A stretch of 64,000 bases of DNA from Chromatiaceae bacterium (GTDB lineage Bacteria > Pseudomonadota > Gammaproteobacteria > Chromatiales > Chromatiaceae). The translations under genes and the position numbers were made by a program. The notes under the pieces are model-generated. The model was not told the DNA's origin, did not search any database, and worked only from the letters and a program-made list of their open reading frames with translations. Where the stretch lies: contig CP037918.1 in NCBI GenBank assembly GCA_019356535.1, forward strand, positions 124,001 to 188,000, given 5' to 3'. Shown here in pieces: positions 1 to 64,000 of this stretch (position 1 is the stretch's first letter; the number at the start of each line of letters is the position of its first letter).

Positions 1-189
1 GCCGAGGAATACGACGGCCGGCTCAAGGTTGCCAAGCTGAACATCGATTCCAGTCCCAATACGCCGCCGCTGTATGGCATTCGCGGTATCCCCACGCTGA
101 TGCTGTTCAAGGATGGCGAGGTGGAGGCCACCAAGGTCGGCGCCGTCTCCAAGTCGCAACTGACTGCCTTCATCGACAGCAACCTCTGA
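1..189 (+). CDS. trxA: Thioredoxin, C-terminal part (5' end outside window)
   Basis: The first 62 complete codons read as the second half of a thioredoxin fold. They include the cis-proline loop ([16 protein letters not shown]) that packs against the active site, followed by the last strand and the terminal helix ending FIDSNL. The CGPC redox motif should lie upstream of the window and is not visible. Thioredoxin reduces cytoplasmic protein disulfides with electrons from thioredoxin reductase. trxA followed directly by rho is a common gammaproteobacterial order and supports the call. The remnant has the length expected for the second half of a ~108-residue protein. Confidence 0.9.
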
Positions 190-231
190 GTGGTATGATC
201 GGGCCGAAAGTCCGGTCTCGCGCGCCGGGGC

Positions 232-259
232 TGGACCTTCGCGAAACCCATGCTAGAAT
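232..259 (+). promoter_or_regulatory. Candidate sigma-70 promoter for rho
   Basis: A TGGACC -35 box (232-237), a 16-nt spacer and a TAGAAT -10 box (254-259) lie 113 bp before the rho start. Four of six -35 bases and five of six -10 bases match consensus. This predicts an untranslated leader of about 105 nt, in keeping with the long autoregulatory rho leaders known from enteric bacteria. Seen as a motif only. Confidence 0.5.
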
Positions 260-305
260 TCTGTCAACTGCCGGTTCCGGCCGTGTTCCCCGTTCCTGCG
301 CCATG

Positions 306-334
306 ACGCCCTGCGCGGCGTTCCGTTCTTTTTT
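306..334 (+). terminator. Hairpin with T-rich tail in the rho leader
   Basis: ACGCC (306-310) and GGCGT (317-321) can pair around a CTGCGC loop, and the T-rich stretch TTCTTTTTT follows. It could end trxA read-through or act as an attenuator inside the rho leader. The stem is only 5 bp, so the call is weak. Confidence 0.35.
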
Positions 335-372
335 GTCCAATCCCTGATTTAGCACGCCACAGGCTGTTTGTA

Positions 373-1635
373 ATGAACCTCACCGAACTCAAGAAGATGC
401 CCGTTCCCGAGCTGCAGGAGCTTGCCAGCTCGATGAAGATCGACAACATGGGTCGCTCGCGCAAGCAAGACCTGATATTCGCCATCCTAAAGGCGCATGC
501 CAAGAAGGGCGAGGACATCTACGGTGATGGTGTGCTCGAGATCCTGCAGGACGGCTTCGGTTTCCTGCGCTCGGAAGACTCGTCCTACCTGGCCGGGCCC
601 GACGACATCTATGTCTCGCCCAGCCAGATCCGTCGTTTCGGCCTGCGTACTGGCGACACCATCTCCGGCAAGATCCGTCCGCCCAAGGACAATGAGCGCT
701 ACTTTGCCTTGCTCAAGGTCGACGAAATCAACTTCGACCGCCCCGAGAACGCCAAGAACAAGATCCTGTTCGAGAACTTCACCCCCCTGTTCCCCAACAA
801 GAAGTTCAATCTGGAGCTGGGTAATGGCAGCACCGAGGACATCACCGCGCGTACCATCGAGCTGGTGGCGCCCATCGGCAAGGGGCAGCGCGGTCTGATC
901 GTGGCCCCGCCCAAGGCGGGCAAGACCATGCTCATCCAGAACATCGCCCAGTCGATCGCCATCAACCATCCCGAGTGCTACCTGATCGTGCTGCTGATCG
1001 ACGAGCGTCCCGAGGAGGTCACCGAAATGGCCCGCTCGGTGCGCGGCGAGGTGATCTCGTCGACCTTCGACGAGCCGGCCACCCGCCACGTGCAGGTCGC
1101 CGAGATGGTCATCGAGAAGGCCAAGCGCCTGGTCGAGCACAAGCGCGACGTGGTGATCCTGCTTGACTCCATTACCCGCCTGGCGCGTGCCTATAACACC
1201 GTGATCCCCTCGTCCGGCAAGGTGCTCACCGGCGGCGTGGATGCCAATGCTCTGCAAAAGCCCAAGCGCTTCTTCGGCGCGGCGCGTAACGTCGAGGAAG
1301 GCGGTTCACTGACCATCATCGCCACTGCCCTGGTAGAGACCGGATCGCGTATGGATGACGTGATCTACGAGGAGTTCAAGGGCACCGGCAACATGGAGGT
1401 TCACCTCGACCGGCGCATCGCCGAGAAGCGCATCTTCCCGGCCATCCACATCAACCGCTCCGGCACCCGCCGCGAGGAACTGCTGATCCCCGAGAAGGAA
1501 CTGCAGAAGATCTGGATCCTGCGCAAGATCCTGCACCCCATGGACGAACTGGCGGCGATGGAATTCCTCTACGACAAGCTCAAGGTGACCAAGACCAACC
1601 AGGAATTCTTCGACGCCATGAAGTCCAAGGCCTGA
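373..1635 (+). CDS. rho: Transcription termination factor Rho
   Basis: Hexameric RNA-dependent ATPase/translocase that ends transcription at Rho-dependent sites. The protein is 420 residues, the usual length, and starts [18 protein letters not shown], the standard N-terminal Rho domain. The cold-shock-like RNA-binding fold follows (about residues 50-118). The Walker A segment [11 protein letters not shown] is near residue 180 and the Walker B segment [17 protein letters not shown] near residue 260. No conserved element is missing. It follows trxA and has its own promoter and leader. Rho normally represses itself through termination in its leader; the 180-bp gap here could allow that. Confidence 0.98.
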
Positions 1636-1673
1636 GTGCCTTGGGCAACCGCGAAGGACGTAAAGACCTCAGA

Positions 1674-3827
<2,154 letters not shown>

Positions 3828-3886
3828 CGTGAAGGATCTGGGTGGTGTGGCATACGAAAACGAGCTGAACATCTACCCTATGAGAT

Positions 3887-5305
3887 ATGGGACAGGAAAT
3901 CCACCGCATCGACTTCACGCCCGAGGCCTTCGAGGAATACCGCCGTCGACTGCGCGCCGAAACCGCACTGCTGGCCACATGGGAGCGTGAAGGCCGCCTG
4001 CGCAGTGCGCCTTTCCGCCTGGGCTTCGAGCTGGAGGGCTGGCTGGTGGACGATACCGGCGCGCCGGCCGCGCGCAATGCCGAGTTCCTGGCCGAACTGG
4101 CCGATCCCCAGGTGGTGCCGGAGCTGGCGCGCTTCAATTTCGAGATCAATGACGATCCGCTGGATTTCGGCCCCGGCATGTTCGATCGCATGCAGGCCTC
4201 GTTTCAGGCACGCTGGGCGCGGTGCGAGGCGGCGGCGCGGCGCTTGGGGTTACAGGTATTGAGCATCGGCATCCTGCCCACCGTGGGACAGGCGCACCTG
4301 CACCTGGGCAACCTGTCGGCCATGGTGCGCTACCGGGCACTCAACGAGCAGGTGTTTCGCCTGCGCGACGGTGCGCCCATCGAATTGGCCATCGATGGCG
4401 AGGAATCCCTGCGCCACACTCACCGCGATGTGATGCTGGAGGCGGCCGCCACCTCCCTGCAGATCCATCTCCAGGTGGGCGGTGAGCAGGCGGTGCGCGC
4501 CTTCAACGCTGCAAAGATGGCCTCCGCGGCGACTGTTGCGGTAGGCGCCAATTCGCCCTTCTTTCTGCAACACCGTCTCTGGGAGGAGACCCGCATCCCG
4601 CTGTTCGAGCAGGCGGTGGCGGTCGGTGGTTCGGACTATTCACGGCGCGTGACCTTCGGCATCCGCTATGCGCACGAGAGCCTGCTCGAACCCTTCATCG
4701 CCAATCTGGAGCGCTACCCGGTGTTGTTGCCCGACCTGATGGACGAGCCGCCCGAGTGCCTGGCCCATCTGCGCCTGCACAACGGTACCATCTGGCGCTG
4801 GAACCGCCCCCTGGTCGGCTTCGACGCGCAGGGGCGGCCGCATTACCGTATCGAGCATCGCGTGGTGGCGGCCGGCACTTCGGCGGCCGATCTGGTGGCC
4901 GACACCGCCTTCTTCATCGGCCTGGTGCGCGCGCTGATCGCGGAGACCTCGCCGCCCGAGACACGACTGTCCTTCGCGCTGGCACGCGAGAACTTCTACC
5001 GTGCCGCGCGCCATGGCCTGGCGGCACGGGTGCGCTGGATGGAGGGGGGCGAAGGCCCGCTGGATCGCCTGGTCGTGGAACGCTTGCTGCCGCTGGCACG
5101 TGACGGTCTGAGTGCAGCCGGACTGGGCGACGAGGAGATCGCCCGCTGGCTGGGTATCGTCGAGGCGAGGGTGCGTAGCGGGATCACCGGCTCGGCCTGG
5201 CAGCGACGCTGGATCGACGTCCACGGACCCGACTGGCCGGGGCTGGTGATGGCCTATGCCGAGCGCCAGGCCACAGGCCGTCCGGTGCACGAGTGGCCGC
5301 CATGA
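3887..5305 (+). CDS. Glutamate-cysteine ligase family 2 (GCS2-like) ATP-dependent carboxylate-amine ligase
   Basis: A 472-residue protein of the GCS2 / YbdK-like ligase superfamily, in which ATP activates a carboxylate (usually the glutamate gamma-carboxyl) that then joins an amine. Family features include the substrate-binding segment FRLGFELEGWLVD (about residue 45), FNFEINDDPL, GQAHLHLGN and the metal-binding strand TSLQIHLQV near 195, then a histidine-rich C-terminal half. It is longer than E. coli YbdK (372 residues). The stop overlaps the start of the next gene as ATGA, so the two are translationally coupled. The substrate is not readable; gamma-glutamylcysteine synthesis is possible but not shown. 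Confidence 0.8.
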   Translation: MGQEIHRIDFTPEAFEEYRRRLRAETALLATWEREGRLRSAPFRLGFELEGWLVDDTGAPAARNAEFLAELADPQVVPELARFNFEINDDPLDFGPGMFDRMQASFQARWARCEAAARRLGLQVLSIGILPTVGQAHLHLGNLSAMVRYRALNEQVFRLRDGAPIELAIDGEESLRHTHRDVMLEAAATSLQIHLQVGGEQAVRAFNAAKMASAATVAVGANSPFFLQHRLWEETRIPLFEQAVAVGGSDYSRRVTFGIRYAHESLLEPFIANLERYPVLLPDLMDEPPECLAHLRLHNGTIWRWNRPLVGFDAQGRPHYRIEHRVVAAGTSAADLVADTAFFIGLVRALIAETSPPETRLSFALARENFYRAARHGLAARVRWMEGGEGPLDRLVVERLLPLARDGLSAAGLGDEEIARWLGIVEARVRSGITGSAWQRRWIDVHGPDWPGLVMAYAERQATGRPVHEWPP

Positions 5306-6342
5306 GCCTGTTGCGTGTCCACGAAGGCCTGCCCGAGGGACTGCTGGCGCTGGACGCCACCCAGCTGCATGAGCGCCTGGGTGGCCCGACCCTTATCCAC
5401 TTGCCGGGGCGACGTGAGCCGCCGCTGTTCGTCTCGGTGTTGATGCACGGCAATGAGACGACCGGCTGGGATGCCATCCGCCGGGTGTTGCAACGTCATC
5501 TGGCAGAGGGAGGCCTGCCGCGTGCGCTCAGCCTGTTCGTGGCCAACACGGCCGCTGCCGCCGAGGGCGTGCGTCACCTGCCGGATCAGCCCGATTTCAA
5601 CCGCGCCTGGCCGGGCGGCGAAATCGCCGATGGGCCGGTGCCCGAGACCCTGCGCGATGTGGTCGGGGAGATGCGCGCGCGCGGCCTGTTCGCGGCGGTG
5701 GACGTGCACAATAACACCGGCCTCAATCCGCACTATGCCTGTGTCAACGTGCTCGACGAACAGGCCCTGCACCTGGCAGCCCTGTTCTCGCGCATCGTGG
5801 TGTATTTCATTCGCCCGCGGGGGGTGGCCTCGATGGCGATGGCCGCGCTCGGACCCTCGGTCACGCTCGAGTGTGGCAAGGTCGGGCAGGCGCACGGGGT
5901 ACACCATACCGAGGAGTACCTGGACGCCTGCCTGCACCTGGCGGCCCTGCCCGTGCACCCGGTACCGGCGCACGATATCGACCTGTTCCACACCGTGGCG
6001 GTGGTCAAGGTGCCGTCCGAGATTTCCTTTGGCTTCGGTGAGCAGGGCTACGATATCGATTTCCTGGTCGACCTGGAACGCTACAACTTCCGTGAATTGC
6101 CGGCTGGCAGCGTGTTCGCCCGCGTGCGCACGGGTGGGGCGGTGCCGTTACGGGTGCGCGATGAACAGGATGCCGAGGTGGCCGATCGCTACTTCGTGGT
6201 CGAGGGTGGCGAACTGCGAACCCGCCGTGCGGTGATGCCGTCCATGATCACCCGCGACACCGCGGTGATCCGCCAGGACTGCCTGTGCTACCTGATGGAG
6301 CGTTACCCGCTCGATTCAAGCCGCAGTGGGGCAGCTCTTTAA
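5302..6342 (+). CDS. Succinylglutamate desuccinylase / aspartoacylase (M14-like) family zinc hydrolase
   Basis: A 346-residue member of the AstE/AspA carboxypeptidase-like family, zinc enzymes that remove acyl groups from N-acyl amino acids or cleave peptides. The first zinc motif HGNETTGWD is near residue 50. DVHNNTGLNPHYACVN, near residue 134, supplies the later zinc ligand and substrate loop, and LECGKVGQAHG follows. AstE in arginine catabolism and AspA in N-acetylaspartate hydrolysis are the characterised relatives; no ast genes are nearby, so that role is unlikely. The start at 5302 overlaps the GCS2 stop by 4 bp; an in-frame ATG at 5293 is less likely. Coupling with a ligase suggests make-and-break of one amide compound. 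Confidence 0.78.
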   Translation: MSLLRVHEGLPEGLLALDATQLHERLGGPTLIHLPGRREPPLFVSVLMHGNETTGWDAIRRVLQRHLAEGGLPRALSLFVANTAAAAEGVRHLPDQPDFNRAWPGGEIADGPVPETLRDVVGEMRARGLFAAVDVHNNTGLNPHYACVNVLDEQALHLAALFSRIVVYFIRPRGVASMAMAALGPSVTLECGKVGQAHGVHHTEEYLDACLHLAALPVHPVPAHDIDLFHTVAVVKVPSEISFGFGEQGYDIDFLVDLERYNFRELPAGSVFARVRTGGAVPLRVRDEQDAEVADRYFVVEGGELRTRRAVMPSMITRDTAVIRQDCLCYLMERYPLDSSRSGAAL

Positions 6343-6372
6343 CCCCACGGTGCACAGGCAGAGGAAAGCGAC

Positions 6373-6510
6373 ATGATGCCCATCATCATCGACATCCAGG
6401 ACGCAGGCTTGGATCGCGGGGCGCTGGCCCTGTCTCGCCGACGCGCCAGCCGCAATGTCTGGAGATTGCTGGGGGCCTGGAAGCACCTCAATGCGCGCGA
6501 GGCGGCTTGA
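6373..6510 (+). CDS. Small basic hypothetical protein (45 residues)
   Basis: A 46-codon frame begins ATGATG at 6373, 30 bp after the aspartoacylase-like gene, behind a good ribosome-binding site (GAGGAAAG, about 6 nt upstream). It encodes MMPIIIDIQDAGLDRGAL, a basic stretch SRRRASRN, then an amphipathic end (VWRLLGAWKHLNAREAA). No family is recognised. Spacing and SD suggest it is the third gene of the GCS2 operon. With no homologs to compare, chance is not excluded. Confidence 0.4.
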   Translation: MMPIIIDIQDAGLDRGALALSRRRASRNVWRLLGAWKHLNAREAA

Positions 6511-6522
6511 AGGTTCGGGGGG

Positions 6523-6861
6523 CTAGGCCTTCTTCACGAACTGCGATTTCAGGCCCATCGCACCGATGCCGGGGATGCGGCAGTCGATGTCGTGATCGCC
6601 CTCCACCAGGCGGATGTTCTTGACCTTGGTGCCGACCTTCACCACCTGAGAGGAGCCCTTGATCTTCAGGTCCTTGATCACCGTTACGGTGTCGCCATCC
6701 TGCAGCACATTGCCCACCGCATCGCGCACCACGGGGTCCGCCTCGGTCGCCGTTTCAGCCTCCGGAGACCATTCGTGGGCACATTCCGGGCACATCAGCA
6801 GTGCCCCGTCCTGGTAGCTATAGGGCGACTGGCATTGTGGGCAGGGAGGCAGTTCGGTCAT
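6523..6861 (-). CDS. yjdM: YjdM (PhnA) zinc-ribbon protein
   Basis: A 112-residue protein of the PhnA/YjdM family: an N-terminal zinc ribbon with two Cys pairs (CPQC near residue 7, CPEC near residue 24) and a C-terminal SH3-like PhnA domain containing [17 protein letters not shown]. Length and layout match E. coli YjdM. Despite the old name it is not phosphonoacetate hydrolase and its function is unresolved. It lies 18 bp downstream of lipA on the same strand and may be read as the tail of the cell-wall/lipoate operon. It is convergent with the small gene at 6373-6510. Confidence 0.92.
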
Positions 6862-6879
6862 TGATTCGTTCTCGGGGCT

Positions 6880-7854
6880 TCAGGTCTTGCCGAGCAGCGG
6901 GTTGGCCTGCAGGTCGGCGTGGTAGGAGGAGCGCACCATGGGACCGCTGGCCACACTGGAGAAGCCCATCGCCTCGGCCTGGGCGCGCAGGGCATCGAAC
7001 TCCTCGGGGGTGACGAAGCGCTTTACCGGCAGGTGGTCGCGGCTGGGTTGCAGGTACTGGCCCAGAGTGAGCATGCTCACCCCGTGCGCGCGCAGGTCGC
7101 GCATCACCTGTTCCACCTCTTCCAGAGTTTCGCCGATACCGAGCATGATGCCCGACTTGGTCGGCACCCCGGGGTGTTGTTCGCCGAAGCGCGCGAGCAG
7201 CTCCAGCGACCACTGGTAGTCGGCTCCGGGGCGGGCCTGTCGGTACAGGCGGGGGACGGTCTCGAGGTTGTGGTTGAACACGTCCGGCGGCGCCTCGGCC
7301 AGGGCGGCCAGTGCCGGCTCCATGCGTCCGCGAAAATCGGGGGTGAGGATCTCGATGGTGGTCTGCGGCGCCTGGGCACGCACCGCGCGGATGCAGGCGG
7401 CGAAGTGTCCGGCACCGCCGTCGCGCAGGTCGTCGCGGTCCACCGAGGTGACCACCACGTACTTCAGCGCCATTTCGGCGATGGCCTCGGCCAGTTGCCG
7501 GGGCTCATCGGGATCGGGCGCGAGCGGCTTGCCGTGGGCCACGTCGCAGAACGGGCAGCGGCGGGTGCAGATGTCACCCAGGATCATGAAGGTGGCGGTG
7601 CCGTGACTGAAACACTCGCCGAGGTTGGGGCATTGCCCTTCCTCGCACACCGAGGACAGGCCGCGGCTGCGCAGGATGCGCTTGATGCGGGTCACTCCGG
7701 GGCCGGAGGGCACGCGCGCGCGGATCCACTTCGGCTTGCGCGGCATCTCGGTGGTGGGTTCGACTTTCACCGGGATGCGCGCCACCTTGTCGCGACCGCG
7801 CTGATGGGTTTCGGGTTGATGGCGCGAGGGGGCGTCGAGATCGTGCTTGTTCAT
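6880..7854 (-). CDS. lipA: Lipoyl synthase
   Basis: Radical SAM enzyme that inserts two sulfurs into protein-bound octanoyl chains to make lipoate on E2 subunits and the glycine cleavage H protein. Both iron-sulfur motifs are present: the auxiliary-cluster motif in [13 protein letters not shown] (about residue 70) and the radical SAM motif in CTRRCPFC (about residue 97). The C-terminal RSSYHAD segment is also intact. The start [10 protein letters not shown] at 7854 gives 324 residues, the normal length; a longer frame to 7944 runs back into lipB with no homology. It follows lipB by 46 bp, so the two lipoate steps are made from one transcript. Confidence 0.97.
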
Positions 7855-7900
7855 CGGCGCATTGTAGCCTGTCGGGCGGGATGATGGTGCACCCGGGCGC

Positions 7901-8560
7901 TCAGGGGTTGGCGATTGCTTCGTCCGAGACCGGTTCCACGGCATAGCCCAGGCGGGCCGCCAGGGCAGCGACCAGGCGCTCGGCGCAGGCGTCCATGTCG
8001 AGGTCTACGCCCAGGTCGCGTAGCCGGGTCACCGGCATGCCGGCGTAGCCGCAGGGGTTGATGCGCGAGAAGGGTTCGAGGTCGAGATCGACATTGAGTG
8101 CCAGACCGTGGTAGCTGTAACCGCGGCGCACGCGCAGCCCGAGCGCGGCGATCTTGGCCTCGCCGACATAGACGCCGGGGGCCTCGGGGCGGGCGTGCGC
8201 GGCGATGCCCAGCTCGTCGAGCAGGTCGATGACCGCCTGTTCCAGCGCAGAGACCAGGGCGCGTACCCCGAGCCCGGCCTCGCGCAACGAGAGCAGCACG
8301 TAGGCCACGAGTTGCCCGGGGCCGTGGTAGGTGACCTGGCCGCCGCGGTCGGTCTGCACCACCGGGATGTCGCCGGGGGCGAGCAGGTGCTCGGTACGCC
8401 CCGCCTGTCCCTGGGTGAACACCGGCTCGTGTTCGACCAGCCACAGTTCGGAGGGCGTGTCGGGGGTGCGTGCATCGGTGAAGGCGCGCATTGCCTCCCA
8501 GGTCTCGCGGTAGGGGCGGCGGCCCAGACGGCGCAGGCGCAGGACGGGACGCGTGCTCAC
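7901..8560 (-). CDS. lipB: Octanoyl-ACP:protein N-octanoyltransferase
   Basis: Transfers the octanoyl group from acyl carrier protein to lipoyl domains, the step before LipA. The 219-residue protein carries the family signature [18 protein letters not shown] near residue 70, the catalytic lysine in KIAALGLRV and the acyl-accepting cysteine in [10 protein letters not shown]. Its start overlaps the end of the DUF493 gene upstream by 4 bp, the ybeD-lipB-lipA arrangement known from E. coli. All catalytic positions are intact. Confidence 0.97.
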
Positions 8561-8847
8561 AGGCGCATCAGTACCTTGTCGTGGGCAGTGAGTGCATCGT
8601 AGATAGCGTCGAGCTGTTCGCGGCTCTGCGCCTCGATGGTGATGCTCACCGACAGGTACTTGCCGTTGGCGCTGGCGCGGCAGCTGACATGATGGTCGTC
8701 GATACGCTCGCAGTGGCGGCCGACGATCTCTACCACGGTGTCGCGGAAACTGCCGTCGTCCAGTCCCATGGCCTTGATCTGGTACTGGCAGGGGAACTCG
8801 AAGCCCCGGGCCTCGGCGTCGCCCTGCGTCTTGCGCTGCTCAGTCAT
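8557..8847 (-). CDS. ybeD: YbeD-like DUF493 protein
   Basis: A 96-residue protein with the DUF493 fold, a ferredoxin-like ACT-type regulatory domain ([22 protein letters not shown] near the N terminus, [22 protein letters not shown] near the middle). It lies between the D-amino acid aminotransferase (8-bp overlap) and lipB (4-bp overlap), the position ybeD holds between dacA and lipB in E. coli. Its biochemical role is unknown; the constant linkage to lipB suggests a part in lipoate metabolism or its control. Confidence 0.9.
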
Positions 8848-9730
8848 CTTGCGTTACCTCTGCCGGTCGGCTGCGTGCGGCCAGGCGGATGCGTTCCTTG
8901 GCGGCCTGGAACAGGCCGTCCATGTGTCGCCAGCGCGGCCCCGGGCGACCGTCGCCCACCGCCTGGCCGTCGAGCTGCACCACCGGTGCGATCTCGCGCG
9001 TCGAGCTGGTCAGCCAGATCTCCTCGGCGCGCCGCAGCTCGGTCTCGGCGATGGCCGCCTCGGCATGTGCGATGCCGGCGTCGCGTGCCAGTTCCAGCAC
9101 CAGGTCGCGGGTGATGCCGGGCAGCAGGCCTTCGCTGTTGGGTGGGGTGATCAGCAGACCGTCGAGCACGATGAACAGGTTGCTGGCGGTGCCTTCCACC
9201 GCCTGGCCATCACGCACGAAGATGGCGTCGTCCGCGCCGCTTTCAAGCGCCTCGGCCTGGCTCAGGATGTTGGGCAACAGGGTGGTGGCCTTGATGTCGC
9301 AGCGCGCCCAGCGGATGTCGGGCAGGGTGATCGCGGTGATGCCCTGTTCCGCGATGCGCGGATCACGCGCGCTGATCGGGCTGGCGAAGGCGATCACCGT
9401 GGGTTCGGTCGGCTCGGGGATGCGGTGTGCGCGTCCGCGATAGGCCCCGCGGGTGACCTGGATGTAGATCGAGAGATCCTCGCCATCGGCATCGGCGCAC
9501 AGTGTGGCGATGATCTCGCGCCAGCGGGCGTCGTCGAGCGGGTCGTGCATGCGGATGGCGGCGAGGCTGCGGCGCAGGCGTGCCAGGTGTTGCTCCAGGC
9601 GGAAAGGCAGGCCGCCATAGGCCGGGATCACCTCGTAGACGCTGTCGCCGAACAGCAGGCCGCGGTCGGTTATCGGCACGCAAGCCTGCTCAGCGGGGAG
9701 AAAGCGGCCGTTGAGGTAGACCTTGTCCAT
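8840..9730 (-). CDS. dat: D-alanine / D-amino acid aminotransferase
   Basis: PLP-dependent class IV aminotransferase of 296 residues. The start MDKVYLNGRFLPAEQACVPITDRGLLFGDSVYEVI is the classic D-amino acid aminotransferase opening. The catalytic lysine lies in CDIKATTLLPN (about residue 146), the glutamate that supports the PLP ring in VEGTASNLF, and the phosphate-binding loop in WLTSSTREI. It interconverts D-alanine and pyruvate with 2-oxoglutarate / D-glutamate, a supply line for peptidoglycan precursors. The gene shares one base with dacA and overlaps ybeD by 8 bp. Branched-chain or aminodeoxychorismate relatives are excluded by the D-type opening and neighbours, though specificity is inferred. 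Confidence 0.88.
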   Translation of the reverse strand: MDKVYLNGRFLPAEQACVPITDRGLLFGDSVYEVIPAYGGLPFRLEQHLARLRRSLAAIRMHDPLDDARWREIIATLCADADGEDLSIYIQVTRGAYRGRAHRIPEPTEPTVIAFASPISARDPRIAEQGITAITLPDIRWARCDIKATTLLPNILSQAEALESGADDAIFVRDGQAVEGTASNLFIVLDGLLITPPNSEGLLPGITRDLVLELARDAGIAHAEAAIAETELRRAEEIWLTSSTREIAPVVQLDGQAVGDGRPGPRWRHMDGLFQAAKERIRLAARSRPAEVTQDD

Positions 9731-10860
9731 CAGAAGGGCAGCCAGCGTTTCACGGTGTCCACGGCCTGGCGCCAGACCCCCCCCTCGGGAATGTCACGCA
9801 GGGCCACCAGCGGTACCTTGGCGACGGTCTCGCCCCCCAGTTCGACGACCACCTCACCGAGCGCCTGCCCCTTGTGTACCGGTGCCTGGATGTCCGGCTC
9901 GATCTCGCTGCGTGCGTTCAGCTTGTCGTACTGGCGGCGGGGGATGGTGACATACAGGTCCTCGGCCAGGCCCAGCGGGACCTTCTCCTGCTCACCCATC
10001 CACACCCGGGCTTCGGTCAGACGCGTCCCACCAGCATACAGGCGATGGGTCTCGAAGAAGCGGAAGCCATAGTTGAGCAGTGCCTGGCTGGCCTTGATGC
10101 GTGCCTTGTCGCTGGGCGTGCCCATTACCACCGAGATCAGGCGCATGTCGCCACGCTTGGCCGAGGCTACCAGGCAGTAGCCGGCGGATTTCGTGTGTCC
10201 GGTCTTGACCCCGTCCACCGTGGGGTCACGCCACAGCAGGCGGTTGCGGTTGTGCTGGCGGATCTTGTTGTAGGTGAACTCCTTCTGCGAGTACAGCCGG
10301 TAGTACTCGGGGTAGTCGCGAATGGTGGCGATGGTCACCTGGGCGATGTCGCGGGGCGTGGTGTAGTGGTCGGGGTGCGGCAGGCCGGTGGCATTGGTGA
10401 AATGGGTGCCCTGCATGCCCAGCCGCGCGGCGTGTTCGTTCATCAGATTGGCGAAGGCGTCCTCGCTGCCGGCGATGTGCTCGGCCAGGGCGACGGCGGC
10501 ATCGTTGCCGGACTGGATGATCAGGCCCTTGAGCAAGTCGGCAACCGACACCCGGCTGTTGACCTCGATGAACATGCGCGAGCCCTCGGTCTTCCAGGCC
10601 TTCTCGCTGACGGTCACCAGATCGTCCGGCTTGAGTGTGCCGTGCGCCAGCTCCTCGAACACCACGTGCGCGGTCATGATCTTGGTCAGGCTGGCCGGTT
10701 CCAGGCGCTGATCGGCGTTCTTCTCGGCCAGCACCCGCCCGCTGTGCATGTCCAGCAGCAGGTAGCCAGTGGCGTCGAAGTCGGGTGGCGCGGGCACGGG
10801 CGCCGCGCCAGCGAAGGGGGTGAGACAGAACAGAATGAGGGGAATCAGGTACGACTTCAT
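9730..10860 (-). CDS. dacA: D-alanyl-D-alanine carboxypeptidase (PBP5/6 type)
   Basis: Periplasmic penicillin-binding protein that trims the terminal D-Ala from pentapeptide stems. A signal peptide (MKSYLIPLILFCLTPFAGAA) opens the protein. The three serine-peptidase S11 motifs are intact: SLTK (in EPASLTKIMTA, about residue 60), SGN (IQSGNDAAVALAE) and KTG (DGVKTGHTKSAGYC). The C-terminal PBP5 domain and a final amphipathic helix (VKRWLPF) for membrane anchoring follow. The start at 10860 is chosen because it makes the signal peptide; the frame to 10938 adds a tail without such features. A 105-bp gap separates it from rlpA. The gene product yields D-Ala next to the D-alanine aminotransferase. 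Confidence 0.96.
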   Translation of the reverse strand: MKSYLIPLILFCLTPFAGAAPVPAPPDFDATGYLLLDMHSGRVLAEKNADQRLEPASLTKIMTAHVVFEELAHGTLKPDDLVTVSEKAWKTEGSRMFIEVNSRVSVADLLKGLIIQSGNDAAVALAEHIAGSEDAFANLMNEHAARLGMQGTHFTNATGLPHPDHYTTPRDIAQVTIATIRDYPEYYRLYSQKEFTYNKIRQHNRNRLLWRDPTVDGVKTGHTKSAGYCLVASAKRGDMRLISVVMGTPSDKARIKASQALLNYGFRFFETHRLYAGGTRLTEARVWMGEQEKVPLGLAEDLYVTIPRRQYDKLNARSEIEPDIQAPVHKGQALGEVVVELGGETVAKVPLVALRDIPEGGVWRQAVDTVKRWLPF

Positions 10861-10965
10861 CGGTGATAGGGTCCTCATCTGAGGGTCGGGGTGACTGCTT
10901 GGATGCCGCAGACTGCCACGGGTTCCGCAAGCGATCATCTTACACCCGGCCCGGTCGGGCGGGCA

Positions 10966-11751
10966 TCAGCGGATCAGTATCCGGCTGTCGTGGATGCGCA
11001 AGCGCTCCAGCGTCGCAGTAACCTGGTCGGCGATTTCCACCGAGGCCAGGGGGCCGATCTGCACCCGGTGCACCTGGCCGTGCCGTGAGGTAGCACGCTG
11101 GATACGCACCTCGCGCTGCAACAGTCGGCTCAGGCGCGCGGCCAGGCGTTCGGCGTTACGACGTATGCCGAAGGCCCCTACCTGGACGTAGATGCGTGGC
11201 GCATGGTCGGGCGTGCCGGTCGGGTGCTGGACGCTGCGTTCGGGATACCGCGGGTCAATGGCTGCGACTTCGACCAGCGCGGTCCCCTTGCCGAGCATGC
11301 CGATCTTGCTGGCCGCGGCATAGGACAGGTCGATGAGACGGTTGCCGTGGAAGGGGCCGCGGTCATTGACCCGAACCACCACGCTGCGGCCGTTCTCGAG
11401 ATTGGTCACCCGTACGTAACTGGGCAGCGGCAAGGTGCGGTGCGCAGCGGTCATGGCGTACATGTCGTAGCGTTCGCCCGAGGCGGTGGGCCGCCCGTGA
11501 AACTTGCTGCCGTACCAGGAGGCGATGCCGCGCTCGCGGTAGCCGAGGGCGCTGCGCAAGGGCCGATAGGTGCGACCTGCCACGGTGTAGGGACGCATGT
11601 TGGCCCGACGGTAGGGCTCGGCACGCGGCACGGCGTCCGGTACATGACTGAGGTCGGGATATCCCGGTGGTGCGCTGTCGCGTTGTGCCCCTCCGCCGCC
11701 GCATCCGGCGAGCGCCAGGATCAGTAGGGTGAAGAGCAGGTGCTGGATCAT
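10966..11751 (-). CDS. rlpA: Septal ring lytic transglycosylase RlpA (lipoprotein with SPOR domain)
   Basis: Outer-membrane lipoprotein that cleaves stem-peptide-free (denuded) glycan strands. It starts [17 protein letters not shown], with the lipobox cysteine at residue 17. The double-psi beta-barrel catalytic domain follows (ERGIASWYGSKFHGRPTASGERY, VRVNDRGPFHGNRLIDLS), including the conserved aspartate in NDRGPF. A C-terminal SPOR domain (IYVQVGAFGIRRNAERLAARL) binds denuded glycan. At 261 residues it is a little short but has all domains. It overlaps the upstream mltB stop by 4 bp. Confidence 0.95.
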   Translation of the reverse strand: MIQHLLFTLLILALAGCGGGGAQRDSAPPGYPDLSHVPDAVPRAEPYRRANMRPYTVAGRTYRPLRSALGYRERGIASWYGSKFHGRPTASGERYDMYAMTAAHRTLPLPSYVRVTNLENGRSVVVRVNDRGPFHGNRLIDLSYAAASKIGMLGKGTALVEVAAIDPRYPERSVQHPTGTPDHAPRIYVQVGAFGIRRNAERLAARLSRLLQREVRIQRATSRHGQVHRVQIGPLASVEIADQVTATLERLRIHDSRILIR

Positions 11752-12728
11752 GGTCTCTTGCGATCGTGCAGGCGGCGCAGGGCGTCGGCCAGCTGGAACA
11801 CGGCCATGGCATACAGCGGGCTGTGGTTGTAGCGGGTGATGACGTAGAAGTTGTTCAGTGCCAGCCAGTGCTCGGTGCGTTCGCCGTCGTGCAAGGCCAG
11901 CAGCGCGGCGGGCAGGTCGTCGGGTAGGGGGCGGGCAAGGCGGACGCCCGCGCCACGCAGGCGGCCCACGGTGGTGTGCGGCTTGTAACCCCGGTCGATG
12001 ACGGCCTGCAGCGAGGTGTCGACACCCTGGACTCGCTGCGTGACGGGTTCGCCGCGCCGCCAGCCGTGGCGGGCGAAGTAGTTGGCCACGCTGCCGATCA
12101 CGTCGGCGTCGTCCTTCCAGATGTCGCGCCGGCCGTCGCCGTCGAAGTCCACTGCGTAGGCACGGAAGCTCGAGGGGATGAACTGCGGTTTTCCCATGGC
12201 CCCGGCGTAGGAGCTGAGCAGTGCGGTGGGGTCGACGTCTTCTTCGCGCGCAAGCAGCAGGAACTCGCGCAGCTCGCTGCGAAAGAAGGCCGCGCGTGGC
12301 GGATAGTGGAAGCCCAGCGTGGTCAGGGCGTCGAGCACACGGTAACGCCCGGTATGCTGACCGTAGCGGGTCTCCACGCCGATGATGGCGACGATGATCT
12401 CGGGTGGCACGCCGTATTGCCGCTCAGCGCGCGCCAGCACCTCGGCATTGTCGCGCCAGTAGCGCAAGCCGCCACGAATGCGCTCGCGGGTGAGAAAGAT
12501 CTTGCGGTACTGGCCCCAGTCGAGGCGCTTCTCGGCGGGCCGCGCGATGGCCTTGAGAATGGATTGCCGAACCTTGGCCTGCCCGAGCAGGCGGCTGAGC
12601 GCCTGGGCGTCGAAACCATGTCGGGTAGCCATCTCGCTGATGAATGCCTGCTGCAGCCTGTTGGGGTCGGTGGCGCCCGCCGCCAAGGTGGGCAGCAGGA
12701 GGATCAGGCTCAGCAGGTACGGCTTCAT
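11748..12728 (-). CDS. mltB: Membrane-bound lytic murein transglycosylase B
   Basis: A 326-residue lytic transglycosylase of family 3 that cleaves the MurNAc-GlcNAc bond with formation of 1,6-anhydro-MurNAc. It starts [19 protein letters not shown], a secretion signal without a lipobox cysteine, so it is probably soluble in the periplasm rather than lipid-anchored. The catalytic glutamate is in [13 protein letters not shown] (about residue 125); [31 protein letters not shown] and [21 protein letters not shown] complete the family pattern. The open frame continues upstream to 13922 through rodA, but only the 12728 start gives a signal peptide. It overlaps rodA and rlpA by 4 bp each. Confidence 0.94.
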
Positions 12729-13864
12729 CTCGGCAACAGCTTGCGGTGCGTGTGGATGGACATGAGCATACCGAAGCCCGCCATCAGGGTCACCAGTGAG
12801 GTGCCGCCGTAGCTGATCAGCGGCAGAGGCACCCCGACCACCGGCAGCAGGCCTGAGACCATGCCGACGTTGACGAACAGATAGACGAAGAACACCAGGG
12901 TGAGGGCGCCGCCGAGCAGGCGGCCATAGGTGTCCTGAGCGCGGCTGGCGATGTACAGCCCGCGCAGGATGACGAACAGGTACAGCGCCAGCAGTACGGC
13001 GACGCCGACCAGTCCGAGTTCCTCGGCGAGCACGGCGAAGATGAAGTCGGTATGACGCTCGGGCAGGAAGTCGAGCTGCGACTGGGTGCCGGCCAGCCAG
13101 CCCTTGCCCCAGATGCCGCCCGAGCCGATGGCAATCTTGGATTGAATGATGTGATAACCCGCGCCCAAGGGGTCCTTTTCCGGGTCGAGCAGGGTGAGCA
13201 CCCGCTGTTTTTGGTAGTCGCGCATGAAGTGCCAGAGTATCGGCGCGGCTGCGGCCGCCGCGCCCAGCAGGCCGAAGATCAGGCGCCAGGAGATGCCGGC
13301 CAGAAACAGCACGAAGGCCCCGGCGCTGGCTACCAGCAGAGAGGTGCCCAGATCCGGCTGGCGGGCGATCAGCAGCACCGGCACCATCATCATCACGGCC
13401 GAAGCGACCAGGTGCCGCCAGTTGGGTGGCAGCGGCTTGTCGGCCAGGTACCAGGCCAGCATCATGGGGACGGCCAGCTTGACCATTTCGGATGGCTGGA
13501 AGCGGATCAGCCCCAGGTCGAGCCAGCGCTGTGCCCCCTTGCCCACGTCGCCTATCAACAATACCAGCACCAGCAGGAGGGTGCCGACCAGGTACAGCCA
13601 GGGACTCCAGCGCATCAGCTGTTCCGGGCGCACTTGGGCGATGCCGACCATGACCCCGAAGGCGAGCAGGTAGCGCAGGAGCTGTCGCTCCACCTGGCCC
13701 ACGTCCTGGCCGCTGGCCGAGTACAGCACCAGCAGCCCGTAGCCGCTGAGCGCGAGCAGGCCGATCAGCAGGGGCAGGTCGAGATGGAAGCGCGCCAGCA
13801 GGCCCTGGCGGCGGCTGGGGTCGGTGGGGGAGAGGTCGCCAAGATCCGTTGGGTGCAAGCTCAT
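12725..13864 (-). CDS. rodA: Peptidoglycan glycosyltransferase RodA
   Basis: SEDS-family glycan polymerase of the elongasome, working with PBP2. The 379-residue protein has about ten membrane segments, the motif [24 protein letters not shown] (residues about 105-128), whose WLDLG-FQPSE part is the SEDS signature, and the second signature [23 protein letters not shown] near residue 330. The catalytic-loop aspartate region [16 protein letters not shown] is present. The start MSLHPTDLG at 13864 overlaps the PBP2 stop by 4 bp. A longer frame to 14452 has no homology in its extension. Confidence 0.97.
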
Positions 13865-15726
13865 GAATCGTCGCTCCCGCGGTTGGCCCCGGGGCCGTAG
13901 AGTCGAGGCAGCAGCCAGGCATCCATTACCTTGCGTGCCACCGGTGCGGCGGTGGCGCCGCCGTGACCGCCGTTCTCGACCACCACGGCGACCGCGATCT
14001 GCGGGTCGTCGGCGGGTGCGTAGCCGACAAACAGCGCGTGGTCGCGGAACTTGTGGGCCACGTTCTTCTCGTCGTACTCCTCTTCCTGGCCGACGGTGAA
14101 TACCTGGGCGGTACCGGTCTTGCCGGCGATGGCGTAGAAGTCGGTGCGAATGCGCCGCGCAGTGCCGCGCAGGCCCTCGACCACGTGACGCATGGCGCGG
14201 CGTACGTCGTCCCAGTTGGCCTGCGAGGTGATAGGGATGGCCGTTTCCTGTGGCGGGATGGGGTAGCGCTCGCCGTTGCCCCGGTTCTGCAGGTAATCCA
14301 CCACGTGCGGGGTCATCAGGTGGCCGTTGTTGGCGATGGCCGCGGTGGCGACAGCGAGTTGCAGGGGGGTGGTGAGGAAATACCCCTGGCCGATGCCGGC
14401 GATGATGGTCTCGCCCGGGTACCAGGGTTGGTGCTTGGTGCGGCGTTTCCAATCGCGCGAGGGCAGGATGCCGCGTGACTCGCTGTTCAGGTCTACCCCG
14501 CTGCGGCGGCCAAAGCCGAACTGGGCGAGGTAGTTGCTCATGGCGTCTATGCCCAGGTTGAAGGCCAGCTTGTAGTAGTACACGTCACACGACTGGGTGA
14601 TGGCGGCATCGAGGTCCATGGGGCCATGTCCGCGCTTCTTCCAGTCGCGGTACTTGTGCTCGTGCCCCGGCAGCTGGAAGTAGCCCGGGCAGTAGTAGCT
14701 GGTGTCGTAGCGGATCACGCCGGTCTCCAGGCCGGCCAGGCCGATGAAGGGCTTCACCGTGGAGCCCGGCGGGTACTGGCCGCGCAGGGCGCGGTCGTAG
14801 AGCGGGCGGTCGCGATCGTTCTGCAGGGCGCGATAGGCACGTCGGCTGATGCCCTCGACGAACAGGTTGGGGTCATAGCCCGGCTTGCTGGCCAGCGCGA
14901 GGATGCCGCCGCTGCGCGGGTCGATGGCCACCACTGCGCCGTTGTAATCGCCCAGCGCCTCCAGCGCGATCTGCTGGAGGGTGATGTCCAGGTGCAGGTG
15001 CAGATCCTGCCCCGGTTGTGGTGGGGTCTCCTCGAGGATGCGTACCACCCGTCCGACCGAGTTCACCTCGACCTGCTGGACCCCCACCGCGCCGTGCAGC
15101 GCGGCCTCGTAGCTGCGTTCGATGCCGGTCTTGCCGATGTGGCTGGTGCCGGCGTAGTTGGAGGTGTCGATGGTCTTGAGGTCGCGGCTGCTGATGCGCC
15201 CCACGTAGCCGAGCAGGTGCGAGGTGGCCTTGCCGAAGGGGTAGTGGCGCAGCAACTGAGCCTTGATCTCCACGCCGGGGAAGCGGTGTCGCACCACCGC
15301 GAAGCGTGCGGCCTCCTCGAGATCCAGGTTGACCCGGATGGGGATGCTGTCGAAGCGCCGCTTGCGCCGACGCAGGCGGTTGAATCGTTCGCGGTCGTCG
15401 TCGTCGATGGCGATGTAGTGCGACAGGCGTTCCAGGGTGGCGTCGATGTCCTTCACCCGTTCCGGTACCAGTTCCAGGCTGTAGGCCGGTCGGTTCTGTG
15501 CCAGCAGCACGCCATTGCGGTCGTAGATCAGTCCGCGGGTCGGGGCGAGCGGGATCAGCTTGACCCGGTTGTCCTTGGACAGGGTGGTGAAATGCTGGTG
15601 CTCGATGACCTGCAACTGCACCAGGCGCGCGCCCAGGCTCAGCAGGGCGAGCATGACCAGCAGGGCGGCGACGATGGTGCGCCCGAGAAAGGCCTGCTCC
15701 TCGCGGATGTGGTCCTTGATCTGCAT
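13861..15726 (-). CDS. mrdA: Penicillin-binding protein 2 (elongasome transpeptidase)
   Basis: A 621-residue class B penicillin-binding protein, the transpeptidase partner of RodA. One N-terminal membrane segment (about residues 15-38) is followed by the pedestal domain containing the conserved RGLIYDRNG. The transpeptidase motifs are intact: the active-site STVK in [10 protein letters not shown] (about residue 325), SCD in [10 protein letters not shown], and KTGTAQ in [13 protein letters not shown]. Size and motifs match E. coli PBP2 (633 residues). It begins 6 bp after the mreD stop and overlaps rodA by 4 bp, the standard mreBCD-mrdA-rodA order. Confidence 0.97.
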
Positions 15727-15732
15727 GGCGGC

Positions 15733-16212
15733 TCAGGTCACCTTGAAGTGGCGACGGACGTTGCGCAGGGTCACGAACACCCAGGGCCAGAGCAGGGCGC
15801 TGACCAGCGGGATGGCCCAGTAGCGCAGTGTCGGTGTCGCCTGCCCGGTCGCCGCTATTACCCACAGCGAAAGCATGTGCTCCATGAGCAGCAGTACCAG
15901 CACCGCGAAGGCCTGTTGCCATAGCGGAAAGACGCGGATCCGCGCATGCAGCTGCACCGTGAGATAGGCTACCAGCGACAGCCCCAGCGCGTGCTGCCCC
16001 AGCAGGGTGCCGGTAAGCACGTCGAGCAGAAGGCCCAGTACAAAGCCGGTGCCCACGCTGACCCGGTGTGGCAACGCCAGGCACCAGTAGATCAGCACCA
16101 GCACCGCCCACTGCGGGCGGAAGGCACGCGCCCACTCCGGCAAGGGCAGGATCATCAGCAGCAGGGCCACGCCCAGTGACAGCCAGACCACGCTGATGCC
16201 GCGCCCGTTCAT
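15733..16212 (-). CDS. mreD: Rod shape-determining protein MreD
   Basis: A 159-residue integral membrane protein with five to six hydrophobic segments, starting MNGRGISVVWLSLGVALLLM and ending RNVRRHFKVT. It includes the typical MreD stretch RPQWAVLVLIYWCLALPHRVSVGTGFVLGLLLDVLTG in its first half. MreD joins MreC in the complex that activates PBP2/RodA. The start at 16212 overlaps the mreC stop by 4 bp; the open frame runs on upstream inside mreC but without homology. Confidence 0.95.
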   Translation of the reverse strand: MNGRGISVVWLSLGVALLLMILPLPEWARAFRPQWAVLVLIYWCLALPHRVSVGTGFVLGLLLDVLTGTLLGQHALGLSLVAYLTVQLHARIRVFPLWQQAFAVLVLLLMEHMLSLWVIAATGQATPTLRYWAIPLVSALLWPWVFVTLRNVRRHFKVT

Positions 16213-17105
16213 GGTTGTTTCTCCGGGTTGCCCGCGGCGGGTGTCTCCGTGGTCGTATCGGGCGCGGGGAGGCGGGCAGGGGGTGCCGGTACCGACCACA
16301 CCAGCAGCACTTCGCGAGAGCGGTCCAGGTGCGCCGTAGGGGTGGCGATGATCTCGGCGAAGGCATTGTCTGGTGAGCGGTTGATGCGGGTCACCGTGGC
16401 TACCGGGTAACCGGCAGGGAATTTGCCGCCGAGTCCCGAGGTGACCAGCTTGTCGCCCACCTCGATGTCGGAATTGGTAGGCAGGTAGGGTAGGGTCAGC
16501 TCGTTGATGCGTCCGGTGCCCAGAGCGATGGTGCGCAGGCCGTTGCGCAACACCTGTACCGGGATGGAGTGGCTGGGGTCGGTGATCAGCAGCACCGTGG
16601 ACGAAAAGGGGGTGGTCTGGATCACCTGGCCCATCACCGCGTTGGCATCCAGCACCGGCTGGCCGATGAACACCCCCGAAGTGGAACCCTTGTCGATCAC
16701 CACCTGCTGCCGGTAGGGGTCGAGATCCACCGCCGAGAGCTCGGCGATGAGGATGCGGTCGCCGACCTTGTACGAGGCGTCCAGCAGATTGCGCAGGCGC
16801 AGGTTCTCGGCGCGCAAGGCCTCGAGCTTCTGCAGTTCGGCACGTGCACGCAGGTTCTCCTCGCGCAGGCGGCGGTTCTCGGCTTGCAGCTCCTCGCGGG
16901 TGGCGGTGGCTTCGTCGAGCCAGCGCATCAGGCTCACCGGCAGGTCGGCCAGCACCTGCAGCGGATAGGTGACGAAGGCCAGCATGCTGCGGATCTGGCG
17001 CAGCTGCTGGAACTGGTGGTCCACCACCATCAGCGCGATCGATAGCACGATGGCGAGCACGACCCGTGTGGTCTGGGACGGGCCCTGTGCGAAGATCGGC
17101 TTGAT
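16209..17105 (-). CDS. mreC: Rod shape-determining protein MreC (probable ATC start)
   Basis: Periplasmic scaffold of the elongasome with one N-terminal membrane anchor, a coiled coil (about residues 70-105, EELQAENRRLREENLRARAE) and a beta-rich C-terminal domain (VVIDKGSTSGVFIGQPVL, GGKFPAGYPVATV). The first canonical start is a GTG at 17060, which has no Shine-Dalgarno sequence and cuts into the anchor. Upstream of it the same frame encodes KPIFAQGPSQTTRV, the conserved cytoplasmic MreC opening ending in GPS. The codon where Met is expected is ATC (17105-17103 on the minus strand), 8 nt after GGAGG. I therefore place the start at 17105 (298 residues), with 17060 (283 residues) as fallback. 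It lies 35 bp after mreB. Confidence 0.9.
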   Translation of the reverse strand: MKPIFAQGPSQTTRVVLAIVLSIALMVVDHQFQQLRQIRSMLAFVTYPLQVLADLPVSLMRWLDEATATREELQAENRRLREENLRARAELQKLEALRAENLRLRNLLDASYKVGDRILIAELSAVDLDPYRQQVVIDKGSTSGVFIGQPVLDANAVMGQVIQTTPFSSTVLLITDPSHSIPVQVLRNGLRTIALGTGRINELTLPYLPTNSDIEVGDKLVTSGLGGKFPAGYPVATVTRINRSPDNAFAEIIATPTAHLDRSREVLLVWSVPAPPARLPAPDTTTETPAAGNPEKQP

Positions 17106-17140
17106 GCTCGTGCCCTCCGGCCGACTGACCCCGTCTTTGC

Positions 17141-18196
<1,056 letters not shown>

Positions 18197-18280
18197 TCAT
18201 CCAGTGGCGAGCCCGTTCCCAGGCGGGGCGGGGGGGTTCGGGTCGGTCGAGCAGCCGCCAGGCTGCGCTTCAGGCGCGTT

Positions 18281-18310
18281 AATCTAACAAGTGCTTGCAG
18301 CCGGGGGCAA
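18281..18310 (-). promoter_or_regulatory. Candidate mreB promoter
   Basis: Read on the minus strand, TTGCCC (18310-18305), an 18-nt spacer and TAGATT (18286-18281) resemble a sigma-70 promoter, about 90 bp before the mreB start. The 238-bp mreB/gatC divergent gap has no gene. The -35 box lies in a short inverted repeat, GCTTGC / GCAAGC. Motif match only. Confidence 0.35.
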
Positions 18311-18428
18311 GCGAGTATGCCCCGTTTCGGGCGCCCGTGTCGCGTAGTGGAAGTCATCACCGGCTGGCCGGGGGTGGGGCGGATGTGGTAATTTTCCCGC
18401 CTTCCCCGAGCTGTCCCAAGGCAGATCC

Positions 18429-18716
18429 ATGTCCCTGAGTTCCGACGACGTCCACAAGATCGCGCACCTGGCCCGCCTGGCGGTGAGCGACGAGGAGGCC
18501 GAGGCGCTGCGCCGAGACCTGTCCAACATCCTCGACCTGGTCGAGCAGATGGGGGCGGTGGATACCTCGGCCATCGAGCCCATGGCACATCCGTTGGCCA
18601 TGAACCAGCGCCTGCGCCCCGACGAAGTGACCGAGAGCGACCGGCGTGACCTCTACCTGCGCAATGCCCCGGCGGCCGAGAACGGCCTGTTTCTGGTGCC
18701 GCGCGTGATCGAGTGA
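18429..18716 (+). CDS. gatC: Asp-tRNA(Asn)/Glu-tRNA(Gln) amidotransferase subunit C
   Basis: The small subunit of the GatCAB complex, which converts mischarged Glu-tRNA(Gln) and/or Asp-tRNA(Asn) to the correct amide form. The 95-residue protein starts [20 protein letters not shown] and contains the central [17 protein letters not shown] helix and [15 protein letters not shown], all typical of GatC, which wraps around GatA. It is first in gatC-gatA-gatB and divergent from mreB. Confidence 0.96.
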
Positions 18717-18730
18717 GGCGGGAGCAAGGC

Positions 18731-20185
18731 ATGCACCACAAGACCCTGGCCGAACTGTCCGCTGGGCTGGCCGCCGGCGAATTCTCCAGTGTCGAGCTGA
18801 CACGGCATTTTCTCGAGCGCATCCGTGCTCATGACGAGCGCCTCAACAGCTTCATCACCGTGACCGAGGAGCAGGCGTTGGCTCAGGCCAAGGCCGCGGA
18901 TGCGCGCCGTGCCGCCGGCGAGGCTGGCCCGCTGACCGGCATCCCGCTGGCACACAAGGACATCTTCTGCACCCTGGATGTGCGCACCAGCTGCGGCTCG
19001 CGCATGCTCGACAATTTCGTCTCGCCCTATGATGCCACCGTGGTCGAGCGGTTGGCCGATGCCGGCATGGTGATGCTGGGCAAGACCAACATGGACGAGT
19101 TCGCCATGGGCTCGTCGAACGAGACCAGCTACTACGGCCCGGTGCGTAATCCCTGGGACATCGAGCGGGTGCCGGGCGGCTCCTCGGGCGGTTCGGCTGC
19201 GGCGGTGGCGGCCCGGCTCACCCCGGCGGCCACCGGTACCGACACCGGCGGTTCCATCCGTCAGCCTGCCGCGCTCACCGGCATCACCGGGCTCAAGCCC
19301 ACCTACGGCCGCTGCTCGCGCTGGGGCATGATTGCCTTTGCTTCCTCGTTGGATCAGGCCGGTCCCATGGCGCGCACCGCCGAGGACTGCGCCCTGCTGC
19401 TGTCGGGCATGGCCGGTTTCGACCCGCGCGACTCCACCAGCGCCGAGCGCCCGGTGGATGACTACCTGGCTGCGCTGGACCGCCCCCTCGACGGCCTGAA
19501 GGTCGGCCTGGTGCGTGAGTTCATGGCGCAGGACGGACTGCACTCCGGCGTGGCCGCGGCCACCGAGGCGGTGCTCGATGAACTCAAGCGCCAGGGTGCC
19601 GAGGTGGTCGAAGTGAGCTTGCCGCACGCCTACCTCTCGGTGCCGGCATACTATGTGGTGGCCCCGGCTGAGTGCTCCTCCAACCTGTCGCGCTTCGACG
19701 GCGTGCGCTTCGGGCACCGCTGCGACGACCCGAAGGATCTCGAGGATCTGTACAAGCGCTCGCGCTCCGAGGGCTTCGGCGCCGAGGTCAAGCGGCGCAT
19801 ACTGATCGGCGCCTATGCCCTGTCGGCGGGCTACTACGACGCCTATTACCTGAAGGCGCAGCAGGTGCGGCAGCTGATCGCGCAGGACTTCTGCGCCGCC
19901 TTCGAACAGGTGGACCTGATCGTCAGTCCCACCGCGCCGGACGTGGCCTTCCCGCTGGGCGCCAAGACCGATGACCCGGTGGCCATGTACCTGCAGGACA
20001 TCTATACCATCGCGGTCAACCTCGCCGGCCTGCCGGCCATCTCCATCCCTGCGCCGGCCGCCGATGGCCTGCCCACCGGTTTCCAGATGATCGGAAACCA
20101 TTTTGACGAGGCTCGCCTGCTCAACGTGGCGCACCGCATCCAGCAGGCGACCGACTGGCACGAACAGGCCCCGGAGGGGTTTTGA
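18731..20185 (+). CDS. gatA: Asp-tRNA(Asn)/Glu-tRNA(Gln) amidotransferase subunit A
   Basis: Amidase-signature subunit that releases ammonia from glutamine for the complex. The Ser-cisSer-Lys triad is visible: Lys in [10 protein letters not shown] (about residue 79), the cis-Ser/Ser region in [15 protein letters not shown] (about 150-160) and the catalytic serine in [17 protein letters not shown] (about 175). The start at 18731 ([10 protein letters not shown]) has GGAG at a good distance and gives 484 residues, the family norm; an in-frame GTG at 18713 overlaps the gatC stop but adds only six residues. Confidence 0.97.
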
Positions 20186-20194
20186 AATCCTTGC

Positions 20195-20292
20195 ACCACA
20201 AAGGGCGCAAAGGACGCGAAGTTATCAAGGCCCGCACCCGGACAGGAGAGGGTGTGACCGAAACCCTTCGATTCCTTTGTGTCCTTCGTGGT
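20195..20292 (+). repeat. Inverted ACCACAAAGG-type repeat between gatA and gatB
   Basis: The 27-nt left arm (20195-20221, beginning ACCACAAAGGGCGCAAAGGA) and the 27-nt right arm (20266-20292, ending TCCTTCGTGGT) are reverse complements at 22 of 27 positions by eye, around a 44-nt centre. The same word family (CACAAAG, CACGAAG) occurs after rho at 1674-1913. It sits in the gatA-gatB gap inside an operon and ends about 40 bp before the gatB start, so it is probably transcribed and could form a long hairpin. Confidence 0.65.
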
Positions 20293-20332
20293 CAACAATG
20301 AACAAGGCACACCGCCTGACGAGGCACTGAAC

Positions 20333-21778
20333 ATGCAATGGGAAGTCGTCATCGGCCTGGAGATCCATACCCAGCTGGCCACCCGTTCCAAGATCTTCTC
20401 GGGTTCGTCCACCGCCTTCGGCGCCGAGCCCAATACCCAGGCCTCGCTGATCGACCTGGGCATGCCCGGAACCCTGCCCGTGCTGAACCGGCGCGCGGTG
20501 GAGTATGCAGTACGCTTTGCGAAGGCCATCGGCGCCGAGCTGGGTGAGCGTTCGGTGTTCGCGCGCAAGAATTACTTCTATCCCGACCTGCCCAAGGGCT
20601 ACCAGATCAGCCAGTTCGAGCTGCCCATCGTCGGTCGTGGGCAGGTGGAGATCGTGCTCGAGGACGGCAGTGTGAAGACGATCGGCGTGACCCGCGCTCA
20701 CCTCGAGGAAGATGCTGGCAAGTCCCTGCACGAGGATTTCCACGGTATGACCGGCATCGACCTCAACCGCGCTGGCACCCCGCTGCTCGAGATCGTCTCC
20801 GAGCCGGACATGCGCTCGGCGAAGGAGGCGGTGGCCTATGCACGCAAGATCCACCAGATCGTCACCTGGCTGGGCATCTGCGACGGCAACATGCAGGAGG
20901 GCAGTTTCCGCTGCGATGCCAACGTCTCGGTGCGCCCGTTGGGCGAGGAGAAGCTGGGTACCCGTACCGAGCTGAAGAACATCAACTCCTTCCGCTTCCT
21001 CGAGCGCGCCATCGACTACGAGATCGGGCGTCAGATCGATGTCCTCGAGGACGGCGGAAGGATCGTGCAGGAGACCCGCCTGTACGACGCCGAGCGCGAC
21101 GAGACCCGCTCCATGCGTTCCAAGGAAGAGGCCAACGACTACCGTTATTTCCCCGACCCCGACCTGCTGCCGGTGGTGCTGGACGAGGCTTTCATCGCCG
21201 AGGCCACCCGTGACATGCCCGAGCTGCCGGACGCGCGCCGCGTGCGTTTCCAGGAACAGCACGGCTTGTCGGCCTACGATGCGAACGTGCTCACCGCCAC
21301 CCGTGCCCAGGCCGACTACTACGAGGTCGTGGTGGCCGTCTGTGGTGATGCCAAGCTGGCCGCCAACTGGGTGATGGGTGAGCTGGCCGGCGCACTCAAC
21401 AAGGCCGGGCGCAGCATCGAGGATTGCCCGGTCCCGGCCCCGGCGCTGGGCGGGCTGCTGGCGCGCATCCTCGATGACACCATCTCGGGCAAGATTGCCA
21501 AGCAGGTCTTCGAGGCCATGTGGGCTGGCGAGGGTGATGCCGACACGGTGATCGAGGCCAGGGGCCTCAGGCAGATCACCGATTCTGGTGCCATCGAGGC
21601 GCTGGTGGACGAGGTGATCGCTGCCAACCCGCAGCAAGTGGAGAACTATCGCAATGCCGATCCGGCCAGGCGCCCGAAGATGATCGGCTTCTTCGTCGGC
21701 CAGGTAATGAAGAAATCTCAGGGCAAGGCCAATCCGCAACAGGTCAATGCCTTGCTGCGCGAGAAACTGGGCGGTTGA
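20333..21778 (+). CDS. gatB: Asp-tRNA(Asn)/Glu-tRNA(Gln) amidotransferase subunit B
   Basis: The kinase/transamidase subunit that phosphorylates the mischarged aminoacyl-tRNA and replaces phosphate with ammonia. It starts [20 protein letters not shown], the family opening, then [23 protein letters not shown], and [11 protein letters not shown] near residue 200, with the C-terminal helical tRNA-binding YqeY-like tail to residue 481. The start at 20333 is chosen over an in-frame start at 20279 inside the inverted repeat. Its stop lies 12 bp from the end of the convergent diguanylate cyclase gene. Confidence 0.97.
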
Positions 21779-21790
21779 GAAGGCCTCTGT

Positions 21791-22849
21791 TCAGGCGCTG
21801 TGGAGCGCACTCTGGGTGTTTATGTCCACGAACACCCGATTACGTCCACCCTGCTTGGCCTGGTACAGCGCCTGATCGGCGCGGTTGACGAGCTCCAGGG
21901 GGTCCTCGCCGGGGTGGCAGGTGGCGACGCCAATGGAGACGGTGATGTGTCCCAGTGGCTGTTTGTTGTCCGAACGCACCAGCCTGGCGTTGGCCATGGC
22001 GGTGCGGATCTTCTCGGCCACCACGGCCGCACCCTTCAGTCCGGTGTCGGGTAGTAGCACTACGAACTCTTCGCCGCCGTAGCGCGCTGCCAGGTCGCTA
22101 CCCTTGGTGTGCTGCTTGAGCACCTCGGCGAGAAAGCGGATCACCCGGTCGCCGATCAGGTGGCCGTGAGTGTCGTTCACGTTCTTGAAGTGGTCGATGT
22201 CGATCATCAGCAGCGCCAGCGTATCGGGTGCAGGTCCCGACTCGGCATGCCGGACAAGCGCCTCGGTGAAGGCGCGGCGGTTGGCCAGGCCGGTGAGTGG
22301 GTCGGTGGAGGCCCGTTTGCGCTCCAGTTCCAGTTCTTCCTGCAGCAGGGCGATTTCCTTCGACTTGGCGTCCAGGTGTTCGTGCAGCAGCTGGGTGGAG
22401 CGTTGCATGCTGCGCGTCTCCTCTATCAGTGAACGCAGCAGCTCGCGGATGTCGTCCAGGCTGCTGCAGCGCTGCATGCTTTCGATCACGCTGTCGAGAT
22501 GGCCGCCGAAACGCCGGGTGTCATCGTCCACGTCACGCAGCGAGCTGGCCACGTCTTCCATCAGGTCGGTCATCTCGTTACGGATCTTGAGAAACAGGTC
22601 GGTATTGCAGTCGCTGGCATATTTCTCGAACAGCCGCTCGTTGAGCTGGGCGGTGAACTTGGTGCCGGCGTCGATCAGGCTCTGCAGCTCGGCCTTGAGC
22701 TCGGGGTTGTCGCCGCGCACGTATTCGAACCACACCGCGTAGTTGCGCGGGGTGACAGGCACCTTGTGCTTGCTCATGAGCGGCAAGGTCAGACGAAGCA
22801 GTTCCGCGGACTGCTCGGAGGGCACTTCGCTGGTCTCGGGACGGCTCAT
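21791..22849 (-). CDS. Cytoplasmic GGDEF diguanylate cyclase
   Basis: A 352-residue protein that should make cyclic di-GMP from two GTP. The N-terminal ~170 residues are helical and soluble (HKVPVTPRNYAVWFEYVRGDNPELK, later a coiled coil HLDAKSKEIALLQEELELERKR). This type of N-terminal region recurs in diguanylate cyclases but its signal is unknown. The GGDEF domain begins at STDPLTGLANRRAF; the active site is GGEEF (about residue 256), preceded by DIDHFKNVNDTHGH. The usual RxxD product-inhibition site, five residues before GGEEF, reads KGSD, so feedback inhibition may be weakened. No membrane segment. It is convergent with gatB. Confidence 0.93.
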   Translation of the reverse strand: MSRPETSEVPSEQSAELLRLTLPLMSKHKVPVTPRNYAVWFEYVRGDNPELKAELQSLIDAGTKFTAQLNERLFEKYASDCNTDLFLKIRNEMTDLMEDVASSLRDVDDDTRRFGGHLDSVIESMQRCSSLDDIRELLRSLIEETRSMQRSTQLLHEHLDAKSKEIALLQEELELERKRASTDPLTGLANRRAFTEALVRHAESGPAPDTLALLMIDIDHFKNVNDTHGHLIGDRVIRFLAEVLKQHTKGSDLAARYGGEEFVVLLPDTGLKGAAVVAEKIRTAMANARLVRSDNKQPLGHITVSIGVATCHPGEDPLELVNRADQALYQAKQGGRNRVFVDINTQSALHSA

Positions 22850-23027
22850 TACGGCGATCCTGTTTTTCGGTTGTTCTTTATGGGGGCAATAACGGCTGGG
22901 GTGGCCAAGACTTTAGGTAACCTCCGAGCGCGTTTCATCCTCGCTTGCGAAGGGCACGAGGGAGACTACCTTCCCACACCTGGGGAGAGGTGGGCAAGAC
23001 ATCTTCCTCCTGGGGGGTGTCTGGGTT

Positions 23028-23630
23028 TCAGCGTTTTTCGGCCATGGCCACGGTGTATTGCCGGCCCTGCTTGACTTTGGTGTGGTTGCCGAACACTTCG
23101 CCGAACGCGCGCTCGATAAAGCGCCGCAGGCCACTGATCACCACCACGTAGCAGCGACCGCCGGGCTCGAGGCGATCGTGGATGTCGTGGAAGAACAGGT
23201 AATAGTGTTCCTTGCTGGTCTTGGCCGGCAAGTTGGTGGCGGCCAGAGTGAAGCGCTGGTCGGCGGGGACATGGCGCAGGCCGTCGCTGAGCATGGCCTC
23301 GGCGTTGTCGATAGCATTCCGTCGCAGGTTGGCGTTGGCGTAGTCGACGGCAACAAAGTCCTTGTCCACCATCAGGCAGTGCCCCTGGGGGGCGCTGCGC
23401 GCAATCGCCATGCCGATGGGGCCGTAGCCGCAACCCAGGTCGATGGCCTGTTCGTCTGGACGGACGGTCATGTGCCGCAGCAGCAGGCGGGTGCCCTCGT
23501 CGATGCCCTTGGGCGAGAACAGGCCCCAGGTGGTGTGGAACACGAAGTGGTGTCCCATCAGCTCGTCCTCGAAGACGATGTCCTGGCGCAGGCGGTTGAG
23601 GTCAAGCGGGGCGCGGGGTGTCTTGGACAT
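23028..23630 (-). CDS. RsmC-like class I SAM-dependent methyltransferase
   Basis: A 200-residue methyltransferase of the MTS/small-domain family to which the rRNA methyltransferases RsmC and RlmG belong. The SAM-binding motif I is AIDLGCGYGPIGMAIA (about residue 60), with the acidic motif MVDKDFVAVDYANANLRRN. The catalytic motif, NPPF/NPPY in N-methylating relatives, reads TNLPAKTSKEHY here, so the substrate may differ. The N-terminal half domain of RsmC is missing; the size resembles stand-alone YbxB-type enzymes. Its start overlaps the YqiA-like gene by 29 bp. The 178 bp between its end and the diguanylate cyclase holds an inverted repeat near 22976-23000 and no gene. Confidence 0.8.
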   Translation of the reverse strand: MSKTPRAPLDLNRLRQDIVFEDELMGHHFVFHTTWGLFSPKGIDEGTRLLLRHMTVRPDEQAIDLGCGYGPIGMAIARSAPQGHCLMVDKDFVAVDYANANLRRNAIDNAEAMLSDGLRHVPADQRFTLAATNLPAKTSKEHYYLFFHDIHDRLEPGGRCYVVVISGLRRFIERAFGEVFGNHTKVKQGRQYTVAMAEKR

Positions 23631-24174
23631 GGTGCTCGAGCCAGCGCGCGATACGCGGCAGGTAGTCGGGGAAACAGGTGAAACGGTGGTCGCCGCCCGG
23701 GTGGACGATCAGCTCCTGGCCGGCATAGTAGTCGGCGGCGACCCGCCAGTCGAGCACCTCGTCGCCTTTGGCCAACAGCACCAGGTAGCGCTCATGCTCA
23801 CCCAGCTGTTCGCGGTGCAATGCGCGCAGTTGCGCCAAGGTGTGGCGGGTGACCTCGAAGGCTTGGCCGTGACAGTCGCGGTGCCAGCCCAGCCAGTCCT
23901 CGAGCAGCAGGTAGGGGGCCACGGCGGGATTGACCAGCACCGCGGGGATATCGTGCTGCCGTTTCAACCAGGTGACGTAATAGCCGCCGAGCGAGGCGCC
24001 GACCAGTGTGCGTACGGGGTGCCGTTGCAGCAGATCCTCGAGCAGGGCTATCGCCTCGTCAGGCCGGTGCGGCAGGTCGGGTGTGAGCACCTGTTCGGCA
24101 CCAAAGTGTTCGCGCAGGGCGCGCGACTTGTCGCTCAGGCCACAACTGCGAAAGCCGTGGACCCACAGGATCAT
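23602..24174 (-). CDS. yqiA: YqiA-like alpha/beta-hydrolase esterase
   Basis: A 190-residue small alpha/beta hydrolase of the YqiA/UPF0227 family, esterases acting on short acyl esters. It starts MILWVHGFRSCGLSDKSRAL. The nucleophile elbow is GASLGGYYVTWL (Ser near residue 70), the acid is in LLAKGDEVLDW, and the histidine is in VHPGGDHRFTCFPDYLPRI. The start at 24174 overlaps the moeB stop by 4 bp; an upstream frame to 24228 lies within moeB. The physiological substrate is unknown. Confidence 0.85.
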   Translation of the reverse strand: MILWVHGFRSCGLSDKSRALREHFGAEQVLTPDLPHRPDEAIALLEDLLQRHPVRTLVGASLGGYYVTWLKRQHDIPAVLVNPAVAPYLLLEDWLGWHRDCHGQAFEVTRHTLAQLRALHREQLGEHERYLVLLAKGDEVLDWRVAADYYAGQELIVHPGGDHRFTCFPDYLPRIARWLEHHVQDTPRPA

Positions 24175-24914
24175 GGCGAGCCGCACACCGGGCAGGCGGG
24201 GTCCGGGCGCAGGCGCAGTTCGCGCCACTGGTTGTGCAGGGTGTCGATCAGCAGCAGGCGGTTGCGCGGCGGTTCGCCGGCACCGGCCAGCAGTTTCATG
24301 GCCTCGATCGCCTGCAGGCTGCCGATCACGCCGACCAGCGGCGCGGCCACGCCGTTCTCGCTGCAGCGTTGATCTTCTCCGCCCTCCTCGTCATACAGGC
24401 AGCGGTAACAGGCTTCGTCCTCGCTCCAGGTGAATACCGCCACCTGGCCTTCCCAGCGGACCGCCGCGCCGGAGACCAGCGGCGTGCGCCGGGCGTGGCA
24501 GGCGCGGTTGACCGCGAAGCGAGTGGCGAAGTTGTCGGAGCAGTCGAGCACCAGGTCGGCGGCGGAGACCTGCCGGTCGAGTGCGGTCTCGTCGAGGCGC
24601 TGCGGCAGGGTAACGATCTGGCACTCCGGATTGATGCGCGCCAGGCGCGCAGCGGCCGATGCGACCTTGGTCTGACCGATGCTGCTGGTGTCGTGCACGA
24701 TCTGGCGCTGCAGGTTGGACAGGTCCACCCGGTCGTCGTCCACCAGGGTGAGTCGGCCGACCCCGGCGGCGGCCAGGTACAGGGCCACGGGCGAACCCAG
24801 GCCGCCGAGGCCGATGATCAGGGCATGGGCATCGCGCAGTCGTTGCTGGCCCTCGATGCTGATCTCGGGCAGCAGGATCTGGCGGCTGTAGCGTAGCAGT
24901 TCCTCGTCGTTCAT
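24171..24914 (-). CDS. moeB: Molybdopterin-synthase adenylyltransferase / ThiF-type E1-like enzyme
   Basis: A 247-residue E1-like enzyme that adenylates the C-terminal glycine of a ubiquitin-like sulfur carrier (MoaD or ThiS) so it can receive sulfur. Visible features: the opening RYSRQILLPEISIEGQQRL, nucleotide loop IIGLGGLGSPVALYLAAAGVG, LVDDDRVDLSNLQRQIVHD (about residue 65), and two zinc-binding Cys pairs, CYRC near 172 and CPVC at the C terminus. There is no rhodanese extension. No moa or thi genes are adjacent, so MoeB and ThiF cannot be separated on context; the sequence looks more MoeB-like. Confidence 0.88.
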   Translation of the reverse strand: MNDEELLRYSRQILLPEISIEGQQRLRDAHALIIGLGGLGSPVALYLAAAGVGRLTLVDDDRVDLSNLQRQIVHDTSSIGQTKVASAAARLARINPECQIVTLPQRLDETALDRQVSAADLVLDCSDNFATRFAVNRACHARRTPLVSGAAVRWEGQVAVFTWSEDEACYRCLYDEEGGEDQRCSENGVAAPLVGVIGSLQAIEAMKLLAGAGEPPRNRLLLIDTLHNQWRELRLRPDPACPVCGSP

Positions 24915-24951
24915 GGGCGGATTCTAACCTGCGTCGCGGGGTGCTGGCGGA

Positions 24952-25386
24952 TCAGAGGTAGCGTCGCCAGTGCCGGGGGCGATCGTCGCGGCAGCCGTGC
25001 TCACGCTGCCGGTAGCTGTTGATGAAGATCTTGAGGGTGCAGTTGCTCTCGCCGCCCTCGCAGCCGAGGTTGATGTACTGGGTCTCCTCGGTGTACTTGA
25101 TCAGTGCGCGGCGCATGCGCGAGAGCAGGCTGTTGTCGAGATGGAAGCCGAAGCCCTCGAGCAGTTCCTCGATGGCGGCCAGGGTGGCGTGATGGATGTC
25201 GTAGCCCACGCGCAGCTGGGTATCGTCGATGCGCTCGGCCAGCAGGATGCCCTCGCAGTCACGCAGCAGCTGCGCTGCGGTGCCGGCCTGGTTGCGGTCG
25301 GGGTGCAGGGGGCAGAAGCCGATTTCGCGGATCTTCAGCGGGTTGTCGGAATTGGAGCGCATGGCCGGTCTGTCGCGGGGATTCAT
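24952..25386 (-). CDS. Unrecognised conserved-looking protein (144 residues)
   Basis: I do not recognise a family. The protein has a short polar N terminus (MNPRDRPAMRSNSD). A region follows that could be a ferredoxin-like alpha/beta fold of the heavy-metal-associated type: LRVGYDIHHATLAAIEELLEGFGFHLDNS, a strand with a YDIHHA turn and a helix. It ends in a Cys- and Arg-rich tail (cysteines near residues 110, 116 and 132, then DDRPRHWRRYL). Codon use matches the neighbours. It lies between moeB and prmC on the same strand with gaps of 37 and 46 bp. The start could also be ATG at 25362. Confidence 0.6.
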   Translation of the reverse strand: MNPRDRPAMRSNSDNPLKIREIGFCPLHPDRNQAGTAAQLLRDCEGILLAERIDDTQLRVGYDIHHATLAAIEELLEGFGFHLDNSLLSRMRRALIKYTEETQYINLGCEGGESNCTLKIFINSYRQREHGCRDDRPRHWRRYL

Positions 25387-25432
25387 TGCCAATCGTGGTC
25401 CCGCAAGACGGGGGCGTCAATAGGGGAATCCC

Positions 25433-26251
25433 TCATGCGCGGCGGCCGTGCGAGAAACGCGGCAGGCCGGCCAGGTCGTGACCGGTGGCCACTTCGGTAT
25501 ATCCGACCTGTGCGAGCAGCTCCCGGCAGGCGGCACCCTGGTCGTAGCCGTGCTCGAAGGCCAGCAGGCCGCCGGGGCGCAGGCGTGACCAGGCTTGGGC
25601 GATCAGGGGGCGGATGGCGTCCAGCCCCTCGGGACCGGCAGCCAGCGCTCCGCGCGGCTCGAAGCGCAGGTCGCCCTGCTCGAGGTGTGGGTCGTGCTCG
25701 GCCACGTAGGGCGGGTTGCTGATGATCAGATCGAAGGGCCCGATGATGCCCGCCAGCCAGTCGGCGCGCAGAAAACGCACGTCCAGGCCGAGTCGCCGGG
25801 CGTTGTCGCGTGCCACCGTCAGGGCGTCTTCGCTGCGGTCGCTGGCGAAGATTTCCCAGCCTGGGCGCTCGCGGGCCAGGGCCAGGGCGATGGTGCCGCA
25901 GCCGCAGCCCAGATCGATGACTCGCAGCGGGGACTCGGCAGGCAGGCGTTCGAGCACGAACTCGACCAGGTGCTCAGTCTCGGGACGCGGAATCAGGGTG
26001 TGCCGGTCCACGCGCAACGGCAACGACCAGAATTCGCGCCAGCCGGTGAGGTGGGCCACCGGTTCGCCGGCGAGTCGGCGCGCGAGCAGGGCCTCGAAGC
26101 GGGTCAGGGACTCGGCGGCGGGGCGGTGTTCGGGATGGGCGTACAGCCAGGTGCGGTCGCGTCCCAGGGCGTGCGCCAGCAGGATCTCGGCCTCTGCCGG
26201 GTCGGCAAGGCGCTGGCGCGCGTCGCGCAGCAGGTCGCCGACGGTCTTCAT
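25433..26251 (-). CDS. prmC: Peptide chain release factor N5-glutamine methyltransferase
   Basis: Methylates the glutamine of the GGQ motif in RF1 and RF2, which raises termination efficiency. The 272-residue protein has the helical N-terminal domain ([23 protein letters not shown]), motif [23 protein letters not shown] (about residue 112) and the substrate motif NPPY in [14 protein letters not shown] (about 178). It overlaps the upstream prfA stop by 4 bp, so the enzyme is made with its substrate; hemA-prfA-prmC is a conserved gammaproteobacterial operon. Confidence 0.97.
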
Positions 26252-27330
26252 GCCTCCTCGCCCAGGTGGGCGAGCTGCGCGGCCTGGTGCTCCTGCATCA
26301 GCGGCTCGATCAGCGGATCGAGGTCGCCCATCAGGATCTCGTCGAGCTTGTAGAGGGTGAGGTTGATGCGGTGGTCGGTGACCCGGCCCTGCGGAAAGTT
26401 GTAGGTGCGGATGCGCTCGGAGCGGTCACCGCTGCCGACTTGCAGGCGGCGGTCGGCGGCCTCGGCGGCGCGGGCCTCGCGCTCGGCGGCATCCTTGAGA
26501 CGGGCGGCCAGCAGGGCCAGGGCGCGCGCCTTGTTCTTGTGCTGCGAACGTTCGTCCTGGCACTCGACCACGGTGCCGGTGGGCAGGTGGGTGATGCGCA
26601 CTGCCGAGTCCGTCTTGTTCACGTGCTGGCCGCCGGCGCCGGAGGCGCGGAAGGTGTCGATGCGCAACTCCTGCGGGTTGATCTCGATGGCCTCGACCTC
26701 ATCGGCCTCGGGCAGGATGGCCACGGTGCAGGCCGAGGTGTGGATACGCCCCTGGGATTCGGTCTCGGGCACGCGCTGCACCCGATGGGTGCCCGATTCG
26801 AACTTCAGCCGCGAGTACACCTCCGGGCCGCTCACCCGGGCCACCACTTCCTTGTAGCCGCCGTGTTCGCCGGGGCTCTCGCTGAGGATCTCGGTGCGCC
26901 AGCCGCGCTGCTCGGCATGGCGCAGATACATGCGCAGCAGGTCGCCGGCGAACAGTGCCGCCTCGGCGCCGCCGGTGCCGGCGCGAATCTCGAGGAAGAC
27001 GTTGCGGTCATCATTGGGGTCGCGCGGCAGCAGCAGGCGCTGCAACTCGGGCAGCAGCTGCTCGGCGCGCTCGCGGGCCTCGCGCAGTGCCTCCTCGGCC
27101 AGTTCGGCCATCTCCGGGTCGTCGAGCATGGCCTCGGCCTGCTCGCGCTCGCGCTCGTTGTCCAGCCAGCGGCGCCAGGCGGCGGCGACCGGCTCGAGAC
27201 GGGCGTATTCGCGACTCAGCTCGCGGAAACGGTCGTTGTCGTTCTGTACCTCGGGGTCGGCGAGCAGGGCCTGGACCTCGGCGAAGCGATCGGCGATCTG
27301 CTCGAGCCGGCGACGGATGCTGGGTTTCAT
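26248..27330 (-). CDS. prfA: Peptide chain release factor 1
   Basis: Recognises UAA and UAG at the ribosomal A site and triggers peptide release. The length, 360 residues, equals E. coli RF1. The PxT-type codon-reading motif region and the catalytic GGQ in [20 protein letters not shown] (about residue 230) are present; GGQ is the target of PrmC made from the next gene. The start at 27330 ([12 protein letters not shown]) is preferred to a frame reaching 27387 inside hemA. It begins 7 bp after the hemA stop. Confidence 0.98.
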
Positions 27331-27337
27331 GGCTATC

Positions 27338-28606
27338 TCAGGATTTGTTGCGGTCGTGGCCGAGCTGGAACAGGGTGTTGGCGGCATCGAGCAGCTCGTG
27401 CCGGCCGCTGCTGCCGGCCAGGCGCAGCTGGGTGCTGGGGGTATGCAACAGCTTGTTGGTGAGGGTGTGGGCCAGGTAGTCCAGCACCTCGTGCGGGTCG
27501 CGTCCGGCGTCGATCATGCGTCGCGCTCGGGCCAGCACTTCGTCGCGCAGGCCCTCGGCATGGGCGCGGTAGTCCTGGATCAGGTCCACCGCGTCCAGCG
27601 AGCCCAGCCAGGCACGGAACTCGCGGACCTGGAAGTCGATGATCTCGCGTGCCTGCTCGGCCGCCTCCTGGCGCGAGCGCAGGTTCTCCTGGATGACCTC
27701 CTGCAGGTCGTCCACGGTGTAGAGATAGACATCGCGCAGCTTGGCGACCTCGGGCTCGATGTCGCGCGGTACCGCGATGTCCACCATGAACACCGGGCGG
27801 TGGCGTCGCTGCTTGAGTGCGCTCTCGACGGTGCCCTTGCCCAGTACCGGCAGCGGGCTGGCGGTGGAGGCGATGACGATGTCTGCCTCGGCCAGGTGTG
27901 CGGGCAGTTCGGTCAGGGCGATGGCGTAACCGCTGAACTGTTCGGCCAGGTCGCGTGCGCGAGAGACGGTGCGGTTGGCGACGATGATGCGACCGATACC
28001 GTGCTGGTGCAGGTGACGGGCAGCCAGCTCGATGGTCTCGCCGGCACCGATCAGCAGCGCGGTCTGCTCGGCCAGATCGGAGAAGATCTGGCGCGCCAGG
28101 CTCACCGCGGCGAAGGCCACCGACACCGGGCTGTCGCCGATGGCGGTGTCGGTGCGCACCTGCTTGGCGGTGTTGAAGGCGTGCTGGAACAGGCGCTTGA
28201 GGGTCTTGCCGGTGTGTCCGGCATCGGTAGCGGTCTGGAAGGCCGCCTTCACCTGGCCGAGGATCTGGGGCTCGCCCAGCACCATGGAATCCAGTCCGCA
28301 GGCCACCGACAGCAGGTGGGCGACCGCCTCGTCATCGCGGTGCTCGTACAGGTAGGGGGCAATGTCATTGACCACCAGGCCGTGGAATTCGGCGATCCAG
28401 TGGCGCACCTGCCCGGTCTGGTCCTCGTCCACATTGCAGTACACCTCGGTGCGGTTGCAGGTGGACAGGATCACCGCCTCGCTCACCCCGGGGCGCTCGC
28501 GCAGGCTGCGCAGGGCGCCGACCACGATGTCGGGACCGAAGGTCACCCGTTCGCGGATGGCAACCGGCGCGCTGGTGTGATTGAGACCGACGGCGAGCAG
28601 GGTCAT
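27338..28606 (-). CDS. hemA: Glutamyl-tRNA reductase
   Basis: First enzyme of C5 tetrapyrrole synthesis: reduces Glu-tRNA(Glu) to glutamate-1-semialdehyde with NADPH. The 422-residue protein starts [19 protein letters not shown] and carries the catalytic cysteine in [13 protein letters not shown] (about residue 50). The substrate segment [17 protein letters not shown] is at about 105, the NADPH loop is in [17 protein letters not shown] (about 190), and a C-terminal dimerisation helix domain follows. The start at 28606 matches the family. An upstream minus-strand TTGACA (28664-28659) could be part of its promoter. It heads hemA-prfA-prmC and is divergent from the TPR lipoprotein gene. Confidence 0.98.
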
Positions 28607-28799
28607 GGCGGGGCAGGAATGTCTCTGGGCACGACTTTGGAACCAGAAATTTTGGATTGTCAACGAGTTGAATGCAAGGTGATGTCGGCGGGAGCTGTTT
28701 GCGCTGCGCCGTTTTTCTGGGCCCGAGCAACCTGCCCCAGGGGCGAAGGAATGATCCTGTTGCGTTGCTTTGTCTCGGGTATCGGGTACCCTTGGGGGG

Positions 28800-30557
28800 G
28801 TGAATTATCGAGGTCTCTCTCTGTTGATGGCCCTGGGGCTGACGTTGGCGGCGTGCCAGGCCCCACTTGCCACGCGTCCCGATGTCTCGGCCGATGGCGC
28901 GGCGGAGGCGCGCCCGACGCCACCGACCTTGCCCTACACTCCCCCTGCGCGTCCCGAGGTCGAGCTGGATCAGGATCTGCTGTTCGCGTACCTGGTCGGC
29001 GAGATCGGGGCGCGCATGGGGGATTTCGACAAGTCGGTCAGGGCCTATCTTGAGGCTGCCGAGCGTGCGCGCGACCCCTATGCTGCGGAGCGCGCCACCC
29101 GTATCGCCTGGCATGTGCAGGACATGGGTTTGGCGCGGCGTGCGGCCCGACTCTGGGTCGAACTCGCACCCAACAGTCTGACGGCCCGCCAGTTCCTGGG
29201 GGTGGCTCTGTTGCGCGACGGTCGGGATGCCGATGCCCTGGCCCAGTTCTACGCCATGCTCGAGATTGCCCGCGCCCTCGGCAAGGATGGCTATCTGCTG
29301 GTGTCCGGCGCCCTGGCGCGCGAAAAGGACAAGGCGCGTGCCTTGGCGTTGATGCGCCGGTTGGTCGACGAAGCGTCGGACGCGGCAGCGAGTTATGGTC
29401 TGGCTCTGCTGCTGACCTCGCAGCATCGCTATCCCGAGGCCGAGAGATTGCTGAGAGAGGTGCTCGATCAGGCCCCCGAGCGGGTGGATGCCTGGTCGCT
29501 GCTGGCGCAAGTGTTGATCGCCCGCGGACAGCGCGATGCGGCGCTGGATGTGCTGGAACAGGCCCTGGAGCGTTACCCCGACAATCGCCGCTTGCGGCTC
29601 AGCCGAGCCCGCCTGCTGGTGGCGGTCGAGCGTTACGAAGATGCGCTGGCGCAGTTTCGCGAACTGTACCGGCGAGACCCGAAGGATTCCCAAGTGCTGT
29701 TCGGTTACGCCATGCTGGCCACGCAGCAGCGGCACTGGGACGAGGCGCGTCGGCTCTGGCAGGCGTTGCGGGGCATTCCGCGATTCGCCAACGACGCGAC
29801 CTATTTCCTCGGGCAGGTCGAGGAGGCCAGCGGCAACAAGGTTGCGGCGATCGGCCTGTATCGCAGCGTGAACCAGGGTGAGCTGCGGGTCGATGCGGCC
29901 ATTCGCGCCGCTGTCTTGGTCGCGGAAGATGGAAAGCGCCTGGACGAGGCCCGCCGGTTGCTGCGGCAGGCGCGCGAGGCGGTGCCCCGGCGCATGGCCG
30001 ATCTCTACCTTGCCGAGATTGAGCTGCTGCGGCAGTACGGCGCGGATCGTGCCGACATTCTCGGTCTTTACGAGGAAGCCCTGAAAGCCCTGCCGGGCAA
30101 CACCGACCTGCTCTACGGGCGCGGACTCTACTATTCCGAGGTTGGTGACTATGCGGCCATGGAACACGATTTCCGGCAGGTGCTGAAGCAGGATCCCCAG
30201 CATGCCGACGCCCTCAATGCCCTGGGCTACATGCTGGCGCAGCGGAAGATCCGTTTGCAGGAGGCGCGGCGCTACATCGAGCAGGCCTTGCGGCTCAAGC
30301 CGGATTCGCCCGCGGTTCTCGACAGCATGGGCTGGGTGCTGTACCGCCTGGGGCAGCTCGAGGCTGCGCGTGACTACCTGCAGCGCGCCTGGCAGCGGGA
30401 TCACGATGCCGAGATCACCGGCCACCTGATCGAAGTGCTCTGGGCGCTGGGCGAACGTCGCGAGGCGCGCCGGCTGCTCGAGTCTGCCCTGCAGGACGGC
30501 GCCACGGACGAATACCTCTCGCGCCTGCGCCAGCGTCTGCTCGAACCCGAGTCATGA
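28800..30557 (+). CDS. TPR-repeat lipoprotein
   Basis: A 585-residue lipoprotein. It starts (GTG) VNYRGLSLLMALGLTLAAC, a signal peptide whose lipobox cysteine is residue 19; an ATG at 28827 is the alternative start. The rest is a chain of tetratricopeptide-like helical pairs, for example ALAQFYAMLEIARALGKDGYLL, AERLLREVLDQAPERVDAWSLL and EARRYIEQALRLKPDSPAVLDSMGW. It matches in size and position the TPR protein that precedes lolB-ispE in Pseudomonas-type genomes (PA4667-like). Its function is unsettled; an outer-membrane scaffolding role is an inference. Here it overlaps ispE directly (ATGA) and no lolB lies between them. Confidence 0.85.
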   Translation: MNYRGLSLLMALGLTLAACQAPLATRPDVSADGAAEARPTPPTLPYTPPARPEVELDQDLLFAYLVGEIGARMGDFDKSVRAYLEAAERARDPYAAERATRIAWHVQDMGLARRAARLWVELAPNSLTARQFLGVALLRDGRDADALAQFYAMLEIARALGKDGYLLVSGALAREKDKARALALMRRLVDEASDAAASYGLALLLTSQHRYPEAERLLREVLDQAPERVDAWSLLAQVLIARGQRDAALDVLEQALERYPDNRRLRLSRARLLVAVERYEDALAQFRELYRRDPKDSQVLFGYAMLATQQRHWDEARRLWQALRGIPRFANDATYFLGQVEEASGNKVAAIGLYRSVNQGELRVDAAIRAAVLVAEDGKRLDEARRLLRQAREAVPRRMADLYLAEIELLRQYGADRADILGLYEEALKALPGNTDLLYGRGLYYSEVGDYAAMEHDFRQVLKQDPQHADALNALGYMLAQRKIRLQEARRYIEQALRLKPDSPAVLDSMGWVLYRLGQLEAARDYLQRAWQRDHDAEITGHLIEVLWALGERREARRLLESALQDGATDEYLSRLRQRLLEPES

Positions 30558-31426
30558 GCGACTGGTCGTGCGGTTGGCCGGCGCCGGCCAAGCTCAACCT
30601 CATGCTGCGCATCACCGGCCGTCGTGCCGATGGCTATCACGAGCTGCAGACGGTGTTCCAGTTTCTGGATCTGTGCGACGAGCTGGATTTTCGCCTGCGT
30701 GACGATGGTCGGATCGCGTGTCTGGACAGTCTCCCCGGCGTCGCTCCCGAGGCCGATCTCACGGTGCGCGCGGCGCGCCTGTTGCAGGACTGCGCCGGGG
30801 TGGCGCAAGGCGTGGATATCGCCCTGCGCAAACGCCTGCCCATGGGGGGCGGTCTGGGTGGCGGCAGCTCCGATGCCGCCACCGTGCTGCATGCGCTCAA
30901 CCATTTGTGGGGTTGTGGTCTGGACGATACCGAGCTGGCCGAGCTGGGCCTGCGCTTGGGGGCAGACGTGCCCATCTTCGTGCACGGGCATGCCGCCTGG
31001 GCCGAGGGCGTGGGCGAGCGTTTGCACCCCATAGAGCTGCCCGAGCCCTGGTACCTGGTAATTGCACCCGATTGCCATGTCGCGACTGGCGAAGTATTTT
31101 CCGCCCCGGAATTGACAAGGAATTCCTGTCCGATCACAATACGCGCCTTTATTGCGGGCGACCGACGCAACGACTGTCTGGCGGTGGTCCGCAAGCGCTA
31201 CCCGGCGGTGTCGCAAGTCATTGAATGGCTGGAAGATCACGCCGAGGCCCGGCTGACCGGAACCGGTGGCTGTGTGTTCGCCGAGTTTGCCTCGGTCGAT
31301 GCCGCCGAGCAGGTGCGGCAACTGGTGCCGGCCGAATGGCGGGCGTGGGTGGCGCGTGGCTGCAACCGCTCTCTCTTGCGAGAGCGACTGGAGCAAGAGA
31401 ACAACTGGGGTGTCGCCAAGCGGTAA
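30554..31426 (+). CDS. ispE: 4-diphosphocytidyl-2-C-methyl-D-erythritol kinase
   Basis: GHMP kinase of the MEP isoprenoid pathway, phosphorylating CDP-methylerythritol at the 2-hydroxyl. The 290-residue protein has WPAPAKLNLMLRITGRRADGYHELQTVFQF at its start. The ATP loop is in LPMGGGLGGGSSDAATVLHAL (about residue 95) and the C-terminal GHMP motif in EARLTGTGGCVFAEF (about 232). It overlaps the TPR gene by 4 bp. The last codons (GVAKR and stop, 31412-31426), with part of the codons before, lie inside the tRNA-Gln gene: the stop TAA comes from its D-arm. Confidence 0.97.
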   Translation: MSDWSCGWPAPAKLNLMLRITGRRADGYHELQTVFQFLDLCDELDFRLRDDGRIACLDSLPGVAPEADLTVRAARLLQDCAGVAQGVDIALRKRLPMGGGLGGGSSDAATVLHALNHLWGCGLDDTELAELGLRLGADVPIFVHGHAAWAEGVGERLHPIELPEPWYLVIAPDCHVATGEVFSAPELTRNSCPITIRAFIAGDRRNDCLAVVRKRYPAVSQVIEWLEDHAEARLTGTGGCVFAEFASVDAAEQVRQLVPAEWRAWVARGCNRSLLRERLEQENNWGVAKR

Positions 31427-31480
31427 GGCACCGGACTTTGACTCCGGCATTCGCAGGTTCGAATCCTGCCACCCCAGCCA
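31406..31480 (+). tRNA. tRNA-Gln (anticodon TTG)
   Basis: A full cloverleaf of 75 nt with encoded CCA. Acceptor strands TGGGGTG (31406-31412) and CACCCCA (31470-31476) pair. The D-arm includes CAAGCGGTAAGGC, the anticodon stem-loop is CCGGACTTTGACTCCGG with TTG, and the T-arm is GCAGGTTCGAATCCTGC. The tRNA begins inside ispE and is followed by prs, the order ispE-tRNA-Gln-prs known from pseudomonads. Its 3' end is duplicated at 31621 and its T-arm is copied in reverse at 31523. Confidence 0.97.
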
Positions 31481-31493
31481 TATTTGGAAACGG
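31463..31493 (+). repeat. Direct repeat, copy 1 (tRNA-Gln 3' end plus flank)
   Basis: 31 nt covering the 3' half of the T-arm, acceptor strand, CCA and the flank ATATTTGGAAACGG. It is repeated without change at 31621-31651, 158 bp downstream. Both copies are followed at once by a hairpin: CGGTCGC-ATC-GCGACCG (31491-31507) here and a CGGCCG-based one after copy 2. The arms differ in sequence but keep the pairing. Confidence 0.9.
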
Positions 31494-31522
31494 TCGCATC
31501 GCGACCGTGCTGGGAGTATCTT

Positions 31523-31631
31523 GGTGGCAGGGTTCGAACCGTAGAGGTTCGACGGAGGCGCGCAGCGCCGGAGCGCGCCGCCGCAGGCGGCGGCCCGCAG
31601 GGCCGAGGCGCAGCCGAGCTATCCTGCCACC
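31523..31631 (+). repeat. Structured element bounded by an inverted tRNA-Gln T-arm copy
   Basis: GGTGGCAGGGTTCGAACC (31523-31540) is the reverse complement of the tRNA-Gln T-arm/acceptor (31456-31473) at 17 of 18 positions. Its first 11 bases can also pair with 31621-31631. Inside this stem lie consecutive perfect hairpins. The first is TCGAACC/GGTTCGA with loop GTAGA (31534-31552). Three more have a GCA triloop: GGCGC/GCGCC (31557-31569), GCCGCC/GGCGGC (31577-31591) and GGCCC/GGGCC (31592-31604). A short GGC/GCC hairpin, also with GCA, is at 31607-31615. A tRNA-derived palindromic element or a structured RNA are both possible. Confidence 0.75.
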
Positions 31632-31651
31632 CCAGCCATATTTGGAAACGG
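31621..31651 (+). repeat. Direct repeat, copy 2 (tRNA-Gln 3' end remnant)
   Basis: Identical over 31 nt to 31463-31493. It holds only the 3' part of the tRNA and so cannot be a second tRNA gene. A GC-rich hairpin based on CGGCCG arms (31649-31668) follows. The rest of the gap to prs (31669-31761) shows no gene. Confidence 0.9.
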
Positions 31652-31761
31652 CCGCGCCGCGGCGGCCGCGCGAAAAATTCGATCGGGCGGCGCGGGCCGC
31701 CACAAGAGAGAGGTCGCCGGGGCGCGGCCTTCTTTGTCTCTGATACCTAGCGGAGAGCGAC

Positions 31762-32715
31762 ATGCCCGCCAGCAGCATGATGGTGTTTTCGGGGAACGCA
31801 CATCCCGAGCTGTCGGCCGATATCGCCGACTATCTGAGCATCCCGCTGGGCAAGGCGGTGGTCGGCCAGTTCAGCGACGGCGAGGTGATGGTCGAGATCG
31901 AGGAGAATGTACGCGGCCGCGACGTGTTCGTGGTGCAGCCGACCTCGGAGCCGACCAATGACAACCTGATGGAGCTGCTGGTGATGATCGATGCCCTGCG
32001 CTGGGCCTCGGCGCGGCGCATCACTGCGGTCATTCCCTATTTCGGCTATGCGCGGCAGGACCGGCGACCGCGCTCGGCCCGGGTGCCGATCACAGCGCGT
32101 CTGGTGGCGAAGATGATCGCCACCGCGGGTGCCGATCGGGTGCTGACCATGGATCTGCACGCCGACCAGATCCAGGGCTTCTTCGATATCCCGGTGGACA
32201 ACGTGTATTCGTCACCGATCCTGCTGGGTGACATCTGGCGCCAGCAGTATCCGGACCTGATCGTGGTCTCGCCAGATGTGGGCGGCGTGGTACGGGCCCG
32301 CGCGCTGGCCAAGCGCCTGGATGACGCGGACCTGGCGATCATCGACAAGCGCCGGCCCAAGGCCAACGAGGCGCAGGTAATGAACATCATCGGCGATGTG
32401 GCGGGCCGCACGTGCGTGCTGGTGGACGATCTGGTCGATACCGCCGGTACGCTGTGCAAGGCCGCCGGTGCGCTCAAGGCTGCGGGGGCGGCCAAGGTAG
32501 TGGCCTATTGCACCCACGCGGTGCTGTCGGGACCGGCGGTGAGCAATATCCAGGCCTCCGAGCTGGACGAACTGGTGGTGTCCAGCACCATCCCGCTGCG
32601 CGAGGAGGCGAAGGCCTGCAGCAAGATTCGGCAGCTCTCGATCGCCGGCCTGCTGGCCGAGACGATCCGCCGCATCAGCAACGAGGAATCGGTCAGCTCG
32701 CTGTTCGTCGATTGA
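31762..32715 (+). CDS. prs: Ribose-phosphate pyrophosphokinase
   Basis: Makes PRPP from ribose 5-phosphate and ATP for purine, pyrimidine, NAD, histidine and tryptophan synthesis. The 317-residue protein has the family segments [27 protein letters not shown] (about residue 55), the flexible-loop [19 protein letters not shown] (about 100), the metal-binding [11 protein letters not shown] (about 132) and the PRPP loop [20 protein letters not shown] (about 218). The start at 31762 follows [17 protein letters not shown] five codons later is an alternative. Confidence 0.97.
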
Positions 32716-32817
32716 GTGGCGGGCCGATCAGAGCGCAGGCACAAGCCTGCTTCACGGGTCCTGTCCAGTGCCTGGTCGCGGGCGGACAGGGCTGTTACAC
32801 GAGAACGGGAGTTCGTA

Positions 32818-33453
32818 ATGAGCAATACAGTCGATTTGAAAGCCGTCACTCGCGAGGTGCAGGGCAAGGGTGCGAGCCGCCGCCTGCGTCGCGAGGGCAT
32901 GGTGCCCTGCATCCTCTATGGTGGGGGCAAGGAACCGCAGATGATCGCCACCCGGCACAACGAGCTGGTGCACGAATTGGAAGACGAGAGCTTCTTCTCG
33001 CGCGTGCTGACCATCGAGATTGACGGTACGCCCGTCAAGGCCGTGCTCAAGGATCTGCAACGCCACCCGGCCAAGCCTTTCATCCTGCACGCCGATTTCC
33101 AGCGCGTGTCCGAGCACGATGCCATCCGCATGCATGTGCCGCTGCACTTCGTCAACGAGGACAAGGCGCCGGGCGTCAAGGCCGGCGGCGAGGTCTCGCA
33201 CATGCTGGCCGACGTGGAGGTCATCTGCGAGGCTGGTAGCCTGCCCGAGTACATCGAGGTGGATCTCAGCAACATGCAGATCGGCGACATGCTGCATCTG
33301 AGCGACCTCAAGCTGCCCGATGGCGTGCAACTGGCCGCACTGTCGCACGGCGAGGAGTCCGAGGACATGGCTGTGGTCAATATCCATGCTGCGCGCGGTG
33401 TTGCTGCTGCCGCAGAGGATGGCGAGGAAGAAGGCGAGGCCGAGGCCGAGTGA
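32818..33453 (+). CDS. rplY: 50S ribosomal protein L25 (general stress protein CTC type)
   Basis: Binds 5S rRNA. At 211 residues this is the long, two-domain CTC form: the N-terminal L25 domain (VQGKGASRRLRREGMVPCILYGG, and LKDLQRHPAKPFILHADFQRV near 80) and a C-terminal beta-rich TL5 domain with an acidic tail (EDGEEEGEAEAE). The start at 32818 (MSNTVDLKAV) is the family start; the frame extends to 32716 without homology. It follows prs by 102 bp and is followed by a terminator. Confidence 0.96.
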   Translation: MSNTVDLKAVTREVQGKGASRRLRREGMVPCILYGGGKEPQMIATRHNELVHELEDESFFSRVLTIEIDGTPVKAVLKDLQRHPAKPFILHADFQRVSEHDAIRMHVPLHFVNEDKAPGVKAGGEVSHMLADVEVICEAGSLPEYIEVDLSNMQIGDMLHLSDLKLPDGVQLAALSHGEESEDMAVVNIHAARGVAAAAEDGEEEGEAEAE

Positions 33454-33478
33454 TGCGCCGGCAGTTCGGCTGAGAGAG

Positions 33479-33501
33479 CGGCGGCCCCTGGCCGCCGTTT
33501 T
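33479..33501 (+). terminator. Intrinsic terminator after rplY
   Basis: CGGCGGCC (33479-33486) and GGCCGCCG (33490-33497) form a perfect 8-bp stem around a CCT loop, followed by TTTT. It ends 20 bp before the pth start, so pth is probably reached by partial read-through or its own promoter. Confidence 0.75.
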
Positions 33502-33521
33502 CATGTCCGGCGAGGAAGCAG

Positions 33522-34109
33522 ATGATGAAAGGTGATGGCATCCAGTGCGTGGTGGGCCTGGGCAACCCTGGTCCCCGCTATGCGGATACCCGGCACAACG
33601 TAGGTTTCTGGTTCATCGACCGCCTGGCCACGCGTCATGGCGCGGTGCTGCGTGCCGAGAACAAGTTTTCTGGCGAGGTGGCGCGCATCCGCACCGAGAC
33701 GGGCGAGTGCTGGCTGCTCAAGCCCATGACCTACATGAATCACAGTGGCCGCGCCGTCGGCGCCTTCGCTCGTTTCTACCGGATCCCGCCGGAGCGCCTG
33801 CTGGTCGTCCATGACGAGCTGGACCTGGCACCCGGTACCATCCGCCTGAAACGCAGTGGGGGACACGGTGGCCACAATGGCCTGCGTGACATCATCGCCG
33901 TGCTCGGCAGCAAGGACTTCGTGCGCGCCCGTATCGGCATCGGTCATCCGGGGCACCGGGACGCGGTGACCGATCATGTTCTTTCCCGTCCCGGCAAGAT
34001 CGAGCAGGAGGCCATCGAGCGCGGCCTCGACGAACTGGAGCGTCACTGGCCGCTGGTGCAATCCGGTGACTTGCAGGCGGCCATGCATGCGATCCACTCC
34101 GCGACCTGA
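33522..34109 (+). CDS. pth: Peptidyl-tRNA hydrolase
   Basis: Releases peptides from drop-off peptidyl-tRNA. The 195-residue protein has the conserved VGLGNPGPRYADTRHNVGFWFID opening with the catalytic histidine in TRHNVG (about residue 25), the substrate-binding PMTYMNHSG (about 70), DELDLAPGTIRLKRSGGHGGHNGL (about 98) and RARIGIGHPG. A GTPase gene ychF usually follows pth in this gene order; here the minus-strand RND gene follows instead. Confidence 0.97.
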   Translation: MMKGDGIQCVVGLGNPGPRYADTRHNVGFWFIDRLATRHGAVLRAENKFSGEVARIRTETGECWLLKPMTYMNHSGRAVGAFARFYRIPPERLLVVHDELDLAPGTIRLKRSGGHGGHNGLRDIIAVLGSKDFVRARIGIGHPGHRDAVTDHVLSRPGKIEQEAIERGLDELERHWPLVQSGDLQAAMHAIHSAT

Positions 34110-34165
34110 GGAAATCGCGGGGGCGCTCCTGCGCGTATGAGGCCCGTCCCCGAGCCGAACATTCA

Positions 34166-34193
34166 ACAACAAAAAGGCCCGCCGAAGCGGGCC
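34166..34193 (-). terminator. Intrinsic terminator for the RND transporter gene (minus strand)
   Basis: On the minus strand GGCCCGC - TTCG - GCGGGCC (34193-34176) is followed by TTTTTGTTGTTG. A 7-bp perfect stem with a tetraloop and T tract is a textbook Rho-independent terminator, about 40 bp after the RND stop codon. Confidence 0.85.
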
Positions 34194-34205
34194 GAACGGT
34201 CGCAA

Positions 34206-34233
34206 GCCCCGGCAGGGCCGGGGCGTTCTTGTT
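34206..34233 (+). terminator. Terminator-like hairpin after pth (plus strand)
   Basis: GCCCCGGC (34206-34213) and GCCGGGGC (34217-34224) pair perfectly around AGG, followed by GTTCTTGTT. With the opposing hairpin at 34176-34193 it insulates the convergent pth and RND units. Confidence 0.65.
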
Positions 34234-37018
34234 ATCCCTGGAACACGTATCGCGGCTTGAGCCACTTGACGAGCAGCGGCAGTATCATCAGGGCGGTTAT
34301 CACGTCGATGAGCAACGCCTCGCTGATGTAGACCGCCAGCCCCCAGGTGTTGGCCAGATCGGTGCCGACCAGGGGGATGAAGCTGCCGAGCAGCACCACC
34401 ACCGAGAGAATGACTGCCGAGCCGGTGGTGTTGAGCGTGTTGCTCAGGGCGTCAGCCCAGCGCCCTCCGGTAGCGGCCATCTCTTCACGCAGCCGCGAGA
34501 TCATGTAGATCCCGTAGTCCACGCCCAGGCCCATGGCGATCGACAGGGTCACCAGCAGGTGGAAAGCGAGGTTGCCAGACCATTCCTCCACCGAGGTGAA
34601 GTAGCCGCCCAGGCCGTACTGCGCATACAGCGTCACCATCAGGGTGGCGACCAGGATGGTGGCCACGGGCATCGAGCGGAACATCAGGGTGGTGATGACG
34701 AACACCGCCAGCGCGGTCTGTAGCGGGCTGATCAGCCAGTTGTCCATGGCGACCTCGCGGGTCGCCTCGGTGGCACCGAGGAAGCCACCGATACCCGCCT
34801 TCACGTAGTTCGGCCCTTCCTGGCCCAGCGTGTTGTCACACTCCTCGTAGCGCGAGGGCTCGCTGGCCGGGCCACACCGCAGGCCGAAGTTCACCAGCCG
34901 GAAGCCCGGGTCGTTCTTGTGCTCCTCGATGTAGTTCTGGATGTCCATGGTGACCTCGTGGGTCTCCCGCGGGTCCATGGTATTGATGAAGCCCAGCACC
35001 ACGCCTTCGTTCCAGGTCTGAGTGTTGACGAAGGAGTCCATCTCGCCCGCGCCGGTCATGGATTCCAGCAGACCGTTGTACATCTCGATGATCTCGTCCG
35101 GGCTACGGTCGTCATCGGGGTCGATGGCCTTCAGGTAGGCCTCATTGGGCACGCGCAAGTCCTTGATGTCGGGTTTCTCGCCCTGCTCGGCTGCTAGCAG
35201 CATGTTGATCAGGCGGATGTACTGGGTGTACGAGCCGGTATAGCCGACGTACTTGTGGGCACGCAGCCAGTTGTCGAACTTCTCGATGTCGGTATGCAGT
35301 GCGGCCTTGTTGAATACGCCCTGCTGGCCACAGGCTTCTTCGTCCCAGCAGCCCATCTTCTGCTTGTACAGGGCGCACTGTTGGGCCTTCTCCTTCGGGT
35401 CTTCGATATCGTAGACCTCGTCCGGGAAGTAGTTGTCCACACAATCGGGGGCGACGGGTTCCTTGCCCCGGATGGGGATCGACACCGAGATCACGCCGGG
35501 CATGATGCTGTTGAGCACCACCAGGTCCTTCCAGGTCTGCGAACTGCCCTTGAAGGCGGCGCGGGCGTAGTTGATGCCCTTCTCCACCCCCGGCATGATG
35601 TCGCCTTCCTGTTCCAGCTTGACCTGGTCTTCGGGGATGCCCTTCCAGTTGAACAGGTTGGTGTAGTAGGTGGAGACCACCATGATGGCGGCCACCGCGC
35701 CGATGGGGATCCACTTGCCCGGGCCGCTGATCAGCCGGGTGATGAAGCCGCCCACCGATTTCTCCCAGCTGTGCCCTTCGAGGTTCTTGCACTCCTCCTG
35801 CGAGGGCGGGAACTGGGTGAGCAGCAGCGGGATCAGGGTGGTGGTGGTCAGCAGCAGTGTGAGCATGCCGAACATCCCGAAGTAGGCGTAGGCCTTGTAG
35901 AAGGAGATGTCCACGGTTGCCAGGGTCGCGAAGCCGACCATGTCGGTGATGATGGCCAGGGTCGCCGGGATGATGGTGTGCCCGATGGCCATGCGTGCCG
36001 CCGCGTCACAGTCGCCGCTCTTGCCGTGCTCGAGCAGGAAGCGCCGCGTGACCTGTACCGAGTGGCCGATGCCGATAGCCAGCAGCAACATGGGGGTGAG
36101 CACCATCATGGTGGTCAGCTTGAAAGCGGACAGGCCCATCAGGCCCAGCGTCATGATGATGGTCATGAACACGCCGATCAGCGGGAAGATCGCGCCGCGC
36201 CAGTTGCGGAACTCGATCCACAATACCGCGACCACGATCAGAATGGACAGCACGAACAGCCACCACTTGTTGACCAGGTCTTGCAGCATCCAGGCGAGGA
36301 AATACGGCTCGCCGGCAACGTACAGCTCGATGCGATCGTCCTGCGCGACCTCGTCCATGATGGCGCGCACCTGGCGTACCCAGGGCAGGTACATCTCCTT
36401 CACTTCGTCGGTGTAGTCGGCGATCACGTAGGCCGCCTTGGCCACACACTCGTCCTTGTGGTAGTCCTCGTAGGCGCACCGTTTGCCGTCGGGTCCCCAC
36501 ATCGACACCAGCATGGGGGCCATCACCGGGTTGGTCTTGACGCCCTCGCGCAGGAAAGCGAGTTGTTCCTTTGCTACCTGGGGGTCGTCGCTGATGCCCT
36601 CTACCGGGATGAGGCGCTTGAACACCAGGCCGTTCTCGTCGGTGCTCATGTACTTGATCTTCTGCGCCGCGATGTCGATGAAGTTGGCCGGGCGCGAGGT
36701 GGGCAGGGCCTCCAGCTTGTTGTGGATCTCCTGGATCTTGTTGATGAACCAGGGCTGCCAGATGTCGCCTTCCTTCACCTTGAGAGCGAACACCATCAGG
36801 TTGCCCATGCCGAACTTCTCCTCGGCGTAGGCATTGGTGGCGACATAGCGGTTGCTCGGCGGTAACAGGGTGTCGGGGTCGTTGCGGATATCCAGGTTGG
36901 GAATCTGCAGGGCCGAGAGCACCGTGACCACGATCAGGCCGATGATCAGCTTCCAGCGGTTTCTCAGCATGAAGTCCGCGTAACGGTCCGCAAACTTGTA
37001 TTCGTTGTCAGTACTCAT
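34232..37018 (-). CDS. RND/MMPL-family transporter
   Basis: A 928-residue inner-membrane exporter. One membrane helix near residue 20-40 precedes a large periplasmic loop, then five helices (about 260-405). The second half repeats this (helix near 450, loop, helices about 740-915), as in MmpL/HpnN-type lipid exporters. Proton-relay-like charged positions occur in the helices (GLGVDYGIYMISRLREEM; AIITDMVGFATLATVDISFYKAY). The loops carry cysteines in even numbers: two near 179-188, four between about 526 and 563, two near 714-727. Downstream of DUF1302 and DUF1329 genes on the same strand, it fits a trans-envelope lipid or hydrophobic-compound transport role. Substrate unknown. Confidence 0.85.
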   Translation of the reverse strand: MSTDNEYKFADRYADFMLRNRWKLIIGLIVVTVLSALQIPNLDIRNDPDTLLPPSNRYVATNAYAEEKFGMGNLMVFALKVKEGDIWQPWFINKIQEIHNKLEALPTSRPANFIDIAAQKIKYMSTDENGLVFKRLIPVEGISDDPQVAKEQLAFLREGVKTNPVMAPMLVSMWGPDGKRCAYEDYHKDECVAKAAYVIADYTDEVKEMYLPWVRQVRAIMDEVAQDDRIELYVAGEPYFLAWMLQDLVNKWWLFVLSILIVVAVLWIEFRNWRGAIFPLIGVFMTIIMTLGLMGLSAFKLTTMMVLTPMLLLAIGIGHSVQVTRRFLLEHGKSGDCDAAARMAIGHTIIPATLAIITDMVGFATLATVDISFYKAYAYFGMFGMLTLLLTTTTLIPLLLTQFPPSQEECKNLEGHSWEKSVGGFITRLISGPGKWIPIGAVAAIMVVSTYYTNLFNWKGIPEDQVKLEQEGDIMPGVEKGINYARAAFKGSSQTWKDLVVLNSIMPGVISVSIPIRGKEPVAPDCVDNYFPDEVYDIEDPKEKAQQCALYKQKMGCWDEEACGQQGVFNKAALHTDIEKFDNWLRAHKYVGYTGSYTQYIRLINMLLAAEQGEKPDIKDLRVPNEAYLKAIDPDDDRSPDEIIEMYNGLLESMTGAGEMDSFVNTQTWNEGVVLGFINTMDPRETHEVTMDIQNYIEEHKNDPGFRLVNFGLRCGPASEPSRYEECDNTLGQEGPNYVKAGIGGFLGATEATREVAMDNWLISPLQTALAVFVITTLMFRSMPVATILVATLMVTLYAQYGLGGYFTSVEEWSGNLAFHLLVTLSIAMGLGVDYGIYMISRLREEMAATGGRWADALSNTLNTTGSAVILSVVVLLGSFIPLVGTDLANTWGLAVYISEALLIDVITALMILPLLVKWLKPRYVFQG

Positions 37019-37085
37019 GCGTCTCTACTCATTGTTGTCTTTACTACTCTTGTCCGGGTGGACGGACAGCCATCGCTCGGGTGCG

Positions 37086-37126
37086 GGGGCAAAAAGGGCG
37101 GCGCCAGCCGAAACCGTGCGCCGCCC
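37086..37126 (-). terminator. Intrinsic terminator between the DUF1302 and RND genes (minus strand)
   Basis: On the minus strand GGGCGGCGC (37126-37118) and GCGCCGCCC (37104-37096) make a perfect 9-bp stem around 13 nt, followed by TTTTT (37095-37091). It lies between two genes of one apparent cluster, so RND expression would be lowered relative to the outer-membrane protein or driven from a second promoter. Confidence 0.75.
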
Positions 37127-37154
37127 TGCAATGGTCAAGTGTGCTGCGGGTGCA

Positions 37155-39296
37155 TCATTCGATGATGTACTTCAGGCCCACCTGGACGTTGGACGAGTTC
37201 TTGAACTGGCCGAACATGGTGTCCTGGTCGCCCCAGTACATGTTGATCTCGCCGGTCAGTACCAGTTCGTCCGAGAGCGAGTACTCGGCGTCCAGGCGGT
37301 CCCAGAAACCACCACCCTCTTCGTACATGAAGATATTGTTCCAGCGGCCCAGGTCGGACTCGCCGAAGGGCCTGGAGAGGAAGAAGGAGTAGAACTCCTG
37401 GGTTTTGCGGCCCTTCTGCAGCCCGTTGGTCAAGTGCATGGTGGCCGGGTTGGCGGTGTAGCGGGAGCAGTCAAAAGTGCCAAAAGTCGGCACGTTAGGA
37501 GCAGAGTAGCCGTTCACATATTGGCATTGCTTCTTGTCATTTACGAAGTCAAGGTTGATGAACTGGATGAACTGGAAGCTGGTGAAGAGGTTGGTCATCA
37601 CCGTGGTGTCTACGCCGACAACGTACTTAACGAAGTCGCTTTTCTTGGTGGTCAGGGCGGCGGTCAGGTTGCCGCGGGCCAGGGCATCACGATCGACGAT
37701 CGGCTGGTGCACGTCCTTCTGGTACAGGAACTCGCCGCGCAGCACCACCGGCTGGTCGGCATTGTCGAAGGCGTAGTCAAAGGAACCGCCGAGGTTGTGT
37801 ACTCGAGTGAGTTTTTCTTCGAAGACGAGTCTGACCGGATCCACGCCTGTCGCCGGGGCGACATTCAAAGGGGCAATTCCTCCTACAAATTGAGCTGGGT
37901 CATACGTGGCTGTGCCACCATACGCTTTGGTGCCAGCGGCATTCTGAATTTGTACAACAGTAGTGCTCCCTTGGGCTGGTATGGTCGTGAATTCCCTGGC
38001 CACCAGTCGTTCACCTGTTGTCGGGTCCTCCCAGTGGATGTTGACCACTGGATTGGGGTCGTAGGCATACAGATAGTTGATGCCGAAGTTCAGGCCGTTG
38101 TCCAGGCTGCTGCGGTAGCGGGCACCGAAGTTGGCGTTGATGTCACCGTCGTGTTTACGGCGGTAGCGGGTGGTCATGCCCACGTAGGTGTTGAAGGTGG
38201 CAAAGGTTGCATTGGGCATGTATTCCCAAGTGGAATTCGGAGTGGCGGGATTCCAGCCGGCACCAGTGGTGTCAGTGGTTGGCGTTTCGACATCAATCAG
38301 GTTTGTAATGAATTGATTGGTGACCTGAGTGAACTGCGATAGGCAGTTGGCGCCGGAAATAGTGCCTGGGTTTTGGCAGGTGGAGTCATAGGAGCCAGCG
38401 GTATAGCCGGATACGGTGGTTGCCAGCGCATAAGGGTTGTATTGGGGGTTTGTGAAGCTCTGGATGCCGGCTATGCCGTTTACCTCATTGCCTGCGCCTT
38501 CACCCCAGAAGGTGGTGGTCACCGCGCCCATGGCAGCGCCAATATTGAAGAAGCCGTTGACCCGGCCGGTGATGGTGTCCACGCCCTTCAGGATGAAGGG
38601 GTGGCTGCTGGCCGATCCGCGCAATTGGCTATTGTCGCTGGGAATGGGCGTGCCCCCGAAGCCGAAGGGGTCGTTATAAGTCACTGCCGCGGTGCGATTC
38701 CCACTGTTGGTCAGGCCGGGGATCTTGCTCGATTCGGACTGAGCGACAATGAACTGCACGTTACCGTTCTCGCCCACGTTGCGCTCGGCGTTGATCATCC
38801 ACACCGGGATGCGTGAGTCCTCCATGGTGTTCTGCACGAATTCGCGCCAGTCGGTGGGATTGATGATATCGAGCAGCTTGATCCCATCGGCGGTGCCCCA
38901 GACCACCTGCTGCTTGCCCAGACGCAGGTCCCAGCCGCTGGCGGTGGTGTCGACATAGAGTTCGCGGAACCAGTCGTTCTGGGTGTAGTTGCGATGGCCC
39001 TTGAAATCATTCTCGGCAGCGGCGTCGTAGATGAGGTTCAATTCGCCGTGCCAGCTCGATTCCTCGCCGATGTCGCCGTTGAAGAAGATCTTGGCGGAGT
39101 TCTCGAACTTGCCGATCTTGCGGCCGTCACCCTTGGTGTCGAGCGAGTCAGTGGCCTCGCCGGTGCGGATGCCTTGCTTGAAGAAGACGGCGGTCTCGTT
39201 CTTCAGGATGACCGAAGTCTCGACCTCGGCGGTGGCAATGGAAGGGGCAGTGATCACCATTGCAATGGCACTGCCCAACAAGGACTTCTTGAACAT
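37155..39296 (-). CDS. DUF1302 family outer-membrane protein
   Basis: A 713-residue secreted protein with signal peptide MFKKSLLGSAIAMVITAPSIATA. The mature part has alternating beta strands typical of a barrel: ELYVDTTASGWDLRLGKQQVVWGTADGIKLLDIINPTDWREF (about residues 110-150) is a DUF1302 signature region, and it ends in a strand (NSSNVQVGLKYIIE) without a final aromatic residue. It is longer than usual because of low-complexity Asn/Thr/Gly/Pro stretches at about 270-360 and 440-490, encoded by DNA of visibly lower GC. Cysteines are paired (about 305/317 and 590/608). DUF1302 proteins often travel with DUF1329 and RND genes, as here. Confidence 0.85.
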   Translation of the reverse strand: MFKKSLLGSAIAMVITAPSIATAEVETSVILKNETAVFFKQGIRTGEATDSLDTKGDGRKIGKFENSAKIFFNGDIGEESSWHGELNLIYDAAAENDFKGHRNYTQNDWFRELYVDTTASGWDLRLGKQQVVWGTADGIKLLDIINPTDWREFVQNTMEDSRIPVWMINAERNVGENGNVQFIVAQSESSKIPGLTNSGNRTAAVTYNDPFGFGGTPIPSDNSQLRGSASSHPFILKGVDTITGRVNGFFNIGAAMGAVTTTFWGEGAGNEVNGIAGIQSFTNPQYNPYALATTVSGYTAGSYDSTCQNPGTISGANCLSQFTQVTNQFITNLIDVETPTTDTTGAGWNPATPNSTWEYMPNATFATFNTYVGMTTRYRRKHDGDINANFGARYRSSLDNGLNFGINYLYAYDPNPVVNIHWEDPTTGERLVAREFTTIPAQGSTTVVQIQNAAGTKAYGGTATYDPAQFVGGIAPLNVAPATGVDPVRLVFEEKLTRVHNLGGSFDYAFDNADQPVVLRGEFLYQKDVHQPIVDRDALARGNLTAALTTKKSDFVKYVVGVDTTVMTNLFTSFQFIQFINLDFVNDKKQCQYVNGYSAPNVPTFGTFDCSRYTANPATMHLTNGLQKGRKTQEFYSFFLSRPFGESDLGRWNNIFMYEEGGGFWDRLDAEYSLSDELVLTGEINMYWGDQDTMFGQFKNSSNVQVGLKYIIE

Positions 39297-39372
39297 GTGA
39301 TTTCTCTCCCTTGGCGCGAGGCGCCCTGGTCAGTTGTCTTTGTATTGCGTTCAGCTATGGTCTTGGTGAAAT

Positions 39373-39391
39373 GTGCCCGGCCAGCGGGCAC
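39373..39391 (-). other. Intercistronic hairpin between DUF1329 and DUF1302 genes
   Basis: GTGCCCG (39373-39379) and CGGGCAC (39385-39391) pair around five bases, with no T tract on the minus strand. It sits in the 117-bp gap and may stabilise or process the shared transcript rather than end it. Confidence 0.4.
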
Positions 39392-39413
39392 CTCTTCACG
39401 TTGGCAACCCCGG

Positions 39414-40373
39414 TCAGCGCTTGAGCTTGCGCAAGGTCTTCTCGGACCACCAGTCTTTCTTGTACTTGGCGTTCACCTTGTTGACCTCCGGCGGGATTAC
39501 CGCCCAGGTCTCGTGGCCGGTGGCCAAAGTGGTCCCGTACCAGTAGCCCCAGCCTACGGCGCGTGGGTCGTCGCTCTTGCCCAGCGGAACCCAGTCGCGG
39601 TCGATGACCTTGACCTTGTTGCCTCCTTTGAAGTACTCGGTCCGGTAGTCGGCAAAGGTCCTGGCGTCGATGTAGCTGATGCGGTAGTCATACCACCAGT
39701 TCTTGAACTTGGTGGTGCTCTTGACCTTGTAGACTTCCTTGCCCTTGGGTGAACAGGAGCCCTGTTTAGGTACGTTGCGGGTGTAGCGGGTCTGCTCGTT
39801 GTCGGCGATCTTCATGTAACCAAGGCAGTCGTTGAAGGTCTCCTTGCCCAGCAGTTCGTGGGTTTCGTGGAAGGGCTTGCGCAGCACCACGTCGCCGAAA
39901 GTGAAATCGGAGCCGCCCCAGGCGTCGTCGTGCGCGGGTTGGGCGAAACGGCGGATCTTGCGCAGGGCGGGCAGCCAGATCATGTAGCTCTGGCTCTTGT
40001 TATCGTCGACATAGTCGGTGACCAGCATGCCGGTGCCCTTGAGCTTGCCGGAGCGGAACATGGCCATGTCGCGGGCTTTGATGTTGCCATCGTCGTAATC
40101 GTTGTTGAGATAACGCTCCAGGGTGACGGCAGTCGGCTTCTTGCCCTTTACCTTGTTCAGTAACACCGTGATCTTGCGTCCCTTCTTGACGATGGCGTAG
40201 TTCTTGAACGCATAGAAATGGTTGACGAAATAGGTCTGTTCGATGATCTGGTCGGCGGTCAGGTTGCCGCCATTGGGGTACGGCAAGTCCTTGGGGACGC
40301 CGGCACTGGCCATGGTGGTTACGGCAATGAGAGCGCAGGCGGTGGCTGCGCGGACGCGAATGGGATGACCCAT
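39414..40373 (-). CDS. DUF1329 / LolA-like outer-membrane lipoprotein-sorting family protein
   Basis: A 319-residue secreted protein (signal peptide about residues 1-24, ending TTMASA) of the LolA/LolB-like fold family linked to RND exporters. Visible parts: TADQIIEQTYFVNHFYAFKNYAIVKKG, the strand-rich middle SQSYMIWLPALRKIRRFAQPAHDDAWGGSDFTFGDV, and GWGYWYGTTLATGHETWAV near the end. There is no lipobox, so it is soluble in the periplasm. Two cysteines (about 183 and 203) may form a disulfide. A likely role is to ferry a lipid between the RND exporter and the DUF1302 outer-membrane protein; this is inference from context. It is the first gene of the cluster. Confidence 0.85.
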   Translation of the reverse strand: MGHPIRVRAATACALIAVTTMASAGVPKDLPYPNGGNLTADQIIEQTYFVNHFYAFKNYAIVKKGRKITVLLNKVKGKKPTAVTLERYLNNDYDDGNIKARDMAMFRSGKLKGTGMLVTDYVDDNKSQSYMIWLPALRKIRRFAQPAHDDAWGGSDFTFGDVVLRKPFHETHELLGKETFNDCLGYMKIADNEQTRYTRNVPKQGSCSPKGKEVYKVKSTTKFKNWWYDYRISYIDARTFADYRTEYFKGGNKVKVIDRDWVPLGKSDDPRAVGWGYWYGTTLATGHETWAVIPPEVNKVNAKYKKDWWSEKTLRKLKR

Positions 40374-40601
40374 GGTGCTTCCTCTCCAGGTTTGTTGTGA
40401 TACGACAGGGTGTTGCGCTGGTGGTCAGCGCAGTTGCGGGTCCGGCTTCTTGTGGCCGTTGCCGCACGCATGGCGGAAGCCGCTCGTGCGCGATCCAAGA
40501 ATAGCGGAAGCCTGGAGGGCTCCAATAGAGGGTTTTTACTTAGTTGGGGTTATCCCGGGGGATGGTATTTTTTATATAGGTCGAAAGGTGTTTTTATGAC
40601 G

Positions 40602-40626
40602 CCGGGCCGCGGTACCTGCGGCCCGG
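40602..40626. other. Perfect 9-bp inverted repeat after ugd
   Basis: CCGGGCCGC (40602-40610) and GCGGCCCGG (40618-40626) pair around GGTACCT, 14 bp after the ugd stop. No T tract follows on the minus strand (CGTCATAAAAAC), so it is not a classic terminator; it could still stop or protect the ugd transcript. The rest of the 266-bp gap to the DUF1329 gene is locally AT-rich (near 40560-40600) and has no gene. Confidence 0.5.
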
Positions 40627-40639
40627 AGTTAGAACAAAG

Positions 40640-41977
40640 TCAGTCAGAAGTAATCGGGCGGCGCCCGATGCTGTAATAGGTCAATCCTGCCGCTCGTACC
40701 GTCTCGGGCTTGTAGATGTTGCGACCGTCGAACAGGGCGCGCGCGGTCAGCTTGTTGGCGAGCGCCTCAAAGTCGGGGCTGCGAAACTCGATCCACTCGG
40801 TGACCACGGCTAGGGCGTCGGCGCCTTCCACGGCCTCGTCCGCGGTCTCACAGATCACCAGATCTTCGCGGTCACCGTAGATGCGCCGTGCCTCGTCGCG
40901 TGCTACCGGGTCGAAGGCGCGCACGCGGGCGCCCGCGGCCCACAGGGCTTCCATCAGGGTACGACTGGAGGCTTCCCGCATATCGTCGGTGTTGGGCTTG
41001 AAGGCCAGGCCCCACAGGGCGATGGTGCGTCCTGCGAGATCGCCGCCGAAGTGCTCGTTGATCTTGTGGAACAGGACTTGTTTCTGGCGTGTGTTGACAT
41101 CCTCCACCGCCTGCAGCAGTTGCGGATCGTAACCGGCCGACCGGGCGGTGTTGACCAGGGCCTTGACGTCCTTGGGAAAGCAGGAGCCGCCGTAGCCACA
41201 ACCCGGGTAAATGAACTGGTAGCCGATGCGAGGGTCCGAGCCGATGCCAATGCGCACGGATTCGATGTCCGCGCCGAGGATCTCCGCCAGGTTGGCCAGC
41301 TCGTTCATGAAGCTGATCTTGGTCGCCAGCATGGCATTGGCGGCGTACTTGGTCAGCTCGGCGGAACGCACGTCCATGAACAGCACGCGTTCATGGTTGC
41401 GGTTGAAGGGGGCATAGAGTGAACGCATGGCTTCGATGGAGCGGGGGTTCTCGGTGCCCACCACAATGCGATCAGGCTTCATGAAGTCATCGATGGCTGC
41501 CCCTTCCTTGAGAAATTCGGGATTGGAAACCACGTCGTATTCGATTTGTACCCCGCGCTGGGCCAACACCGCGTCGATGCGCTCCCGGACCTTGTCGGCA
41601 GTGCCCACCGGGACGGTGGACTTGTCCACGACGATCTTGAAATCGCCCATGTGCTGGGCGATGGTCTCGGCAACCGCCAGCACGTATTGCAGGTCCGCCG
41701 AGCCATCCTCGTCGGGCGGAGTGCCCACGGCGATGAACTGGAACAGGCCGAAATCAATCCCCTTGGCCGCATCGGTGGTGAAGTGCAGGCGCCCGGCCGC
41801 ACGGTTGCGGGCCACCATCTCGTCCAGCCCCGGCTCGTAGATCGGTACCTCACCATTGTTGAGCATGTCGATCTTCGCCGGATCCACGTCCACACACATC
41901 ACCTGGTTGCCGACCTCTGCCAGGCAGGCCCCGGTGACCAAGCCCACGTAACCACTGCCAAAAATGGTGACTTTCAC
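40640..41977 (-). CDS. ugd: UDP-glucose 6-dehydrogenase
   Basis: Oxidises UDP-glucose to UDP-glucuronate with two NAD+, feeding exopolysaccharide or lipid A modification. The 445-residue protein starts [32 protein letters not shown] (NAD-binding fold). The catalytic cysteine is in [18 protein letters not shown] (about residue 260), together with the substrate lysine in [24 protein letters not shown] (about 205). The C-terminal UDP-binding domain contains [18 protein letters not shown]. No polysaccharide genes are adjacent. It is divergent from tRNA-Tyr. Confidence 0.97.
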
Positions 41978-42084
41978 CCTTCCACTCCTGTATGCTTCGC
42001 GCTTCGCCCCTATAAAGGGCGCGCGCGCATGCTAGCACAGAGCGCGATCCGGCTGGGGGCGAGCAAAAAAACGGGCGGCACCTA

Positions 42085-42113
42085 TTGACAAGGCATGCAG
42101 CTTCTCCGAGAAT
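42085..42113 (+). promoter_or_regulatory. Promoter of the tRNA-Tyr-Gly-Thr-tuf operon
   Basis: A perfect TTGACA -35 box (42085-42090), a 17-nt spacer and GAGAAT (42108-42113) lie just before tRNA-Tyr; the predicted start is about 42120. The GC-rich discriminator (ACCGCC) after the -10 box is the kind linked to stringent control of stable RNA promoters. Confidence 0.7.
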
Positions 42114-42128
42114 ACCGCCTCTTTTTCG

Positions 42129-42213
42129 GGAGGGGTTCCCGAGTGGCCAAAGGGATCAGACTGTAAATCTGACGGCTCAGCCTTCGGTGGTTCGAATCCA
42201 CCCCCCTCCACCA
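42129..42213 (+). tRNA. tRNA-Tyr (anticodon GTA)
   Basis: 85 nt with encoded CCA. Acceptor strands GGAGGGG (42129-42135) and CCCCTCC (42203-42209) pair. The anticodon stem-loop ATCAGACTGTAAATCTGA holds GTA, a long variable arm (GGCTCAGCCTTC) marks it as class II, and the T-arm is GGTGGTTCGAATCCACC. It is first of the tRNA cluster before tuf, the standard thrU-tyrU-glyT-type order in this group. Confidence 0.97.
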
Positions 42214-42243
42214 GATTGCAAATCGCCCCCTCCCGTGAGTCGA

Positions 42244-42263
42244 GGGGGTAAGTTCGAACCGCC
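42244..42263 (+). repeat. Inverted near-copy of the tRNA-Tyr T-arm/acceptor
   Basis: GGGGGTAAGTTCGAACCGCC matches the reverse complement of tRNA-Tyr 42186-42205 at 16 of 20 positions, 31 bp after the tRNA. Its 5' end overlaps a hairpin arm (CCCCCTC 42226-42232 with GAGGGGG 42242-42248). The downstream GC-rich stretch (42264-42345) resembles, loosely, the element after tRNA-Gln. The gap 42214-42354 has no gene. Confidence 0.6.
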
Positions 42264-42354
42264 GGGTTTCGAGCAGGCGGTTCAAGCGGCGCGGGAGCGG
42301 CGGCCCGGAGGGTGGAGCGTCGAAGGCGGCGCCGATGGGCGAATCGGTTTCAGC

Positions 42355-42428
42355 GCGGGTGTAGTTCAATGGTAGAACTTCAGCCTTCCAAGCTGACTAT
42401 GTGGGTTCGATTCCCATCACCCGCTCCA
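42355..42428 (+). tRNA. tRNA-Gly (anticodon TCC)
   Basis: 74 nt with encoded CCA. Acceptor strands GCGGGTG and CACCCGC pair, the anticodon stem-loop CAGCCTTCCAAGCTG holds TCC, and the T-arm is GTGGGTTCGATTCCCAT. Second of three tRNAs upstream of tuf. Confidence 0.97.
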
Positions 42429-42468
42429 GCTTACAAAGGCGGTCAGGTGCGCCGCCCCAGGTTTTCTG

Positions 42469-42544
42469 GCCCAGGTAGCTCAGTCGGTAGAGCACACCCT
42501 TGGTAAGGGTGAGGTCGGCAGTTCAAATCTGCTCCTGGGCTCCA
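42469..42544 (+). tRNA. tRNA-Thr (anticodon GGT)
   Basis: 76 nt with encoded CCA. Acceptor strands GCCCAGG and CCTGGGC pair, the anticodon loop CCTTGGTAAGG holds GGT, and the T-arm is GGCAGTTCAAATCTGC. It precedes tuf by 68 bp and is probably cut from the same transcript. Confidence 0.97.
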
Positions 42545-42612
42545 TTGTTTGCCGTTAGCTGCGGGTCAGCGCGGTTGGTGTTGTTAGTCAACTTGATTTC
42601 GAGAGTAGCGAA

Positions 42613-43803
<1,191 letters not shown>

Positions 43804-43829
43804 TCGTCTGAGCGGAAATCAGCGGTCTG

Positions 43830-43867
43830 CGAGTCGGCCCTGGGTGGGGCCGACTCGTTTATGTTTA
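43830..43867 (+). terminator. Terminator-like hairpin after tuf copy 1
   Basis: CGAGTCGGCC (43830-43839) and GGCCGACTCG (43848-43857) form a perfect 10-bp stem around 8 nt, followed by TTTATGTTT. It separates tuf from tRNA-Trp-secE-nusG. Confidence 0.75.
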
Positions 43868-43911
43868 CATGCGGTCCGCTGGTGGTCACGCTGGTCGACC
43901 CAAAGAACGTT

Positions 43912-43987
43912 AGGCCAGTAGCTCAATTGGTAGAGCAGCGGTCTCCAAAACCGCAGGTTGGGGGTTCGAGTCCCTCCTGGCCTGCCA
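43912..43987 (+). tRNA. tRNA-Trp (anticodon CCA)
   Basis: 76 nt with encoded CCA. Acceptor strands AGGCCAG and CTGGCCT pair, the anticodon loop GGTCTCCAAAACC holds CCA, and the T-arm is GGGGGTTCGAGTCCCTC. It ends 13 bp before secE, the conserved trpT-secE-nusG order. Confidence 0.97.
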
Positions 43988-44000
43988 TATTCGGCAGAGC

Positions 44001-44378
44001 ATGAGCGCAGAAGCAAACAACGAGGGCGGTTCAGTCGCCGATACCCTGAAGCTGGTCCTGGCCATCGCCATCCTGGTGGCCGGCGTTGTCGGCTTCTACC
44101 AGTTCCAGGATCAGCCCACCTGGGTGCGGCTGCTCGGTCTGCTGGTGGCCGTCGGGGTGTCGGGGCTGGTCACGGTGCAGACGCGCATCGGGCGCGAAAT
44201 CTGGCGCTTCGCCGTCGATTCCCGCACCGAGGTGCGCAAGGTCGTCTGGCCTACCCGTCAGGAAACCCTGCAGACCCTGCTGATCATCGTGATCTTCGTG
44301 CTGGTGATGGCGCTCTTCCTGTGGGCGGTCGATTCCATACTGTTCACCATCGTGCGTTACGCGACGGAGCGGGGTTGA
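44001..44378 (+). CDS. secE: Preprotein translocase subunit SecE
   Basis: Essential clamp subunit of the SecYEG channel. 125 residues with three membrane helices (about 17-34, 41-60, 91-112) and the conserved cytoplasmic segment [16 protein letters not shown] before the last helix. This is the three-helix enteric-type form. It ends one base before nusG. Confidence 0.95.
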
Positions 44379-44379
44379 T

Positions 44380-44913
44380 ATGGCCAAGCGCTGGTATGTG
44401 GTACACGCCTACTCGGGCTTCGAGTCGCAGGTGAAGCGCTCGCTGCAAGAGCGTATAAAGCGTGCGGGCATGGAAGACCTGTTTGGCGAGATCCTGGTGC
44501 CCACCGAAGAGGTGGTGGAGATGCGCGGCGGCACCCAGCGGCGCAGCGAGCGAAAGTTCTTTCCGGGCTACGTGCTGGTGCAGATGGAGATGACCGACGA
44601 CACCTGGCACCTGGTCAAGGATGTGCCCAAGGTGATGGGCTTCATCGGTGGTACTGGCGATCGTCCTGCGCCGATTACCGACAAGGAGGCCGAAGCCATC
44701 CTGCAGCGAATGCAGGAGGGTGTGGAGAAGCCACGTCCCAAGGTCATGTTCGAGCCGGGCGAGGTGGTGCGCGTCATCGACGGTCCCTTCAACGATTTCA
44801 ACGGCGTGGTCGAAGAAGTGGATTACGACAAGAGTCGCCTGAAAGTTTCAGTGCTGATCTTCGGTCGCTCCACGCCGGTCGATCTGGAATTCGGTCAGGT
44901 CGAGAAGACCTGA
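44380..44913 (+). CDS. nusG: Transcription termination/antitermination protein NusG
   Basis: Binds RNA polymerase and links it to Rho or the ribosome. 177 residues: NGN domain ([59 protein letters not shown]) and C-terminal KOW domain ([45 protein letters not shown]). Cotranscribed with secE; rplK follows after 81 bp. Confidence 0.97.
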
Positions 44914-44994
44914 CGGCAGGCGCCCTCCGGGCGTCGATACGAGGAGGCCAGGTGAGAGTCCTGGCCGCTTGGACTCACCACAAAGAGGTGCCTC

Positions 44995-45429
44995 ATGGCA
45001 AAGAAAATCCAGGCTTACATCAAGCTCCAGGTGCCGGCGCAGTCGGCCAATCCCAGCCCGCCGGTCGGTCCGGCCCTGGGTCAGCACGGTGTGAACATCA
45101 TGGAGTTCTGCAAGGCGTTCAACGCGCAGACGCAGAACATCGAGAAGGATCTGCCGATCCCGGTGGTGATCACCGTCTACAACGACAAGTCCTTCACCTT
45201 CATCATGAAGACGCCGCCGGCGGCGGTGCTGCTGAAGAAGGCGGCCGGCATCGCCAAGGGCTCGGGTCGCCCCAATACCGAGAAGGTCGGCACGGTGACC
45301 CGCGAGCAACTCGAGGAGATCGCCAAGACCAAGGCGCCCGACCTGACCGCCGCCGACATGGACGCCGCTGTGCGTACCATCGCCGGTTCTGCGCGCAGCA
45401 TGGGTCTGAATGTCGAGGGGGTTGAGTGA
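44995..45429 (+). CDS. rplK: 50S ribosomal protein L11
   Basis: Binds 23S rRNA at the GTPase centre and is needed for stringent factor RelA activation. 144 residues starting [34 protein letters not shown], the N-terminal proline-rich domain, with the RNA-binding C-terminal domain after [14 protein letters not shown]. The stop overlaps the rplA start. In enteric bacteria L1 represses this pair by binding near its start. Confidence 0.97.
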
Positions 45430-46127
45430 TGGCCAGGATGAGCAAGCGCATGAAGGCGATCGCCGAGAAGGTCGATCGCAACCGTCAATACCCGGCCGAA
45501 GAGGCCTTTGCCCTGCTCAACGAGCTGGCCTCGGTGAAGTTTCCCGAGAGCATTGATGTGGCAGTGAACCTGGGCGTCGATCCGCGCAAATCCGACCAAG
45601 TGGTGCGGGGTTCGGCTATCCTGCCCGCGGGCAGCGGCAAGGATGTGCGTGTCGCGGTGTTCGCCCAGGGCCCGGCGGCCGAGGCCGCGAAGGAGGCCGG
45701 TGCTGACATCGTCGGCATGGACGACCTCGCCGAGGAGGTCAAGAAGGGCAATCTGGACTTCGACGTGGTCATTGCTGCTCCCGATGCCATGCGGGTCGTC
45801 GGTCAGCTCGGCCAGATCCTGGGGCCTCGAGGTCTGATGCCCAACCCCAAGGTGGGTACCGTGACCCCGGATGTGGCAACCGCAGTAAAGAACGCCAAGG
45901 CCGGTCAGGTGCGTTTCCGTACCGACAAGGCGGGCATCGTGCATGCATCGATCGGCAAGGTCGGTTTCGAGCCTTCCGCGCTGATCGAGAACCTCGAGGC
46001 CTTGGTCAACGAGCTCAAGAAGCTCAAGCCAGCCTCGTCCAAGGGCGTGTATCTGAAGAAGATCACCGTGTCCTCGACCATGGGTCCGGGGCTGGTGGTT
46101 GATCAGAGCTCGCTCAAGATCAACTGA
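45429..46127 (+). CDS. rplA: 50S ribosomal protein L1
   Basis: Forms the L1 stalk near the E site and represses its own operon. 232 residues, starting [21 protein letters not shown], with [43 protein letters not shown] (about residue 125) and the C-terminal [16 protein letters not shown]. The ATG at 45429 shares one base with the rplK stop. Confidence 0.97.
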
Positions 46128-46345
46128 TTTCGGACCTTCGGGTCCACAGGCTTTGGAGCAGCCGCGCCTGGCGCGGTGGCTGTCAAAGACCGCAGGTGCC
46201 CGCGAGGGCTTAATTTCCTGCGCAGATGGCGCTCCGTAATCGGACATGGCTTCCGGTGACGGCGCACCACCCCATGCGGGGCCGGAAAGGCCGGCCCCGT
46301 GAGTTCAACGGGACGCAAGTCCCACGTAGTCGGGAGGTGACGACC
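46128..46345 (+). ncRNA. L10 leader (ribosomal protein leader before rplJ)
   Basis: The 218-nt gap before rplJ has the features of the L10 leader that L10-(L7/L12) binds to shut off rplJL translation. An outer stem brings together CACAGGCTTTGGAGC and GTCAAAGACCGCAGGTG, and TTAATTTCCTGCGCAGATGGCG is the kinked binding segment. A strong downstream hairpin (GGGGCCGG / CCGGCCCC, near 46277-46299) precedes the ribosome-binding site GGGAGGT. It corresponds closely to the E. coli rplJ leader elements I know. Confidence 0.8.
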
Positions 46346-46873
46346 TTGGCACTCAATCTCGAGCAGAAGAAAGCCATCGTCGCCGAAGTTGCTGAGGTGG
46401 CAGGCAGTGCCTTTTCCGCCGTGGCGGCCGAGTACCGTGGTCTGACGGTCGAGGAGATGACCCTGTTGCGCAAAGAGGCGCGCAACAACGGGGTCTATCT
46501 TCGCGTCATCAAGAACACGCTGGCTCGTCGCGCCCTGGAGGGCACTGAATTCGAATGTCTGACCGACGGGCTCACCGGTCCGCTGGTGCTGGCATTCTCC
46601 CAGGAAGATCCTGGTGCCGCCGGGCGTGTGATCAAGGACTTCGCCAAGGAGCACGAGAATCTCAAGGTGACCATGCTGGCCATCGGCGGCCAGCGCTTGG
46701 ATGCCTCGCAGATCGACGTGCTGGCGAAGATGCCGACCTACGATCAGGCGATCTCCATGCTGATGTCGGTGATGCAAGCACCGATCACCAAGCTGGCGCA
46801 GACCCTGAACGAGGTGCCGGGCAAGCTGGTTCGCACCGTTGCAGCAATTCGCGACGCCAAGGATGCCGCCTGA
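46346..46873 (+). CDS. rplJ: 50S ribosomal protein L10
   Basis: Anchors the L7/L12 stalk and is the autogenous repressor of this operon. 175 residues from the TTG start at 46346, giving ALNLEQKKAIVAEVAEVAG, the family opening, with GGAGGT 8 nt upstream. The frame is open back to 46226, but that stretch is the structured leader and has no homology. The C-terminal helix (KLAQTLNEVPGKLVRTVAAIRDAK) binds L7/L12. Confidence 0.95.
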   Translation: MALNLEQKKAIVAEVAEVAGSAFSAVAAEYRGLTVEEMTLLRKEARNNGVYLRVIKNTLARRALEGTEFECLTDGLTGPLVLAFSQEDPGAAGRVIKDFAKEHENLKVTMLAIGGQRLDASQIDVLAKMPTYDQAISMLMSVMQAPITKLAQTLNEVPGKLVRTVAAIRDAKDAA

Positions 46874-46928
46874 GCGGGCGTGCATTCGCCAACGCTATTC
46901 GAGTACAGACTGTTAACTGGAGAGTAAG

Positions 46929-47303
46929 ATGTCCAAAGACGAAATCCTGGAAGCCATTGCCAACATGTCCGTGATGGAAGTGGTCGAGCTGATCGAGGCA
47001 ATGGAAGAGAAGTTCGGCGTGACCGCCGCTGCCGCCGTTGCCGTGGCGGCTCCGGGCGCTGCAGGTGATGCCGGTGGTGCTGCCGAAGAGAAGACCGAGT
47101 TCGACGTGGTGCTGACCGGCTTCGGTGACAACAAGGTGGCCGTCATCAAGGCCGTTCGTGCCCTCACCGGCCTGGGCCTGAAGGAGGCCAAGGAAGCGGT
47201 TGAAGGTGTGCCGTCCACGCTGAAGGAAGGCGTTTCCAAGGAAGAGGCCGAAGAGGCCAAGAAGGCCCTGGAAGAGGCGGGCGCTACCGTCGAAGTCAAG
47301 TAA
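46929..47303 (+). CDS. rplL: 50S ribosomal protein L7/L12
   Basis: Stalk protein that recruits translational GTPases, present in multiple copies. 124 residues: N-terminal dimer domain ([31 protein letters not shown]), Ala/Gly-rich hinge (about 38-54), and C-terminal domain ([32 protein letters not shown]) that contacts EF-G and EF-Tu. It follows rplJ by 55 bp. Confidence 0.98.
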
Positions 47304-47335
47304 GACTTGGTCGTAGCAGACGTCAAGCGGGATCA

Positions 47336-47367
47336 GGCTGGCGGCTCCGGGGCCGCCGGCCTTTTCT
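47336..47367 (+). terminator. Attenuator-like hairpin between rplL and rpoB
   Basis: GGCTGGCGGC (47336-47345) pairs with GCCGCCGGCC (47352-47361) with one G-T pair, followed by TTTTCT. In E. coli a partial terminator at the same place makes RNA polymerase mRNA less abundant than ribosomal protein mRNA; the same role is likely here. Confidence 0.75.
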
Positions 47368-47477
47368 CGCTTGTGCGTTGTTGTCGAGCGGGCGCCTGAA
47401 GACCCGCTCTTCGTCCCCGAACCGCGATGCCGTGGGGCCGGGCACGTTACAGCGTTAGAGATTGAGGGAAGGCAAGC

Positions 47478-50400
47478 ATGGCCTATTCGTTCACTGAGAA
47501 GAAGCGTATTCGCAAAGACTTCGGCAAGCGGCCGAGCATCCTGGAGGTGCCGTTCCTCCTGGCGACCCAGATCGAGTCCTACCGCCACTTCCTGCAGGCC
47601 GATGTCGCGCCCGACGAGCGCGCGGATCAGGGTCTGCATGCGGCATTCAAGTCTGTCTTCCCAATCGTGAGTTATTCCGGCAATGCCGCGCTCGAATATG
47701 TGCACTACCGTCTGGGGGAGCCCGTGTTCGACGTGCGCGAGTGCCAGCTCCGCGGTGCCACCTACGCAGCGCCGTTGCGCGTGCTCGTGCGTCTGGTGAT
47801 ATACGACAAGGATGCCCCGGCCGGCGCCAAGCAGGTCAAGGACATCAAGGAACAGGAAATCTACATGGGCGAGCTGCCGCTCATGACGGAGAACGGAACC
47901 TTCATCATCAACGGCACCGAGCGCGTCATCGTTTCCCAGCTGCATCGCTCGCCCGGCGTCTTCTTCGACCACGACAAGGGTAAGACCCACTCCTCGGGCA
48001 AGCTGCTTTTCTCGGCGCGGGTGATCCCTTACCGTGGTTCCTGGCTCGACTTCGAGTTCGACCCGAAGGATCTTGTCTATGTGCGCATTGACCGTCGCCG
48101 CAAGCTCCCCGCGACCATTCTGCTGCGTGCGCTCGGTTACGACACCGAAGAGATCCTGGCCGCGTTCTTCGAGACCGATCACTTTACCCTGAGCACCAAG
48201 AACATCCAGCTCGACCTGGTGCCTGCGCGCCTGCGCGGCGAACTGGCTACCTTCGACATCAAGGCCAACAAGGAAGTTGTGGTCGAGACCGGCAAGCGCA
48301 TTACCGCGCGCCACATTCGCCAGCTCGAGAAGGCCGGCATTAAGAAGCTCGAAGTGCCGCGCGAGTACCTGGTCGGCAAGACCCTGGCGCACAACGTGAT
48401 CGATACCGAGACCGGCGAGCTGATCGCCGCGGCCAACGACGAGATCACTGAAGAGTTGATCGAAACCCTCTTCGAGAAGGGGGTGAAGGAGATCAACACC
48501 CTGTTCACCAACGACCTGGACCACGGCCCGTATATCTCAGATACCCTGCGCATCGACCCCACCAGCAACGCACTGGAGGCCATGGTCGAGATCTATCGCA
48601 TGATGCGCCCGGGTGAGCCGCCGACCAAGGAGGCAGCGCAGAACCTGTTCCATAACCTGTTCTTCACCTCCGAGCGCTACGACCTCTCGGCGGTCGGCCG
48701 TATGAAGTTCAACCGCCGCCTGGGTCGCGAAAACCCCGAAGGCCCCGGCGTGCTGTACGACGCCAAGTATTTCAGCGCGCGTGAGGACGAGGAGTCGCAA
48801 GCGCTGGTCGAGCAGTGCGGCGAGATGTCCGACATCCTTGACGTGCTCAAGATCCTGGTAGACATCCGCAACGGCAACGGTAGCGTGGACGACATCGACC
48901 ACCTGGGTAACCGTCGCGTGCGTTGCGTCGGCGAAATGGCCGAGAACCAGTTCCGCATTGGCCTGGTGCGCGTCGAGCGCGCGGTCAAGGAGCGCTTGAG
49001 TCTGGCCGAGTCCGAGGGCTTGATGCCGCAGGAAATGATCAACGCCAAGCCGGTCTCGGCGGCGATCAAGGAGTTCTTCGGTTCCAGCCAGCTCTCGCAG
49101 TTCATGGATCAGAACAACCCGCTGTCCGAGGTGACCCACAAGCGCCGTGTCTCGGCGCTGGGTCCCGGTGGCCTGGCTCGCGAGCGCGCCGGCTTCGAGG
49201 TGCGTGACGTCCATCCCACCCACTATGGTCGGGTGTGCCCCATCGAGACCCCGGAAGGTCCCAACATCGGTCTCATCAACTCGCTGGCCGTGTACGCGCG
49301 CACCAACCGTTACGGCTTCCTCGAGACGCCATACCGCAAGGTCGAGAACGGCAAGGTGACCGATCAGGTCGATTACCTGTCGGCCATCGAGGAGGGGCGT
49401 TATGTGATCGCCCAGGCGAACGCCAACCTGGACGAAGACGGCAAGCTCACCGACGAGCTGGTGTCCTGCCGTCACCAGAACGAGTTCACTCTGGCGCGGC
49501 CTGAAGACATCGATTACATGGACGTGTCGCCGAAGCAGATTGTCTCGGTGGCGGCGTCGATCATCCCCTTCCTGGAGCACGACGACGCCAACCGCGCACT
49601 GATGGGCGCCAACATGCAGCGCCAGGCCGTGCCGACCCTGCGTGCCGAGAAGCCACTGGTCGGTACCGGTATGGAGCGTACCGTGGCGGTGGACTCGGGC
49701 GTGACCGTGGTGGCGCGTCGTGGCGGTGTCATCGAGTCGGTCGACGCTGCGCGCATCGTGGTGCGTGTCAACGACAACGAGACCGTGCCGGGCGAGCCGG
49801 GCGTGGACATCTACAACCTCACCAAGTACACCCGTTCCAACCAGAACACCTGCATCAACCAGCGTCCGCTGGTGATGGTGGGCGACAAGGTCGAGCGTGG
49901 TGACGTGATGGCCGATGGTCCCTCCACCGACATGGGCGAGCTGGCGCTGGGCCAGAATCTGCGCGTGGCCTTCATGCCCTGGAACGGCTACAACTTCGAG
50001 GACTCCATCCTGATCTCCGAGCAGGTGGTGAAGGAAGACCGCTTCACCACCATCCACATCGAAGAGATCACCTGCATGGCCCGGGACACCAAGTTGGGGC
50101 CCGAGGAGATCACCGCGGACATTCCCAATGTGGGCGAGGCTGCGCTGGCCAAGCTCGACGAATCGGGCATCGTGTACGTGGGCGCCGAGGTCAAGGAAGG
50201 CGACATCCTGGTCGGCAAGGTCACGCCCAAGGGCGAGACCCAGCTCACCCCGGAAGAAAAGCTGCTGCGCGCCATCTTCGGCGAAAAGGCCTCCGATGTG
50301 CGCGACACCTCCACCCGGGTATCCTCCAGCACTGCCGGCACCGTGATCGACGTGCGCGTGTTCACCCGCGATGGCGTGGAGAAGGATGCCCGTGCCCTGC

Positions 50401-51619
50401 AGATCGAGGAGGAAGAACTCAAGCGCGTGCGCAAGGACCTCGACGACCAGCTGCGCATCATGGAAGAGGACACCTTCGCGCGGGTCGAGAAGATGCTGCT
50501 GGGCAAGGTCGCCGAAGGGGGACCCAACAAGCTCAAGGCGGGTGCCAAGATCACCAAGAGCTATCTGGCCGAACTCGATCGTGATCAGTGGCTGGAGATT
50601 CGTCTGCGCAACGAGGAGGCTGCGGCGCAGCTTGAAGCCATCGCCAAGCAGGTCGAGTCCATGCGCGAGGCCTTCCGCAAGCGCTTCGAGGAAAAGAAGA
50701 AGAAGCTCACCCAGGGCGACGATCTGGCGCCGGGTGTGCTCAAGATGGTCAAGGTCTATGTGGCAGTCAAACGCCGCATCCAGCCTGGCGACAAGATGGC
50801 CGGCCGTCACGGTAACAAGGGCGTAATCTCGCGTATCGTCCCGGTCGAGGACATGCCTTTCGACGAGGACGGCCGTCCGGTGGACATCGTGCTCAATCCG
50901 CTGGGCGTGCCTTCACGCATGAACATCGGGCAGATCCTCGAGACCCACCTGGGCTTTGCCGCCAAGGGGCTGGGTGAGCGTATCGGCGAGATGCTCGACC
51001 GTCAGGCCAAGGTCTCCGAGCTGCGCGAGTTCCTCGAGAAGATCTACAACAGCAGCGGAAAGAAGGAAGACCTCGACAGCCTCAACGATGAAGAGCTGGT
51101 CGAGATGGCCGAAAACCTGCGCGGTGGCGTGCCCATGGCCACGCCGGTGTTCGATGGTGCCCATGAGGACGAGATCCGCAGCATGCTGGAGCTGGCCGGC
51201 CTGCCCACCAGCGGTCAGGTCCAGCTCTACGACGGCCGCACCGGTGAGGCCTTCGAGCGCCCCGTCACCGTCGGCTACATGTACATGATCAAGCTCAACC
51301 ACTTGGTCGACGACAAGATGCACGCACGCTCTACCGGGCCGTACAGTCTGGTCACCCAGCAACCGCTGGGCGGCAAGGCTCAGTTCGGTGGGCAGCGTTT
51401 CGGCGAGATGGAGGTGTGGGCGCTCGAGGCCTACGGCGCCGCCTACACCCTGCAGGAGATGCTGACGGTCAAATCCGACGACGTGAATGGCCGTACTCGC
51501 ATGTACAAGAACATCGTGGACGGTGACCACCGCATGGAGCCGGGCATGCCCGAGTCCTTCAACGTGCTGGTCAAGGAGATCCGGTCCCTGGGTATCAATA
51601 TCGAACTGGAGCAGGATTC

Positions 51620-51623
<4 letters not shown>
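47478..51623 (+). CDS. rpoB: DNA-directed RNA polymerase subunit beta
   Basis: 1381 residues. It starts [20 protein letters not shown], and the rifampicin-binding pocket is in [30 protein letters not shown] (about residue 535-565), which reads as rifampicin-sensitive consensus. The clamp/hybrid-binding [17 protein letters not shown] is near residue 1098, and the C-terminal region [38 protein letters not shown] is conserved. The length is slightly above E. coli (1342). The stop overlaps the rpoC start (ATGA). Confidence 0.99.
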
Positions 51624-55828
<4,205 letters not shown>

Positions 55829-55833
55829 CAGGC

Positions 55834-55871
55834 AAAAAACTGCGCGACCCCTGTTGACAGGGGTCGCGCAG
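55834..55871 (-). terminator. 14-bp hairpin with T tract on the minus strand, after rpoC
   Basis: CTGCGCGACCCCTG (55840-55853) and CAGGGGTCGCGCAG (55858-55871) are perfectly complementary around TTGA. A tract of six A (55834-55839) precedes it, so the U tract needed for intrinsic termination is on the minus strand, reading towards rpoC. On the plus strand the hairpin may still slow or end rpoBC transcripts but lacks a U tract. Confidence 0.7.
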
Positions 55872-55882
55872 ATGCCTAGAAT
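55854..55882 (+). promoter_or_regulatory. Near-consensus promoter of the str operon (rpsL-rpsG-fusA-tuf)
   Basis: A perfect TTGACA (55854-55859), exactly 17 nt, then TAGAAT (55877-55882); the predicted start is near 55889. The -35 box covers the loop of the 14-bp hairpin and its first two right-arm bases. The discriminator (TCGCGG) is GC-rich, as in stringently controlled promoters. The leader to rpsL is about 175 nt. Confidence 0.85.
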
Positions 55883-56065
55883 TCGCGGTCTTCCAAATGG
55901 GTTGGCCTCTTGGGGTCGCCTGTTTTTCTGCGGCAAGACAGTCGTTCGAAGACAGCTTTGGATTCGGGTAGTCGAACCGGCCGGCCAGGCGGTTGGCGGG
56001 GGCGGCTACCCCCAATTTATTGTGGTGGCGGGCGTCGAGAGGGCGCCCCTGGGTGGAAGAACCAA

Positions 56066-56440
56066 ATGGCAACGATCAACCAACTTGTACGCAAGCCGCG
56101 CAAGCGCAAGCCTGAGAAGAGCAATGTGCCGGCGCTGGAAGCTTGTCCGCAGAGACGTGGCGTATGCACTCGCGTGTATACCACTACGCCGAAGAAGCCG
56201 AACTCGGCGCTGCGGAAGGTGGCGCGTGTGCGCCTGACCAATGGTTACGAGGTGACCAGCTACATCGGTGGTGAGGGCCACAACCTGCAGGAGCACAGTG
56301 TGGTGCTCATTCGCGGTGGCCGGGTCAAGGACCTGCCGGGTGTGCGTTATCACGTGGTGCGTGGTGCGCTGGATACCTCGGGTGTCGAGAAGCGTCGCCA
56401 GGGGCGTTCCAAGTACGGCGCCAAGCGGCCCAAGTCCTGA
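56066..56440 (+). CDS. rpsL: 30S ribosomal protein S12
   Basis: Decoding-centre protein. 124 residues, starting [19 protein letters not shown], with the streptomycin-relevant [18 protein letters not shown] (Lys near 43) and [13 protein letters not shown] (Lys near 88, next to the aspartate that RimO methylthiolates). Both lysines are wild type. The start at 56066 is the family start; the open frame back to 55910 is leader. Confidence 0.98.
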
Positions 56441-56487
56441 TCGCACTGATTGGAACATCAGAGTATCTCCGGCGACATGCCGATTGA

Positions 56488-56973
<486 letters not shown>

Positions 56974-57021
56974 TTTTGGGCGCCTCTGGGGTGCTCTGAC
57001 AAGACAACAAAGGTGTAGACC

Positions 57022-59118
<2,097 letters not shown>

Positions 59119-59188
59119 GCGGCGAGCAACAATCCGGTAATCACTCCGCAAAGATTTGTCAGGCAAATCAGTTAAGGGGCTAGAGAAG

Positions 59189-60379
<1,191 letters not shown>

Positions 60380-60411
60380 TTCGGTGATTCCGTATTTCGA
60401 GTGATTTAGCA

Positions 60412-60723
60412 ATGACCAATCAACGTATTCGAATTCGTCTCAAGTCGTTCGATCATCGACTGATCGACCAGTCGGCCAAGGAGATCGTCGAGACCGCCAA
60501 GCGCAGCGGCGCCCATGTGGTCGGTCCGATTCCTCTGCCGACCAAGAAAGAGCGCTACACCGTGCTGATCTCGCCGCACGTCAACAAGGACGCGCGCGAC
60601 CAGTACGAGATCCGCACTCACAAGCGCCTGATGGAGATCGTCGATCCGACCGACAAGACCGTCGATGCGCTGATGAGGCTGGATCTGGCCGCCGGTGTGG
60701 ACGTCCAGATCAAGCTGAACTGA
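60412..60723 (+). CDS. rpsJ: 30S ribosomal protein S10 (NusE)
   Basis: 103 residues, starting [34 protein letters not shown] and containing [37 protein letters not shown]10 also acts as NusE in antitermination with NusB and NusG. First gene of the S10 operon; only 32 bp separate it from tuf, so no long S10-type regulatory leader fits. Confidence 0.97.
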
Positions 60724-60733
60724 GGTGAGAGCA

Positions 60734-61384
60734 ATGGCGATTGGAATTGTAGGGCGCAAGGCCGGCATGACCCGCATCTTTACCGATGAAGGCGTGTCGG
60801 TGCCCGTCACCGTCATCGAGGTCGATCCGAACCGCGTCACCCAGGTGCGCACCGTCGAGAACGACGGCTATGCCGCCATCCAGGTGACTACCGGTACGCG
60901 CAAGGCCTCGCGTGTCAACAAGCCGATGGCAGGGCATTTTGCCAAGGCCGGCGTCGAGGCTGGACGCGGCCTGTGGGAGTTCCGCCTGGACGACCACGAG
61001 GGCGAGGCCCCCGAAGTGGGCGGCACCGTGGATGTGAGCATCTTCGAGGCCGGCCAGAAGGTTGACGTACGTGGCGTCTCCAAGGGCAAGGGCTTCCAGG
61101 GTGGGGTCAAGCGGCACAACTTCCGCACCCAGGACGCCACTCACGGCAACTCCCTGTCGCACCGTGCGCCGGGCTCCATCGGCCAGTGCCAGACCCCGGG
61201 CCGGGTGTTCAAGGGCAAGAAAATGGCCGGTCACATGGGTGCCGAAAAGGTCTGCGTGCAGAACCTCGAGGTGGTGCGCGTGGATGCCGAACGCAACCTG
61301 CTGCTGGTCAAGGGCGCCGTCCCCGGCGCGCGTGGCGGTGATGTGATCGTCACCCCGGCCATCAAGCTGAAGAACAAGGGGTAA
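60734..61384 (+). CDS. rplC: 50S ribosomal protein L3
   Basis: 216 residues, starting [20 protein letters not shown], with [56 protein letters not shown]; this central loop reaches the peptidyl transferase centre and carries the glutamine methylated by PrmB. The ATG at 60734 has GAGGTGAGA upstream; a GTG three codons earlier is less likely. Confidence 0.97.
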
Positions 61385-61387
61385 GAC

Positions 61388-61990
61388 ATGGATCTGAACG
61401 TACAGGGTGGCTCGAGCATCCAGGTGTCCGACGCCGTGTTCGGGGCCGACTACAAGGAGGCGCTGATCCACCAGGTGGTCACCGCCTACATGGCTGGCGC
61501 ACGTGCCGGCACCAAGGCGCAGAAGAACCGCTCCGCAGTCAGTGGCGGTGGCGTCAAGCCCTGGCGCCAGAAGGGCACCGGTCGTGCCCGTGCGGGTACC
61601 ATCCGCAGCCCGCTGTTCCGCCACGGTGGCGTGACCTTCGCTGCATCGCCGCGCAATTACGCCCAGAAGGTCAACAAGAAGATGTACCGTGGGGCCCTGC
61701 GCTCCATCCTCTCCGAGCTGGTGCGCCAGGAGCGCCTGGTGGTGGTCGAGAGTTTCTCGGTCGACGCACCCAAGACCAAGCAGTTGGTGGGCAAGCTCAA
61801 GGAGCTGGGTATCGATGAGGCCCTGATCGTGGTCGAGGAGCTGGAAGAGAACCTGATGCTCGCGGCCCGCAATCTGTATCACGTGGATGCCCGTGGTGTG
61901 CACGAGCTCGATCCGGTCAGCCTGATCGGCTTCGACAAGGTGATCATCACCGCCGGTGCCCTCAAGCAGCTCGAGGAGAAACTGGCATGA
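61388..61990 (+). CDS. rplD: 50S ribosomal protein L4
   Basis: 200 residues with the conserved exit-tunnel loop [39 protein letters not shown] (about 45-85). In E. coli L4 represses the S10 operon at transcription and translation. Three bases after rplC; the stop overlaps rplW by 4 bp. Confidence 0.97.
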
Positions 61991-62292
61991 GCAAGTTCAG
62001 CAAAGAACGCCTGATGCAGGTCCTGCTCGCCCCGGTGGTGTCCGAGAAGAGCGTCAGCGCTGCCGAGAGCGGCAATCAGTTCGTGTTCCAGGTCGCGCGT
62101 GACGCCACCAAGCCCGAGATCAAGGCTGCCGTCGAACTGTTGTTCGAGGTGGACGTCGAGAAGGTGCAGGTCCTGAACGTCAAGGGCAAGCGCAAGCGCT
62201 TCGGTCAGCGTCCGGGCAAGCGGGCGGACTGGAAGAAGGCCTATGTACGCCTGAAGGAAGGTCAGGACATCAATTTCGGCGAGGGCGCCTGA
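61987..62292 (+). CDS. rplW: 50S ribosomal protein L23
   Basis: 101 residues located at the tunnel exit, docking site for trigger factor and SRP. It starts [23 protein letters not shown] and has [31 protein letters not shown]. Overlaps rplD by 4 bp. Confidence 0.96.
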
Positions 62293-62323
62293 GCGCTCCA
62301 GCCCCAGTCAAGCGGACAAGATC

Positions 62324-63151
62324 ATGGCGATAGCTAAAGCAAAACCCACTTCTCCCGGTCGGCGTCACGTCGTCCAGGTCAAGCGCGAAGGGCTGCACAA
62401 GGGCGGCCCCCTGCGCGCGCTCGTGGACAAGAAGAGCAAGACCGGAGGACGCAACAACAAGGGCCGCATCACCACCCGGCACAAGGGCGGCGGTCACAAG
62501 CAGCGTTACCGCATCATTGACTTCAAGCGCGACAAGGACGGCGTGGTCGGGACCGTAGAGCGTCTCGAGTATGACCCGAACCGTACCGCCAATATCGCGC
62601 TGATCAAGTACGAGGACGGCGAATACCGCTATATCATCGCGCCGGCAGGCCTCAAGGCGGGTGACCAGGTTCAGTCGGGCGAGGATGCTCCGATCTCGGT
62701 TGGCAACTGCATGAGCCTGCGCAACATGCCCATCGGTTCAGTGGTGCACTGCGTCGAGCTGAAGATCGGCAAGGGCGCCCAACTGGCGCGCAGTGCCGGC
62801 ACCTCGGCGCAACTGGTAGCCCGAGAGGGTGACTACGCTACCCTGCGCCTGCGCTCCGGCGAGATGCGCAAGGTGCACGCCGACTGTCGTGCCACCTTGG
62901 GTGAGGTGAGCAACTCCGAGCACAACTTGCGGAAACTGGGCAAGGCTGGTGCCGCGCGCTGGCGCGGGATCCGCCCGACGGTGCGCGGCGTTGCCATGAA
63001 CCCGGTCGATCACCCGCACGGTGGTGGCGAAGGTCGCACTTCCGGTGGCCGTCATCCGGTCAGCCCCTGGGGCGTGCCCACCAAGGGTCACAAGACGCGC
63101 TCGAACAAGCGCACCGACAAGTTCATTGTTCGCGACCGTCGTCGCAAGTAA
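62324..63151 (+). CDS. rplB: 50S ribosomal protein L2
   Basis: 275 residues, needed for subunit joining and peptidyl transfer. It starts [24 protein letters not shown] and carries [29 protein letters not shown] and the active-centre-near [17 protein letters not shown] with its conserved histidine (about residue 230). Confidence 0.98.
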
Positions 63152-63169
63152 CCGGTGGAGTAGAAAGGC

Positions 63170-63448
63170 ATGCCACGTTCCATTCGAAAAGGACCTTTTA
63201 TCGACCTCCACCTGCAGAAGAAGGTGGAAGCTGCGCGCGCCAACAATGATCGCAAACCGATCAAGACCTGGTCGCGCCGCTCGATGATCAGCCCCGACAT
63301 GGTCGGCCTGACCATCGCGGTCCACAACGGCAGGCAACACGTTCCGGTGCTGATCACCGAGAACATGGTCGGCCACAAGCTCGGTGAGTTCGCACTGACT
63401 CGCACCTATCGCGGTCACGATGCGGACAAGAAGACCAAGAAACGGTAA
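63170..63448 (+). CDS. rpsS: 30S ribosomal protein S19
   Basis: 92 residues. It starts [22 protein letters not shown] and includes [52 protein letters not shown], all typical of S19. It follows rplB by 18 bp and rplV follows by 11 bp. Confidence 0.97.
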
Positions 63449-63459
63449 GGAGAGAAGCG

Positions 63460-63792
63460 ATGCAAGCTGTAGCCAAACTGCGCTTTGCGCGCCTCTCGGC
63501 ACAGAAGGGTCGTCTGGTGGCTGACCAGATTCGCGGCCTGCCTGTGGAGCAGGCGCTCAATGTTCTTGCCTTCAGCAAGAAGAAGGGCGCTGCGCTCATG
63601 AAGAAGGTGCTCGATTCGGCCATCGCCAACGCTGAAAACAACGAAGGCGCCGATGTCGACGAGCTGAAGGTCAAGACGGTGTATGTGGACGAAGGCCCGA
63701 CCATGAAGCGGCTCCGTGCACGTGCCAAGGGACGCGGCACTCGCATCCTGAAGCGCACCAGTCACATTACCGTCATCGTGGCGGACGAATAA
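63460..63792 (+). CDS. rplV: 50S ribosomal protein L22
   Basis: 110 residues; its beta-hairpin lines the exit tunnel with L4. It starts [27 protein letters not shown] and ends with the tunnel hairpin [32 protein letters not shown]. Confidence 0.97.
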
Positions 63793-63804
63793 GCGGGCAT
63801 AACT

Positions 63805-64000
63805 ATGGGCCAGAAAGTACATCCAACAGGCATCCGTCTCGGCATCGTCACCGATTGGACCTCCAAGTGGTATGCCGACAGCAAGAACTACGCCGATCTT
63901 CTCAATACCGATCTGGCGGTGCGCGAGTTTCTCAAGGAGCGCCTAAAGCAGGCTTCGGTGAGTCGCATCCAGATTGACCGCCCGGCGAAGAACGCGCATA
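63805..64000 (+). CDS. rpsC: 30S ribosomal protein S3 (3' end outside window)
   Basis: The first 65 codons are present: [33 protein letters not shown], then [27 protein letters not shown], the N-terminal domain of S3 leading into the KH domain. It follows rplV by 12 bp in standard S10-operon order; rplP, rpmC and rpsQ are expected beyond the window. Confidence 0.97.

Follow-up and report, generated by a model that had tools for sequence, protein, structure and literature searches.

An RtT RNA of the tRNA-linked repeat family behind tRNA-Gln in a Chromatiaceae bacterium, compared with its relatives

A single tRNA-linked repeat unit sits between tRNA-Gln(TTG) and prs in the window, the stretch of 64,000 nucleotides from a Chromatiaceae bacterium that was analyzed here, and by covariance-model search the element following the tRNA is a member of Rfam family RF00391 (RtT), the tRNA-linked repeats (TLRs) of E. 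coli tyrT. The match covers model positions 1-130 with E = 3.2e-06 over the 64-kb window, at a score barely above the gathering score of 45 bits. The element lies directly downstream of the tRNA on the same strand, the placement expected of a TLR, and its tail, ATCCTGCCACCCCAGCCA, is identical at 18 of 18 positions to the upstream tRNA-Gln 3' end, with the nineteenth nucleotide differing. An earlier sequence-only reading of this DNA had drawn a parallel to E. coli rtT; the parallel is right, and stronger than claimed, because the element belongs to that family and scores as RF00391 itself. RtT/TLR units have been on record since 1978 and, to our knowledge, have no agreed function. The element in the window is an ordinary member of this known, functionally unexplained family, to which comparison among relatives adds testable detail. 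Coordinates are collected in Table 1.

Table 1. Features of the RtT unit, its host locus and a second, decayed copy (positions within the window)
Feature	Position	Strand	Basis
tRNA-Gln(TTG), encoded CCA, host gene of the unit	31406-31480	+	ARAGORN; Rfam tRNA, 67.1 bits
Direct repeat copy 1: 3' strands of tRNA T-stem and acceptor stem, CCA, trailer	31463-31503	+	repeat finder
Trailer hairpin between tRNA and RtT	31489-31507	+	sequence, fold; no T-run after it
RtT RNA (RF00391), full-length model match	31511-31638	+	Rfam covariance model, 47.9 bits
RtT closing helix, 5' arm (the "antisense copy")	31523-31540	+	inverted repeat, fold, arm-tail tracking, covariation
P2 hairpin TCGAACC/GGTTCGA, 7 bp (31534-31540 with 31546-31552)	31534-31552	+	sequence, fold, alignment
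RtT core: four GCA-triloop hairpins	31557-31615	+	sequence; C(GNA)G enrichment in relatives
Direct repeat copy 2: tRNA 3' end plus trailer, i.e. closing-helix 3' arm plus CCA	31621-31661	+	repeat finder
Hairpin resembling a terminator, T-rich tail; past the unit, before prs	31710-31731	+	terminator scan
Decayed RtT between tRNA-Tyr and tRNA-Gly	42244-42328	+	alignment to Tyr-linked RtT of congener G001

The repeated DNA unit consists of the tRNA 3' end, the trailer and the RtT, with a period of 158, and about 1.26 copies of it are present. The two direct repeat copies are 41 nt long, 93% identical and spaced 158 apart, with their opening 31 nt identical, as the sequence-only reading had observed (31463-31493 and 31621-31651); the repeat finder also recovers the 18-nt inverted pair that it described, 31456-31473 with 31523-31540, complementary at 17 of 18 positions (94%), and its coordinates hold throughout. 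The Rfam alignment places what had been called an antisense copy in the 5' strand of the RtT closing helix, and the second copy in the 3' strand and tail. By sequence and fold, 31523-31531 pairs with 31623-31631 to form the closing stem. A 7-bp hairpin and at least three GCA-triloop hairpins had been noted inside this stem; both are present, and we count four triloops (31562-31564, 31583-31585, 31597-31599 and 31610-31612), in hairpins at 31557-31569, 31576-31592, 31592-31604 and 31607-31615 with stems of 5, 7, 5 and 3 bp. These are the C(GNA)G hairpins of the RtT family. In the predicted RNA fold, the closing helix joins the 5' arm to the copy of the tRNA T-stem and acceptor 3' strands, and the modeled RtT resembles a tRNA 3' half whose T-loop is replaced by a hairpin core (P2 plus the GNA-triloop hairpins), with CCA at its end. 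Folding of 31406-31661 gives z = -3.4, a value reached by none of 200 shuffles.

Among relatives, CGNAG occurs 118 times in RtT cores vs 44 in dinucleotide shuffles (z ~14), and the C(GNA)G type accounts for 47 of 68 triloop hairpins. GNRA tetraloops, considered as an alternative hairpin signature, are not enriched. Neither GGA (z 0.9) nor ANGGA (z 0.9) is enriched in the same cores, so a general role as a CsrA sponge is unsupported.

The trailer hairpin lacks a T-run behind it and is therefore not an intrinsic terminator, and the terminator scan of the window found none between tRNA-Gln and the RtT. The one terminator-like site found, before prs, compares with 0.9 expected in shuffles; the stretch is conserved in congeners G005 and G007. 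Upstream, the ispE reading frame (30554-31426) overlaps tRNA-Gln by 21 nt (31406-31426), its stop falling within the D-arm, while a TGA precedes the tRNA in G005. Two sigma-70-like promoter matches (0.3 expected) lie within ispE at 31072-31140, about 270-330 nt upstream of tRNA-Gln.

RtT elements were found by covariance model in 18 of 38 near relatives (E <= 0.01) and, across the class, in 56 of 369 genomes (E <= 1e-4). The G005 ortholog, which occupies the corresponding locus, reaches 46.8 bits, and the Gln-linked unit in G006 reaches 52 bits. Because the covariance model itself includes the CCA end, a second sample was drawn by a motif search that leaves out the tRNA ends (GATGAGAACC, 4-24 nt, GGTTCGAC) over 257 billion bases. 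Of its 132 matches, 86 lie no more than 600 nt behind a tRNA on the same strand and none beside a tRNA on the opposite strand; given the number of bases searched, some of the remaining matches must be chance. Some matches carry labels outside Proteobacteria (Verrucomicrobia, Bacteroidota and others), but several of these are metagenome bins and may reflect contamination. Copies near tRNAs are thus common in related genomes, where the host tRNAs together serve at least 10 amino acids, and hosts whose own tail is copied include Gln, Tyr, Ser, Lys, Glu, Arg, Pro, Trp and His tRNAs, plus Val.

The last 19 nt of the element's own tRNA are copied with no more than two mismatches in 84 of 118 tRNA-linked elements, exactly so in 50, while tails of other amino acids reach that level in only 2 of 10,926 comparisons. 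The 5' arm follows the tail: over 46 distinct tails, arms pair with their own at -17.2 kcal/mol vs -12.0 kcal/mol with others, and none of 20,000 permutations reaches the observed tracking. The covariation of the arms that the sequence-only reading had proposed as a check is seen in an alignment of 39 elements, where 69 cells of the closing helix are double-changed vs 33.5 in shuffles and covariation is 0.312 vs 0.150, with 0.11-0.18 for slid versions of the helix. Pairing holds in 83.5% of cells in the T-stem half and 45% in the acceptor half. P2 is uninformative for covariation because its bases are nearly invariant, its GGTTCGA strand being the same in all aligned relatives. In 45 of the 84 elements the next 15 nt past the tail have diverged (fewer than 14 of 15 identical) and the tail still matches; the match is therefore maintained and not merely recent. 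In the other 39 the copy extends past CCA (at least 14 of 15 nt). Two Bacteroidota-labelled loci, L116 and L125, have a tRNA with no encoded CCA and a copy likewise lacking it. Copying from mature tRNA was considered as a source of the tails and rejected on these last two observations.

We think it quite probable, judging from sequence, that the locus is one RtT/TLR unit that is made with the tRNA and processed to CCA, releasing a small structured RNA. The unit would be co-transcribed with tRNA-Gln, no terminator having been found between them; tRNA-maturing enzymes would cleave its 3' end and trim it back to CCA; and the product would be a free RNA of about 120-130 nt, as has been described for the tyrT and rrn operons of E. 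coli. Recombination across the direct repeats would add and remove units, and cores may be swapped between units while conversion, or selection on the helix, keeps tail and arm in step with the local tRNA. Our best current guess for the role of the released RNA is that of a growth-rate-linked small RNA.

The history of the locus in relatives bears on how such units move. In G005, tRNA-Gln carries the unit as in the window, while in G007 the downstream flank follows tRNA-Gln directly, a clean empty site. G002 has the arm ggyggcagggcttgaacc six times behind tRNA-Gln (L190 1770-2390), alternating with a palindromic repeat and with no tail copy; we take this repeat to resemble the REP sequences of Pseudomonas. 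G003 and G004 each have, upstream of an intact tRNA-Gln, an additional copy with its T-loop interrupted by an RtT core (GGTTCGA-core-ATCC), and the start of the same fusion is found in G006 at a contig end; the fused tRNA-Gln loci are L011 254-416 (-), L027 54-187 (-) and L196 1-91 (-). Analogous fusions affect tRNA-Ser and tRNA-Val in L107 and L094. The fused copies in G003 and G004 have CCG in place of CCA, and the tRNA body in G003 is degenerate, so they look like decayed duplicates. The fusions would be simply explained if tRNA and RtT were duplicated together and the DNA between the two GGTTCGA stretches was then deleted. RtT cores behind different tRNAs have a median similarity of 0.67 within a genome vs 0.61 between genomes, and exceed 0.75 in 21% vs 2.3% of cases, figures that also count tandem copies and overlapping matches and come mostly from a few genomes. 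For that reason we take only one pair as clear, the Gln and Val units of G037: their cores share 94% identity, with each tail and arm fitted to its own tRNA, a pattern consistent with conversion between existing units.

The window itself contains a second RtT. The 141-nt gap between tRNA-Tyr and tRNA-Gly (42214-42354) holds a remnant below the Rfam cut-off, which aligns to the Tyr-linked RtT of congener G001 with a score of 81 (50 or less in 300 shuffles) and is missing one core hairpin and the terminal tRNA copy; the tRNA-Tyr locus of G001 (L022) retains an intact unit. A weak Rfam match to the sX4 sRNA at 42114-42298 (32.8 bits, cut-off 70) covers tRNA-Tyr and the remnant, and the Xanthomonas sX4 family and a tRNA-Tyr plus RtT region may overlap.

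These observations could also be taken to suggest a selfish, MITE-like element that targets tRNA 3' ends, as the sequence-only reading had offered, or a core that spreads via universal T-arm sequences. The likeness of cores within genomes, the fusions into T-loops and the empty site in G007 would all suit such mobility, but unit exchange and deletion between direct repeats account for every one of them. Terminal inverted repeats, target-site duplication and dispersed copies, the marks of a MITE, are not what is found: no further copy above the cut-off occurs in the 2.75-Mb genome, where the unit is single-copy at that strength, the sole such copy lying behind tRNA-Gln and the decayed one behind tRNA-Tyr, and neither a transposase nor terminal inverted repeats are seen with the element. 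Elements lie on the tRNA strand directly behind the tRNA, and the direct repeat that flanks the unit is the tRNA 3' end itself. We therefore regard a mobile element or a spreading core as unlikely.

tRNA ends often serve as attachment sites, and the unit might instead be recombination debris, a tandem duplication of a tRNA 3' end with no function as RNA. Not every congener has the unit, G002, G003 and the Tyr-Gly gap of the window show decayed copies and repeat-invaded arrays, and Salmonella rtT shows a 175-bp change in repeat number (PMC2658671). Against it stand the covarying closing helix, the tail match kept after the flanks have diverged, and the enriched C(GNA)G triloops, and we hold this reading to be quite unlikely.

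The sequence-only reading had further proposed a switch on tRNA maturation. In the form considered here, the T-arm and acceptor 3' strand of the tRNA would pair with the arm and the 5' acceptor strand with the second copy, trapping the precursor in a non-tRNA fold. The folding that it called for, with both pairings, does predict a competing fold: in ViennaRNA the exchanged fold beats an enforced cloverleaf by 4.1 kcal/mol for 31406-31660, by 1.8 kcal/mol with the transcript end at 31642, by 14.7 just after the arm and by up to 16.7 kcal/mol during transcription of the core. In a set of 81 elements, an element's own body competes more strongly with the cloverleaf than a swapped body does (full-unit median 7.3 vs 0.8), but this control does not indicate selection, since any tail/antitail/tail layout gives the same result; a switch would be a by-product of the design, because such a layout must compete. 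All arm bases already have partners within the RtT, and the fold model includes neither tRNA tertiary structure nor modification, while the tRNA folds first. The T-loop match is broken by TGAGAA in place of TTCGAA in 20 of 35 tRNA-linked elements, a ratio taken from the covariance-model sample alone, as the motif-based sample favors TGAGAA by construction. In 17 of 84 relatives an intrinsic terminator stands between tRNA and RtT (1.4 in shuffles), resembling the dual terminators of rrn operons. The switch thus appears possible thermodynamically in the model but is not supported, with no sign of selection, and we judge it very unlikely. Most improbable of all is that the core is a T-loop-addressed module, exchanged via the universal GGTTCGA...ATCC and refitted in its helix to each host tRNA, with the pairing of arm and tRNA controlling maturation.

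The distal repeats of E. coli tyrT were reportedly treated by Bosl and Kersten in 1991. The unit in the window agrees with these repeats (RF00391) in its full-length model match, its position behind a tRNA, its end in the tRNA 3' end plus CCA and its tandem-repeat layout, and differs in lying behind tRNA-Gln, as a single unit, with a G+C-rich core; its P2 arm reads TTCGAACC, vs TGAGAACC in the common RtT form. E. coli TLRs have 18-19 bp in common with the preceding tRNA or rRNA at its 3' end (PMC8144298), and K-12 has 22 copies at 10 loci by the description of Rudd 1999 given in PMC8144298. The element here likewise has 18 bp of the 3' end identical, directly downstream on the same strand, in a different lineage and as a unit known from sequence alone. 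RtTs of Actinobacillus are visible on Northern blots (PMC4986893), and a tandem G-A motif in RtT has been reported from covariation (PMC7657543). The rRNA-linked RrA, RrB and RrF are expressed, are transcribed via read-through of a first terminator, and were bound by Hfq and CsrA in vitro, while a claim on TLRs in amino-acid starvation of E. coli has been retracted (PMC8144298). Like RrA, RrB and RrF, the unit in the window belongs to the TLR family, immediately follows a stable-RNA gene and precedes a terminator, here the terminator-like hairpin before prs; its host, in contrast, is tRNA-Gln and not 5S rRNA, and the GGA (CsrA) motifs are unenriched in the wider family. The comparison turns function into testable questions: is a match between helix and tRNA required, and does 3' processing yield a CCA-ended RNA? 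It also supplies a natural unit-absent congener (G007) and the T-loop fusions. The matching of tail and arm to the host tRNA, seen across many lineages and tRNA types, outlives the surrounding sequence and reaches well past Enterobacterales, where the rRNA-linked form was described.
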